Shown one piece after another: positions 1 through 64,000 of a stretch of DNA of 64,000 nt. Position 1 is the stretch's first letter. Each line of letters starts with the position of its first letter. The stretch is from the NCBI GenBank assembly GCA_002104985.1, contig MCGO01000034.1, positions 1 to 64,000 of the forward strand, written 5' to 3'. Source of the DNA: Rhizoclosmatium globosum. Taxonomy: Eukaryota; Chytridiomycota; Chytridiomycetes; Chytridiales; Chytriomycetaceae. The position numbers were made by a program, and so were the translations under genes. The notes beneath the pieces are model-generated. The model worked only from the letters and a program-made list of their open reading frames with translations, was not told where the DNA came from and did not search any database.

Positions 1-3000
1 CACTACCACCACCTTCACTTTCATCCATACTGTTACTTTGACCATGTTCACTTTCATTGACACTGTTACTTTGACCATGTTCACTTTCATAAACATCACC
101 GTCACTATCAACCGCAAATTCATTTTCCATGACACAGTCGTCCATACTACCAAATCCCTCTTCTCTTTCATAATCACCTTCCTTGTCTCTATGAACTTGA
201 TTGTCCTCAATATCGTCTACTGAATTACCACTCTCTTCATCTTCACTGCTCTCTTGGATTGTAATCACCACGGAACCAGAGGCTGACCCAGATCCTGTTT
301 GTGCTCCTGCTGCAGCCTCGGGTGAACTACTTGAAGAAGCAGCCTCACCAATCAAACTGCACCATTCCCACCACTTGTCAGATATAGCCTTCATTTTGCG
401 GATAATAGCTGCACCATCAGTTGTTGCTCCATAATTATTTTGGTGCACTTGGGAGCTATGACCAAATTGATTGCTAACAGTCACATTTACATTGGCCACT
501 GCAGTTTCTTCAAAGTCAATGTTGTCTGCAAATGAGGCCATCATTTGTCGAGTGTGTCGAATTCCCAGATTGACTCCAAAAATATTCCAAAAGTTTTGAA
601 TGTACAAGCCATGTAGCTTGGATACTTTGGTAGGGATTCCGTTTCTCAAAAAGAGATAAGTTTTGGCTTGGATTTCATCTTCATGGGTCAAGAAAGTCAG
701 CTTCTTGCGGATTCTTATGTCAGCCCAGAATGCACTTTGTTGTTTCATAAGTAGTCACCACAACCAATACAAGTAAGTGCTTACATATAGAGTGGATAAA
801 CAAAGACCAGATACTTTACAAGAATCTGTGCTAGCTCATCTGGAACAAACCGAAATAAGTCTTTATGAAATCCAGAGTTTGCACTTGATTTGTTGTATCT
901 TTTTTCAAACCGTGTTGCTAAGTAAATCACTCCAAACAAGGACACAAATTACCTCAAGTTGATGCATAATCTGTGCTCAAGAATCATCAAGTTCCTTTTT
1001 CCCAACCCAGAATTCACAATAGTCGTCATTTGAAACTCTGTTGTTCTGGGAGGCATTCCACAAAACAATGCAAGACCAAGCATCAAAATGGAAATAAAGT
1101 TGTCCACTTTTGCTAAAAGAGAAAGAAAAGGGTCAGATGAATGCAGCAAATTGAACCAAAATACCAGTGTACAGCTCCATTGCCTCTGATTTGTAGATAA
1201 GTCTTGTGGGCTCAAAAAACTCAGTCCTCAAGTTCTTGGTCTTTTTGATGTGCATTTCAAGTCTGTTCCCATTTTCTTCATTAAATGTAGAGCTGTTGGC
1301 TTGCTCTGTCATGAAGCTGTAGCCTGGTCTTGAGTTTGCGACATTGTCAGTCAATCGTTTTGGGTCAAACGTGAAGTCTGAAACATCCATCCCAAACAGC
1401 AAATTACTGAGATCTGTTGTGATCACTCTAAAGTAGTTTGCTCGACCTTCCCGGAACATGGTCTTTGAAACACCCAAGCGACCATCAATAACCAACTTTG
1501 GCTCATTAGGCAAACTGTAATCCCAATGCTTGCTAATGAGATTGGCTGTATTACTGCCCATCATGATCAATCCACATGTGGACTTGAATTGCTTCATTTT
1601 GGCATAAGGGAGACTATGCTTCCCATAGCTGACAAGCTCAATAACTTGATTGATTTCCCTTGTTTTAAACATATTTAGAAAGAGCAGACAAATACAAAAA
1701 ACTCACTTTTCCTTCTCGGCTCTACTCATCCAAGTTCCAAAAGAAGCAATTTCTTGACACCATTCCAAGACAAGACAACGACAAGTAAACAAAAAATGAG
1801 TACATGGCCCAGTCATGAGCTGTTCCTTGCAAAAAGTACCATCAGGTTGCAGGAATCTAAGCAACAAGTACTCCTCCACCAAATGGATTTGACTTGTGTT
1901 CAGACCTTCAAATCCAATATCTTCAAACAAGACAATTCGCAGCAATTTGATCAGAGCTTCTTGCTGATTCTCAAAGACTGCATTTGTTCTGCAAAGGAGA
2001 GGAACATCAAAGGCCTCCAAGAATCCCTCAACAGCTCTGTTGACCTCATTACTTAGCATTGGCATCTTTGTTCTTGTGTTGGAACCCTGCTTACGAGCAA
2101 TCAACATGGTTATAAATACTCCAAGTGTTCTAGCGTATGCTGGGATAGTAGTTTTGACATCAATAGGCTTGAAAGCCTTTCCTGCATATCCAGAGTCATT
2201 TGTTGATTTACGGCCAGCATTCTTGATTGCAGTGCGGGTTGGTTGGGTTCCAGGCAGAGTTGCCAACTCATTGACTTTCTCCAAAAATAAACGACAGAGA
2301 ATTACAATGGCCTTTGTGTCTTTTGTCTCATTCAATATGGCAATGTAGTTGGCTGGATTCTTGATTGCATCAACACCAAACACCAACTTGTCCCATCCCA
2401 TCTATTTCACATAGAGTAAGTTATGGACCCACAGGAAAATAAAAGACATACATTATTCAAGAACGGAGTGTTTGTTTTGCTTGAAGAGGCAATCAAACCA
2501 GCAGTTTCCAATCCAGTGGATAAATAAGCTTTTGAACGTGATCCAGCAGTGTTTTTAATCTTCTTCTGTTTACGGGCAAAGCTCTTGAGTTCCTTGGCTC
2601 TCATCTTGGCATCAAAGCCTTCCTCTGGGTTATACATTCTGTAGACACGAGTGTGAACTTTTGTCACTTTGGTTGGCCTGTATCCCCAGTATGGATTCTT
2701 TGGATGCTTGTTTCGACAGTGAACCCTGATGCCATTCTCTGTAACACAAACATAGGCACAATCCAAGCACATGAACCCAAATATGGCAGGATGAGACAAG
2801 CCACACTTTGCCTTTCTGACATGATTCTGGAGCTTCTCTGGATGGCTTACAGCAAGGTCACACTTGATGCAGTTGAACATGTTGTTGTCTGAATCTCTTG
2901 GAATAATTGTGAGTACATCTTCCTCTAAATTAAGATGTGTTATTTATGTTTTCTTTCAAAAGAACTTACGTGTGTAGTCATTGATCCAATATCGAACAGA

Positions 3001-3110
3001 AACAACTCGCTGGTGAACCATCCTCCCATGTTTTGCCAATGCATACTTGTTGCTAAAGGCAGGAACATCCTTGCACTCTTCCATGGAACATTCTCGTTCT
3101 GATCTATTGT
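1..3110 (-). CDS. Zinc-finger / tyrosine-recombinase-like mobile-element protein, partial at left edge
   Basis: Spliced reading frame running right to left off the window edge. The N-terminal part (about 3110-2500) has C2H2-like fingers (EECKDVPAF then HGRMVHQ; NCIKCDLAV; CLDCAYVCV with HCRNKH), resembling the N-terminus of OrsD-type fungal proteins. The middle (2401-1133) has no motif I can name. The C-terminal part reads like a tyrosine recombinase: GMPPRTTEF near 1050 (box I Arg), IRHTRQ near 550, then FGHSSQVHQNNYG near 450, where His to Tyr has exactly the spacing of the XerD-type GHSxxxTTxxY box. An acidic Ser/Gly tail follows with no stop before base 1. Introns fit at 2924-2970, about 2404-2452, 1645-1706, 1095-1140 and two near 960 and 780. 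The first exon is uncertain: a TACTAAC branch and AG just upstream of 3100 suggest another 5' exon. In related fungal proteins known to me a RecQ-like helicase follows; that part would lie outside the window. Confidence 0.55.
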
Positions 3111-3652
3111 TGGAAAGTGTGGTAGTTAGTAAAAAGGATTTAAAGTCTGATGATCAATGAAGGATAATCAGAAAGGATAACAATGCCTTATTTAACCCTA
3201 AAGATATGGGGCTTTTGAAGGGATGAATAGATGGAGTCCTTCAAGGGCTATGATTTGATGAACCAACCTCCCAACACAACCACCCACAGCACATACAACC
3301 AACACCATCCCACCATCACCTAACACAGAGAAACCCCCCTTGGCATAACCCTAACCCCTTCAGCCCACTCAGGCATCCAAAATCTTTGTCGGATCATAAG
3401 TTGCATCCTGATGTACAACTCTCTCCGTTTCGAGATACACACAACTCAAGCAGACTCATACTCACCTTTGGGTTTCACTCATTTTTCCTCTCTTGGTCTG
3501 ACGTTACAAACTCTTTTTAAACAGTATAGAACTGGGTTGGTTTATCTTCCTTCTGTATAACATTATTTCTCTTATCCAAGGAATAATAAAGACTTTCTAG
3601 TTTCCTTTAAACAAAGTGATCCAAATGATACTTAGGTTTTGTAGAGTTACAT
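3111..3652. other. Intergenic stretch upstream of the mobile-element gene
   Basis: No convincing gene. It holds the probable 5' region of the minus-strand element gene and a CT- and A-rich stretch near 3300-3400. I see nothing else I can support. Confidence 0.5.
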
Positions 3653-3707
3653 TGGTACAGTGGTTATTCCCTGAGTTGGTAGATATTAACACCCTGGGTT
3701 CAACACC
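3653..3707 (+). repeat. tRNA-like (SINE-like) head, copy 1
   Basis: TGGTACAGTGG at 3653-3663 fits the RNA polymerase III A box, and GGTTCAACACC at 3697-3707 fits the B box. The 44-base spacing is that of an intron-less tRNA gene. I cannot fold it into a full cloverleaf, so it is more likely a tRNA-derived element than a working tRNA. It runs straight into the 9-base minisatellite. Confidence 0.5.
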
Positions 3708-3725
3708 CAAAAGGGTCAACTTTTG

Positions 3726-3917
3726 ATGGTAGCATGGTAGCATGAATTTTGGTAGCATGGTAGCATGGTAGCATGGTAGCATGGTAGCATGAATTTTGGT
3801 AGCATGGTAGCATGGTAGCATGAATTTTGGTAGCATGGTAGCATGAATTTTGGTAGCATGGTAGCATGAATTTTGGTAGAATGGTAGCATGAATTTTTGT
3901 AGCATGGTAGCATGGCA
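3726..3917 (+). repeat. GGTAGCATG minisatellite, array 1
   Basis: About 190 bases of tandem GGTAGCATG units, some separated by AATTTT spacers, giving a mixed 9 and 23 base rhythm. Long minus-strand open frames here are only translations of the repeat. Confidence 0.9.
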
Positions 3918-4186
3918 CCATGAATTTTAGGTATGATGGCAGGATACTAGCAAAGTAGCATGGGAGAGAATTCAAGATTAGTGTTAAAAGACTGACTTTT
4001 GCAGGTCTAAAAAATATCAGCCTGACTATTAATACTGAACAATTTTTGGTAGCATCATTCTCATCTTATTGCAACATCCAAAAGCTTTTCAGATTGTTTT
4101 TTCAGTAACCTTAGAAATAGTTTATCTATTTGGTGAGGCATGGACTCAATGTAGCTACGTCTTTTTTTCATAATGCAAATTTGATT

Positions 4187-4241
4187 TAGTACAGTGGTTA
4201 ATCAATATGGTAGCAGATGTGAATGCTCCTGGTTCAAAGGT
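4187..4241 (+). repeat. tRNA-like (SINE-like) head, copy 2
   Basis: TAGTACAGTGG at 4187-4197 and GGTTCAAAGGT at 4231-4241 repeat the A-box and B-box pattern of copy 1 with the same 44-base spacing. GTACAGTGGTTA is identical in both copies, and both have CTTTTG just before the minisatellite. Confidence 0.5.
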
Positions 4242-4249
4242 GTGCTTTT

Positions 4250-4326
4250 GGTAGCATGGTGGCATGAAATGGTAGCATGGTAGCATGAATTGGTAGCATG
4301 GTAGCATGGTAGCATGGTAGCATGGG
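4250..4326 (+). repeat. GGTAGCATG minisatellite, array 2
   Basis: Shorter array of the same 9-base unit, in the same orientation and in the same position relative to a tRNA-like head as array 1. Confidence 0.85.
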
Positions 4327-4581
4327 TCTAACCCAACTAACCCAAGAGTATAGAACACACTCTATCTCTGCTCAAAAATGCGCGGGGATGTAACTGCTCT
4401 TGATCAAACTATACCTCATTACTTGATCCATTTTAACTGCGATGTCCTGATCGCTGACTGTCTCTACTTAATCCAACAGTATAGAACCCTAAGTTTTGTC
4501 CATGATGTCTTCAGTGGTAAAGTGTAAAGGAGATTTTATTCTAGCTTGATTTCATTGAAAAAAAATTTAAAGAGTCTGCCA

Positions 4582-7500
4582 CTAACTCCACATTTTTGTA
4601 ATTGATTGGAAAATGAATTGGAACATATTTTGTTCCCTGCCACCATGTTCACGCAAGAGGTCTGCAGTATCTTTGTGTCCATTTTGAATAGCGAGAGTCA
4701 ATGGGGTCTTACCCTCATAGGTCATAACATTGATAATATGGCTGTAGTCAAGAAAGAGTTCCACAATTTCTTTACGTCCGTTGAATGCAGCAAGTGCCAA
4801 AGGTGTAAACCCGTCCTTGTCTTGCGACTCAACCTTTGCCTTGTGGCCAAGCAGTAGTTCCACAGTTTCTTTATCTCCCTTGAATGCAGCAAGTGCCAAA
4901 GGTGTTTTTCCATTTTTGTCTCTGGTTTCGATATTGGCATTATGGTCAAGCAGGAGTCTCACAGTTACTTTTCCACTTATTTCTGCAGCAATTGCCAATG
5001 GTGTATATCCATCATTATTTTGTGATTCAATGTTGGCTCCGTGGTTAAGCAGAAGTTCCGCAGTGTTCTTACATCTTTCCATAAAACTGGGAACCGTAAA
5101 ACGATTTTTGATTTGCCTCATTTTATCTGTGTCACGATCAATCAGGAATTTCACAAGATCATTGATGCCCATTCCTGCAGCGTCTGCCAATGGGGAATTC
5201 CCATTCTTGTCCTTTGATTCAATACTTGCCTTACAGTCAAGTAGGAGTTCTACAGTTTCCTTGTGTCCCATTATTGCAGCGTGAGTCAAAGATGATTTCC
5301 CATCACAGTCTTGTGACTCAATATTTGCACCTCTGACAAGTAGGATTTCCACAGTTTTCTTGTGTCCTTTGAATGCAGCAAGTACAAGAGGTGTATCCCC
5401 ATTATTGTCTTGTGACTCAATATTTGCGCTGCGGTCAAGCAAGAGTGCTACAGTTTCAATACCTGCATTTGATGCAGCAAGTGCCAAAGGGGTTTGTCCC
5501 TTCTTGTTCAGCGACTCAATATTTGCTGCACGGTCAAGTAGGATTTCCACAGTTTTCTTGTGTCCTTTGAATGCAGCAAGTGCAAGAGGTGTATCCCCAT
5601 TATTGTCTTGCGACTCAATATTTGCGCCGCAGTCAAGCAAGAGTGCTACGGTTTCAATACCTGCATTTGATGCAGCAAGTGCCAAAGGGGTTTGTCTCTT
5701 CTTGTTCAGTGACTCAATATTTGCACCTCTGACAAGTAGGATTTCCACAGTTTCCTTGTGTCCTTTGAATGCAGCAAGTGCAAGAGGTGTATCCCCATTA
5801 TTGTCTTGCGACTCAATATTTGCGCCGCAGTCAAGCAAGAGTGCTACGGTTTCAATACCTGCATTTGATGCAGCAAGTGCCAAAGGGGTTTGTCTCTTCT
5901 TGTTCAGTGACTCAATATTTGCACCTCTGACAAGTAGGATTTCCACAGTTTCCTTGTGTCCTTTGAATGCAGCAAGTGCAAGAGGTGTATCCCCATTATT
6001 GTCTTGCGACTCAATATTTGCGCCACAGTCAAGTAGGATTTCCATAATTTCCTTGTGTCCTATTCCTGCCACCATGGCCAAAGGTGTAATCCCTATATTA
6101 TCCTTTATCTCAATACTAGCACCACAGTCAAGCAGGAGTTCTACCCTTTGTTTGTGTCCTTCTTTGGCTGCAAGTAAAAGTGGCCCTGCCGAATTTATGA
6201 TGGACAGACCATCTTCAAAACTTGATAGGGTAGATATACCGTAAAATTCAGTCTCAAAGGTGTCAGATGGCATAACCACATTCAAAAAGATTCCTTCTGA
6301 CACATCCACATAATCTTTGAAGTCGCTTGTCACTTCCACCAAATTAAACCTTCTTCCTTCCTCAAAATTGTTTTTGTCCATCTTCCTTTCAAAGTACATT
6401 CTATTCTGTGATGACTTAGTGTCTTTGCTTGTCACAAAGAAGCGAAATTGGCGCATGGGAGCACTATCCAGAATTGTCAAGAATTCTTCGAGTCTTGTGG
6501 CGTCACATTCGTCTAACGCGTCAATCACCAAGACCACATTTTTCTTCTTTCCTTTCAATGGAATCACAAGCAAGTCGTTTATCAGATCTTTTAAGCTCTG
6601 AGGTTTCTTGTCAGGATCTTTTGACCATGTCTCACATTTCTTGAAAATGGCTTTCGTAATTTCGATATCTGCATCTGTATTGTACTTTTCTGCAATAGAG
6701 TAGGCGAGCGTCTCAATACAGGTCTTGGGGTCATTGTGGTCATTGTGATTGAACGCGAAAAACACACCATTGTGTTTCATTGTGTGCTTTTTGACTTGCC
6801 TCCCATATTCAATTAAATCAAACACTGTTACTGCCATTCGACTTTTCCCACATCCAGCAGGACCACCTACAAATATTCACATGGTTAATGGGTTAGTGTG
6901 TTTGTAAATAAACAAGCACGTCAGACTCACAAAACCAGAAAACTTGACCTTGACCCTTCAGCCACTTTTCTGCTAAGTTAATAAACCATGTTTGGCCTGT
7001 CACCTTTTTCTTTTTGAATGAAACAAAGTCGACCGGTTTCAAAATATCCTTCAACAAATCCCTGAAACATCACATTTATCAATTTGCCATAACAGCTAAT
7101 TCTCACATTTGTTCCGAAGTGTAGCTACGGACTTGTCGTTGTGCGACCTGTTGAGCAGCTAAGGTATTAACGGCGCTGAATGTGGCCGTTGTTTGGGCCT
7201 GAGTCAAATCGCTTTTGGCTTCTCTCAAGTTGGTCAATATAGAGTCCAGCTTTGCCGACGTGTTCTTAACAAAGGATGGATTCCCTACAAAAAATGATGG
7301 TTCAGCAAAATACTTGTGAGCGAAACAAAACACAAACATTTTTCCTTTGGTTTCACCAAAAAGAACCCCTGTTTCTTTTCGTCGGGTTTGGGGTTACGAT
7401 AAAAGTCTAAAGACACTGCAATAAGGTCATTCAGGCACTTGATGTACGTTTCCAACGTGTCCTTGAGCAGGTTCTGGTTTGCATCGCCAATACCCGCCAA

Positions 7501-8029
7501 CGAGCCTTCCAGTGAGGCGTCGGTGAACAGCTTGCCTTTTCGAAACGCCTCAATCAGTTGCAAAAGCTTGTCATCAAATTCTTTCATGGCCTTTGCTACC
7601 TGAACGGCAATTAGGGTTGTTTGGCCAGTTGATTTGATATTGTTCTCACCTTATACACTGCGGCGACAGCAAGCCAAACAATTTTCAAAATAGGGTGTGT
7701 CTACAAAGTATCGTGCGCGGTAGAAATGGGAAAAGTTGGGATTGGGAACTTACATTGGCAATTTCACCCACGATTCCTGCCAATCCTGCCAAGACAGGCT
7801 TCACTTGATCACTCAATGGATTGTCAGTCTCGAGGAACTTGTTGATCTTTTCCTTGAGCTGGGTGTACAGGTCTTCGTTTTCTTCAACAGTCTGAATGAG
7901 TGTCTTGATTTCATTGAACTTCGCGTCATTTGCAGCGATGGTGTCAATGAGTGTTTTGGATCCATTTTCGAATTTGTCAAGAACCGTGTTGTCAACCAAG
8001 GTTGCGACTAGAGTTTTGAGCGGACTCAT
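4582..8029 (-). CDS. STAND/NLR-type receptor: helical N-terminus, NACHT, ankyrin repeats
   Basis: Six exons (8029-7754, 7700-7650, 7599-7338, 7284-7107, 7061-6931, 6866-4582) join in frame to 1060 residues. Residues 1-250 are helical and resemble N-terminal domains of fungal STAND proteins (a segment from about 93 begins HPILKIVW, as in Goodbye-like domains). Walker A GPAGCGKS is at 301-308 and Walker B VVLVIDALDECD at about 410-421; RFFVTSK follows as a sensor-like strand. From about 525 to 1050 there are roughly 15 ankyrin repeats (xTPLALAAxxGHxETVxLLL). The region between NACHT and ankyrins is short, and I see no clear winged-helix domain. In this family NACHT oligomerises when repeats sense a ligand; roles in non-self recognition or cell death are known for ascomycete relatives and only inferred here. 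Start ATG is at 8029. Confidence 0.85.
5372..6060 (-). repeat. 198-base near-identical repeats inside the ankyrin region
   Basis: A 198-base unit (two ankyrin repeats, 66 residues) recurs with starts near 5372, 5570, 5768 and 5966. The 5570 and 5768 copies look almost identical at DNA level. This points to recent tandem duplication or gene conversion within the NLR gene. Confidence 0.85.
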
Positions 8030-9058
8030 TAACACAATAGAGGGCGATCAAATCAAACAACTCACTGGATCCTTGTCCAAAGCGGGTTTTGCTGGTACTA
8101 GCAGCCGCAGTAGTCGTTGAGGGTGGGCTTTCTGTGTTGTACAGTCAGATCCTGTCATGTAGGTAGGGTGATTGGTGTGATGGGCCTCACCTCCCAACAT
8201 CAATCTTTTTGGCTCAAGATGCAAATTGGAAATTGGTTAGTCGAACCTTCAACTTTTCAGACAAAAAAGTGGAAGCACAATACAAGTGTTTTTGTTGCTC
8301 CCAATAGCTGACGACAGTCGGAACAATTATCGCTCATACCCTTTCCCTAAAATAAAAACATGGGCTGAAGAACCTGTCGCTTTCTATTCTCTCACAGGAA
8401 CCATGAATGATTCTTTCGTCGCTGTGCCTGGAATCGTAACAGTTGCTCCCAAAATGTTGACCACTAGCTCAGTTTTTCTGACGATATCATTCGTTCCTAT
8501 TGGAAGCCAGTTCCCGGGCAACCGAGATACTGGGTAACAGTGAGCTCTCAGGTGTACAAAGCAGTAATAAGTTAACATACCCGAATAAATTTAACAACTT
8601 CTTTCCAATATTCTCATGCCGTGCCCCTCCCGTGCCTCCGACTCCATCCCGACCTCCGTCTCCACCGCACGCCCCGGGCACCACTTCCAATAGTTCCAAC
8701 TACCTCAATCCACTCGAATCAAAAAACCAGACCCCGAACTCATGCCGTTATTCGAAGACAAGTTTTGGACAAGTTTCAAGGATCCGATTGAAGCGCATTT
8801 GGCTATAGCGCATGGCGGAAGCCTCTCTTCGCAACCGTGTATCAGGAACAACAGTGATCGAGAAAAGCAACATAAAGGGAAGCAAAGTGGAGGAATACAT
8901 AGAAAGTAAAGAGAATATTTAAAAAGTGAATTCTCTCATTCCTGGTACATTAATCAAAAAATTGACATGAAATATGTTCTGCTTTTCATACTTAAGTATA
9001 TTGGACTCACTCACAGCTTAATAGAAGTTCTAATCTGTTTATTGTTGGATGTAGTTTT
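8030..9058. other. Long intergenic stretch between NLR and MFS genes
   Basis: It should contain the NLR promoter and the MFS 3' end (both minus strand). Open frames at 8286-8537 and 8500-8808 are short, lack family features and cannot be joined by good splice sites. A C-rich tract lies at 8620-8690. No gene I can support. Confidence 0.5.
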
Positions 9059-10975
9059 TTAATCCCTCCCAAATTTACTCGCCGCTCTCACCCTCTCCCC
9101 ATACACATACAACAAAATAGGCGCCGGAATACCAATCACAATTCCCAAAATCGCAAGCAACGAGTTCCCCCACCCGTACCCCAACTGATCGTACATTTGC
9201 GCTGCAAACAACGGGAACCCGAACCCAGCCAAACTTCGAAGTGACGAGACAGCAGCGAGAGCAGAAGCACTGTACATCATGTAACAATCTAAAATGTCAT
9301 GTAAAGAGTCAGTCAGTCAACCCAATAAAAAGCACAAACCAACAAATTCGAAACTCACCAACAGTGTACACAGTCAACGCCTGGAACGTAACGTTGACAC
9401 TCAACGCAAAGAGTGCAATCCCAATATCCAACCAAATCCAATGCGCATTGTTCTCAGCCGCCCATCCATAAATAAAGAGACCGATCGGAAGTAACAATGA
9501 GGCAGGGATGCAGACGGGCAGTCTGTATTCTGGTTTATGAGGCGTGTTGTATCGTTTCTGGAGTTTATCTGAAATGATGTCGAGGATGGAACCAGAGAGA
9601 CGGTTTCCGATAAAGAGACCGACGGCGAGAGCGAGGTAATGGAGTGTTGAAGTTTGAGTGTTTTCGCCGTAGTGTCTGACAAATAGAATCGAGAAGGTGG
9701 AGAGGACAATGTACCTGGTTGTAAGGAGCCGTTAGTTGATCGAGTCCGTTACAAAATAAGAAATCCTACTCACATGACACCGTACACAAACGCCATAATC
9801 AACGCAATGACCATAACAATCGGCTGCGTAAACAGCATAATAAACGGCCTTGTAATCGCACTGGACAAAACCTCCAAGACACTTTTCTGGACACCCAAAT
9901 CCACACCCATCCTCTTCTTTTCTTGAACCAACAGAATCGGTGCATATGTTTCAGGAAGCAACCAAGTACCCGCAAGGGCAAGGACACCACCAAAGATACT
10001 GATCATGTAAAAGAGCCATTGCCAAGAAACGCCTTGAGTCATGAATCCACCGACAATTGGACCAAGGGCAGGAGCAAGAATGACTCCGAGTGCGTAGTAA
10101 CTCATGGCAGCCCCCATTTCCGCACCTGTTTGAGAGAGTAGTTAATATCTCGCTCTCTTGCTCCAACCCTCTCTCTTTAAACAAACACACCTGAAAAGCA
10201 GTCTGAAACAACTGATCCAGCCAGGGCAATTGGCGCACTTCCACCCAAACCGGCAAAGAAACGAAATGCGAGCATTTGTTCTTTGGTCTGAGAGAGTCCA
10301 CAGGCCGCATTGAAAACAACAAAGAACCAGAGCGATGCCTGGAGAACCTTCCATCGACCATACACTTCACTCAATGGTCCAAGAAAGAGGGGCCCGAATG
10401 CATAGGCAAGCTTGTTTGTTCCTTTGATAAGTTGCGTTGTTTGATGCAAGGAAAGTAGACTCACAACAAAGATGGAAAGTGACATTGAAAGCTCGAAACT
10501 AGACGTAAAGTGAAGGTCTGTGTGTGTTTTGGTGTATCAGGAGTATGAGCATCAGAAACCAAACACGACAAGCCCCAAACAACAGATGGATACACAGATT
10601 GATACACTCAGATTACTTGAACATACCTTTCGCAATGAACGGTAGAGCAGGTGCAACCATCGAGGAGCTCAGTGGACTAATAAAAGTGTACATTGAAGCA
10701 AAGGCAACGGCCGTCCATTTCTTTGATCGTGGCCACTCTCTTGGATTCGATGAAGTTGGATTGGGTTCACTGGCACTGTTTTGCTTGGCTGCCGAACCTT
10801 CAACTGGAACGGCGTCTTCAATTGGAAGCAGCTCAACGTCCTTTGACAGTGTTGCTGAGGACTCGGATGCTGCCATTTGCTGCTTTCCTTGGATGATGTC
10901 TTTTTTGTGATGATGGAGATCGGTTTCAGCTTTGGATGTCTCGATTTTTGCATGACAAATCCAACATAGAGACAT
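9059..10975 (-). CDS. MFS drug exporter, DHA1 type
   Basis: Proton-driven exporter of drugs or polyamine-like compounds, expected in the plasma membrane. Six exons join in frame to about 520 residues. The cytosolic N-terminus is Ser-rich and is followed by REWPRSKKW, typical of the DHA1 class, and TM1 with PLSSSMVAPALPFIAK. The next parts read FGPLFLGPLSEVYGRW (MFS motif A-like loop), APALGPIVGGF (antiporter motif C-like) and LLPETYAP at the end of TM6. The second half is complete, ending in LYVYGERVRAASKF. Exon 2 is tiny (about 40 bases near 10510-10472) and gives SMSLSIFV, restoring a normal TM2. All expected segments are present, so it looks functional. The substrate cannot be told. Confidence 0.9.
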
Positions 10976-11219
10976 TACTCATCACTGCTTTCTTGTTCCT
11001 TGGCGATATGCTTATGATGGCTGTGACGACCCACACTTCTTCTTTAGATCTATACTGATCCGGTCACCATAGAATACAACCAACACTAATCGGACACCTC
11101 CTATCGGAGAGTGCTGATATATACAAATCAAATCAATTCAAATCCATTGGAGCAATTGTTTCGCCCTGATCCATGGGTCCATTAAAGTCTTGGCATTCAC
11201 AGATCTGTGTTTGTTTTAA

Positions 11220-11600
11220 TAGAAAGACGGAAACGTTAGAACAACAACCGAAATCAACAAGATTACAATTCCCGCAATCATTGTATGACGTACAGCACTG
11301 CTCGCCGTCGTCATTACCGTTTTAGCTCCAGCAACGCTTCCACTGCCAGGAATTGCAAGCACAGTTTACCACTCAATCGAACACTTGATTAGTCGTAGCA
11401 GCAACAGTAACCCGATAAGTAGGCACACTGTGACCCGCCACCAGTCACAGCACCATTAAGAGCACTCATCCCACTCGCGCTGCCAGAAAACTACTGTTCA
11501 AGGCCTGACAAAATGTAATCTGTTAAACGCAATCCGTTCCTCCAGTTGCATCATTTAGACACGAGTTATCGCAACACATATTTACAGCCTCAGACTGTTT
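11220..11600 (-). pseudogene. Decayed copy of the small GPI-type gene at 13116-13925
   Basis: The minus strand matches the last exon of the 13116-13925 gene: it retains a CCDNSC-like cysteine motif, a Cys-Gln-Ala-Leu motif, the Gly/Ser-rich stretch and a hydrophobic end reading MIAGIVILLISVVVL. Stops and frame changes break it (for example a TAA just after the threonine-glycine segment). No first exons are visible. A dead duplicate is the simplest reading. Confidence 0.75.
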
Positions 11601-11917
11601 GGAAGCATGATGGTGTTCTAAAGGATGTAAGGACGTAATCGGTCATAGTTTTTGAACTACCAAAGTTTTTATTTTAACCTCAAGTTTTGAAAACTGTCGG
11701 CAAGACCGTTCCCGCCTTCTCTTTTCTGAGCGTCTTGATATCCATCTTGGGCCGATTAACTAGTTGAGTTGGCAGTTGATAGAGCAAGGCGTGGATGTCC
11801 ATACGGACGGAAACGATGTTACTTGTTCATTAGTTTGCTTTATTTGTTTGTTTTTTTGGAAGAGATTTGCCGATGATTTTGAAGCTGGCTTGATGATATT
11901 TACTCACTTAAAACCAC
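11601..11917. other. Short intergenic stretch
   Basis: Upstream region of the zinc-finger gene at 11918; AT-rich, no other feature seen. Confidence 0.4.
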
Positions 11918-12938
11918 ATGTCCACAGCCCCAACTCGGCCAGCAACGTACACAGTCTTAGGTCCATGTCGACCGTGGTTCGGATTCTCGCAGAGCAACGG
12001 CGTGTACGGCAAGCAACCTCGTGAGCCACAAGTGTTCACATCACCAGTCTGGCCACCACGTCCACTCAACCACTCAAACCGGAGCATCCATTCTTTGCAC
12101 ATGAGTGGTGGGCGAATAGAAGCGTACCACGGACCCGAGTCTGCCAGAGATGGTCGGATCAAAGGTGTCGAGCAGAACCTTCAATTCAGCGACAACGTCA
12201 AAGCATCCAATGAACCAAAAAACAGCGACTGGAACGTCAGCCGACCAGTTGTTTATGACCAGAACATACCTAGATACGTTACCACTGAATGTCCCAGCGT
12301 TCAAGTTCAAGTTCAAGTTGAGCCATCCCAGGCCCAATACAGGCACAATCAACATCAATCACAAGGGTACCCTTATTCCAATCATCATTGCTCTCAGTCT
12401 ACACCACAAAATGCAACGCCACAAACAGATATCAGACACATTTACAACCCGAGAGCCACAATTCCCTCTTCCAACTCATCATCAACCATCACTCCAACCT
12501 CCACAGCATCCTCGCCAGCGCCGACACCGCCTGTTTTAAATATTTCTTCAAACTTTCGATGCACAGTTTCTCCTCCAGCTCCATACTATACCAACTTGAT
12601 TGTTCTCACTCCCGAAGCAATACGTTACAACTGTACATGGCCCAACTGCGACAAAGGTAAAGACATTATTTGATTAAACTCTATAACGAACTGTTTCCAT
12701 TAAATCATATACATTAGTATTCAAATCGAAATGGCACTGGACATCGCACATGAACTCACACAAGAACGTGCGCAAGTTCAACTGTGAGGAATGTACAATG
12801 AAATTCGTACGGAAACACGACTTGTTGATGCATGGACGTTCTTGTCATGGTATCTACACGTGTAAACTGTGTGGATGGAGGGTTGACGTGAATAGTGAAG
12901 CAGCTTTGAAAGAGCATGCTGTGACGTGTAAACAATAA
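11918..12938 (+). CDS. C2H2 zinc-finger transcription factor
   Basis: Two exons joined across a roughly 60-base intron (about 12658-12716) give about 320 residues. The first 230 are low-complexity (Ser, Thr, Pro, Gln, Asn) as in activation regions. The C-terminus holds fingers: YNCTWPNCDKVFKSKWHW with HMNSH, FNCEECTMKFVRKHDLLMH, and YTCKLCGWRV with HAVTC. The intron falls inside finger 1 and splicing restores the finger, which supports the model. A nuclear DNA-binding regulator is likely; its targets are unknown. The start ATG at 11918 is the first in frame but not proven. Confidence 0.8.
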
Positions 12939-13115
12939 ATAAATGTTATATATCTGGACCTTGGGCGAATCAATTTGGCCAAATATGTTTCGTTCCTTAT
13001 TTAACTTGGTCTTGTCACCAACCAACATCATGCGTGATCAGCCAAACACAATCGGTTTATTCAAAAAGATGGAATTGAAAGACGGGATGATGAAAAGTAC
13101 AGCAATTTAACTGGA

Positions 13116-13925
13116 TTATGCAAGAATAACAACCGAAATCAATAAAATGATGACACCCGCAATCATGGCATCGCTTACAGCACTGCTGGCTTTAGTCGTT
13201 ACTGTTTGAGCTCCAGAACCGCTTCCACTTCCAGGAATCGTAAGCACGGGGCCGCCGCCACTTCCGCTCGATCCGACTGTCGACGTTGTCGTCACAGCAA
13301 CATTGACTGGAGCAGTAGGTACGCCAGTCACAGCACCACCACTAATTCCACTTGCACTTCCAGATGAATACTGCGCCAGAGCCTGACAATAACTAATCTG
13401 TTGATTGCGATAAGTTCCCCTCGTTGCATCGTTTGGACATGAGTTGTCATAGCACACATTCACAGCCTTCGACTGTTGTTTTTTTCGATTGGATGGATGT
13501 TAGTATTGAATGGCTCAAAAATTGTAAGAATATGATGGGTGAGATCAAATCATCGTTTCGTTTCGTTTGATTCAAGTTTAAGTCTTCAACACCAACACAA
13601 CCTCCCTTCACCAACGTATCTCCTTCTCACAAGATCCCACCCTCGAAACAAGCCAGAAATACTCACCGCATCACATAAACATGAATACCAAGCCGCCATA
13701 CCCCCCGCCTGTTTACTCGAACAAGCTGCCTCGATCGTGTCAAATGGTGTCCCAGTCGGACTGTACAGTACGTTGCCCTATTTTCAATTCCATTTAATTA
13801 AAAAGAATCATCCTACAAGTACAAGACTCAGAATCTAGTTGTTTGATACACACAATGCACGTGTTGAAAGTCAGTTGTAAGGCGGACCCACAGTGTGCTC
13901 CAAGTGCGTATGCTGATGTTGACAT
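13116..13925 (-). CDS. Small cysteine-rich surface protein with GPI-like tail
   Basis: Three exons: ATG at 13925 (MSTSAYALGAHCGSALQ...), a middle exon near 13760-13665 (ACSSKQAGGMAAWYSCLCDA) and the last exon 13460-13116. The mature part has paired cysteines (CYDNSC, YCQAL), then a Ser/Thr/Gly linker and a hydrophobic end MIAGVIILLISVVILA with no charged tail, as in GPI-anchored or tail-anchored proteins. I do not see a classical N-terminal signal peptide, which is odd for a surface protein. It belongs to a local family with 24609-25263 and, more distantly, 32586-33290. Function unknown. Confidence 0.65.
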
Positions 13926-14240
13926 TTTTCTGTGGTTGCAACGGATTGACGGTTGAATTTGGTGTTGAGTGTGGTTTGTGAGGTTTCTTTTTTTGGATTC
14001 TTCAAGGGACGTTTCATCACTATTGACTTAATAATTAATTTGCTAAACTAATTGGTTGTAGCAGATTCATTAAAGTCAAAAGATTAAAAGTCTTTCAACC
14101 AAGAAATTAAGTCGATTAATCTGATCATCTCCTATCACTGATCATTGCAAAAAGTAATATACCCAACAAATTCAATCTTTAAATAATACTTGCTGAACAT
14201 TAGAACGTGGAAATTCAGTTGAATTTAATCTCCGGCATAA
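13926..14240. promoter_or_regulatory. Shared upstream region of divergent genes
   Basis: About 315 AT-rich bases between the minus-strand small surface gene and the first kinase gene. It should contain both promoters; no specific site is recognised. Confidence 0.35.
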
Positions 14241-15687
14241 ATGCAAATCCCATACACGATTGACCGCAACAAAATCCTCGGCGAAGGAGCCTACAGTGTA
14301 GTATACGCGGGAACATATGGAACCAGCCAAGTCGCAATCAAGTCATTCAAGAAAGTGACCGGAAAGGACAGATCCGAACTACTCAAAGCCATCGAGAAAG
14401 AGGCGGCAATGGGTGTCCGTCTGCGCCATCCAAACATTGCGACATTCTGGGGAAAGAGCGCTGATCCAGTTACTGGAGATACTGTGCTTGTACTTGACCG
14501 TCTTGGAAAGAGTGTCTACGATTCAATCCGCGACGACCCTCCTCCCTCAGTCCGCATTCGAAACAAGTGGCTCCTCGATATTGCAAATGCTTTGTATTAC
14601 TTGCATGCACAGGATCCACCCGTCATCCACCGCGATCTGAAACCTGATAATATCCTGCTTGGTAACAATCAATATTTTCCAGCGCCGTACCAGCTATTAA
14701 ACACCTTCCTCTCCAACAGATCTTACCTCCCAAAAAGCTGTACTTGCGGACTTTGGAAGAAGCACAAGCCTCTCTCTTCACACAAGCTACTCAACCACCC
14801 ACGCACCTAAAATTGGCCACATCTTCTTTGCGCCTCCAGAAGCAACGAAGAAAGGATACATAACGTCCCATAAGTACGATGTCTTCAGTTTCGGAATGAC
14901 AATGTATTGCATCCTTACTCGACTCTGGCCTTTTGAGGGCGAAGTTATGCTTGGCGAACAGTGGATTGTAGCAAATTGGATTAATGGGGGTATTCGGCCG
15001 GATCGGTCTGGCACAAGAAATTATTCTCGGTCTGTGGATGTTGTAGCTGATGCATCGTGGAATCTGATTGAACGCTGTTGGAACCAAGATGCCGGCCAAA
15101 GGCCAAGTTTTGCTTCCATCATTACATCAGATCTTAAGACTTATGCCGAGAAAGATACTAAAGGTGTTTCAGGTTCTTCAACTATACAGCCGTATCAAAA
15201 TGATGGATTTGGAGTTCTCAACAAGGAGAAATCATTTCCAACCTTCGCAGTAAACGTATTGAATCCAACTGCTGCGCAAGCAGCTGCAGTCAGGCTATTA
15301 AATTCATTGAATTCAAATGGAAAATCTTTCTGCTTGAGATCTAACCATGGATTATACTTGGCTGCTAGTCCAGAAGGGGCACTGACGGCGGACAAATCCG
15401 AGTTTCAAGATTATGAGCTTTTTAAACTTAAAATGGAAACACGGAACCGTGTATCCATTCAATCGTGCCAGTTGAGGAAGTATATTGGAGTAACTGCCAA
15501 TGGAATCATTCACCTCAAGTCGTCAGCTCCTACCAATGATCATAAGTTCCACGTTAGTTTAATGGTTAATGGAAGAGTACTATTTAAGACACGACATGGA
15601 ACTTTCCTTTCTGCTAATCGTGACGGGACAATGATTACAACCAAGAATGAAGATGCCTGGGAATCCTTCAGGATCGTAGAAGTCTAA
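14241..15687 (+). CDS. TKL-type protein kinase with C-terminal fascin-like beta-trefoil
   Basis: Two exons (intron about 14662-14719) encode about 463 residues. Kinase domain: glycine loop ILGEGAYSVVYAG, VAIK lysine, VIHRDLKPDNILLG catalytic loop and ADFG; the APE motif reads PPE. All catalytic residues are present. After a linker the last 130 residues form three to four beta-trefoil blades (FCLRSNHGLYLAAS, RKYIGVTANG, VLFKTRHGTFLSANRDG) like fascin/actin-crosslinking domains. The kinase half is very close to those at 19168 and 21710, but those end in Sel1 repeats. The intron sits at the same codon (after NILL) in all three. A signalling kinase whose C-terminus may bind actin or a ligand is plausible; substrate unknown. 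Confidence 0.88.
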
Positions 15688-15780
15688 TCTTTTAAGACGA
15701 GATCTGAGTAAAAAAGAGTATCTTATATTAATATTGAACATCAAACATTTTCGACCCTTTACAGGCACAGAGAAACAGAA

Positions 15781-15847
15781 ATGTCGACATCAGCAAATAC
15801 ACTTGGAGCACTGTGGGTCCGCCTTACTACTAACGTTCAACACGTGT

Positions 15848-15850
<3 letters not shown>
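15781..15850 (+). pseudogene. Remnant first exon of the small surface-protein family
   Basis: The sequence from ATGTCGACATCAGC closely matches exon 1 of the 13116-13925 gene, with small gaps, but is on the opposite strand. It has lost the reading frame and has no further exons. It ends at CACGTGTATT, where the donor site stands in the intact gene, and continues as a GT repeat. Confidence 0.7.

Positions 15851-15894
<44 letters not shown>
15851..15894 (+). repeat. (GT)22 microsatellite
   Basis: 44 bases of perfect GT directly at the position of the old splice donor of the remnant exon; the intact gene has GTGTGTATC there. Confidence 0.95.
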
Positions 15895-15895
<1 letters not shown>

Positions 15896-16421
15896 AAAAT
15901 ACAGATTCTGTTTATATAATTCTGTCTAATTGAATGTAATTCAGCGAGGAAAAGAAAGCCTAACCCTTGTCCGCTACCGCCGGCCGCGGTTCCCCGCAGC
16001 CATGGGCTAATTATTATTCAGTGTATATACCGTCGTTATTTAGTTCTATCATATACACTAGGTTCCAAAGAACTCGTTTGTCCGCTTGACGCTACGCCGC
16101 CGACGCCGCATAGACACATCAAAAAGTAATAGATTATACAATTAGAAAAAACACACCAATGGACTTGAAATCGTCAATGGATGAAGCACATATCATGATG
16201 ATGTGGTATTTACTCTGATTAACACTAATTCCAAATATCAGGGCTTGATAGTTTAGGTTGATTTGGGATCTAACGAAGCAACTCCACAATCACAAAAGTA
16301 CAAGAAAATAAAAATAAAATGATTTCATTTATTCTCGGCTTTCTTTGGATTCATCCATTTACAAACTTTAAAGTGATGTCTGTATGAGCCCTTTGACGTG
16401 AATAGTGCCGGGCTGCTTACA
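15895..16421. other. Intergenic stretch downstream of kinase 1
   Basis: Contains a GC-rich patch near 15965-16005 (CCGGCCGCGG) in AT-rich DNA and probable 3' regions of two convergent genes. No gene supported. Confidence 0.4.
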
Positions 16422-18550
16422 CTATTTCATGTGTTGCGCATATGCCTCTTCTGTCGTGATTGTCTTTTTTCGAACACACCAAGAGTTTGCACACATCTGA
16501 CTCTGCCACTTGACTTCTTCCTTTCCACTCACGTCTTCTGTCTCAACTTCGTTCATAATTTCGTCTTCTCTTTTCCGCTTGTTTGTCTGTCCTTTGTTTC
16601 CACCACATGTTTGTGCATGCTTTCGAAGCAACAACAAACTCAAGTTGCTAAACTCACAGAATATACAGCGCCAAGCCTCTGACTCCTTCGACCGTTTGAT
16701 CTCTGTTGAGGTGGTCGTTAAGTTAAGAAGGTTTGTTAAAGGAAATAGTGAGAAATCTTACCATAAACTTCTAACCCGTAGTTCACAGAGAATTTCAAGC
16801 AGCGTGTCTCCGTAAAATTAAGCGCCATACTAGCTCCGCTTCCAAAAGTAGCCCCACAACCACATGTTTGCTCCATAGTCGCAAAATTTATGGGTTGATC
16901 AAGAACAGTATGTTCCCTCCTTTCCTTCTCTCCCTTTTGTTCCGTGAGTTGATTACCAAGTTTCTCATTCACACCAATCAAAACATTGTTAGCTTCAATC
17001 AGTTTCGATTTGATTTCATTGAGCTGCTTTTCTACATTTCTTGTCATATCTTTCTGCTCTTCCAGTTTTGATTCCAAATCACTTTTTGTATCCCGTTCCT
17101 TTTTTTCCATTTTCCGAAGATCTTTTTCCTTATTCTTTAATTCTTCAGTCTGTGTTTTGACTTTCTCTTCAAGAGATGAGACAACCAATGATTTTTCTTT
17201 GAGATTCGATTTTAGCTCTTCAACGTTCTGAGCATAATTATTAGCCCTCTTTTCGCTTGATTGCAAGGAATTGATCTTTTCCGCGAGAATTGCTTCCAGG
17301 CTTGTAATGTTCTTATTTTTTTCAATAATAGTCCGTTCACTCGACGCCAGACTCCTTTTTAGGTCCGTATTATCAGCCTTAAGTGCATTAATTTCTTCAA
17401 CTTGATTTTTAACCATGTCGTCAGTTGACTGTAACGTTTCATTTTGACCAGCAATATCTCTTTGAAGACTTATAATTCGAGATTCAAGAATTGCTACCTT
17501 CCGCGTTTTATCAGAAACAACCTGTTCACTTAATCGCATTGATTCATTTTGCTCCGCCAGACGTGTTTCCAGTTTCATTTTTTCAGTCTTGCGCACCGCA
17601 TTTTCTTTAGCGAGAGTGTTAGCTCTCTGTTCACTTAATCGCATTGATTCATTTTGCTCCGCCAGACGTGTTTCCAGTTTCATTTTTTCAGTCTTGCGCA
17701 CCGCATTTTCTATACCGAGAATGTTAACACTCTGTTCACTTAATCGCATAGATTCATTTTGCGCCACGAGCAGGCTTTCAAGGTTCGCAGCCTTGTCGTT
17801 CTTCTCCTTGATTTCTTGTTGTAATTTTGAAATGGTCTCCATTCGCTGTTCTTGGTGCTGATTCTCCATTATCTTGGAAGCTTCAAGAAGATTGCAATAC
17901 ATCTCTTCGTACTTTTTTTCTTCCTCAATATGTTTACGTAATGACTCCAAGGCTTCTTCAAGCTCCTTGTTCAGCCTTGAATTCGTGTTTCGCAGTTCAA
18001 TTATCCTTGCTTCCCTCTCGTCTCGAAGACGATTGACTTCCAAAGCCTTTGTTTCAGCCTCGGCGAGTCCACGTTCGAGTTGTTGAACGCGGCAAGACTC
18101 TTTTTTAAGTATCGTCTTGGTCGAATTTAGGTCCTTCTCAGTGTTCTTGTGCAGGGTTTTCAGTTGGGAGAACCTTTGGGCATGTTCAACTTTCGCTCGA
18201 ACCAAAGCGTTGTTCGCTTCAATCAGATGTGTCACTGCGATTGCCTCCTGCTCTCTTGCTCGTGTCGTCAGATCTTCCTGCTTTTCTAGTTGCAAACGGA
18301 GTTCACCATTTTCGTGCGCAAATCGATTGTTTGCTTCTGAAAGCTCATTGCTTCGGTTGATCAGTTCCTTCACTTGCCCCTGCAGTTCGACGTTGCACCT
18401 TTTTAACCACTCAGTTTCTTCGTCTCTCTGGTTGGATACATGTCTATAGTAATCGAATGAAGGATCGTGGAAGTGGTCGTGGTGTTGATCTGGCTGTTGG
18501 TTGGTGCGCATCTCATATTGGACGGCACTGATCGGCCAAACGTTGTCCAT
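16422..18550 (-). CDS. Long coiled-coil protein with C-terminal zinc-finger-like motifs
   Basis: Two exons give about 690 residues. Residues about 50-560 are almost continuous coiled coil, rich in Glu, Lys, Leu and Gln. A roughly 38-residue block around QNESMRLSEQ is present three times, the first two nearly identical in DNA. The end holds CGCGATFGSG and, after an intron near 16700-16758, WRCIFCEFSNLSLLLL with HAQTC, a C2H2-like finger, then a basic KRKRED stretch that could act as a nuclear signal. ATG at 18550 is the first methionine; an in-frame GTG lies upstream. I do not recognise the family. It sits between kinase 1 and kinase 2 on the opposite strand, shares its upstream region with kinase 2, and may be a scaffold. 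Confidence 0.75.
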
Positions 18551-19167
18551 TTTGGTTCCTAAACAATCTTTAGCAATCAATGTGGTCAATTGGTCAACAC
18601 TCACTGTCTTGGTTCATTCTGATGGTTGTCCTGCTCGTTGGGGAGTGAGTGCGGAGACTGGCTGTGGTGGTGTGTGGGGCCAATTTAAAAGTAAAAACTA
18701 CAAAATAAGAGTAATCGAAAGGAGATACTTTAAACTTGAGTGAAAGCGAACAATTCGAGATGTGTAGCTGTAGAAAAAGGAAGGATCAGTAATAATTTGG
18801 TTTTACGCCATAGTATTCTACAAGAAAGGGTAAAAATAACAACTCATCTCCTTAATCGCTCAACATAAGCCATTTTAGTTTGACTGATAGGTTGGTGTCT
18901 CGTCATTCTGAGATAATTTTCCATCTTCCTGATGTGTTGGTGCTTCATCGAAGGAAGTGCGAAATTCGCGTAAAATTAAATGAGGTTTGATAATATAATA
19001 ACATGTGCGAAAGAGAATGCTGAACCTTTCTTGACCTCACCAGCGAAACGCGCCAACAGTTCAAAAATACAAAGCGTTTTTTAAAGCCAGACCATCGAAA
19101 TATAGTCGAACCAATCGTTGTAAGTTCTGATTTATTTAATGATGTTAATTTGATTGACTGATCTTTA
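18551..19167. promoter_or_regulatory. Divergent intergenic region
   Basis: About 600 bases between the coiled-coil gene (-) and kinase 2 (+). It must hold both promoters; no recognised motif and no gene. Confidence 0.35.
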
Positions 19168-21242
19168 ATGCAAATGTTGCAATGCATATGTGCGATTGAC
19201 CGCAACAACATCCTCGGCGAAGGAGCCTACAGTGTAGTATGTGCAGGAACATACAAAACCAGCCAAGTCGCGATCAAGACATTCAAGAAAGTGACCGGAA
19301 AGGACTGCTCTGAACTATTCAAGGCAATTAAGAAAGAGGCGGCCTTGGGTGCCCAACTCCGGCATCCAAACATAATACATTTCTGGGGACAGAGTGTCGA
19401 TCCTTCAACAGGAGATCCGGTTCTTGTTCTTGACCGTCTTGGAAAGAGTGTGTACGATGCGATCCGCCAAGACCTGCCTCCCTCAGTCGCCATTCGAAGC
19501 AAGTGGCTCCTTGATACTGCCCATGCTTTGGATTACCTGCATTCACAAGATCCGCCAATCATCCATCGCGATCTGAAACCCGATAATATACTGCTTGGTG
19601 AGTATAACGCTTAACAGTTAAACAAATCGAATAACCTCACTCACACAAACTACTCGTTCAGATATAACATCCCAAAAAGCTGTTCTTGCAGACTTTGGAT
19701 TGTCTTCATCGCTTTCCCTAACTCTTTCCCTTCACACAACATACTCAAAAGACAAAATCCCAACAACAGGCCATATCTTTTTCACTCCGCCTGAAGCAAC
19801 CGCGATAGGATACAAGGCATCCACTAAATACGACGTCTTCAGTTTCGGAATGGCAATGTATTTTATACTCACGCGACACTGGCCTTTTGAGGGCGAAGAA
19901 ATGATTGGGAAACTGTGGATTGTGGAAAGGTGGATAACGATTGGTAGCAGGCCGGATCGGTATGGAAAAAAAGATTATGCTCGGCCTGTGGATGTCGTAG
20001 CCGATGCGTCGTGGGATCTTATTGAACGCTGCTGGAACCAAGATGCCGATCAAAGGCCGAGTTTTTGCACCACCATTATAACAAATCTGGAGATTTTGGC
20101 CATGAAGGATTATGTGCCAAAGAAATTAGGCATTGCAAAGAACCCAAATGACGGCAGTAAGTAAACCCCTTCCTGTAAACTTCGTGGAATTAAAACGCGG
20201 CATAGATTATGAACAATTGATGGCCTCCGGTAAAGCCTTCTATGATAAAAAAGAATATACAAAAGCTGTAGAGCTTTTTGTCCAAGCAGCGAACAGAGGA
20301 CATCCCTGCTCTCAATACTGGTTGGGAGTTTGCCATCAAGAAGGACTCGGACTTCCAAAGAACCTTGAAGAAGCAGTTCGTTGGTATCGATTATCAGCGT
20401 ACCAAGCAAACGCGAAGGCTCAAAACTTATTGGGGATCTGTTATGATGAACGGCGTGGAGTACCTCAAAATACGGATTTGGCGGTAATTTGGTATCAAAA
20501 CGCAGCCAATCAAGGAGAAGCTTCAGCTCAACTGAATTTGGGTTCCTGTTTTTATCACGCTCGTGGAGTACCTCTGGATTATGTAAAGGCAGTGCATTGG
20601 TATCAGAAGGCTCCTGACCAAGGAAACGCGCATGCTCAAGTCATCTTGGGAAATTGTTACAAAATAGGTCACGGAGTGCCTCAAGATTTTTCGAAAGCAG
20701 TGCGGTTGTATCAGAAGTCCGCTGACCAAGGGAACCAATATGCCAAACTCATCTTGGGGAATTGTTACAGATATGGCAATGGAGTGGTTCAAGATTACGG
20801 TGCAGCAATGTGTTGGTATCAGAAGGCCGCCGACCAAGGGAATTCACAGGCTCGAGTCAATATAGGGATGTGTTTTTATTATGCTCTTGGGGTGTCTCTG
20901 GATTATGCGAAAGCAGTACATTGGTATCAGAAAGCCGCTGACCAAGGAGCACAAGTGAAGTTGGAGAACTGTGACGAAAATGGCAACAGGGTGCCTCAAG
21001 AATATTGTGAAGCTGTGATACCATACGAAAATGCGGTGGACCAAGGATACACGTTGGCTCAAGCTTGGTTGGGCCTCTGTTACGAAAACGGCCACGGAGT
21101 ACCTCAAGACTACGATGAAGCTGAAATTTGGTATCAAGTTTCTGCAGATAATGGCAATGAATTTGGCAGAACATGTTTGGCCAATATCCACAAAAACAAA
21201 GAACTGGCAAGCCTCAAAGAGCTTTCAATGAAGGAAGCTTAA
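19168..21242 (+). CDS. TKL-type kinase with about nine Sel1 repeats
   Basis: Three exons encode about 650 residues. The kinase domain has ILGEGAYSVVCAG, VAIK, IIHRDLKPDNILLG and LADFGLSSS. The first intron begins after the NILL codons, as in kinases 1 and 3; a second (about 20161-20208) precedes the Sel1 part. Sel1 repeats (36 residues, AxxxLGxCYxxGxGVPQDY, AVxWYQKxADQG) run from about 20270 to 21190. These repeats are diverged; one near 20940-20960 has a short deletion (QGAQVKLENC). Sel1 solenoids bind protein partners. Kinase-Sel1 fusions are known to be expanded in some early-diverging fungi such as Glomeromycota. Likely an active cytosolic signalling kinase; ligand and substrate unknown. 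Confidence 0.88.
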
Positions 21243-21709
21243 TATGTTTGATTTTTTTTTGTTCCATAATAAAGACATTAAACGTGGCAATAGAGAAGAA
21301 ACAATGATTAAAACCCTAAACGCGTACGTTTTGACTTCCCTCAACACTCTTTGTTTCTCGCTGATTGATGAGTTTCTTGGTGCAGGCGCTGGCTAAGGAC
21401 TCGTTTTTGATTTTGCCACAATATCCTATCGTCGTTGGAAAGCATGAAGAAAATGTTAGTAACTTCAAACATTGAACATTCAGATATTTTATTAAATCAT
21501 TACAATTACCGTGCAATATTCTTAACGAACTATGAAATACAGTTTGGTCTCTCTCTTCACTGTTAGCCAGTGCGCGACGATGGCCCAAACAAGCAGTACG
21601 CACAGACGGCTAAATAGACCAAAATTATCAAAGTGCAATCAAGTCAACTGACGCAATAAGTTGTGTCATAAAGTCTAGATTCTGTGAAGTGGATTAATCT
21701 CAGTTGAAA
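21243..21709. other. Intergenic stretch with a possible tiny minus-strand gene
   Basis: On the minus strand two open segments (about 21590-21510 and 21430-21318) can be joined by an intron with GTAATT donor, TTACTAAC branch and CGATAG acceptor, giving a short Lys/Ser-rich peptide ending SVEGSQNVRV. I find no upstream ATG and no family match, so I do not call a gene. Confidence 0.3.
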
Positions 21710-24568
21710 ATGGTTAAACTCATATTCACGATTGACCGCAACAAGATCCTTGGCGAAGGGGCCTACAGTGTAGTGTACGAGGGAACATACGAAGACCGCC
21801 AAGTCGCGATCAAGACATTCAAGAAAGCAGCTGGGAAGGTTAACCCTGAACTACTCAAGGCCATTGAGAAAGAGGCGGCAATGGGTGCCCAACTCCGACA
21901 TCCAAACATAATATATTTCTGGGGACAGAGTGTCGATCCTGCGACAGGAGATCCGGTTCTTGTTCTTGACCGTCTTGGAAAGAGTGTGAACGATGCGATC
22001 CGCAAAGACCCGCCTCCCTCAGTCGCCATTCGAAACAAGTGGCTCCTTGATACTGCCAATGCTGTGAATTACTTGCATTCAGAAAACCCGCCAATCATCC
22101 ATCGCGATCTGAAACCCGATAATATCCTGCTGGGTATGTGTTGCCCTTAACTGTGAAAAACACTGCTCACACCAACTACCTGTACAGACATAACATCTAC
22201 TAAAGCCGTCCTTGCTGACTTTGGAAGGAGTACAAGTCTTTCCCTTCACACAACTTACTCAATCAACCATATCCCCAAAATTGGTCACATATTCTTTGCG
22301 GCTCCAGAAGCAACAAAGAAAGGATACATGCCGTCGACCAAGTACGATGTCTTCAGTTTTGGAATGACAATGTATTGCATCCTTACTCGACACTTGCCTT
22401 TTGAGGGTGAAGAAATGATTGACAACCGATGGATTGTAGCAAATTGGATTCATGGGGGTATTCGACCAGATCGGTCTGGCACAAGAAATTATTCCCGGCC
22501 TGTGGATGTCATAGCTGATGTGTCGTGGGATCTTATTGAATGCTGTTGGAACCAAGATGCCCATCAAAGGCCAAGTTTTGCAACAATCATTTCTGATATT
22601 GAGGCATATTGTGGTAAGTAATATCCTTTATTTAAGATTATCCTTCATTTAAGATAAAGAAATTTAAACTGTGGCATAGATCATGAAAAGTGCCTATCAT
22701 CAGGAAAGGCCTTTTATACAAAAAAAGAATATGGAAAGGCAGTGGCCCTTTTTTCCCACGCAGCTAATGAAGGACACGCGTACTGCCAATATTGGTTAGG
22801 AATCTGTTACAAAAATGGTCGTGGAGTGCCTCAAGATTATGCTGAGGCTGTGAAATGGTATCAAAAGTCTGCTGACCAAGGATATGCTTCAGCTCAGAAC
22901 AACTTGGGCTTCTGTTACAAAAAAGGCCACGGAGTGCCTCAAGATTATGCTGAGGCTGTTTGCTGGTATCAAAAGTCTGCTGACCAAGGGAATGCTTCAG
23001 CTCAGAACAACTTGGGGGACTGTTACGCAAATGGTCGTGGAGTGCCTCAAGATTATGCTGAGGCTGTGAAATGGTATCAAAAGTCTGCTGACCAAGGATA
23101 TGCTTCAGCTCAGAACAACTTGGGCTTCTGTTACAAAAAAGGCCACGGAGTGCCTCAAGATTATGCTGAGGCTGTTTGCTGGTATCAAAAGTCTGCTGAC
23201 CAAGGGAATGCTTCAGCTCAGAACAACTTGGGGGACTGTTACGCAAATGGTCGTGGAGTGCCTCAAGATTATGCTGAGGCTGTGAAATGGTATCAAAAGT
23301 CTGCTGACCAACAGAATTCCACAGCTCAGTACAACTTGGGCTTCTGTTACCAGCATGGCCGTGGAGTGCCTCAAGATTATGCTGAGGCTGTAAAATGGTA
23401 TCAAAAGTCTGCTGACCAAGGATATGCTTCAGCTCAGAACAACTTGGGCTTCTGTTACAAAAAAGGCCACGGAGTGCCTCAAGATTATGCTGCGGCCGTG
23501 CACTGGTATCAAAAGTCTGCTCACCAAGGGAATTCCACAGCTCAGAACAACTTGGGGGACTGTTACTATAATGGCCAAGGAGTGCTTCAAGATTATGCTG
23601 AGGCTGTAAAATGGTATCAAAAGTCTGCTGACCAAGGATATGCTTCAGCTCAGAACAACTTGGGCTTCTGTTACAAAAAAGTTCACGGAGTGCCTCAAGA
23701 TTATGCTGCGGCCGTGCACTGGTATCAAAAGTCTGCTGACCAAGGGAATGCTACAGCTCAGAACAACTTGGGGGACTGTTACAAAAAAGGCCACGGAGTG
23801 CCTCAAGATTATGCTGAGGCTGTGAAATGGTATCAAAAGTCTGCTGACCAACAGAATTCCACAGCTCAGTACAACTTGGGCGACTGTTACTATAATGGCC
23901 AAGGAGTGCTTCAAGATCATGCTGAGGCTGTGAAATGGTATCAAAAGTCTGCTGACCAAGGATATGCTTCAGCTCAGAACAACTTGGGCTTCTGTTACAA
24001 AAAAGGCCACGGAGTGCCTCAAGATTATGCTGCGGCCGTGCACTGGTATCAAAAGTCTGCTGACCAAGGGAATGCTACAGCTCAGAACAACTTGGGGGAC
24101 TGTTACAAAAAAGGCCACGGAGTGCCTCAAGATTATGCTGCGGCCGTGCACTGGTATCAAAAGTCTGCTCACCAAGGGAATTCCACAGCTCAGAACAACT
24201 TGGGGGACTGTTACCAGCATGGCCGTGGAGTGCCTCAAGATTATGCTGCGGCCGTGCACTGGTATCAAAAGTCTGCTGACCAAGGGAATGCTTCAGCTCA
24301 GAACAACTTGGGTTTCTGCTACCTAAAAGGCCATGGAGTGCCTCAAGATTATGCTGAGGCTGTGCGCTGGTATCAAAAGTCTGCTGACCAAGGGAATGCT
24401 ACAGCTCAGTACAAGTTGGGTTTCTGTTACGAAAATGGCCATGGAGTGCCTCAAGACTACAATCAAGCTGCAAGTTGGTATCAAAAAGCTGCAGATCAAG
24501 GTCATATAGAAGGAATACGTTGTTTGGCCAATGTCATCAAGAAGAAAGACAGGGGACTCTTAAGGTGA
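21710..24568 (+). CDS. TKL-type kinase with about 17 near-identical Sel1 repeats
   Basis: Three exons encode about 910 residues. Kinase motifs: ILGEGAYSVVYEG, VAIK, IIHRDLKPDNILLG, LADFGRSTS. Introns match those of the 19168 gene in place and phase. The C-terminus is a Sel1 solenoid of about 17 units of 36 residues (typical core GVPQDYAEAVKWYQKSADQG). The start is ATG at 21710; an in-frame TTG lies just upstream. Compared with kinase 2 the repeats are far more alike, so this array grew or was homogenised recently. Likely role: partner-dependent kinase signalling, as for its neighbours. Confidence 0.88.
22742..24480 (+). repeat. 108-base Sel1 repeat array with 216-base higher-order copies
   Basis: Tandem 108-base units, about 17 of them, many differing by only a few bases. 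Two consecutive 216-base blocks (about 22850-23065 and 23066-23281) look identical, showing duplication in pairs. Confidence 0.92.
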
Positions 24569-24608
24569 CTCTGGGCAAGTTGAAAGGCCTAACTCATTTA
24601 TTCAATGC

Positions 24609-25263
24609 TCAAACAAGAAATGAAGCAATAAAAGCAGAAAAAATGATTGAAACACGTAATGCACTTGTTCCCGACTTGGAAGTGTTTGATGCAGCGCCAG
24701 CCTGACCCGCAGAGCCAGGAATGGTCAACACGGGGCCACTTCCACTTCCATCATTTGGAACCCACAACGACGTTGTTGGAACAGCTGCAACACTTCCACC
24801 AGTAGCAACCAGGGCCTTCGCAGTTGTAGTTGTTGAAGGAAGAAGGTTTTGGGCAGCCAAACAATACTGACCCTGAGTAGTCGTCATTGTGCCATAGCCC
24901 GGATCAGCAACGCATCCAGAAGACTCAAAACAAGCCTTTACTTTGGTCGCCTATTGATCACGGATTAGTGGTTTGAACCTTCCCCTTGTTCGATCGCAAC
25001 AAACAAACTCAACTGAATCACAGAGACACGAGTACCAATCCAACTGAACCTTTTCTTTTGGTTGACAGAATACTTCGATTGTTCCTGCGCTTTTGCCGCC
25101 GGAAAAGAGGGTGTTTGTCTGTGGATTGGTTGATCACCAAGGGACTTTAGTTGAATGTTGATCAAGACTCGGAACAAGGGACACTCACCACGCAAACGTT
25201 GAAGTTTGGTTGGTATTGCGCGGGACAGTGCGTGTCGTAGGCGTTGGCAGCGGTGGTTGCCAT
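24609..25263 (-). CDS. Small cysteine-rich surface protein with GPI-like tail, paralogue
   Basis: Three exons starting at ATG 25263 (MATTAANAYDTHCPAQYQ), a middle exon near 25125-25037 (IEVFCQPKEKVQLDWYSCLC) and a last exon about 24951-24609 (VKACFESSGC, then YCLAAQNLL). The cysteine layout, exon count and hydrophobic end (RVSIIFSAFIASFLV) match the gene at 13116-13925. The second donor is GTTGAG, a variant also used by the ABC gene in this window. Unknown function; cell-surface localisation is inferred. Confidence 0.65.
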
Positions 25264-25637
25264 TTGGGACGGGTGACCTGATTGTGTCAAAGTGAAAACC
25301 CAACTTGACTCAGACACAAATTGGAGAACAGGTCATTTCATTCGATTTTATCGCATTAAATATCAGAGATTTTGATGGATACTTTCGAATAGTTTATTGT
25401 GGGCCAATCAGATTTCTTGTGTCAAGCCTTCCATTCCTTCCATTTACAGACTCTCTTCGAACTTCTCCCAAACAAGAACTGTCAACTTTGCCGCGTCTCC
25501 GTCGACCTGTCACGTTCCCTCTGATCACACCCTCTCCGATTGATATCCGATATTGCGTCTATTTGCTACCGACATCGACTTCAGCGACTGTTTGACAACA
25601 TCCATCACTCAAATTTCAACATACAAATAGAACGAAT
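25264..25637. promoter_or_regulatory. Divergent intergenic region
   Basis: 373 bases between the surface gene (-) and the doublecortin gene (+). Short open frame at 25305-25595 has no features. No specific site recognised. Confidence 0.35.
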
Positions 25638-27477
25638 ATGATTGACGAACAAAAGGGAATTAAAGTATACCTGTTCAGGAACGGCGATACGTTTACGCCA
25701 GCAAAACGGATTGTGGTTTCCACTCGCGTCTTCAAGAATTATGAGCAAGTGAGTATTTGGGTTGTCGAAGAGATAGTTGAGGACTGTCGGTCCGAGCGAA
25801 AGAAATGGGCTGGAAGAGGCTTTATGGAATTGGTTGGGAGCGGAGTATATGTTCGAAAGATGGGACACACCATCGACGCAAATGGGAATCTCGTGTCGAA
25901 ACTCCACAACTCTTTTCGAAATGCTAACCAACACTTTCAGTTCCTCCACCGAGCCTCCCAAGATCTCTCCCTCTTACACGGAGCCATAAGGCACCTTTAC
26001 ACACTCTCTGGTGGCGAAGTTACATCCCTCGCCCAACTCAAAGACGGCCACTCATATGTCGGAGTTGCATCCGGCGAGTCATTTAAACAAGTCGCTTACA
26101 AAGTACCTGAAGAACCTGGTGCGTCCCGTCTTGTTGCCGGAACAGGTCTTGGTGGTGGAATCGCGCTTGTCAAGATGCCTGAACTCAGAAAAGTCGTTAA
26201 AGATGCTAAAGATGATGAAGGAGTGTTTACTAGCACGGTATATTGCAATCCCGTTCTCATCTCCCAACAGCCAATACTCACCTCTCGAAAAATACTAGAG
26301 CAAGGGATACAGAGTCGTCGTCTTCCTAAACGGAAACACAAAATGCCCGGACCTAAACATTGTCCTTAACTACCGCACATGCAAAAACTTTGAACGCCTC
26401 CTCACAACCCTCTCCACAATCTTCCAACGCCGAATCCGACGTCTCTACGATGCAGAGTCATACGCACGTCTCACGTCTCTTGCGCAGCTCCATGACGGAC
26501 ATAACCTCGTAGCAGGCGGGGAATTTGATCCGATTATGAAGGTTGCGTATCCGCTTGTGAATCCGTTGATTCCAAAGGAAAAGAATCACGCACATCATGT
26601 TCCGAAAGTGGCTACGTTCTATTTGAATGGGGATCCGTATTATCGTGGATATCAGTTGACGGTCAAGAGGGCAAGGTTTCCGAATCTTCAAGTGGTATGT
26701 TTCCCTTCCCTCGATTAGATTCTCAACTAATACGTCGTACAGCTGATGGACCACCTCACACAAGCACTCGACTTAACACTCGCCTACCGCGTAACAAGAA
26801 TCCACCGGCTCGACAACGGCCACAAACTCACCGACGAAACCTTAGACCCCCTCTTCTCCCCACTCCCCTCCGCACCCTCAAAATTCGTCGTAGTCTGCGG
26901 CGACGACGTCTTCTACAACATCGAATACGACGTGAACGCCCACCAACACTTGATCCTCGGTGCAAACACCGACGACCCCGAGCCCTCCCCCACAACAAAA
27001 CCACATACCCGTCGACTCGTTAAACGAAGCAAAGTAAAAGAAATCAAGAGCCCCGTGAAACCAAAAACCCCAGCAGCCCCAAAGACTCCAGCTTCCAAAA
27101 CCCCAGCTGCCAAAACACCTGCCGCAGTAACAAGACCCACAACCCAGCACCGCCCCAAAACCGTTCCCAAATCCGCAGGCGCATTCCGACACGGCGAAGA
27201 AGGGCTCTACGGGAACGAAACAGGACTCCAAGAATTCGAAACAGGCGAATTCAAAGGCGAACCTACAGCAGCAAAGAAAAAGAAGAAGGGACAGACGATA
27301 AAGTACCATGACGGGACTGTAGTCAACACGGAAGATTTACCACCACTCCCCATGTCACCTGCTCCGCGAGAAATTAAAAAGAAGAAGGATCATGGTGTGA
27401 TGGATGAGAATGAGTTTTCGAATTTGCCGCCGTTGCCGCTGAGTATGCCTGTAAGTCCACCGTCGGATTCTGTGTGA
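25638..27477 (+). CDS. Doublecortin-domain protein with three DCX repeats
   Basis: Four exons encode about 510 residues. DCX1 begins IKVYLFRNGDTFTPAKRI and ends near ESFKQVAYK; DCX2 begins YRVVVFLNGNTKCPDLNI and includes LAQLHDGHNLVAGGEFD; DCX3 begins VATFYLNGDPYYRGYQL and ends FYNIEYDVN. Each shows the DCX pattern: beta strand with N-G, helix after a phenylalanine, then a D-G-H-x-Y/L-V turn. Introns near 25750-25938, 26238-26296 and 26698-26743 keep the frames. The C-terminal 170 residues are basic and Pro/Lys/Ala-rich (KTPAAPKTPA-type repeats), suited to microtubule binding. DCX proteins bind and stabilise microtubules. In a zoosporic fungus the likely place is the flagellar base or axoneme, an inference. 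Start ATG 25638. Confidence 0.88.
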
Positions 27478-27664
27478 GTTATAGGATGGGGCTTTATTTC
27501 GAGTATTTGTGTTTTTTTGTTGTTTTGGTTGAAGTCATATTTTGTACTGCAGTTATTTATATTCATATCTCAATAAAAGGGAAATATACGTACATCATAG
27601 AGAAGACAAATAGGGAGGCAAAAAAGGAAAGAAAGAAAAGAGAAAGAAATCACAAGAGTCCTAA

Positions 27665-30189
27665 TCATTTTGCATACACGGCAGCTACATCCGCCTTGTA
27701 TCTGTTCAGAATAACTTTGCGGTTCAACTTCATAGCCGCAGTCAACATTCCATTTTGTGGAGTCCACTCCTCTGGCGTCAAAATCACACTACCAACAAGT
27801 TCAGCACCCTTGAACCCAACACCCTTCCCAACCTCATTCAAACTCTTGTGTACCAGCGCTCTCACATCCTTACGCGCACACAACTCATTGTAGTCAGCAT
27901 CCGCCCCAAACTCAGCCCGAATCTCCTTCTCAACCGGCTGAATCAACGCAACAGCGAAATTCTGCTGCAAATCTGCATACACACAGATATTCTGCACGTA
28001 TTTAGAAACCTTATAATTCGCCTCCATCTTCTCAAGCGCAATGTACTCCCCATTCGACATCTTGACCAAATTCTTTTTACGGTCAATGAGTACAAGACCA
28101 CCATACTCATTGATTTCCCCGATATCCCCCGTCATAAGCCACCCATCCTCCGTGATTGTATCCCGCGTGAGCTGCTCCTGCCTATAATACCCCTTCATAA
28201 CCGACGGCCCACGCAACCACACTTCACCCCGCGGTCTCGGAACATCAGAAGTCTTATACCCAAGCTCCGCGCAATCGACAAGCTTCATTTCAATACTAGT
28301 CGCAACAGACGTCTCGCCATACTCAAGCGTCCGCGTTAAATCTTGGGCCGCGGCTGTCGCTGCACATTCCGTCATTCCATACCCATTCGCAAGTTTCACA
28401 GTCGTTACGTTCAAGAACTCTTGCGTGGATTTAGGGACGGCGGCGCCTGCTGTCAGCGCGTATCGCAGGCGACCGCCAAACTGGTCTCTGATTTTACTAA
28501 ACACGATTTTGTCGAAAGGTGCAGCGAGGCCAGGCACGCCGTTTCGGAGACACCACAGTTTCGAGTTGTACGCGCTGTTGAAGAGTGCTTGGGCGATGGA
28601 GGAGGACGCGGTGATTTTCTCGGTGACGGCTTTTCGGATTCCTTCCCAGACTTGTGGGACGCCGACAAAGATTGTGGGGCGGAGGGCTTGGACGTCGCCT
28701 TGGCAGTTGCGCATGTTGGCGGATGTGAGGGTTTTGGCGTTTCCGTAGCCGATTGCGACGCCGGAGTAGAGGAGGTTTAGCTCGGAGGTGAATTCGAGGA
28801 TGTGGGCGAGGGGGAGGAAGCCGAGGGAGACGTCGGTTTCTTGGAGGTGCGGCGCGATCCAGTCGCGTCCACCGGCGATGGCTGCGATTACGTTTGTGTT
28901 GGTGAGCATAACTCCTTTTGGTGGACCTGTTTTATTGAGATTTGGTTAGTGTGGAATCAGAGAAGGATGCAAGAAAATACAAACCACTGGATCCAGAAGT
29001 GTACATGATCATAGCGAGATCCTCTTTATCAATCTGTTCAGGCTCAACAGGGGATTCTTCACCCAAAGCCTCCAACTCAGTCAAACTGAGCACTCTCAAA
29101 TGCTTGACGAGCTCCAAAGCCTTAAGTTCCGCGGCACCAGAGTACACAACATTCTTGAGCTCTTTGCACTTTTGCGACACCTTTGCAATCATGGGCAACA
29201 AATCAGCTGACGTGAAGATTGTGGTAACTTCACATTCATTCAGCGAGTGTGTCAACCCTTCTTCTCCAAGTGTCCTGTTTTCCCCAATGAAATTGGTTAG
29301 TACCAGCCTACAACTCCACGTTATAAAAATACTCACGCATAAGCAGTAGTCATAACAATCCCCTGATGAACACAAGCCATCGCCGTGAACATCCAATCAC
29401 GACTACAAACCAGTAAGTCATACGTACGATTCACCGCAACCAACGAAAGCACATACCTAGTATCAGCGAAAATCGTAACCTTATCCCCTTTCCCAACCCC
29501 CAACTTCCCTATAATCAACAAAAATAGTCAACACCAACACACCAAGTGAAATCACAAAAGCAAAAAATACGTACGATACCCAGCAGCCCACTTCCCCACA
29601 ACGCCCTCAGCCTCCTTCCAACTCATCCACTCATACGGCCCCATCTCATAATACACCCACGTCTTAGTCTCAACAACCTCCGTCCCATCCGCAAGCACCT
29701 TCGTAACTAGTTTGTCTTCAGTGTGTGTTTGGAGGAGACGACGGGCGCCGAACACCTTTTTGGCGGGGTAGGTTTTGTAGCCGTGGGAGAAGAGGTCTTG
29801 GATTGTATTTATTCCTGTTTTGTTTTGAGAGGGAGGGGGGTTTAGTATGGGTGGTGGCGGGTGAGAGGGGAGGGGAAGGGGTTGTTGCGAGAGAGATGTG
29901 GGATGTGAAGAACGTTTGTGAAGGATTGGAGACGGATCGGTGCATGGAAGAAGAGGAGGAGGAGGAGGAGGAGCGGAGGAAGGGTTTGAGAGTGGCACTT
30001 TTTGGTGGTATCACTCTAGCGAAGGAACCAAGCAATAAAGTGATGTTGAGTGGGATAAAGGGAACAAATACCTTCGGAAGGACGCTCACGCAATTCTTTA
30101 ACTGAATTCACGTTTCTGTAGATTGGCGTTGAGGTTGGTGTCGCTGTTCCCTCAAGAGCAACGGAAAGGCGCGGGGAAGAGAAGCTCAT
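27665..30189 (-). CDS. Long-chain acyl-CoA synthetase
   Basis: Activates long-chain fatty acids to acyl-CoA using ATP, for lipid synthesis or beta-oxidation. About seven exons join in frame to about 690 residues. The start ATG at 30189 gives MSFSSPRLSVALEGTATPTS and RNVNSVKELRERPSEG, typical for this family. The AMP-binding P-loop MYTSGSSGPPKGVM is rebuilt across an intron; PLAHILEF, NGYGMTE, GWLMTGDIGE and DRKKNLVK follow. The C-terminus is LNRKVILNRYKADVAAVYAK, again typical. The first intron (about 30078-29822) is unusually long for this window, roughly 260 bases, pyrimidine-rich, and open in several frames. No targeting signal is clear. Confident call; which chain lengths it prefers cannot be told. 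Confidence 0.93.
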
Positions 30190-30716
30190 GGGATGCCCAA
30201 TTAACGATGACTTTTTTCCTCAAGATTTTTTTTTTGAACCTCCTCTTCGTTTGAAATGAGATCTTGTTTTATGCTTTGGGTGTAACGGAATGTGACTGTG
30301 ATTTATATCTTCAAATTGGCGTATTAGTAATGACATCTAATCCATGAGGAGGGGCAGGAATAACCGGGAAAGAAAGAGTAAGAGTTGTTATTCTTATATC
30401 AGTGTGCCACCTCATGGTATCTGTGCTTTGCTTTTCAAAACAAATTCTTTACAAGCTTCGGCATTTTCTCCCAGTGTGTCCAGGGTTGTGTCTACTTGAA
30501 GCATTGTAAGATTTTGAATGAGGGTGGGCAGAGGGCATCTCACATATGGCAGTGTTTCATCTTAAAAACCATATAACATTCTCTGAATTAAAATAAGAAT
30601 GATGACATTGTCCATGTCTCATTTCATTTATTCTCCTTTATGTGGATAAATTTGGGGGGATTGAGAAACCAATTGGCACCCACGAGTAAATAGTCGAAGG
30701 AGAAAGCAGCAACCAA
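30190..30716. promoter_or_regulatory. Divergent intergenic region
   Basis: About 530 bases between the acyl-CoA synthetase (-) and the coiled-coil/CUE gene (+). AT-rich; no site recognised. Confidence 0.35.
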
Positions 30717-32280
30717 ATGAGCAACGTATCCAAGGCCGAACTCGAAACCCGCCTCGCCGAAGCGCTTGAGCAAATGGCCGAAAAGGAAAGAGATTTGATT
30801 ATGGCGGCCGAGTTTGGACAGCAGCTTTTGGAGGCAAATGCGAGGCTTCAGGCCCAAGTTGAAGAAGTAAAGATTGGCGGTGGCAGCGATGGTGAGTGTG
30901 TTTGTGTGTGTGTGTGTGTTAACCCTAAGTTGGTTGTACTTACTTGTGTGTTGTTGCTAGAGGTGTCCCAGTTGAAGCTGCGTTTGAGAGGTGTGTACCC
31001 CTTCCCCTTCCTCTCCACCTACTACCCACTACCGACTACCTACAACCCAACTACCACCCCACCAATCCAACTTAATCCACCTTAATCCACCCAAACAACT
31101 CAACCAGAAACCGAAAAGAACGCCGATCGCCAAATCGCCTCACTCACCCGCCAAACCCAAACACTCACATCCGATTTGAGAGCCGCTTTAACAGACGCAA
31201 AAAGAGCGAATCCGAACACGCAAAACAAGTCCGCCAACTTGAATCCGATCTCGATTCGCTGCGTGCAGACTTTGCCGCCCTCTCTCAAAGTGCCCAGAAG
31301 AACGTGTCCTCGCGTGTCACTGTCATTGAAGAGAATAACTCTTCAATTTCTGAAAATGTTATTTCTGATTTGCAGGCGCAGATCCAAGCACTGACTAATG
31401 CGAAGAAGGAGGCAGAGGCTACTGTCCAAAAGACAACGGCTGCCCTTCAGGAATCAATTGTTCGTTTGCATGATCAGGAAGACAGGCTTCAGGCGGCGGC
31501 GGCAATGCGCCAGGTAATTTACGTTCTTTGGCGAGTTAAAGGAGACTAGGGAATAACAACGCTCTAAAACAACCACAAAGGAATTCGAACGCAGAGGCAC
31601 TTTAATCATCCAACTCAAAGACCAAGTCGAAGACCTCTCCACCCGTCTCCAAGAGCTCCAAGACTCCGTATCCGCCGAATCAACAACAGCAGCCACTTCC
31701 TCCACAACAACAACATCCAAACCACTCACCTACAACAAAGACTGGGAATGGACGCCATGGATCCAATCCGTGAAATCAAAAGCATTCGACGGAAACCTGT
31801 CTGGTCTCAAGGAAGAAGTCGAGGAACTCAAGATTCACCGCCAAGAAGCGTTCAACCGTCTCAAGGAACAGATGGACGCTGTTGTTGTTGGTTTCGTGTC
31901 AAACATTCCTGAAGGTGTGCGCACAAATGTCTTGACTCCACTTCAAGGTGTCATGGGTGTTGGTGCTCTTGCTGGATCCGCTAAAGAGGATAAGGAGGAT
32001 ATGAACGTGAGTGGTGGTTTCCTTTTGGTTTTCTTTGTTCTGTTCATTGACACAAACACACATACCATTTCGACAGATTGAAACTATTACTACAATGTTC
32101 CCACACGTTCCTGTCTCTGCTATCGAGCAAGACTTGGCAAAGACTCGTTCAGTGCGTTTGACGATTGAAAATATCCTGAATGGATACGTGGCTCCAACGG
32201 ATGAGAAGCAAAAGGGTCTTTCTGCGGAAGGTGCTGCTAGTGGGTTCAGTTGGACTGTGGCGAATCCTGACGAGGAGTAA
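30717..32280 (+). CDS. Coiled-coil protein with dynein-adaptor-like CC1 box and C-terminal CUE domain
   Basis: About five exons, roughly 430 residues. Near the N-terminus, ERDLIMAAEFGQQLLEAN fits the CC1 box (AAxxG in a coiled coil) that binds dynein light intermediate chain in BICD- and Spindly-type adaptors. A long coiled coil follows to about residue 230, then a conserved-looking Trp motif (DWEWTPWIQ), an amphipathic part and a C-terminal CUE domain (TITTMFPHVPVSAIEQDL ... IENILNGY), which usually binds ubiquitin. The first intron carries a short GT repeat. The exon at about 31108-31512 reads correctly only if one base is added in the run of five A near 31200; see findings. Link to dynein is inference from one motif. 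Confidence 0.72.
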
Positions 32281-32585
32281 CAGCCCTCTACAAGAAGAGT
32301 TCCAAATTATTCTTTCATTCATCCCATCCATCAAGTTATCATTGAATCTGAAAATATAAAAATAAAGTTTGTGTGGGCTGTGTATCAATCCTTGTTTGAT
32401 TATGACCGTGCTTCCAACAGAAAACTATACAGTTCTCCGATTCTAACAGATCAATAATAACGTGAAAATAAACCTTTTATTAGAAGCTCTGGCCCGCCAT
32501 GCATTGACCAACTTTGTCCGCCAACCCAGCATCAATCCCACAATAATTACTTCCAAAAGTACCCCTGGTCATCCAAACTATCAGA
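32281..32585. other. Short intergenic stretch
   Basis: 3' region of the coiled-coil gene (AATAAAG near 32361) and 5' region of the next gene; nothing else seen. Confidence 0.4.
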
Positions 32586-33290
32586 ATGCCATTCAATCAT
32601 GCTATCGCTCGTCGTGCAGGAGGAATCCCACCTGTAGGATTCGTCGCACCTACAGCATCAGCAGCCACAAACGTGAGTCCGCAAAGAATACCAAAAAACA
32701 CTTCCTCTATCCTCAACACACCTAACCTCCTCGCAAAAAAACCCAGGCAACAAACTGCGGCCAAACCCAAACCCTCACTTTCGCAACATGCATCAAAGAC
32801 GCGTTATTGTAACACCGCCTTTCCTTCCCTTCCATAAAGTCCTCACCACTTAAAAATCCCCCCAGCAACCCAACATCCCTCCAAGTCGCTAAAGACATTG
32901 CAACATTCTGCACCCCTCAATCCGTGTTTGGGATGTACGAGCAGTACGCGTGTATCTGTGCAACAGCCACGAAAGTCTCACGATGGTAAAATTTCCTCTG
33001 AATGGGAAGCTTTACTTAAACGCGTGTCAATTTTTTTTAGTTACACTGTAAACTGTCCCGTCGATGCAACGCAATCTGCGATTGCGCAGAATTATATGGA
33101 CGTGAATTGTATTGCTGCGGCTCAGTTGGCGCCTCTGACGACTGCTACGAGTGTTCAGACGACTACGAGTGATACGGGGGCGTTTTTGGCGGTTACGAGT
33201 GCGCCGGCTGGGACGGCTGCGTCGCAGTCGAATGCGTGGAAGGTTGTTGGGTCGGTTGTTGGATTTGTTGTTGCTTGTTTTGTTGCATAA
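32586..33290 (+). CDS. Small cysteine-rich secreted or GPI-type protein
   Basis: Four exons. Exon 1 starts MPFNHAIARRAGGIPP; the following exons give NCGQTQTLTFATCIKDAL, then TFCTPQSVFGMYEQYACIC and VNCPVDATQSAIAQNYMDV, with paired cysteines. A Thr/Ala/Ser linker and a hydrophobic end (VVGSVVGFVVACFVA) suggest GPI attachment. Exon logic and the AxxC spacing recall the genes at 13116 and 24609, so it may be a distant member of the same family. No clear signal peptide at the chosen start. Function unknown. Confidence 0.6.
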
Positions 33291-33895
33291 GGATGGGAGG
33301 GACGATACGGAATAAAAACGGCCATTTAAGAATATTTTTTCCTTCAGCTGCTGTTATGAGTCCAAGATGTACTGTTTACATTATTCATTAATAGTACTAT
33401 GAAAACAGTAGTAGAAAAGTATGAACGGGCTGAACTCTTATTCTGATGTTTACTCTTGATCCTAACCTAATCGCTAAAGGACGCTTTAAAAGGTTATATA
33501 CTCGTTAATCCAAGGCCCATGCATGAGTGTCTTCCGTTCGTGAACGCAGCTTTGATCACCACAAATCGCCACCGTCATCCATTTTCAATGCTTGGCAGTG
33601 TAATCCATTTGTTCTTCATACCACGTGCTTCCAAATTCATAGAAAGTGAACACATTCTTGTGATAAAAATTATATTCTGAGTTTTGATATGATCAAATCA
33701 AAGAAAACTCGCATAAGGTGGCTGGTGGCGCTTGATGTTTTCGTTGGAAAATTTCAGTTACACAATGGTCACGTTGTCCAAAGAAGAGCCACGAGACCCA
33801 TTTGGCTGTGCACGCAAGCAGCCACACGCCACCTTTGAAACAGTACAAAAGCGAGGGTCATTTTTCACTTGGAAGATATCAACTGTTACTACAAA
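33291..33895. other. Intergenic stretch
   Basis: About 600 bases without a supported gene; includes the promoter of the secreted protein at 33896. Confidence 0.45.
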
Positions 33896-35059
33896 ATGCT
33901 CTTGTCTCTCGTCTTTGCCGCTTCCGCCCTTGTTGCTGCTGCTCCAACTCAGGCACCACTTCCACACAACGTCTCTTGGCACTTGAAGGATGGTGTCAAG
34001 AAGCACGAAGCATTGAACCTTGCTGCTACTTCCGCCCACTTGACATACTACGGAGGACCAGTTATTTCAAATGGTATGCCTTTGCCCTTGTTCACGTAAT
34101 CATGCTAATCAACCAATCACCGTATCTTAAAAACAGTCGAAGTTCACCCAATCTTTTACGGTAACGCCAACTACCAGTCCCAAACCAACGCTTTCTACGC
34201 TGGAGTGACCCAGTCTTCCTGGTACGACGTCTTGGCTCAGTACAAAGTCTACCGCGGAACAGCCGTTCCAGGATTCTCTGTCCCTGCCACTTTGTCCTCT
34301 TTGGACGACGTCAACGACATCCAGCCATTCCTCATCAACTTGATCAAGGCCGGAACCATCAAACCAACCGCCAACACCTACTACCCAATCCACTTTGCAC
34401 CAGGAATCAGCATCACTCAAGGCGGAGGTGCATCCTGCTCCGTGTTCTGCGCGTACCACGGAACAATCGACATTTCCTCCTTGAACGTTGGTACAAAGTA
34501 CCTCTTCTACGGTGTCATGCCAGACCAAGGTGGTTCCTGTGCCGGAGGCTGTGGAAGCAACCCATCCACTGTCAACAACATGTTCTCTGTCGCGTCCCAC
34601 GAGCTTGCTGAAGCTGCTACCGATGCCGCTGTTGGTGTTTCTACTACCATTGGATCCCCACTTGCTTGGTACGACCAGACCAACGGCGAGAACGGAGATA
34701 TCTGTAATGCTCAACAGGGAACTACTGTTGGTGGAGATGGAGTGACATATGTTGTTCAGAAGACTTGGTCCAACTCTGATAACGCGTGCATGGCAAGTGG
34801 TCCAAAGCCTGCCACCACTACTGCTGGTGGTGCCAAGACTACTACTGCTGCTGGTGTGAAGACCACGACCGCTGCTGCCCCGACCACCACTGCCGCTACC
34901 ACCTGTGCTCACAGCAAGTGTGTTACTGGTGTTGCTTTGAGATCTACCTGTGACACTTGTGTTGCCAAGATTGTTGCCGCTGACAGCTACTGTGGATCTA
35001 CTTCCTGGGACAGCACCTGTGTTGGTGAGGTCAAATCTGTCTGTGGAATCACTTGCTAA
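33896..35059 (+). CDS. Secreted protein with HExxE motif and cysteine-rich C-terminal module
   Basis: Two exons (intron about 34073-34135) encode roughly 365 residues. MLLSLVFAASALVAAAPTQA is a clear signal peptide. LTYYGGPVISN and HPIFYGNANYQ resemble the start of EXORDIUM/phosphate-induced proteins; SVASHELAEAATDAAVG carries HExxE plus a later Asp, as in zincin-like proteins, and AWYDQTNGENGDICN follows. After a Thr/Ala linker (KTTTAAG type) comes a 50-residue module CAHSKCVTGVALRSTCDTC... with eight cysteines. The same module type occurs twice in the RNase fusion at 44716. It may help binding to a polymer. Catalytic activity is uncertain: I cannot find a safe third metal ligand. Confidence 0.85.
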
Positions 35060-35557
35060 ACGTGGCAAGTAATCCTTTTTTTCCTCTTTCCTTTTGCAGT
35101 GTTTTAACAAAGATACCCGAAATAGTAAACTCGATCGCAAACTCGGAAAACGACACTACAGAACAACGAAAGCATCCGAAAAGTTCAACAAAGAGCCAAA
35201 AGAGCACGATGGGAGCCAAATTAGGTGTGCACTCCGAGCAAGGGAATCCGCACAAACGTGAATTCACTCGTCATGTTAGATCCAAAGAAAAAGACAGGCG
35301 CGGGGAATGCAGTTGGTTGCTTAGTGTTTCGTACCCTGTTTCGATGATAATAATAGGGTCCTTTTCTCCGGCTTCATTGATCACGAAGTTACTTTTTGTT
35401 TGTTCTCTTTATATTCTGAGCTCATTTCAAGTTTGCTTTTGATATCTGGATTTTGGTTTTATCTTACTTTGTTGCATCATAATAGTTGACTAGCATTCAG
35501 GGTGTACGTATTATTCTTTCCCTCATCGAAGGTATGATTTGTATTTACCCTTAATCA
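35060..35557. other. Intergenic stretch
   Basis: About 500 bases; short open frames on both strands with no features. Probably 3' region of one gene and promoter of the LRR gene. Confidence 0.4.
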
Positions 35558-37255
35558 ATGATCAATGCATCCACAACACCAAACAAGCAAAGCCCGCTGA
35601 TCACAACTATTCATGGCTCTAAGATATCGCTCATCACGCATGCCTTGTTCCTGATCCATCCCTACTTGGAAGAGATGCTTTCCCTCAAGGCAATCCTCTT
35701 CCTCCTTTCAACCTGCAAATACTTTTCACAAGCCCGAGTCAAACACATTGGCACAATGAAAGTGGTGCTGACCTTTGGGCCCAGTTCACTTGCACGGCAG
35801 CTCCAAAGCAGCAACAACAGCCTGGTGCCATTTATTAAAATAGCCTCGTTGGACTTGACAAACTGGGTCAATGCGATCTTGTCTCACATTTCTGATTTAA
35901 AGCGCTTCAGGTTTCACGGTTATCGACAGCGCAAGGACCTGGTTCCTGTGTGGGAGACACTGTTCTTTTGGTTTCTGCCCTCGCACAATCCTCACCTGTA
36001 TTCGTTCTGTGGAATGAAGAGGCTGGACATGCATTCTATTCCTAAACTGGTTCCGTGGGATGTATTGGTGAACTTGGAAGTTCTTACATGCGATATGGTT
36101 GCTTTCACTCCCGATTGCTGCCCTCCGAAATTGAGGGACCTTGAACTAATTGTCTGTGGTGACGATTTTGCCGAATTAACTTGTTGCAAAACTTTGGAGG
36201 CTTTGTCTGTGGACTTTGTCGTACATTCTTTTGCTCAATCGTCGCAAGACACTCACAGCACGTCTCCCGCCAGCGGCAATCCTTTCCCATTCTTATCTGA
36301 ATTGGACGTGTTAAACTGGAAAACAACAAACTGGAGCATTCTAAGATCAATCACATCTATCCAATGGCTGACATTGAGTTCTGACCTTGATGTTGCATGG
36401 GAAACAGATGTTTCAAGCCTTGCCCCCCTTGATAATCTGCAAAAATTATCACTGACAGTTTCTAAACTTCATAATATTGATTTTCTTCAAAACCACTTGA
36501 AATTGTCATATTTATGTCTGAATTTGGACAACCTGTCTGATTTGACACCATTAAGCTTACTTTCTCAATTAGAAACATTGAATCTCGCACAGTGTTCAAG
36601 TTCCGACTATGATGCATTACGGGACTTGATAAATCTGAAAGTTCTTGATATTCGACAATCTCCAGACCTGACATGTCTTAAATTCCTTTCAACAATGACG
36701 CAACTGAAAGTTCTATATTTGAGCGAAACTCACGTCACAAATCTGTCGCCATTGCTGTATTGCAGTGATATTACGTGTTTGGAGGTATCATTTTGCCCCA
36801 TCTCTGACATCTCAGTGCTTGCCAACCTCACGTCATTGAAGTCACTCTGCCTGGGCCGAACGAAAGTCGAAGATATTTCCCCCATCGCAAAATTAAAACG
36901 CTTGGAGAGTTTGAGTCTGACGAATATTAGATCACCAGACCTATCCGCACTCAGTGAATTGTGCACTCAACTGACGAACTTGACTCTATCTCACTGCAGT
37001 ATGACAAACCAAAATGGACAAGCACTATCGGTATTCTCGCGTCTTCAAACGCTGGACCTTGATTACAATGCAGATGTTTCAGATCTTTCGTTCCTCTCTT
37101 CTCATCAGCATCTTAAAGTGTTGAGTATTTCACATACGGGAGTGGTGGATATAGCATCGCTTGTGAATATCTCTACGCTTCGATTATTGTATTGTTGGGG
37201 CACGCGAGTAGTAACGCCAAATTTATTGCGAGGCGTTCATGTACACACTGATTAG
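35558..37255 (+). CDS. Leucine-rich repeat protein, SDS22/internalin-like
   Basis: A single open frame of 565 residues without introns, unusual here. The N-terminal 60 residues (LFLIHPYLEEMLSLKAILFLLSTCKYF) recall an F-box-like helix bundle, weakly. From about residue 180 the protein is a series of LRRs of about 22 residues (LTSLKSLCLGRTKVEDISPI, LKVLYLSETHVTNLSPL), the SDS22 type. No signal peptide or membrane segment, so cytosolic or nuclear. LRRs bind proteins; if the F-box is real it would be a substrate receptor of an SCF ubiquitin ligase. It lies 1 kb upstream of the TIR-SAM gene on the same strand, with one small gene between. Confidence 0.85.
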   Translation: MINASTTPNKQSPLITTIHGSKISLITHALFLIHPYLEEMLSLKAILFLLSTCKYFSQARVKHIGTMKVVLTFGPSSLARQLQSSNNSLVPFIKIASLDLTNWVNAILSHISDLKRFRFHGYRQRKDLVPVWETLFFWFLPSHNPHLYSFCGMKRLDMHSIPKLVPWDVLVNLEVLTCDMVAFTPDCCPPKLRDLELIVCGDDFAELTCCKTLEALSVDFVVHSFAQSSQDTHSTSPASGNPFPFLSELDVLNWKTTNWSILRSITSIQWLTLSSDLDVAWETDVSSLAPLDNLQKLSLTVSKLHNIDFLQNHLKLSYLCLNLDNLSDLTPLSLLSQLETLNLAQCSSSDYDALRDLINLKVLDIRQSPDLTCLKFLSTMTQLKVLYLSETHVTNLSPLLYCSDITCLEVSFCPISDISVLANLTSLKSLCLGRTKVEDISPIAKLKRLESLSLTNIRSPDLSALSELCTQLTNLTLSHCSMTNQNGQALSVFSRLQTLDLDYNADVSDLSFLSSHQHLKVLSISHTGVVDIASLVNISTLRLLYCWGTRVVTPNLLRGVHVHTD

Positions 37256-37671
37256 AAACGCGAGGTTGTAGACTGAAACTTATTGAAATCAATAAAGAGA
37301 ATATGAATAGCAACGTTACTGTCTCTACAATTTGTTTTATTGGATGCTAAAAACAACAACACAAACCCCAACCTCGCCATCAACACTGAAAAAAATCTTT
37401 CCTCGCAAATACAAATATTATTAATGCAGCAGTATTTGACTTTGGGTGATCTTATTCCCCAGTAAACACGTCTTTTCCGAGTGACTGGAAACGTATTCAA
37501 TCGCCTCATGTAAAAAAACTTGTATATTTGAGAACGAGCTGATCACTGTTCTACATTTAATTTGTTGTGGAGATCGGAAAAGTGCACATCAGAAAGGGAG
37601 ATCGGCACTCGCTGTTGATTGATGATGTTCCAAACGAAATTCAAACCAAATTAAGCAATAATCAACTGAAA
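37256..37671. other. Intergenic stretch before the small cysteine protein
   Basis: The reading frame of the following gene is open back to 37567 but lacks an ATG there; an upstream exon is possible. Nothing else seen. Confidence 0.35.
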
Positions 37672-38184
37672 ATGGAAAAGTCTCCAATCGGTTTCGGTCA
37701 CCTCAACTTGACACTCAGAGACAGTGCCAACATCCCTCAATTCAAAGTTGCATACCCCGGCTACGACCTTCCCCACTTTGACTTTAAGACTTTTCCAAAT
37801 GTCCCTGATTTCCATTTATGCTCCGCTTACTGTGCGACGGCTGGGAACGACCGGGCTCGTTTCTTCGTGTACAACAAGGCCAGCCAAAACTGTTTTTGTA
37901 AGGAGCCTTTCTATGAAAAGGGACGCTTGATGCTTTACGGAGATCCATGTGATGGCCGCAATATTGTGGTTGATGCCGACTTTCCAGGTGCTTTTGATAG
38001 TTGGTCTGTTCGTGCGGACTACAACGAATGCAGAGCCTTGGCTATGCCTGTTCTTCTTCCGTCTCCTGGTCTTACCGTTTTGAATGTTGTTCCAAATGGT
38101 TGGAATGATAATTGTTTCCAAAAGTTGTTTCCCCGTTTGCCTAACCGTGATGATGTTGTGACTGGATTCCTTTCCTTCTGTTGA
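37672..38184 (+). CDS. Small cysteine-containing protein, possibly WSC/PAN-like
   Basis: From ATG 37672 about 170 residues; the frame is open further upstream to 37567. The centre (HLCSAYCATAGNDRARFF, then NCFCKEPF and GDPC) resembles WSC- or PAN-type cysteine domains in which a Cys pair is followed by an aromatic stretch and C-x-C. There is no signal peptide at this start, so either an upstream exon is missing or the protein is not secreted. The gene ends only about 60 bases before the TIR-SAM gene. Function unknown. Confidence 0.55.
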   Translation: MEKSPIGFGHLNLTLRDSANIPQFKVAYPGYDLPHFDFKTFPNVPDFHLCSAYCATAGNDRARFFVYNKASQNCFCKEPFYEKGRLMLYGDPCDGRNIVVDADFPGAFDSWSVRADYNECRALAMPVLLPSPGLTVLNVVPNGWNDNCFQKLFPRLPNRDDVVTGFLSFC

Positions 38185-38245
38185 ATACAATTGATTTAGT
38201 TGTCTTTGAATAAATGTCTGTTTGTTTTCTTTTCCAACTGATTTA

Positions 38246-40571
38246 ATGATTTCAGCAATAAGAGACCAAGTCCCCTTACCAGATGGATGCGAATACCACG
38301 TCATGATGTCCTACTGGTAAAAGAAATATTTCAAAGAAGGTAACTTCTAAACACCGAATAGTTGGGCCCAGAAAGACATTGTGTGTGAGATCCAGCACTA
38401 CCTCTGTTCAAATGGCCTCAAAGTATGGCGGGACGAAGAGCAAATGACTGGCGATACCGTTCGCAGAATGGTTGAAGGGATCTCTCAATCTCGGATCATT
38501 CTTGTCCATATGAGTGCAGCCTATGAAGTTAGCTGAAGCGGACTTAAATTGGTTGTACCCACCCACTAACACTCAACTTTACTAGTGCTCAAAGAACTGC
38601 CAGCGCGAACTCAACTTTTGCTATGACGATGAAACCAAGCATTTGATTCCAGTAATTCTTGATAAGGGCCCCTTTCCGGTCACTAAATTCAAGACTGGCT
38701 CAACAACGGCTTTTCACTTTGATCTTTCCGACCACTTGAATGATCCAAATCGACTTGATAATATCAAACAGAGACTATTGAGTGAGATATTTACTGTTTT
38801 GGGGTATAAGCCTACTGCCGCAGTTCCGTCTGTTGTTTCCAGTGTCTCTGTAAGGATTTCCTATGGTATTCCTATTTCAATTAATTGCATTAAAGGAGCA
38901 ATCAGCACAAAAGCTCACACTCACACAAGCTATCGTTCGTCTCTCTGAAACAAAAGAAATCCTCAAACTCATGATCGACACAAAACTCATTGAATCCTTG
39001 GACGACCTCAATGAAGCGTGTGACGATGCTCTCGCCGAATTTCGGGAACAAGTCACAGAAACTGCCTTTGATTCCCTTCAGAAGCAATTCGAAGCTCGCG
39101 TTCGCAGACCTCTCTTGAAAACACTTGAAAAAACGCCTCAGTCTTCAAAGCCAGCAACAATCCTCAAAGGCTTTCTGCCAAAATCAAGCAGCTTCTCGTC
39201 TCAACTGGATGGAGTTGAGTCTTTGCCCTGGTGGAAACGCTTGATGAGTGGATCCTCCGAACCATCGAGACTTCCAAGTAGTGACTCGTTCTTGAATGGA
39301 ATCAGTCCCGACGAGGATCCACGGTAAGCCATTCGCCTTAAAATAACGAAGAGTGACAGAAATGTTGAAATAAGAACGGCCAAACTCCTCGAAGCCATGG
39401 CTTTCAGTGGAATCAATACCATGGCTGCTACAGAAGCTCGTCGTGGTGGATATGTGCTTCCATCGCTTCCTTCAAACTGGTCTGTCCGTGATGTGGTTGC
39501 ATGGGCAAGACAACAAGATTCTTCTCCCCAATTGATTCGTTTCTTGAAAGGTAAGTGGATTTTATTATGTGCAATTATTTATCTTAACTGTTCGTTGTAG
39601 AGGAAGAAATCGACGGACATGCCTTACTTCTTCTCACCGAGTACCAACTTCAATTTTTGAAAGTAGGACCACGCATTATATTCCTCGACAAAATCCACGC
39701 CCTCGAGCAAATCAATGAATCTGGATTAGCCGAGATCGAAGAAACGTCCAGAGTCGTCGAAACTGTTGTTCCAATACCTGAAGTACTCAATGAATCTGCA
39801 CCCATCTCCACACTGCCCCCATCTTACCTTGAAACGACATCTCATCCTGCCAGTCCTCCAACTGATGCTCCACAAGCAAATGAAGCACAAACTTCATCAA
39901 CTGAAAAAGAAGCACAAGCTACCCCGCTTACAGACGAATCATTCTTTGGCGACCTAGTCCTTCCATCACTGCCTGGAAAATGGTCTGCCGCGGATGTGCT
40001 TGAATGGGTCACAAAGAATGAAGGAACACCTGAGCTGATTGAATTTACGAAAAGTAAGTTTGAAGTTTGGATTAAATCTGTTGCTAATACGTTTTCAGAT
40101 CAAGATATTGACGGAATCGCTCTTTTGGGTCTTGTCGAGAGAGACGTTTCCTTCCTCCCTATTGGTCCCCGCGTTCGTTTCCTAGAAAAAGTGAACGAAC
40201 TCAATCAGATTAACATCAGTGTAAAAGTGCGTGAAGAACCTCCCTCAAAGAAGATGGTTTCTAATTTTGGGGACTTGGTTTTACCTACGCTTCCGAGTTA
40301 TTGGACCGTGGAAGAAACTGTTCAATGGATTCTTCAGAATGGAGGTACAAAAGAGATTTTGCAGTTCGTTCAAGGTATTTTCTTTGTCTTTCTTGCTTTA
40401 TTCGCTGATTTGTTTGTTCAAGGCCAACGAACTGGAGGAAGCACACTCCTCTCACTCAAGATTTACGATTTCGTATTCCCTACTATTGGTCAAAGAATTC
40501 GGTTCAAGGTTGCTTTGGAAGCTCTCCAAGAAAGGGAATTAGATGAAGCTGCACCACCAGCTTACGTATAA
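38246..40571 (+). CDS. TIR domain protein with three SAM domains
   Basis: Eight exons (38246-38316, 38362-38527, 38586-38849, 38896-39323, 39375-39550, 39601-40053, 40099-40374, 40423-40571) join in frame to 660 residues. TIR spans about residues 15-150: strand YHVMMSYCW, helix, VWRDEEQMTGDT (BB-loop region), RIILVHMSAAYE, then SKNCQRELNFC and HLIPVILD. Glu87 in NCQRELN lies where the catalytic glutamate of NADase TIR domains such as SARM1 is found. Residues about 150-310 are helical. Three SAM domains follow (near 335-400, 485-555, 585-650), each starting LPSLP or LPTLP with a Trp two residues later and containing a GPRxxFL-like helix. SARM1 has the order ARM-SAM-SAM-TIR; here TIR comes first. 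NADase activity and SAM-driven oligomerisation are inferred. Confidence 0.85.
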
Positions 40572-40666
40572 TTACATCTAAAACCCTATAAAGTAGAATC
40601 TCTAAGTTATGGGGTCATTTTATTAGAATAAAGAGATGCTTAAACCAAATTATCATCATAGAATAT

Positions 40667-43600
40667 CTATCGCTGTCGATTCCGATTTACAAAGACCATC
40701 AACCCAAACCCAATTATCCGATACGCGATACCAAGCGTCAGAATATACCACAAATTCCTTTCCGTTCGACCTAACTCGTATCCGAATAAATCGACGCTAA
40801 GCGGTAAGTCGTATTTCCCCTCATATATTTCTATTGTTAACCCATATTGCGCTTCAGTCATCCATCGATTAGGGCTTAGTGCGAAGAGGAATCCGGCGTT
40901 GATACGCTGTGCATCAATGAGGCGGGGAGAGCTGCCGTTCATAAGGGCGAGAACGAGGCCAACAAGAGTCGCTGTAAGAGGTGCAATGTCTCGTCGAGCG
41001 AACATAGAAACTAAAATAGAGACACCGCTGGATTACAGGAGTTAGATTATGGGAATACAATGAAAAAAAAAACACTTAACTATATACAAAAGAAGTTCAT
41101 GAATATAAGAAGATATTGAGTTGTGATTGAAAATGTTGGCTTCATAAAGTACACGTAGAGAGCTGAGAAGTGAAGAGCGGTAAGCGCTATTCGAGCGAGA
41201 ACGCTTAGGTTCTTCCCCTGTCGCTGATATTAGTTTTTCATACTAAAGAAGACATGAACAAACCAAATAGTACGCAAGCTTATCGTATCCAGCTGCACTT
41301 TCCCTCCAGTACACAAGTTTCTCTTCCGAAAACAGTCGGACACCAGCAGGACCTGCTGCCACAGCAACAGATATACCCACAAGCGTTCCATACAACGAAA
41401 CCAAGTAATCGTTTGGAGGCACTGAAAGCCCTCGAAATGGACTAATCAATATCCCATGAAACGTTTCCGGAGTCTGTGCAGAGGCAACACCAATCACAAG
41501 TCCAGCCCCCATCGCAACTCCGAGTTCCGTTAAAAGCGCCGAAAGTTGTCGAGATTGTTGAAGAAGTGACCTGTTATGGCTGTACCATACTTGATGCAAG
41601 AATCCAGCCCCTCGTCGTTTCGTCAATCGAAGAAGTTCATCGACAGAGGAAGTTGACTCTCCTTCGGTGAGAGCAACGTTCACGATAGTATCGCTACTTC
41701 CTGCTGTATCTTGTCTCTCTCGATCCTCAAATTCCTTCACACCATCAACCTCCTCCCTATGCCTCTCCCTCCTCGCCCACATTTCCACCAATTCATCCAC
41801 AGTAACACTCGGTGCACTGTCTCTTATCCTCCCATTCCCACTCAAAACATCCATCAAAAACCCTTCGCCTTCCTTACCCTTCCCTCGATCTTCCCCATCA
41901 ACAACAAACCCAATCCCCTCGAAATACCGCTTCGCGCCCTTCACTTCCCCGAAATACACAACCCGCCCGCCAGGCGCAAGCATGATCACGTCGTCAAACG
42001 TGTTAAACAGTGCAACGCCTGGTTGATGAAGCACCGCCAGAACCGTCACCCCACACTCCCTCGTTACAGTATGTAATGTAGTTGTCATTGATAGTGCGGT
42101 GGTTGAATCGATTCCGGATGTAGGTTCGTCGAGGAAGAGGGCAAGAGGGGTTGCGACCAGTTCCGTCGCAATGTTGACGCGTTTACGTTGACCGCCAGAG
42201 ATTCCGCGGGTGTGGGTGTCTCCAATGAGGGTGTTGGCACAGTCTTGAAGTCTGAATATGATGTGTGTTTCAGCAATAGTATGCGTATGTGGGACAGGAA
42301 TACGCAACTGTAAAACATCCAACACTGCGTCAACAAAGACTTCAAGTTTCCGTGCGTCAAAGCCCCTTCCCAAACGCATTCTCGCTGAATACAAGACAGC
42401 TTCGCGTACAGTCTGCTCGGGTACTAAGATATCTTCTTGCGGAACATATCCAACCAGTGTTTTGAGTTTCGATAAAGTCACATCCGTCGAGCCATTGAGG
42501 TGAATAGATCCATCACTTTTCTGTAGTTTCCCCATCAAAACATTTAAAAACGTTGTCTCTGTGGTTCACAGTTAGGATAATCCCTGGGTAGAAGCAATAC
42601 TCAACTGCCTGCCCCAGAGGGTCCAATAACCGCAACCATCCTTCCAGGCTTTAGCATCCCGGACACACCCTTCACAAGTTCCTTCTCTTTCAGCTTGAAT
42701 TGCAGATTGTCAAACTCCAGATGAATCCGATTCCCCTTATTCGATTCTTTGAATGCATCAACGAGCACAACTGATGACGATGTGGGCGATGAAGCAAAGG
42801 AAGTTGAAGATGGAGATGGAGAGATACGTTTCAGGAACGCGATTGAAGGGAAGGAGAAGCCGGCATATCGCGCTGCGAGTAGAACGAGTAGGAGAGTGTC
42901 AATGAGAGCGACGAGGAGAACAAGTGATGCATTGACTTCAGATGTGGATCCTGTTGGACAAGATCCAAAGATGCGACATTTCGATGGTGTAGTTGTTCCT
43001 GAAACACTGTGCAAATTATTGGTGAGAATCTGTAGATACACGAAATGATGGTTGGATGAGGTTTCGCAATTCGAAATGCGCCACATTATATCCGGAACAA
43101 TTTAATCCAATCAAGAATCCTTCTGATGCACGTGAATCTACATCCGCTTATTTCTCGCCGAAATCAAAAGAGCGCACGAACCAAAACGAGCCTTCAGGAC
43201 ACGGAATCATCGTATGCGGATCCGGACAATAAAACCCATTCCAACAGAGCATCGGCTCATAAAGACCTTGCGGCTGCACAAAAAGCAATCCACATCAACA
43301 CGCGAAACAACACTCTAAAAGACAAACTTACCAAACACCTCACACCAAACAACCGATCCACAGCACACTGCGACGTCGGCGGACACAAAACCGGTAAAGT
43401 GTTTGTTGTATTCTCTCTAACATACGGACAAAAGAATCCACGCGGACACATTGACGTCAAGTTTGATTCTTTTGAGAATCCAAATGAGACGCCAACGGGA
43501 AGACTCGGCGCTGCGAAGCATCCGTATCCTGAGCCTGCTTTTGTGGGGATTCCTGCGAGGCGAGGGTCTGTTGCCGGGGCTAGGTTGAAGGGTGCTCCTG

Positions 43601-43869
43601 GCGTGGGATAGAGCCCGGATTCGGTGAAGGGATCGAAGCCGGTGGTGCTGATGTCCATTTGTTTGTTGGATTGTTTGGGTCGGGTTTCGTGTAAAGTTTT
43701 GAGGTTGTTTGGTTGGAGGGATAGGTGTTGTTTGACAGTTGGGTTGGTTTTCGTGACAATTCCGTGAGTGGATAGTAGAAGTGACTTGGTTGTAATAGCT
43801 GCAGTATGAGGCAATATAACACAGTGTAAGTGTAGGAATTAAGAAGAAAGAAAGAAAGGAGACAAGCAT
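40667..43869 (-). CDS. ABC transporter, ABCG (white) type, half-size
   Basis: ATP-driven exporter in a membrane, probably working as a dimer. Several exons, about 900 residues. The N-terminal part is extracellular and cysteine-rich (MCPRGFFCPYV, CWNGFYCPDPH, MIPCPEGSFW), as in ABCG proteins with a long N-terminus, followed by a membrane segment. In the nucleotide-binding domain, Walker A GPSGAGKTTFLNVLMG is rebuilt across an intron with a GTTGAG donor near 42600; GYVPQED, signature ISGGQRKRVNIATELVA, Walker B LALFLDEPTSGID and the switch VLHQPG follow. The transmembrane half ends in MFARRDIAPLTATLVG and SPNRWMTEAQYG. The order (extracellular part, NBD, TM bundle) is normal. The first exon is uncertain: a hydrophobic start lies at 43869, but the frame to the next part needs an intron I could not fix. 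Confidence 0.85.
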
Positions 43870-44715
43870 TGTTGTTGGTTTGGGTTGCTTGGGCGTTGTT
43901 CGAAGGGTCACCCAGCAGTGCCGATTAGAAAGGAAATGCAGAAAGTGATATGTTTAAAGATTAAAAAGAGTAATTTGGGACAATGAACTAATGATGATGG
44001 TTGGTATTTGGTTAGTGTTCATTTCTTTCTCTAAGCTGAAGGATTTTGAACAAACAAAGCAGAATTTGGATTACTCAACCATTTTACTGCTTACGTCAGA
44101 AGTAATACATAGAGCATGCATATGTTCCTTGCGAGTCGATTAAGGCCTGCCTGGCACAGCCCGTAAAAATGTCTCGACTACAACTGAAGTGTGCAGCAAT
44201 CATAGTAGATGTGACCACGACTACAACAGTCAAATGATGGCTTACGCTATAGGAATTATTGGCGCGTGCTGCAAAGTGTGAATGTGTGCGTGCCCATTAA
44301 ATTTCGACGTTCATCACAAGCCCGTTCCAGAGCATCTTTTCATAATCGAACTGTGCGTTCAACTAATGTACTCTAATCCTCTTAAACGTTGTTTTTGTAT
44401 TGTTGAATTGATTCTTCCAGACTAGAACGGGTATCTTTAGTATTACAAATCTTAAAATAATTCAATCAAACGAAGAGTCGTGATTAACATCAACAGCGTA
44501 CCTTTCTAGCATTTAAATTGAAAGTTTACATAGCGAACAAAGACAGAAACACTGTAGCGGCTTCCCTCACCTCATAGAACAGCCTGACTTTAATCAAAAT
44601 CAGCGCGTGTTCCATCTTCCTCTACAAGCCCGTAGTTCTTGCACACGCATCACCCCAATAACAATTTTCCTGTTGGTTTCAAAAGAAGTCGTCGAATCTT
44701 TTCCAATTAGATTAG
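43870..44715. promoter_or_regulatory. Long divergent intergenic region
   Basis: About 850 AT-rich bases between the ABC transporter (-) and the RNase fusion (+). No gene seen; it should hold both promoters. Confidence 0.4.
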
Positions 44716-47700
44716 ATGCTTTTCTCGTTGGTCCTTGCCGCGGCGTCCGTGCAAGCTGCATGGTACGGCAGCTGTTCACACGATCCCTGCATCACTGGAA
44801 ACAAGCTGGATGCCTCCTGCCATCCTTGTATCAGCCAAATTGCTGCTGTAGTTCCATACTGTACAAAGACAGGATGGTCAAACAATGTTTCAAAGACTGG
44901 TGGTCCGTATGGGTGTGTTGATGCAGTGACCCAAGTGTGTCGAATCTCGTGTCCAAATGGAACTCCATTGGATCCGGTTCCATCAGCCACGAGTGCTACG
45001 AAAACATCAAGTGTTCCACTACCAACAGACGGGCCTTCGTGTTCACTCAACTCGCTTTCCTGCACTGCCAATGTGGATTCGTGCTGTGTGCCCGACAATG
45101 GACTGATGGTGATGGCGCTTCAGTGGCTTCCTGGATGGTGCTCTGCGAATGCGTGTTCAAACGATGTTCAGGCGGCGATTCCACAGGGAACTTGGACAAT
45201 CCACGGTTTGTTGAACACACATCTATCTCCATTACGTAAACTTACAAACAATTGAAAAAAATAGGACTTTGGCCTGACACGTGTGCTGGGGCTCAACTTG
45301 CTGGATGCGATTCAACTCGTCAATACACTTCTATTGACACCTTCGTCAAGGGCTCACCAATCTACAATGATATGCTCAAGTACTGGATCTCGTACAAAGG
45401 CGCCGATATTGCTTCGTTTGACGATTTCTGGGTATGTCTTATTGATATTCCGACTTGTTAGGAACCTAATTAATGTGTTGGCCAAAAAATAGGTGCATGA
45501 ATGGGGAAAACATGGTACTTGCTACTCTCCAGCCAACACAAAGTGTGTCGGTGGAAACGGAAACGATATCCTTCGATTCTTTAACGACGTTTTAAAAATC
45601 AGAAAGACGTACGACTTGTACGCCGTCTTGTATAATGCTGGCATCATTCCAAACGGAAGCAGCTACACCATCGCGCAGGTTGATGCTGCTGTTTCCAAGC
45701 AATGGCCTGGAATGAACTTGGGTTATGTTTGTTCAGGTGGATACGTGAACGAAATTCGTCTCTCGTTGAAAGGTGCTGGTGGTGGTCTTGTGGGTGTTCC
45801 AACTAATGCACCAGAGACCAACAACTGTGGATCTTCTTTCTTGTATGCTGCTCCATTGGATGGCGTTATTGTTCCACCCTCAGGCGCCACCACCACCTCA
45901 ACCACAAGCTCTACTTCTACGACTTCCACAACCACTGCGACTACTGCAACTACCACAACCTCAGCTACTACTGCAACCACAACATCAAGCACAACCACGA
46001 CTGTGGTTGAGGATCCTGTGACCACCACCACTTCAACCACTTCAACCACCTCAATTGACGTGCCAGTCGAGACGACAACAACTTCCACAACATCCGAAAC
46101 TACTGCCACAACAGAAACCACTACCAGCTCCACCACCTCTCAAACGACTGAAACTACTCAAACAACCACTTCAAATTCCACCACTGTTGAAGAGACGACT
46201 ACTTCTTCAACCACCACTTCAACAGATGCCGACGCTGTCACCACAACCACTTCATCCACTTCGGAAACAACGACCTCAACCAGCGAGACAACTGCCACAA
46301 CTGAAACTACAACTACGTCCACTTCCACAACTGTCGCCCCTGAAGAAACAACTACAAGCAGCACTTCGACAACATCGTCAACTGTTGCCACCACAACAAC
46401 AACGAGTACAACTTCAACCGCTTCTCCAGCTTCCACTTTCGGTTCAAAGTGTTCTCACAATCCTTGCACAACCGGCTTCAAGCTTGACCCAGCCTGTGAT
46501 CCTTGTGTCGCTAAAATTGGTGCAGTCGTGCCTTACTGTATCAACACTGGATGGTCCAACAACATCTCTAAAACTGGTGGTCCATACGGATGTGTCACAG
46601 CTGTCACCGAAGTCTGTCGCCTTTCTTGTCCCAACGGACTTCCAATTGGTGGAACTACGACTACAAGCACTACTTCTACGACTACTACTACCACTGCGGG
46701 AGACTTTGCGACATCGGCAGTGATTTCTGCAGTGACCACCAACGTTGCGTCTACTGCCAATGTTCCTGCCACCACTGCAACCTCTGCTGTTCCAACTACG
46801 CTTCCAGGAACTTGTTCGACTTCATCTCTCTCGTGTTCGGCGAATGCTGATTCTTGCTGTGTACCAGACAATGGACTCCTTGTTCTTGCTCTTCAGTGGT
46901 TGCCTGGATGGTGTGCTGCCAACACTTGTGGACAGGATGTCAAGTCGTCTATTCCAGATGGAAAATGGACCATTCACGGTAAATTAACTCTTTATCATAA
47001 TTTGTCGACATCTAACTCCTTGACCCAAAGGTTTGTGGCCTGACTTGTGTTCTGGAGCACGTCCACCAAGCAAGGGATGCGACACCACTCGCAACCAGCC
47101 ATCCATCGACTCTATTGTCAAGTCCAGCCCAATTTACGCCGACATGCTCAAGTACTGGATTTCATACAAGGGCATCGACGTCACCTCCTTTGACAGTTTC
47201 TGGGTCAACGAATGGAACACCCACGGAACCTGTTATTCTCCAGCCAACGCAAACTGTGCTGGATCTAACGAACAAGGTGTTGTCAAGTTTTTCAGTGATG
47301 TGTTGAAAGCCCACAAGACCTACGACTTGTACTCCGTCCTCTATGCGGCTGGAATCGTCCCCAATGGATCATCCTACACTATTGCGCAAGTTGACGCCGT
47401 AATTGCAACTGTCTGGCCGGGCATGAACGCTGGATACGTTTGTGCCGGAGGTTACGTCAATGAGATCCGTCTTTCCCTCAAGGGTGCTGGTGGCGGTCTT
47501 GTTGGGGTTCCAGCAAACGCGCCAGAGACCAACAACTGTGGAACTAGTTTCATTTATGTCCCACCTATCGGCGGAAGCGTTCCAACTGGTACTGCCTCTG
47601 TTCCTGTCCCAACTGCTACGCCTGGTTCTGTTGATTTGACTCCCACCAGAGGACAGCTTCCTTGGAGTGATTGGAACTTTATTGTAAGCCGGTCTTATAT

Positions 47701-50700
47701 TAAACGTAATAGTTCACTAATAGTGTTTCAAACAGACCACCACAGATATTCACGGTTACATCAACGGTCAAGGAGGAAACAACCAGGGACAATACAGCGC
47801 CAACTTTGCTGACTTCTCCGTCTTTGTTGTGAGTATCATGCACTCAATCAGAGCATCGGTTTTAATCATTTGTTACAGGACAAGATGAAGGCGAAGGCTG
47901 ATGCTCAGAACGTTGAACTTTTTGTTGTTGACTGTGGAGACCAACACGATGGAACCGCTCTGTCTGACAACTTGGATGTACAACCTGTCGATGGATATTT
48001 GACCAACCCAGCGATTCAGTTGCTTCCATACGACGTCTTGGCAATTGGAAACCACGAGTTGTACCTCAACCCAATTATTGACGATGTGACCAACAACATT
48101 GCCAAGTTCTGGGGTGAGAAGTACTTGGTAAGAGTATTCTGTTTTTATTTGGCTTAAATTTAATTATGGCATCATAGACTGGAAACGTGTATACCTCTGT
48201 TGACAAGACCATGAACGCCAACTCGGTTCCAATCGGAAACAGATTCCGTCGTTTCACTGGCTCAAAGGGAACTAAAGTGACTGCTTTTGGATGGCTCTTC
48301 AGCTCGTTCGCCAACTCCCAAGGAACTCACGCTTACATCACCAACGTTGCCGATGAAGTCAAGCAACAGTGGTTCATTGATGCAGTCAACCAGGATGCTG
48401 ACTTATTCATAATTACTGGACACGTTACTCTCCGAGCCTCTCAGGGAAGCAGCACCAACTCTCCTGAATGGGATGCTACCATCAAAGCGATTCGTGCGAT
48501 CAAGCCAGAAAGTAAGCTCACGTCATTCCTTCCCAGTATTATTAACTCTCCACATTTCCTTAGCTCCAATTGTTATATTTGGTGGACACTTGCACATCCG
48601 TGATTACAAGAACATGGGATACAAAGCATACGGTCTCTCTGCGGGTCGATACATGGAAACAGTTGGATTCATGTCCCTCACTAAGGATGGAAACAAGATT
48701 GACAGACGCTACTTGGACGCCAACGTTCCTACCTACAACTACCACATTGGACAGCCTGCAAACGCTTCACTCGGCTCCACCACTACGACTGGACAGCAGA
48801 TTTTGAGCATTATTGCGAAGGCTTCGACTCTCACCAAGTCGAATCAGGTTATTGGATACGTTCCTCGCGACTACTACTTGAACCGTGTTTCTCCAACCGA
48901 TGATGGATCCATTTACAAGTTGATTGGAGACTACTTGGCCCCAACTATGCAGCTTCCAGGACGTAACCCAGCTTTGTTTGCCTTGAATTCTGGTTCCATT
49001 CGTTTGGATCTCTTCAAAGGACCACTCACTGTTGACAACGCGTTCCAGGTAACTTAGGTTTCTTTTTTGATTATTTATCTAACTTGTATTTCAGGCCTCT
49101 CCATTCAGCGATTATTTCATGCTGATTCCGAACGTTCCTTACAGTATCATTAAGCAGTTTGCTACATCCCTCGAAACCTACCACACCACCCACAAATTCT
49201 TCACTCCAGCTAGAAGACAATCGTGTATTGGAACCATGGGATATGTTACTACCGATGATTTGTCATCTACAAACCTTGGAGACGACACGTTCCATTGCCC
49301 GTATGGCTTCTTCTCCAACTCAAAGTGGGCAACTTATTCTCCAAGAATCGTTCCAAATGGAAACCCAACTGACTTGTGGGATCTTGTTGTTTACGACTAT
49401 ATCGAGAAGGATGTTAAGGCCATGTTGAAAGATAGTTTCAACTTTGATACTGTCCCTGTCGGACAATCACCAAACTACTATACAAATGGAAATACTACTG
49501 GAACTTTGAAGGCGTCTGACATCTTCCCCATGATTGCGGCAAAGTACTGGCAAACTGCTACTTCAACTTCAACCGCAACGCTCACTGCCACCGCGACAGT
49601 TGGTACGTATGCATACCTCATAGAAAATATTGTATCTAACTAGTAAGTAGCCTCCACAACCGACGTTCAAAGTACGACTGTTACCGCTGTGACTACAACA
49701 GAAACAGCTGCAACAACTGTTGCAGTTTCGGTCACCAATACCGACACCTCCGAATCAGTCTCTGTGCAATCCACCGTCACAAAAACAACAGAAGCCTCCA
49801 CCGCAACCGATTCAGCAACCGTTTCCTCAACCCAACAAAGTGATGTCTCTGATGGGGCTTCAACAACTGTGATTAATGCCACAGAATCTTCCTACTCTGT
49901 CCAAACCGTTGATTCTTCAGCAACTTCAACTGAATCAGCTGTCGCGTCTGTAACTGAGACTAAAAGTGTGGAATCCATCATATCTACAACAGATGGTGTC
50001 TCTGTTTCCGTGACAGCCGAAACCAGTTTACCTGCTGAAGTTTCCGCAACTACGGTTGTCTCTGAAGACCCCACTGCAACTGTTTCTGTTGTGTATCCCT
50101 CTCCTTCAGCTGACGCTGAATCGAGAACGTTTGGTTCGACGGTTGAATCATTCACGAGTACTGTAGATTTCGAATCTACCACTGCATCTGCCGTTCTCGA
50201 CTCTACTGCAACAGTTGATGCAACTGAATCATCGGCTACATCAACATCTGCTGCTTTCAGCTCCGGAGCGACTGTAACTGCCGATATGGAATCAACCTCC
50301 GCTGCTTCCGTTGTCGAACCAACTACACTTACCTCTGAATTCACCACAATCACTGCAACTGTCGAAGCAACTTCCGCTGCTGCCATTTCAGAATTCCCTT
50401 CCATTCCAAAATCAGCTGAATCATCGAGCACTGTCGCGGATGCCCTCTCTGCCTCCACTGAAGTTGTTCTTGAGTCAACCACTGTCGCGGATGCCCTCTC
50501 TGCCTCCACTGAAGTTGTTCTTGAGTCAACCACTGTCGCAACCAGAATTGAAGCAACAACCATAGCTGAGTATGACTCGACTACAACTTTTGATATTCCT
50601 GAATCAACCACCTTTACTGTTGTTTCTGAGTCTACTGCGGATGCTACTGAAGGTTCTGAATCTACAACCTCCACCGCCGGAGCTGTTGAGTCAGGCACAA

Positions 50701-53109
50701 CCGCTGTTGTCATTGAAGCTACCTCCACAGTCATCGTCATTGAATCCACCACTGTGGCTGTGGCCGCCGAATCTACTCCTGTTTCTGAAACTGCTGAAAC
50801 CACTTCTTCTACGGATGTTATCAAGTCTTCCACTGTTGCTGCTACCGCTGAGTCGGTCACTGTCACGAATGATGGTGAATCTTCAACCTTTGTGTCCTCC
50901 GTTCAAACTGACTCGGAAGTGTCCACCAAAGCAACTGTTAGTGTCGATGAATCGACGACGGTTGGAGACATCGAGCCGACAAAAACTGTTGAAACGTCAG
51001 CTGAATCGACTTCTGCTGCCGACGTCACCGGATCCACATCCGCCAACACACCTAATGAAACCACTACTACTATTGACATCATCCCCGCTACTTCTGGAGC
51101 AATCATCGTTGAATCCACTTCTGCTGCAACTGAAACCACATCAATCGGTACCGATGTCACTACTGCAGCCATCGTCGTCGAATCTACCACTGACGCTGAA
51201 GGCGCTGCATCTACTACTTCAGCTGCTGTTGCTGAATCAATCACTACTGACTCCATTGCTAGCACTATAACAGTTGCAGATGTATTCCATTCCTCCATTG
51301 CTATTTCCGATATTGAGTCGACATCTGTTATCGCTAGTGCTGTTGAATTCACGTCTTCCGTTGCGGATATTAAAACCGCCGTCTCCGAAGCCTCTTCAGC
51401 TGCCGCCACATCTACTACTACGGTTGTTGATGAACCGATCACCACATTGCCACAATCGACAACTGTTGCAGACGTTGTTGAGCCTTCCACGACTGTTCCC
51501 GTCCCTGTTGAGCCTTCATCGGTTGCACCAGTAGCTCCATCTGAATCAACTGCTGAATTCACAACCTATGCTGCTCCAGTCCAACCCACAACCCCCCTCA
51601 CTGACGCACCTACCTCAACTCAGTTTGTTGCCACCTCCGCCGTTGTTCCTACAACGACTCCAGCATCTGTTACTGCAACTGTCGCGACAGTGCCATCTAG
51701 CGTTGCTGCTCTCGCTAGTGGAACTCCTTCTGCCCAGCCACCTGCGATTGCGGACAATAACACTGCCACTGTGTTCACGGAGTTACTTAAACTCGCGTCT
51801 TCCAGCGCAGCAAGCGATATCAAGCAGTCCATTGTTCAGATTCCAGCCAAAGCCATTGTTCCAAATGCTGACCCAGTGACATTCGCTGGTGCCAAATTGT
51901 CCAACGCAACGGATGGACTTATTAACCAGGCCATTCTTCAGCTTGGATCCCCGGCTTTCAACGTACGTATAAATGGTAACGTCAATTTCATACTTACTCT
52001 TTGCTTAGTTTGCCAACATTGCTTCGAACTTTGCCGTGTACGATTCAGTTTCAATCAACAAGGATTCCGTCAAATACGTTCCAACCAAGAACGGCTTTGT
52101 CATCTCGTACCTCCTTGGGTCGAACGTTACGGATGTCTGGTATGCGTTAAAGTTGACAACTGTCCCTGTAAAGACAGTTCACGTCGACATTCTCAGTGGA
52201 CACATTGCCATTGGATCGTTCGATGTTGTCGTGACTGATAACATCAGTGCTGGAAAGAAGAGAAGATCGGGAGATCCAGTGTTTGTCATCACCAGTGGAA
52301 CTGGACGCGTCTCACCACCAACAGACGGAATCTTCACCACTTCTTCTACTCTCGTGTCAGGTTCTAGTACGGCTCAAGGCGGAGCTCAATATACTTCAAC
52401 TACTCTTGGACAAGCTACCACAGCAACCCGTGTTGCTACGCAAGGAGCATCGCAAGCAAGCACTCAAGTAGCTACTCAAGGAACTACACAAGGAGCTACG
52501 AATGGAGGTTTACTATCTACGACTTGTACTGGTGCTGTTCCAACAACCACTTGCACCGGAGCAGTTCCAACTACAACTTGCACTGCTGCTGTAGTAGTTG
52601 CTCCAACTGGATATGCTGCTCCTCCTATCCCATCTGGTTCTATTCCACCTGCTGGATCTTTGCCGGGACAACCAGCAAGCGGAGCTCCAGGTATTCCAGG
52701 ATCTTACGTTCCACCAGCCCCTGGTTCTCCAGCTGGCGGCAACTTAGGGTCTGCTTCCGGTTATGTTCCACCAGCTGGAAATGCTCCAGGATCTCAGAAC
52801 GCGTACGTTGCCCCAGCTGCAAGTGGTCCAGGTTCTCCAGTTCTTAACGTTCCAGCTGGTAACGCACCGGGATCTCCAGCTGCGGGATATGTAGCTCCAT
52901 CACCAGTCGCTTCTGTTGGTCCATCTGGATATGTTGCCCCTGTTGCTGCTCCTGTGCCTTCTAAAACAGGAGTTCCACCAGCCGGAAATGTTCCGGCAAA
53001 TGACTCCAAGCCGAATGTCGCCGCTCCAGGCTCAAACATTTTGAAGTCCGCCGGACAACAAGTTAGATTCACTGCCTTTGTTGGAGCTTTGTTCTTTACT
53101 TTTGTTTAA
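44716..53109 (+). CDS. Giant secreted fusion: two RNase T2 domains, 5'-nucleotidase-like phosphoesterase, mucin stalk, GPI-like tail
   Basis: About eleven exons join in frame to roughly 2,620 residues. Order: signal peptide MLFSLVLAAASVQA; cysteine module (CSHDPCITG); RNase T2 domain 1 with WTIHGLWPD and HEWGKHGTC; Thr/Ser linker (45890-46430); second cysteine module (CSHNPCTTG); RNase T2 domain 2 with WTIHGLWPD and NEWNTHGTC; then, within the same exon, LPWSDWNFI leading into a metallophosphoesterase with TTDIHGY, VDCGDQHDG, AIGNHELY, ITGHV and FGGHLHIRD; a 5'-nucleotidase-like C-terminal part; a 700-residue Ser/Thr mucin region (49650-51700); a beta-rich domain; a Pro/Gly/Ala region; and a hydrophobic end fitting a GPI signal. 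RNase T2 cuts RNA to nucleotides, and the phosphoesterase family (fungal YHR202W-like) removes phosphates. Together they could salvage RNA at the cell surface. Joins rest on open exons and matched intron phases. Confidence 0.82.
50429..50536 (+). repeat. 51-base tandem duplication in the mucin region
   Basis: The block beginning CACTGTCGCGGATGCC occurs twice in a row, essentially identical, adding 17 residues. It shows that the stalk changes length by slippage or unequal crossover. Confidence 0.9.
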
Positions 53110-53286
53110 TCTTTTTTAGAGAATACTTACTACCATCATGGATTTATAGACCATATATTTGTTGAAAGAAAATTAAAACGTTTGTTTTGGAAAAGATAGT
53201 GTATGAAGTCTGGACTTTTTGAAACCGAGATTCAAAGAAGTCCTGTCAAAACGTCCTTCTAAGCACACCTTGAACAGACGACTACT

Positions 53287-54612
53287 ATGAAGCATATCTC
53301 GAACAAGGAGTCGCCTACTTTGGCAATCGCGATATATTGCCTTGCGTCCATTGTAAGTCGCCTCAAATGAATTCTTGGAGGGAGCTGTCAAACTGAGCAA
53401 TGTGAACCTTTGCACAGCTGATGACGGTCACGAACAAGCTCGTTCTCGGAAGTTACCAATTTACAATGACTTTTTTAGTTCTCGCAATTCAGGTTTGTTT
53501 TTGAATTGCCCTAGGAATAATCTTACTGTGACTGACACTTTGGTTTGAAAACAATTAGAATGCCGCGACGGTTCTCCTTCTCGTGATTTCCTCCAACCTG
53601 TCCCTTCTTTCGTACCGCCGCCTTAACACGAAAGATGCGGTCACGTGGTCGCCAATCGCCTTCGCTCTTGTTGCCATGATTCTTACTGGAGCAAAGACAC
53701 TTCGATACATGAGCATTCCCCTCTTTACAATCTACAAAAACGTGACAATTATCTTAATTGCTGTTGGTGAACGGCTATGGTTCAACGGACATCCAATTAC
53801 TAAACTTATCGCTATTTCATTTGGCCTGGTCGTTTTGAGCTCCATAGTTGCAGGTATAATTACTTTATCATTATCAAAAGTATCCGACGCGGTTCTAACG
53901 CTGAATTAATTCAGGTTGGACCGATATCATGTCTGCTAAGGGGGGCCTCAAAGACCCAAACGCCCTATTTGCCGCCTACTTTTGGATGGTTCTCAATTGT
54001 TTCACAACAGCTTCCTTTTCTCTCTGTCTTCGAGCGAAAATCAAACAAGTCAACTTTAAAGATCATGACACAGTTTACTACAATAACTTACTCTCTGTTC
54101 CGATTCTGCTCCTGGGCTCTTTGATGTTTGAAATGCAGGCAGGAAGCGATATGTGGGAGAGATTTGTTAGTCCTGGGGACGAAAGCTCTCAACTTCCAGG
54201 ATTGGTCGTTGCATTATTGCTTAGCAGTGTTTGCGCTTTCGGAATCAGCTTTGGAACAAGTATGTGTGTCCGATTGACAAGTTCCACCACATACAGGTTT
54301 GGCTTTTCTTTGAGGACGACCTGGTTTACTGATTCGTCATTCAGTTTTGTGGGAGCACTTAATAAGCTGCCAATTTCAATTTCTGGAATGCTGTTCTTTA
54401 ATGATCCGGTCACGGTAGGAAGTGTCAGTGGGGTTGTAATCGCATGTGCCGGAGGCCTCTTGTACAGCCACGCAAAGAACGAGCAAATGAAAGAACTCGC
54501 CATGTTGCCAACTACGATCACTGAAATGCGTGATAGAAAAATGGGAAGCGCTGAACCTTTGATGCTACAAGTTGAGGACGACACATCTGAAGGGAGCAAC
54601 AAAAAGATTTGA
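53287..54612 (+). CDS. VRG4: GDP-mannose transporter of the Golgi
   Basis: Moves GDP-mannose into the Golgi in exchange for GMP, for mannan and glycoprotein synthesis. Five exons, about 390 residues, about ten membrane segments. Start MKHISNKESPTLAIAIYCLA, then LMTVTNKLVLGSYQFTMTF, LRYMSIPLFTIYKN and FVGALNKLP; the GALNK motif binds the nucleotide sugar in yeast Vrg4. An intron splits that motif's exon (about 54299-54347) and splicing restores TTYSFVGALNK. The symbol is given by family likeness. Complete and probably essential, as in other fungi. Confidence 0.92.
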
Positions 54613-54666
54613 TTTTGATGCTGATAAAACTTGATTAAACGTACAATTACTTCATTTTCTATAATG

Positions 54667-57600
54667 TCAGTGCAATGTCTTTCTCCTTTCTTCTCTCCAA
54701 GCGTCGAATCCCTTGTCGAATCCCTCCTCCTTTCCCTCTTCGATTACATATCTTTCGCCAATAACCGATGAACTCGCCAGAATCTCATTATCTTCATTGA
54801 CTCGCCTTGACTCCTCTTGAGCACCCATATCACCCCATCCGCGTGTATTCCTCAGTTCAGCAGCCATATCGAGCCGCGTATCGCCCCCTTTTCCTGATGT
54901 TGCTGTAACAACGCTCTGCACATATCCTTCCCACGCAACATTAATACCTCCTTCCGTACCACCAGCTCCAATAGGATCCTTTCTCAGTATTCCCGTTATC
55001 ATACCAAACCTCTGTAAATAATTCCTCTTTGCCTTCTCCCCCACATCCATTTCATTCGTAATGACACCAGCCGCTTTCCCAACTCTCACTTCCAACTTCT
55101 TGCGATCGTCGGATTCTCGCGATTCAACCCATCGACGGACAAACTTGTCAATCACGATGGCTTCCCAGACCACCGAACAGACGAGATTGCTTGCGGCTAA
55201 GTATAGACTTCCGATCCGTTGACCCCATTGCACACCTTCGCGGATATTGAACACATCTTGGAGGTAGTTGAAGCCCTGCCAGTAGTCCCAAGAGAGCTGC
55301 ATAAGTACCATAACACCGGTCACAGTTAACCAAGTCAGAATATAGATAAGGTTCGTGTAAAGAGGTCGGCGGTGTGGGGATGTAAAAAGGAAGGCGAGGG
55401 AGACAACACTGTATTGGAAATGAGCAAAGAGCCAGAGTACTGTATTTTCGTGCGATTTGATAAGGAGATGTTGTGTTGTGTCCAGAAAAGGATCGATGCT
55501 ACGTATCAAGTTAATCTATACACTAAACCTTAAGAGTCATCACTTACTGGTAACAAGGATACGACACGTTGTATGGGGCGGATGCATTTAAAGGAAGCCA
55601 CGATGAATTCAAGTGGGATCTCGCTTGAGATATGGGGCAGAACCAAGTATTGGTCTTGTCGGCAGTGAGAGAATAGTAGTTTAGGAAGAAAAATAGACCA
55701 CCGATTGCCATTTGTCCGATGACACTGTATATGACAGGTGCTGAGAGCAAATCATCTGTTGGACCATGTGGAGCGAGCTTTCGAGCTGTGGTACATCGGA
55801 CCATCGCACAGGCAAGACTGAGAACCACGATTAAATCGTCAAACAGAAATTGATTGTTGGAGAGGCCTGAGTCGATTTGATTCAGAGTGGAAACAGTCGC
55901 GAGTTGTATGAGCGGGTACATGAACATAAACTGTGGTATAGCCAATTATGAATACGTTGAATAATAAGTTAAAACAAACCTTGAATGCAACAAAGCTAAT
56001 ATCCAAAGCACAGCGACCTTCCCGCAACAACTTAACAACATCCGATATCTTTTTCTGTCCACTAGTAAAAGGCGCAACAATCGACGCCTCGGAATCAGAC
56101 AAAGCCATTCCAACATGAGCAGCCTTCAAAGCCCCCGAATCATTCGATCCATCCCCACACATCCCCACATACTTCCCCATTTTAATCAACCGCTCCACAA
56201 TCCACGGCTTCTGATCCGGCTTCATCCTCGCAAACACAACACCTTTGAGAACAACCCAATCCAAAAACTTTTCACCGACAAGATTTTCTTTCCAACCTTC
56301 GCGTGTTGCAATCATTAGTTCGAGTGCGGGGCCTGTGAGTGCGACTTCGGTGTTGGGTCCCATGTCGTTTTGGGTTTTCGCGAGTTGGTCGAGAGGGTAG
56401 ACTCGATAGCTTTCGCGGACTTGTTGTGGCTCGTGGTTCTGTTTCTGTGATTTTGTACCTGTTGCGGCGCGAACACGGATTTGGGGAACTGCATCGCCCA
56501 AGTGAGTGAATGTGTTGTTTCGAGGGAGTGAGGAACTGGTTTCTTCCTCCTCTGTTTTAGCAAACTCTGTTGATGATGTTGCTGGAACTTTTTGCGAGAC
56601 TGCTACGTTTTTCTTCTTGGGTGTAGCGGAAATAGATACTAGAGAGTCAATGGATGATGCGTGGTGTAGCTGTTCTCCATGAAACTGGTTGATGGTCTCT
56701 GGGTTTAACAAGTCTTGTTTCAGACGGCGAAACCCAACCACTCCGTCGAAAACATCAATCAAAAGTACTTGCTTACAAAGATTGAGTTGTCGAGCGACAC
56801 TTATGCCCGTCATCACATTATCTCCCGTTCTATTCAAAAAATTGTTACACATTAGTTTACAACTCGAAATACACTCACATGATAACATTCTTGATTCCCG
56901 CATCATTCAACAGCGTAATAGTCGACATACTCTCTGCCTTCAAAGGATTTTTCAACAACACAAACCCCAAAAACTTCATATCCCGTTCAACCTGCTCACG
57001 ACCAATCGCCGCCAACTCCTCTGCATTCGTCACATCCAGCTCCTCAATCCTTTTTCGATCATGAATCGACTGACTTCCATCAACACTTCCAGCCGTCCCC
57101 AAACTAGTGCGAAAGCTCCCAGCAAGCGTCATTCCAGCATGTACTCCTGCCGCCATCTTTTTCAGCGACATGCTTTTCTTCAGTTTCATGCTTCCCGAGC
57201 TATCCGCGACACCAAGTGAAACACTCTTGGGGATTGCAGAGGGACCTGGCGGCGCGGAATGGCTCTTTTCGATTGATGATTTCTTTTCAATTTTCCGAGT
57301 CGCTATTGCAAGGACGTACCATCCAGCTGTAGTATATCGTGTGAATGTTGCATGGTAATCTGAAGGTATACTCTCTTTTGAGCAGATATTCCGTATTGCT
57401 TCTGGAGATCCTTTTGTGACGACTGTTAAGGCTTCCCATGGATGGATGTGGCCCGGTGAAAGTGCTGACGGGGAGGGAAGTGGTGTTGAACGAATTCCGA
57501 GAGATGGTTTGTAAATGACAGAAGAGCGTTGAAGTTTTGCGTCAAATTCGAAGCGACGTAGAATGTGGAGACATTCTGGCGCTGTAGTTGGGGTGGATGG

Positions 57601-60022
57601 GATTGTAGGTGTGGTTCCAGTTGGAGATGAGACGATTGTCTGGAGGAGTTGAGGTTTTGGAATCAGGATTGACAGAAGAGACCGGTTACTTTGTATCGAC
57701 GCTTCCTGTGTAGTTTCTTCTGGTATGCCTGGGGAGTTCACCGGAGTTGAAGCTAAAGTTTGAGGCCGAAACACTTTAGCGATGACAGGAAAGACGTTCC
57801 CGTTCCAACTCATGGTCGGTTCGTCTTGAGACAATCGATACTTTGTCGCTTCGAATAGCTCCTTGTCGACAGCACTTCCTATAAGTTCACCATTGACTTG
57901 ATTCAGACAATGACATGCGGCAACTGCTCGCTCCATATCTCCGTCTCCGTCTTTTCGAAAAACGGGACGAAACCCTGTAAAGATTCCATCTCTCGTCTTC
58001 TCGACTCCAGCCCAACTGACGCTTGGCAAAGTGAGAGTTCCAGTCTTGTCCCAGCAAAAAACGTCAACACGACCAGCGTAGTTGACTCGATCCTGTGAAA
58101 GATTTAGCATGCACTTGTCGAAGATAACGGAGGCTTACCGGTGATATACAAAAGATGTTTTTCTTCTTCAGTCTTCGAACTGCTTGAGAAACCCCGATGG
58201 TTAAAACCAAAGGTAATGCTGGTGGAACAGCAATGGTGATCAAATCCAGCGACGTGAATAATACCCACACTGTCCCAAACCCTTTTTTCAGCCTATATTT
58301 TATATAAGCCATTGAAAGACAGGTAAAACGACTTACCCATGAGTCACACGATTCGCAAACGCAACAAGGGCAATGAGTCCCAAGATCCCCATAAACACCA
58401 TCGCATCTTTGTAGAATCGAATATCCACTTTCTTGGGATACAATATCCCACGAACAAGTGAACCCTTACTACAATTGAACCCCGTTGCAACAACAATCCC
58501 CACAACCTTCTCCCCTCCTTCTCCAGAATCCCCCACATACAAACCAGGCTTCAACTCCACAACCTCTGTCCCAGCATACACCATAGAAACACGACACTGA
58601 TCCGCCGCAAAGACGTTCCCTCGACACTCAAACTTTGACAGCGCCGTTTTCACAACATTCACAGTCTCCCCCGTCAAACCGCTTTCATCCACGACTACAT
58701 CTCCTTGCACAAGGACAACATCTGCAGGCGATTTCCCCTGCGTCATTATAATAGCGTCGCCGACGACAAGATGGCGCGACGCAATGGTCTTTGGGGAACC
58801 GTCACGAAGAACAGTGACTGTATCGTCCAGGTGAACGAGTTTTTGCAGAGCCCGTTGATTTTTGCGGGTTGTATGGATTTCCCAAAGAATAGAGACTGTG
58901 GATGTGACAGCAATCACAAAGCTGTATAAGATGTAGTCTTCATAGAGCCAGATTATGATGGACGCGACTTGGAAGAGGTAGAACGGGTGGATTACTTTGT
59001 TTGCGAGGAGAGTGAGGAAGGGTGTTTGTGAGATTTGCATTTGGTTTTCGCCGGTTCGGGTGAGGAGTTGTGCTGCTTTTTGTGAAGTGAGGCCGTGGCG
59101 GAGAGGGTGGATTTGGTCAAAGAGGACGTGGAGGGATGCATTGATTCGCTTTTTATTGTGGATTAGAGAGAAAGATGGTATTTGAGGTGAATAAAGGGAA
59201 CTTACGACAAACGTGTTTGCACCTTCTTGGAACACGTATCGCTGTCTTTTGTAATCAAAGTATCGATACTTTCTCGTACTTGGTACGGTGTTTCGATGGG
59301 GCTTTTTCTGGCGCTGTGCCTCCACATCATCTTGTAAAACGGCATATCCCGTACCATCTGAACTTCCTTCTCGAAGATGCGCATCATTAGCTTCCTCTTC
59401 AATCTGTTCTGCAGCAACGTATGCTGGTGGATCTGCAATGAATATGAGTAAACTTCGACTGTTCAGAAAGGAGTTGTGTACCAAATGGATTCAGAAGGGG
59501 ATCTCCGCCAGATGCATCGAGAGAATTCACTTTCAACTCTTCATATGATCCGTCGCTACCCAAAACAAGAACGTATTCAGCGTCGCGAAAGTGAGATACA
59601 CGTGATCGGATGGTGTACGTTCTCAGCCATGGAATAGATGCACACACAAGCGGGAATATACCAAAAGTAATAACAGAGATACCAATGTATAGTATTAAAT
59701 GAGGGTTTGAGAATTTGTGGCCGGTGATGGATGTGTATTCGATGGGAAGATGGTGGTATGAAGGGTTGGGCGAGTTTTCCGATGGAACATCTGATTGAAA
59801 AGTAGAGTTAACTGGAGTCAAAGACTGTTCAGTGACTGTTTTAAGTGGATGGTCATGTGTTGAGCCAAGAACATTGAGTGGTTTTGAGTGAGAATGTTGC
59901 AGATCAACGGCAACTGGCGGCGCCCTGAGATTCTCTGAACTGTTGAAACGAGAGCCGATTCGAGAATTTGAAACTGATGTTGGACGCGATGAAGGACGGG
60001 ATGAAGGCCGGGACGAGGACAT
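54667..60022 (-). CDS. P5B-type ATPase (ATP13A2/YPK9-like)
   Basis: P-type pump of endo-lysosomal or vacuolar membranes; relatives export polyamines and affect metal tolerance. About ten exons, roughly 1,630 residues. The N-terminus is Ser/Arg-rich (SSRPSSRPSSRPTS) with a membrane hairpin typical of P5B. Motifs in order: DESGLTGETVNV (actuator TGE), AVPPALPLVLTIGV (P5B signature PPALP), FCWDKTGTLTLP (phosphorylated Asp), KGSPEAI, and MCGDGSNDSGALKAAHVG. The last normally reads GDGANDCGALKAADVG; the changes, above all Asp to His, are notable. An insert of about 150 residues after GFRPVF and another near 57,200 are low complexity. The tail after TM10 is long and charged. It shares a 229-base upstream region with the gene at 60252. 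Confidence 0.9.
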
Positions 60023-60251
60023 CAGCTATGGCAATCCTTGAAATAAATGACAATTCTGTGTACTTCATTAATTTCAGTGTCAAATAAAATCAATTATAGT
60101 AAAATAGTTCAATAATGGAAGCAATAGTTTGCATTAGTTTATACACCCATCAGCACTTAAACAACGCTCGACCTATGACAGAGTTGAGTTGCCTGAAACT
60201 TATACCAAACGCCTCTTCTTTTCTTGCATTCTCCAATTGTTTATAAAAACA

Positions 60252-60870
60252 ATGCATCAAATCGCCGTGATTGGAACAGCTGGCCGAGAAAACACAGCCA
60301 ACCTAATGTCTGAGCGACTATTCAAGTTGATGGTATCAAAAGTCGATGACATTGTTACAGTCGAGTGGAAGATGGATTGGAGTGAGGTTCACTTGGTCAG
60401 CAGTGGGGCAGCATGGGCCGGTGAGTTTACCAAATTCCACAATCAACAGAGAGTTTTAACAAATAACAGACCACTCAGCCGTTTCTCTCTTTCTTTTAAA
60501 CCCAAACTCCAAACTGACGCTTCATTTTCCATGCCGTTTCTTGTTAGAACAAAGTCGGATTGAGGATAATGGCTCTTCAGATTGGAGAAAGAATCCAGGA
60601 CGAACTGCGAATCAGTACCACGAACGTTTCAGCCGTGCACTCAATTTGGATTCAATGGCTCAGATTTCAGAGGCGATTAAAGCTGGTGCGGTGGTTGCAA
60701 CTGAAGCTGGCGGCTTTCATGCGAGAAATTCAAAGATTGCTCAGCAGACAAAGCGGTTGATTGCTTTCACTTGGAGTACGGGAAAGACTCCTGAGAAGTC
60801 AGGGTGGGACGCTGGATACCTGGAACAAATGCAAAGGACTACGTCTTCATATTGGTCTACATTCTATTGA
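60252..60870 (+). CDS. SLOG-like (LOG/DprA-fold) protein, probably frameshifted
   Basis: Two exons (intron about 60421-60469). Start MHQIAVIGTAGRE is a Rossmann-type beginning; SSGAAWADHSAV, FHARNSKIAQQ and RLIAFTWSTGK follow, as in SLOG-fold nucleotide-binding proteins found in bacteria and some eukaryotes. The read frame stops at 60870 after an odd tail (KSGWDAGYLEQ). In the next frame the same bases give GGTLDTWNKCKGLRLHIGL, the ending expected for the family, so one extra G in a GGG run near 60800 is likely. With that change the frame would continue to about 60990. Function unknown; binding of a nucleotide-type ligand is inferred. Confidence 0.6.
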
Positions 60871-61756
60871 TATTGTTGAGGGTGATGGAGGGGAAGGTTT
60901 TGTGGAGCAAGGTATTGGTAAACGGAAACGCCATGGTGAAGAGAAAGATAATGAACGGAGAGCGACTGAAAAGATCACGAGACGCGAATAAAAGTATGAA
61001 CGTTTTAAGCGTAAGACAGTTTCAATTCGAAATATTGGATTATTCTTCCGCCTAAAAATGTACAAGATGGACGTTGTAAGCAGGCACTTCAACAAGCGGA
61101 CTGGGTTGCTACACTCACCATTTCTTCAATATTGTTCTGGCGGAAGTAGAACCGCACGAGAAACTTTCTCACTGGTCATACTTGTTCTGTAATACACATA
61201 AATCCCCACCGTCATTCAAGTAAAGTTACACCCGTAAGAAACCGTGCAGCTTCTTTTTGAGCACAAGCTCTGTAAACGATGACTCTGCTGTGGAAGAGAC
61301 ACGAATTAAGGTGCTGAAAAAGCCAATTGGTCAAACAAACCAAACATAACTGTTCGCCCTCATCCCTCCAAAACCATACGAGTAAATATATGGGGCCTCA
61401 CGGGGAATTGAACCCAGAAACCTCTATATATGGTGGTCAAGGTGTCGGAGAGGGTTTGAAGGGGTCGGAGTGGGCTCTCCGAAGGTGTCGGAAAGGAAGC
61501 ACGCACACATACAGAACCCGTTCCTACGCCGTGGCCAAAGGCCACGGCGAGAAGCTCCGCTATTTTCTGCCATGCCGCCGCCATTTTCCAATGGATTTCG
61601 CGTCCGCGGCCGTCCGCCGCCTTCATATTAGTACTAATCCATTAAAGGGCAATTCTCTCGTTTATTCAGCAGTTGCTATTGAAATCTGCCGGTTTTTCCT
61701 TTTTTTACTCACTTCGAAACGACGGCGGCTCCTTGGGCGTCCCTTCCTACAGAAAG
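60871..61756. other. Intergenic stretch with GC-rich repeats
   Basis: Holds the tRNA-3'-end-like site, then imperfect GGTGTCGGA repeats (61440-61495), an inverted pair GCCGTGGCC/GGCCACGGC (about 61528-61548) that could form a hairpin, and a CCGCCGCC-rich patch to 61620. No gene seen. Confidence 0.5.
61391..61415 (+). repeat. tRNA 3'-end complement, PBS-like
   Basis: TGGGGCCTCACGGGGAATTG at 61391-61410, then AACCC. Read on the minus strand this is a tRNA T-arm (GGTTCAATTCC) and acceptor ending in CCA. A primer-binding site of an LTR element would look the same on the plus strand. No 5' tRNA half is visible. Confidence 0.4.
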
Positions 61757-64000
61757 ATGAACAAAAAACGCGGACATGACCCAGACGACGAAGACGCCGA
61801 TGACTACCAGGCGGGCATCAACTCTGATGGCGGCAGCGACAGTGGCATGATGGAGCCAGACTCGCCTCGCACTGCCACGACGACGGACGTTCGCAAGCTG
61901 CTCCGAGCCGAGTTCGGGCCCAACCACCTCAAGAAGCCCGCGCCTGTCACTACGCACACGCACGGACCATCGGGCTCGCTATCGATGCGTGTTGGTGGCG
62001 GCACACCAATCAGGATGCCCGTGTCGCGTGCTCAGCAGGAAGCCCAACAGGACCTTCAACAAGTTCGGACATCCTCACCAGCACCAACTAAACAACCGCA
62101 AAAGAAGAAACCGAAGACTGACCCGCTTCAGCAACTCGTCGTCGTGAATCAGACAGCGGCAAAGAAGAAAGCGGCCGCAAAGAAGGCCGAGGACATGGCT
62201 CGCTTGAGGGACTTGGAGCCACCAGTCGCTTTTCCGAATGGACCACCGCCGAAGCCATTAAAGCCATCAAAGCCACCGAAAGTACGCTCGGCTACTCCGA
62301 AACCACAGACTGCCCCTCGTCGCCCGAATCCTCCACCGCCGCCGACGCTACCAGACCGGAGCACTTCCCTGACCCCGTGGCAACCAAACCCATCGTCAGG
62401 AAACCGTCTTATTATCCTGGAAAATAAGGATGGACTTTATTTTCCCCACCGCAATTCGGCTGTTCCGATAGCGCCATTTCATATCGACCAACTTAGCCTT
62501 CATATCGACTTCAACAAGCCGTTCCATCAAAGCTACCTTCTTGCAAATGGCTGGACACACACTGAAGGATTCAAAAAGTGGGGGTGGGTCTTCTTGAATG
62601 GAAACTGGCTACAAATGGTGAGAACAATACTTTCTTTAGCTTCCTCAAACTAAATCGTTTCTCTAGTGTGCAGAGTGTAATAAACCCGACTCAGCGAAAA
62701 CCCGTGATTTTGTCTACTGCGGCGATGCAAAAGACTCGAACATCCACTTTGTCCACACTGAATGCTCCATCCCAAACGAAAAAGGCCGTGGACTTTGCAG
62801 TGCTTGTCTATTGGCGCACGACCCAGGCTCAGACAAAACACCTCTCAACGCACCACCAAGTTCTGCTGAGATTCTACCAGATGCTGTCTCCGTTCTACCA
62901 ACCACAGGTTCGACCGTTAGCACAAAACCAGCGTCCGAAGCAACCGGAATTTTGAAGAACAAGTACAACGCGGCTTTGGCTGAGGAACAGGATGGCGATG
63001 ATGTGGATGACAAACCTGGAGAAGCTGACGACGACGATGACGACGACTTGATTCCACTGGAAAGTGAAGAAATGGAGGAAGTCTTTCCTTGCTTTGAATT
63101 GCTGGAACGGGACGAAAAAGAAGCCATTCAGACGTACTATGACTTCCTGGCTCATCTTGGACTTCCCGAGACCTTCATTACGCTGTTGATGTGTTACATT
63201 CATGACTCAATGTTTGATGATACAAAAATGCTGTGGAATGGTGACAACTGGGCGATTATGCATACCAACGTCACAAGCTTTGCGGAGTTGATGAAAAGCC
63301 GTCGAACAAATAATACAATGCGTACGTTCAAGAGCTCATTCAAGCATATTGTGGTAAGAGTTGAATTTGTGTTTGACTGCAACTTACTATCCTCAGACAT
63401 TCATCAATTCTCGACAAAACGAGTTTCCGAACCGCGAAATGTACAAAAACTGGATGAAACCATCCATAGCGCTGTTTGTCGACTTTTTCGCGTTCTTCGA
63501 ACGCGCGCCGAACACAGAGTCGAAAAGAGGTCTGCCACGCTTCTCAAAGGTTTGTAGATACTTGTTTTTCAATATTTCTGATGATTCTTGGCAGTCCATG
63601 ATCCGTAAATGCCGTACTTCACTTGGTCTTCTGTTCGACCTCACCGCAGCTTGCCATCCAGAGGAGAGAAACCCAACCGAAAATGAAAGTATTTCCAAGC
63701 GTATGAAGCAAGCCATTATGGTGGTTGAAGCTGAGAACTCAAAGAACACAAACTTCATGCAAAAAAGTGGACTGGCATTGTTGAATTCAAAAGACTCATA
63801 CACTGATGAACTTAAACGATGGTGGCAAATGAACACCCGCAATAGAAAAGTACAGTTTCGATTGCCACAAACCTTATAATTAACGTCTTGTTAACATTCA
63901 GGGCTTCCAATATTACGCGCAAGATATCCTTATGCTGAATACAAAGCATCGTAGTGACAGTAATCGTGGGTATGAACTGGGTGGAATCGCGACACATGAG
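61757..64000 (+). CDS. Unknown acidic protein with zinc-type motif, partial at right edge
   Basis: Five exons read in frame to the window edge (joins near 62618-62668, 63355-63398, 63549-63595, 63849-63900), about 650 residues so far. The N-terminus is charged and basic with Pro/Lys tracts (PKPLKPSKPPK). A central motif CAECNKPDSAKTRDFVYC followed by HTEC and CSAC looks like a PHD- or RING-type zinc site, close to a DDDDDDD acidic run. The rest is helical (AILFxxL-like segments, LFVDFFAFFERAPN). No known family is recognised. The preceding PBS-like site and GC-rich repeats hint at a mobile element, but no transposase or integrase motif is visible. Start ATG at 61757; an in-frame TTG occurs earlier. 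Confidence 0.65.

Follow-up and report, generated by a model that had tools for sequence, protein, structure and literature searches.

A chytrid gene joining a TIR domain to three SAM-family units, and related SAM-tailed likely membrane proteins, in Rhizoclosmatium globosum

In SARM1, a ring of SAM domains brings the TIR NADase units together (PMC7282519). SARM1 SAM domains fused to either end of plant TIR domains are reported in a review to enable NADase activity, the C-terminal case being given as unpublished (PMC7282519); an inverted domain order is thus in itself no obstacle. In Nicotiana benthamiana, TIR-SAM fusions yielded their product in a Glu-dependent manner; one fusion caused cell death, and two others, whose protein was undetected, did not (PMC10242710). 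SARM1 homologues are reported in choanoflagellates (PMC6040629). In amphioxus, one predicted gene joins TIR and SAM, and a cDNA is reported (PMC2575513).

TIR proteins have a central part in the immunity and cell death of animals, plants and bacteria; reports from fungi are rare. TIR domains were reported in NLRs of Chytridiomycota (PMC9815663), and a small group of fungal TIR-NLRs is mentioned in PMC10197012. A study of 2014 found no NLRs in chytrids (PMC4986451). A 2026 preprint states that the InterPro STIR clan holds no fungal TIRs, that earlier reports of fungal TIRs were very few, and that the fungal TIRs of EukProt occur only in Rhizoclosmatium globosum (PMC13142454). The literature searched yielded no account of a fungal TIR-SAM protein, in agreement with the initial annotation, which knew of no described fungal protein with this layout; undescribed NCBI entries exist and are treated below.

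The window analysed here is a stretch of 64,000 nucleotides from R. globosum, part of contig C268 in a genome of 56.9 Mb and 420 contigs. On its plus strand, between 38246 and 40571, eight exons join into a single open frame of 660 codons and a stop. The seven introns are all GT..AG and measure 45–58 nt. The spliced protein begins with a TIR domain (residues 19–131), followed by a linker and three SAM-family units. That eight exons form one frame with a TIR and three SAMs had been proposed from the letters alone, and it was borne out by the splicing, Pfam, a second copy and a relative in Rhizoclosmatium hyalinum. The order is inverted relative to SARM1, as had also been proposed, with the TIR first and the SAMs last.

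Exon 1 (38246..38316) carries the start codon, an ATG conserved in all three copies of the gene in the genome, and beta-A of the TIR (YHVMMSYC). Exon 2 (38362..38527), with a TIR_2 match, encodes the middle of the domain (WAQKD...DEEQMTGD...MSAAYE), and exon 3 (38586..38849) its C-terminal half including NCQREL. The TIR domain (38300..38741) crosses intron 1 (38317..38361; 45 nt, phase 2) and intron 2 (38528..38585; 58 nt, phase 0). In the models of two TIR-C2-SAM paralogues on contig C246, the two TIR introns lie at matching codons, the split codon of intron 1 and the donor codon of intron 2. Intron 3 (38850..38895; 46 nt, phase 0) is followed by exon 4 (38896..39323), which encodes linker with no Pfam domain above the cut-off. 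After intron 4 (39324..39374; 51 nt, phase 2), exon 5 (39375..39550) encodes the end of the linker and the start of SAM1. The middle of the linker matches only other copies of the gene among the matches listed.

The locus resembles each of the described systems in part. The engineered fusions of plant TIRs with SARM1 SAMs share with it an attached SAM, which in those fusions activates the TIR (PMC7282519, PMC10242710); they are artificial and partly inactive, whereas the combination here is natural and its SAMs belong to a chytrid subfamily. The amphioxus model (PMC2575513) likewise joins TIR and SAM in one gene, but it is an animal gene, and the likeness noted is one of domain combination. 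The fungal TIR-NLRs and HET domain proteins also carry TIR or TIR-like domains, linked there to cell death or immunity (PMC9815663, PMC10197012, PMC12881547). Those proteins carry NACHT/NB-ARC or HET, whereas the present protein has SAMs without a nucleotide-binding domain; Pfam finds neither NACHT nor NB-ARC in it.

Two further copies of the gene lie in the same genome, on contigs C381 and C108. The C381 copy has collinear flanks, contains all seven introns and keeps every splice site and the frame. Between the window and C381 there are 33 synonymous changes over 454.7 sites and 7 nonsynonymous changes over 1525.3 sites (pN/pS 0.063), and in residues 1–150 there are 8 synonymous changes and no nonsynonymous one. 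The gene is under purifying selection. The C108 copy is also collinear and contains several small exon gaps, some of them single-base, with three of these in short one-base runs; the gaps may represent sequencing error or decay.

The joined protein is also found outside this genome. Protein P0001 (HDU99_003349, partial) of R. hyalinum, a chytrid of the family Chytriomycetaceae, is 97% identical to the window protein; its record starts within the TIR and extends as far as the third SAM; the search for chytrid TIR-SAM homologues that had been suggested earlier thus returned the same joined protein. A second R. hyalinum protein, P0002 (HDU99_005644), combines TIR-C2 with a C-terminal SAM-like unit (SAM_PNT E 0.0043, under the Pfam cut-off) in a single protein. 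Both are annotated 'hypothetical protein', and both records begin inside the TIR. Protein searches with the whole protein, the TIR region and a five-row alignment returned only these two relatives among 7987, 94 and 7986 candidates, respectively. Bacterial and archaeal genomes gave 21 pattern matches, one of which is a distant partial TIR at 32%, and viral contigs gave 23 pattern matches with no relative among them. The conserved splice sites of C381, the purifying selection and the joined protein of R. hyalinum together indicate that the gene is more than a chance frame. A bacterial contaminant is ruled out by the seven introns and the two additional genomic copies.

In the joined protein, Pfam TIR_2 matches residues 19–129 with E 5.4e-16 (59.6 bits against a cut-off of 28) and covers profile positions 1–111 of 122; residues 1–155 alone give E 3.8e-17. 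The glutamate of NCQREL is Glu87 (codon 38607..38609), the putative catalytic residue. A profile built on eight TIRs of the genome aligns it with the E of WCLEEL in Roq1, WCVREL in RPS4 and WCWDEL in Cat1; the window TIR has NC where the plant and Cat1 TIRs have WC. We take the glutamates of the two plant motifs to be catalytic, and the earlier placement of Glu87 at the catalytic position agrees with this alignment. Glu87 and its neighbouring residues are invariant in all eight aligned TIRs of the genome. Against solved structures, the TIR profile scores Cat1 first (3.8e-11), followed by RPS4 (1.1e-7), Roq1 (4.1e-7), MyD88 (7e-7) and nematode TIR-1/SARM1 (0.0013). Cat1 is a CRISPR effector that cleaves NAD.

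The same glutamate was found critical for NADase activity in a subclass of TIRs; more than 90% of the TIRs of plant NLRs and of SARM1, for both of which such activity has been reported, carry it (PMC7075850). It also exceeds 90% in the TIRs of TLR1/2/6/10, and its frequency need not match activity; the glutamate alone is therefore no proof of catalysis (PMC7075850). NAD cleavage dependent on Glu87 is a putative activity of the protein.

The genome is rich in TIR sequences. There are 92 TIR_2 exon matches on 58 contigs, forming 80–90 clusters depending on the gap allowed; several TIR loci are present as two or three copies, and distinct genes are therefore fewer than matches. Architectures were taken from loci L001–L008, L049–L058, L075 and L076. 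The arrangement of one TIR and three SAMs is found in three copies (window, C381 and C108). Two tandem genes on C246 have the order TIR, C2, disordered region and SAM, with the C2 recognized by Pfam in the matching P0002. TIR with Sel1 repeats is found on C35 (Pfam Sel1 E 3.1e-50) and on C403, the latter by a rough gene model used for domain content only, and C247 has the same TIRs. Two TIR-TIR genes lie on C201, where the preceding region has no convincing Pfam match, and on C366 a TIR exon adjoins a NACHT-type frame (NPHP3_N, E 3.9e-15). Searched with a profile of the SAM subfamily, the TIR loci read showed accompanying SAM sequence at the copies of the window gene and on C246, and at no others.

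SAM1 (residues 343 to about 410; 39472..39725) begins in exon 5 and resumes after intron 5 (39551..39600; 50 nt) in exon 6 (39601..40053), which also encodes a spacer and the start of SAM2. SAM2 (residues 487 to about 558; 39954..40214) is interrupted by intron 6 (40054..40098; 45 nt) and ends in exon 7 (40099..40374), where SAM3 starts. SAM3 (residues about 580–652; 40278..40544) is interrupted by intron 7 (40375..40422; 48 nt), and exon 8 (40423..40571) encodes its remainder and the stop codon. All three of these introns are in phase 1 and lie exactly 24 codons past the conserved Trp of the SAM that they interrupt.

In the joined protein, the best SAM_1 stretch is 343–403 (E 6.5e-8), and SAM_PNT matches two stretches, the better being 487–534 (E 7.2e-8). 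Scanned alone, SAM1 is above the cut-off (SAM_1 E 6.5e-6), SAM2, which is 51% identical to SAM1, falls below it (SAM_PNT E 0.0017), and SAM3 is matched by no SAM profile of Pfam. SAM3 shows 33% identity to SAM1, 35% to SAM2, 48% to the SAM tail of locus L063 and 40% to that of L061, whose own unit matches SAM_PNT with E 7.1e-8. It carries QRTGG instead of EIDG. By its identity to these relatives and its internal intron at the same place, SAM3 is judged a SAM by descent, though diverged, and it may be non-binding. The three SAM domains of the initial annotation thus stand as three SAM-family units, the third of which is diverged and recognized only through its relatives.

When the SAM profile was compared with solved chains, Polyhomeotic and Scm came first among single units (E 1.5e-8 to 1e-7), SARM1 scored 2.8e-4 and single ETV6 chains were lower at 0.003; ETV6/TEL leads the list solely through engineered chains with several SAM copies. 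The SAM domains of Polyhomeotic, Scm and ETV6 form polymers. With Polyhomeotic and Scm as the closest single-unit chains, clustering of the chytrid protein through its SAMs is a reasonable expectation.

The SAM part also matches at least 31 exon-level places outside the gene's own copies, among the matches listed. Nineteen of these loci, at which the SAM forms a tail, were examined; L029 and L030 have identical SAMs, as do L069 and L072, and those of L037 and L059 are nearly so, which leaves fewer independent genes than 19. In 18 of the 19 loci a hydrophobic segment is located upstream of the SAM in a coding-like frame, and 16 of these 18 segments are glycine-rich (such as GGVVGGLVVL); those of L060 and L061 are not of this kind and are doubtful. 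The same hydrophobicity rule, with a threshold of 2.0 chosen after the values were seen, picked none of ten loci with other SAMs and one of seven TIR loci, control sets that also include mutual copies. Given the segment in 18 of 19 loci, the SAM-tail loci likely encode single-pass membrane proteins that end in a SAM, presumably on the cytosolic side.

The SAMs of the window gene are close to these tails. The best identities to SAMs of the likely membrane proteins are 57% for SAM1, 55% for SAM2 and 48% for SAM3, against 33% at most to seven other SAMs compared. The phase-1 intron 24 codons past the Trp is present in all 11 spliceable SAMs of the membrane-protein set; among the other loci of the 19, seven SAMs are uninterrupted, without such an intron, and one is mis-spliced. 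To splice the tails, open GT..AG pairs were scored against a SAM profile, which contains the window SAMs and three of the tails, and the top-scoring pair was used (score gaps of 8–77 bits). In a SAM tree of 30 rows (28 different), with the mis-spliced TM_L068 left out, no SARM1 row and long branches flagged, the units of the membrane proteins, the TIR-SAM gene and the TIR-C2-SAM genes are together separated from the remaining SAMs (98/96). Support is only 88/90 for placing SAM1 and SAM2 with six of the membrane-protein SAMs, and SAM3 stands apart. The intron position and phase common to both SAM sets point to one origin of the SAM module and its spread through exon shuffling. The proposed link to the membrane is one of SAM ancestry and a common intron position. 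A TIR-rich fungal genome with a SAM module common to TIR proteins and likely membrane proteins is the strongest new element of this analysis.

We consider it somewhat better than an even chance that the gene is functional and encodes a cytosolic TIR enzyme that SAM clustering activates, possibly with recruitment by the SAM-tailed likely membrane proteins. In such a course of events, the SAM units would gather several copies of the protein, the TIR domains would be placed side by side to form a NAD-cleaving site around Glu87, and the assembled TIRs would cut NAD+ or make an ADP-ribose signal, leading to a stress or cell-death response. As the SAMs share their exon-shuffled subfamily with the membrane-protein tails, activation could be triggered at the membrane, where those proteins would recruit the TIR-SAM protein through SAM-to-SAM contact. 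Gene structure, purifying selection, the homology of TIR and SAMs, the position of Glu87 and the common SAM subfamily and intron are observed; oligomerization, recruitment and the physiological outcome are putative, as sequence alone does not reveal whether a SAM polymerizes. Clustering by SAMs at the end opposite to that in SARM1 is plausible by analogy, since SAM-fused plant TIRs are reported to show NADase activity and to cause cell death (PMC7282519, PMC10242710). A natural TIR-SAM protein of this order would offer a test of whether the pairing of TIR with SAM clustering has arisen repeatedly as a switch.

A non-enzymatic role is possible, though on balance doubtful. Here, SAM clustering would expose TIR surfaces that recruit other TIR proteins in the manner of MyD88, without NAD cleavage. 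The glutamate is found in TIRs without known activity as well (PMC7075850), as would suit a scaffold. Possible TIR partners are many, as the 92 exon matches indicate, and the profile search picks up MyD88 TIRs as well (E about 1e-6). However, such a scaffold does not agree well with the invariance of Glu87 and its neighbours in the eight aligned TIRs, nor with a NAD-cleaving effector, Cat1, as the top profile match.

An extension of the clustered-enzyme reading, which we regard as tentative and rather unlikely in its full form, is a fungal pathway similar to Toll-MyD88 with SAM as the connector. The single-pass membrane proteins, encoded in tandem arrays, would cluster on a signal, and their SAM tails would recruit the TIR-SAM protein, together with the TIR-C2-SAM proteins, and turn on NAD cleavage; the SAM module with its phase-1 intron would have been spread by exon shuffling among membrane proteins and TIR effectors. 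A concrete upstream candidate is given by the SAM-tailed likely membrane proteins, and together with the TIR-SAM gene they hint at an unexplored fungal TIR signalling pathway.

The SAMs might instead serve for localization only, at membrane proteins or the cytoskeleton, with the TIR constitutively active in NAD metabolism or in development such as zoospore formation. The kinship of the SAMs with membrane-protein tails and the strong constraint on the gene, rather than fast evolution, would fit this role. We think it improbable, as the multiplied SAMs suggest clustering, and in other organisms TIR proteins are known chiefly for roles in immunity and cell death (PMC13142454).

Descent from SARM1, either as an orthologue or as a derived protein with permuted domains, is very improbable. 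TIR and tandem SAMs in one protein are common to SARM1/TIR-1 and the window gene, and the SAM profile does find the SARM1 SAMs (E 2.8e-4). However, SARM1 has the order ARM-SAM-SAM-TIR, opposite to the TIR, linker and three SAMs found here, and no ARM repeat is found in the window protein by Pfam at E up to 1. Both its TIR and its SAM profiles score higher against other families: TIR-1/SARM1 ranks behind the plant, MyD88 and Cat1 TIRs. The SAMs fall with the membrane-protein SAMs of the same genome, in the tree without a SARM1 row. By its ranking among solved structures, the window TIR does not appear to be of the SARM1 type, and judged by these comparisons the protein is not a SARM1 orthologue; a close kinship with SARM1 is thus not upheld.

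That the fusion is only apparent, owing to two adjoining genes or to an error in the gene model or the assembly, is hardly credible: an ATG at 38863, within intron 3 and in frame with exon 4, was picked as a start by a codon-statistics gene finder, but it is GTG in both C381 and C108, the joined protein is present in R. hyalinum, and the paralogue P0002 is likewise one NCBI protein from the TIR to its SAM-like end. A separate SAM gene starting at 38863 was rejected on the same codon. The gene finder also splices this gene's own TIR exons wrongly, and one of its settings starts the gene at 38863; the model reported here is based on the conserved splice sites and the NCBI relative. A possible 3′ splice site ending at 38255 would join the gene to a PAN-domain gene upstream; this fusion was also rejected, as the AG is not conserved in the other copies; it is GG in C381 and lies within a 6-base deletion in C108.

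The locus of the TIR-SAM gene is found on three contigs of the source genome, C268 (which includes the window), C381 and C108, with the other two copies displaying 97.7% and 96.2% identity to the window. A locus combining TIR genes with Sel1 repeats likewise has matches on four contigs (C403, C28, C35 and C247). Candidate explanations for the repetition of both loci are the presence of three or more haplotypes, segmental duplication, and artefacts of assembly. The third copy of the TIR-SAM gene (L055, on C108) carries several small gaps in its exons, three of them located in short runs of one base; the gaps may reflect either sequencing error or decay.

Just upstream of the TIR-SAM gene, an open frame with leucine-rich repeats (LRR_4) occupies nt 35555–37255 of the plus strand. 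It is followed on the same strand by a frame with a PAN domain (nt 37561–38184), whose match is barely above Pfam's cut-off. The PAN frame ends 61 bases before the TIR-SAM start, and the three copies of the locus do not differ in these 61 bases. Also on the plus strand, the open frame at nt 22658–24568 matches the Sel1 repeat 16 times.

Fungal TIRs are seldom reported, yet a profile search of this single fungal genome yielded 92 TIR_2 exon matches, distributed over 58 contigs. The fungal HET domain gave 17 matches, showing that TIR and HET co-occur in the same genome.

The TIR genes display several architectures. At L003 (C224) and L008 (C366:863k) the TIR adjoins a P-loop NTPase region of the NPHP3_N/NACHT type, assigned by Pfam for L008 and by resemblance for L003. 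Judged from their sequences, both are predicted genes of an NLR-like kind in a chytrid. Two genes on C201 (L001 and L002) encode a long N-terminal region, in which Pfam gave no convincing match, followed by TIR-TIR and a coiled-coil-like tail. In the rough gene model of L004 (C366:393k), a strongly hydrophobic stretch precedes the TIR, and the product is possibly a membrane-bound TIR. Neighbouring TIR genes followed by Sel1 repeats occur on several contigs (L056, C403; L058, C35; L075, C247), the repeats being matched by Pfam at C35; in one TIR of this set SESAQKEL replaces NCQREL with the Glu retained.

Rough gene models at L057 (C246:346500–354500) describe two tandem TIR-C2-disordered-SAM genes. 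Their NCBI counterpart, HDU99_005644 of Rhizoclosmatium hyalinum, has its first residue already within the TIR, suggesting that public gene models may be truncated.

SAM-tailed proteins encoded at L027, L029, L030, L037 and L059–L073 (contigs C212, C27, C414, C157, C159, C223 and C68) likely constitute, as their sequences suggest, a family of single-pass membrane proteins. The genes are in part arranged as tandem arrays, and the C-terminal SAM belongs to a subfamily in common with the SAMs of the window protein.
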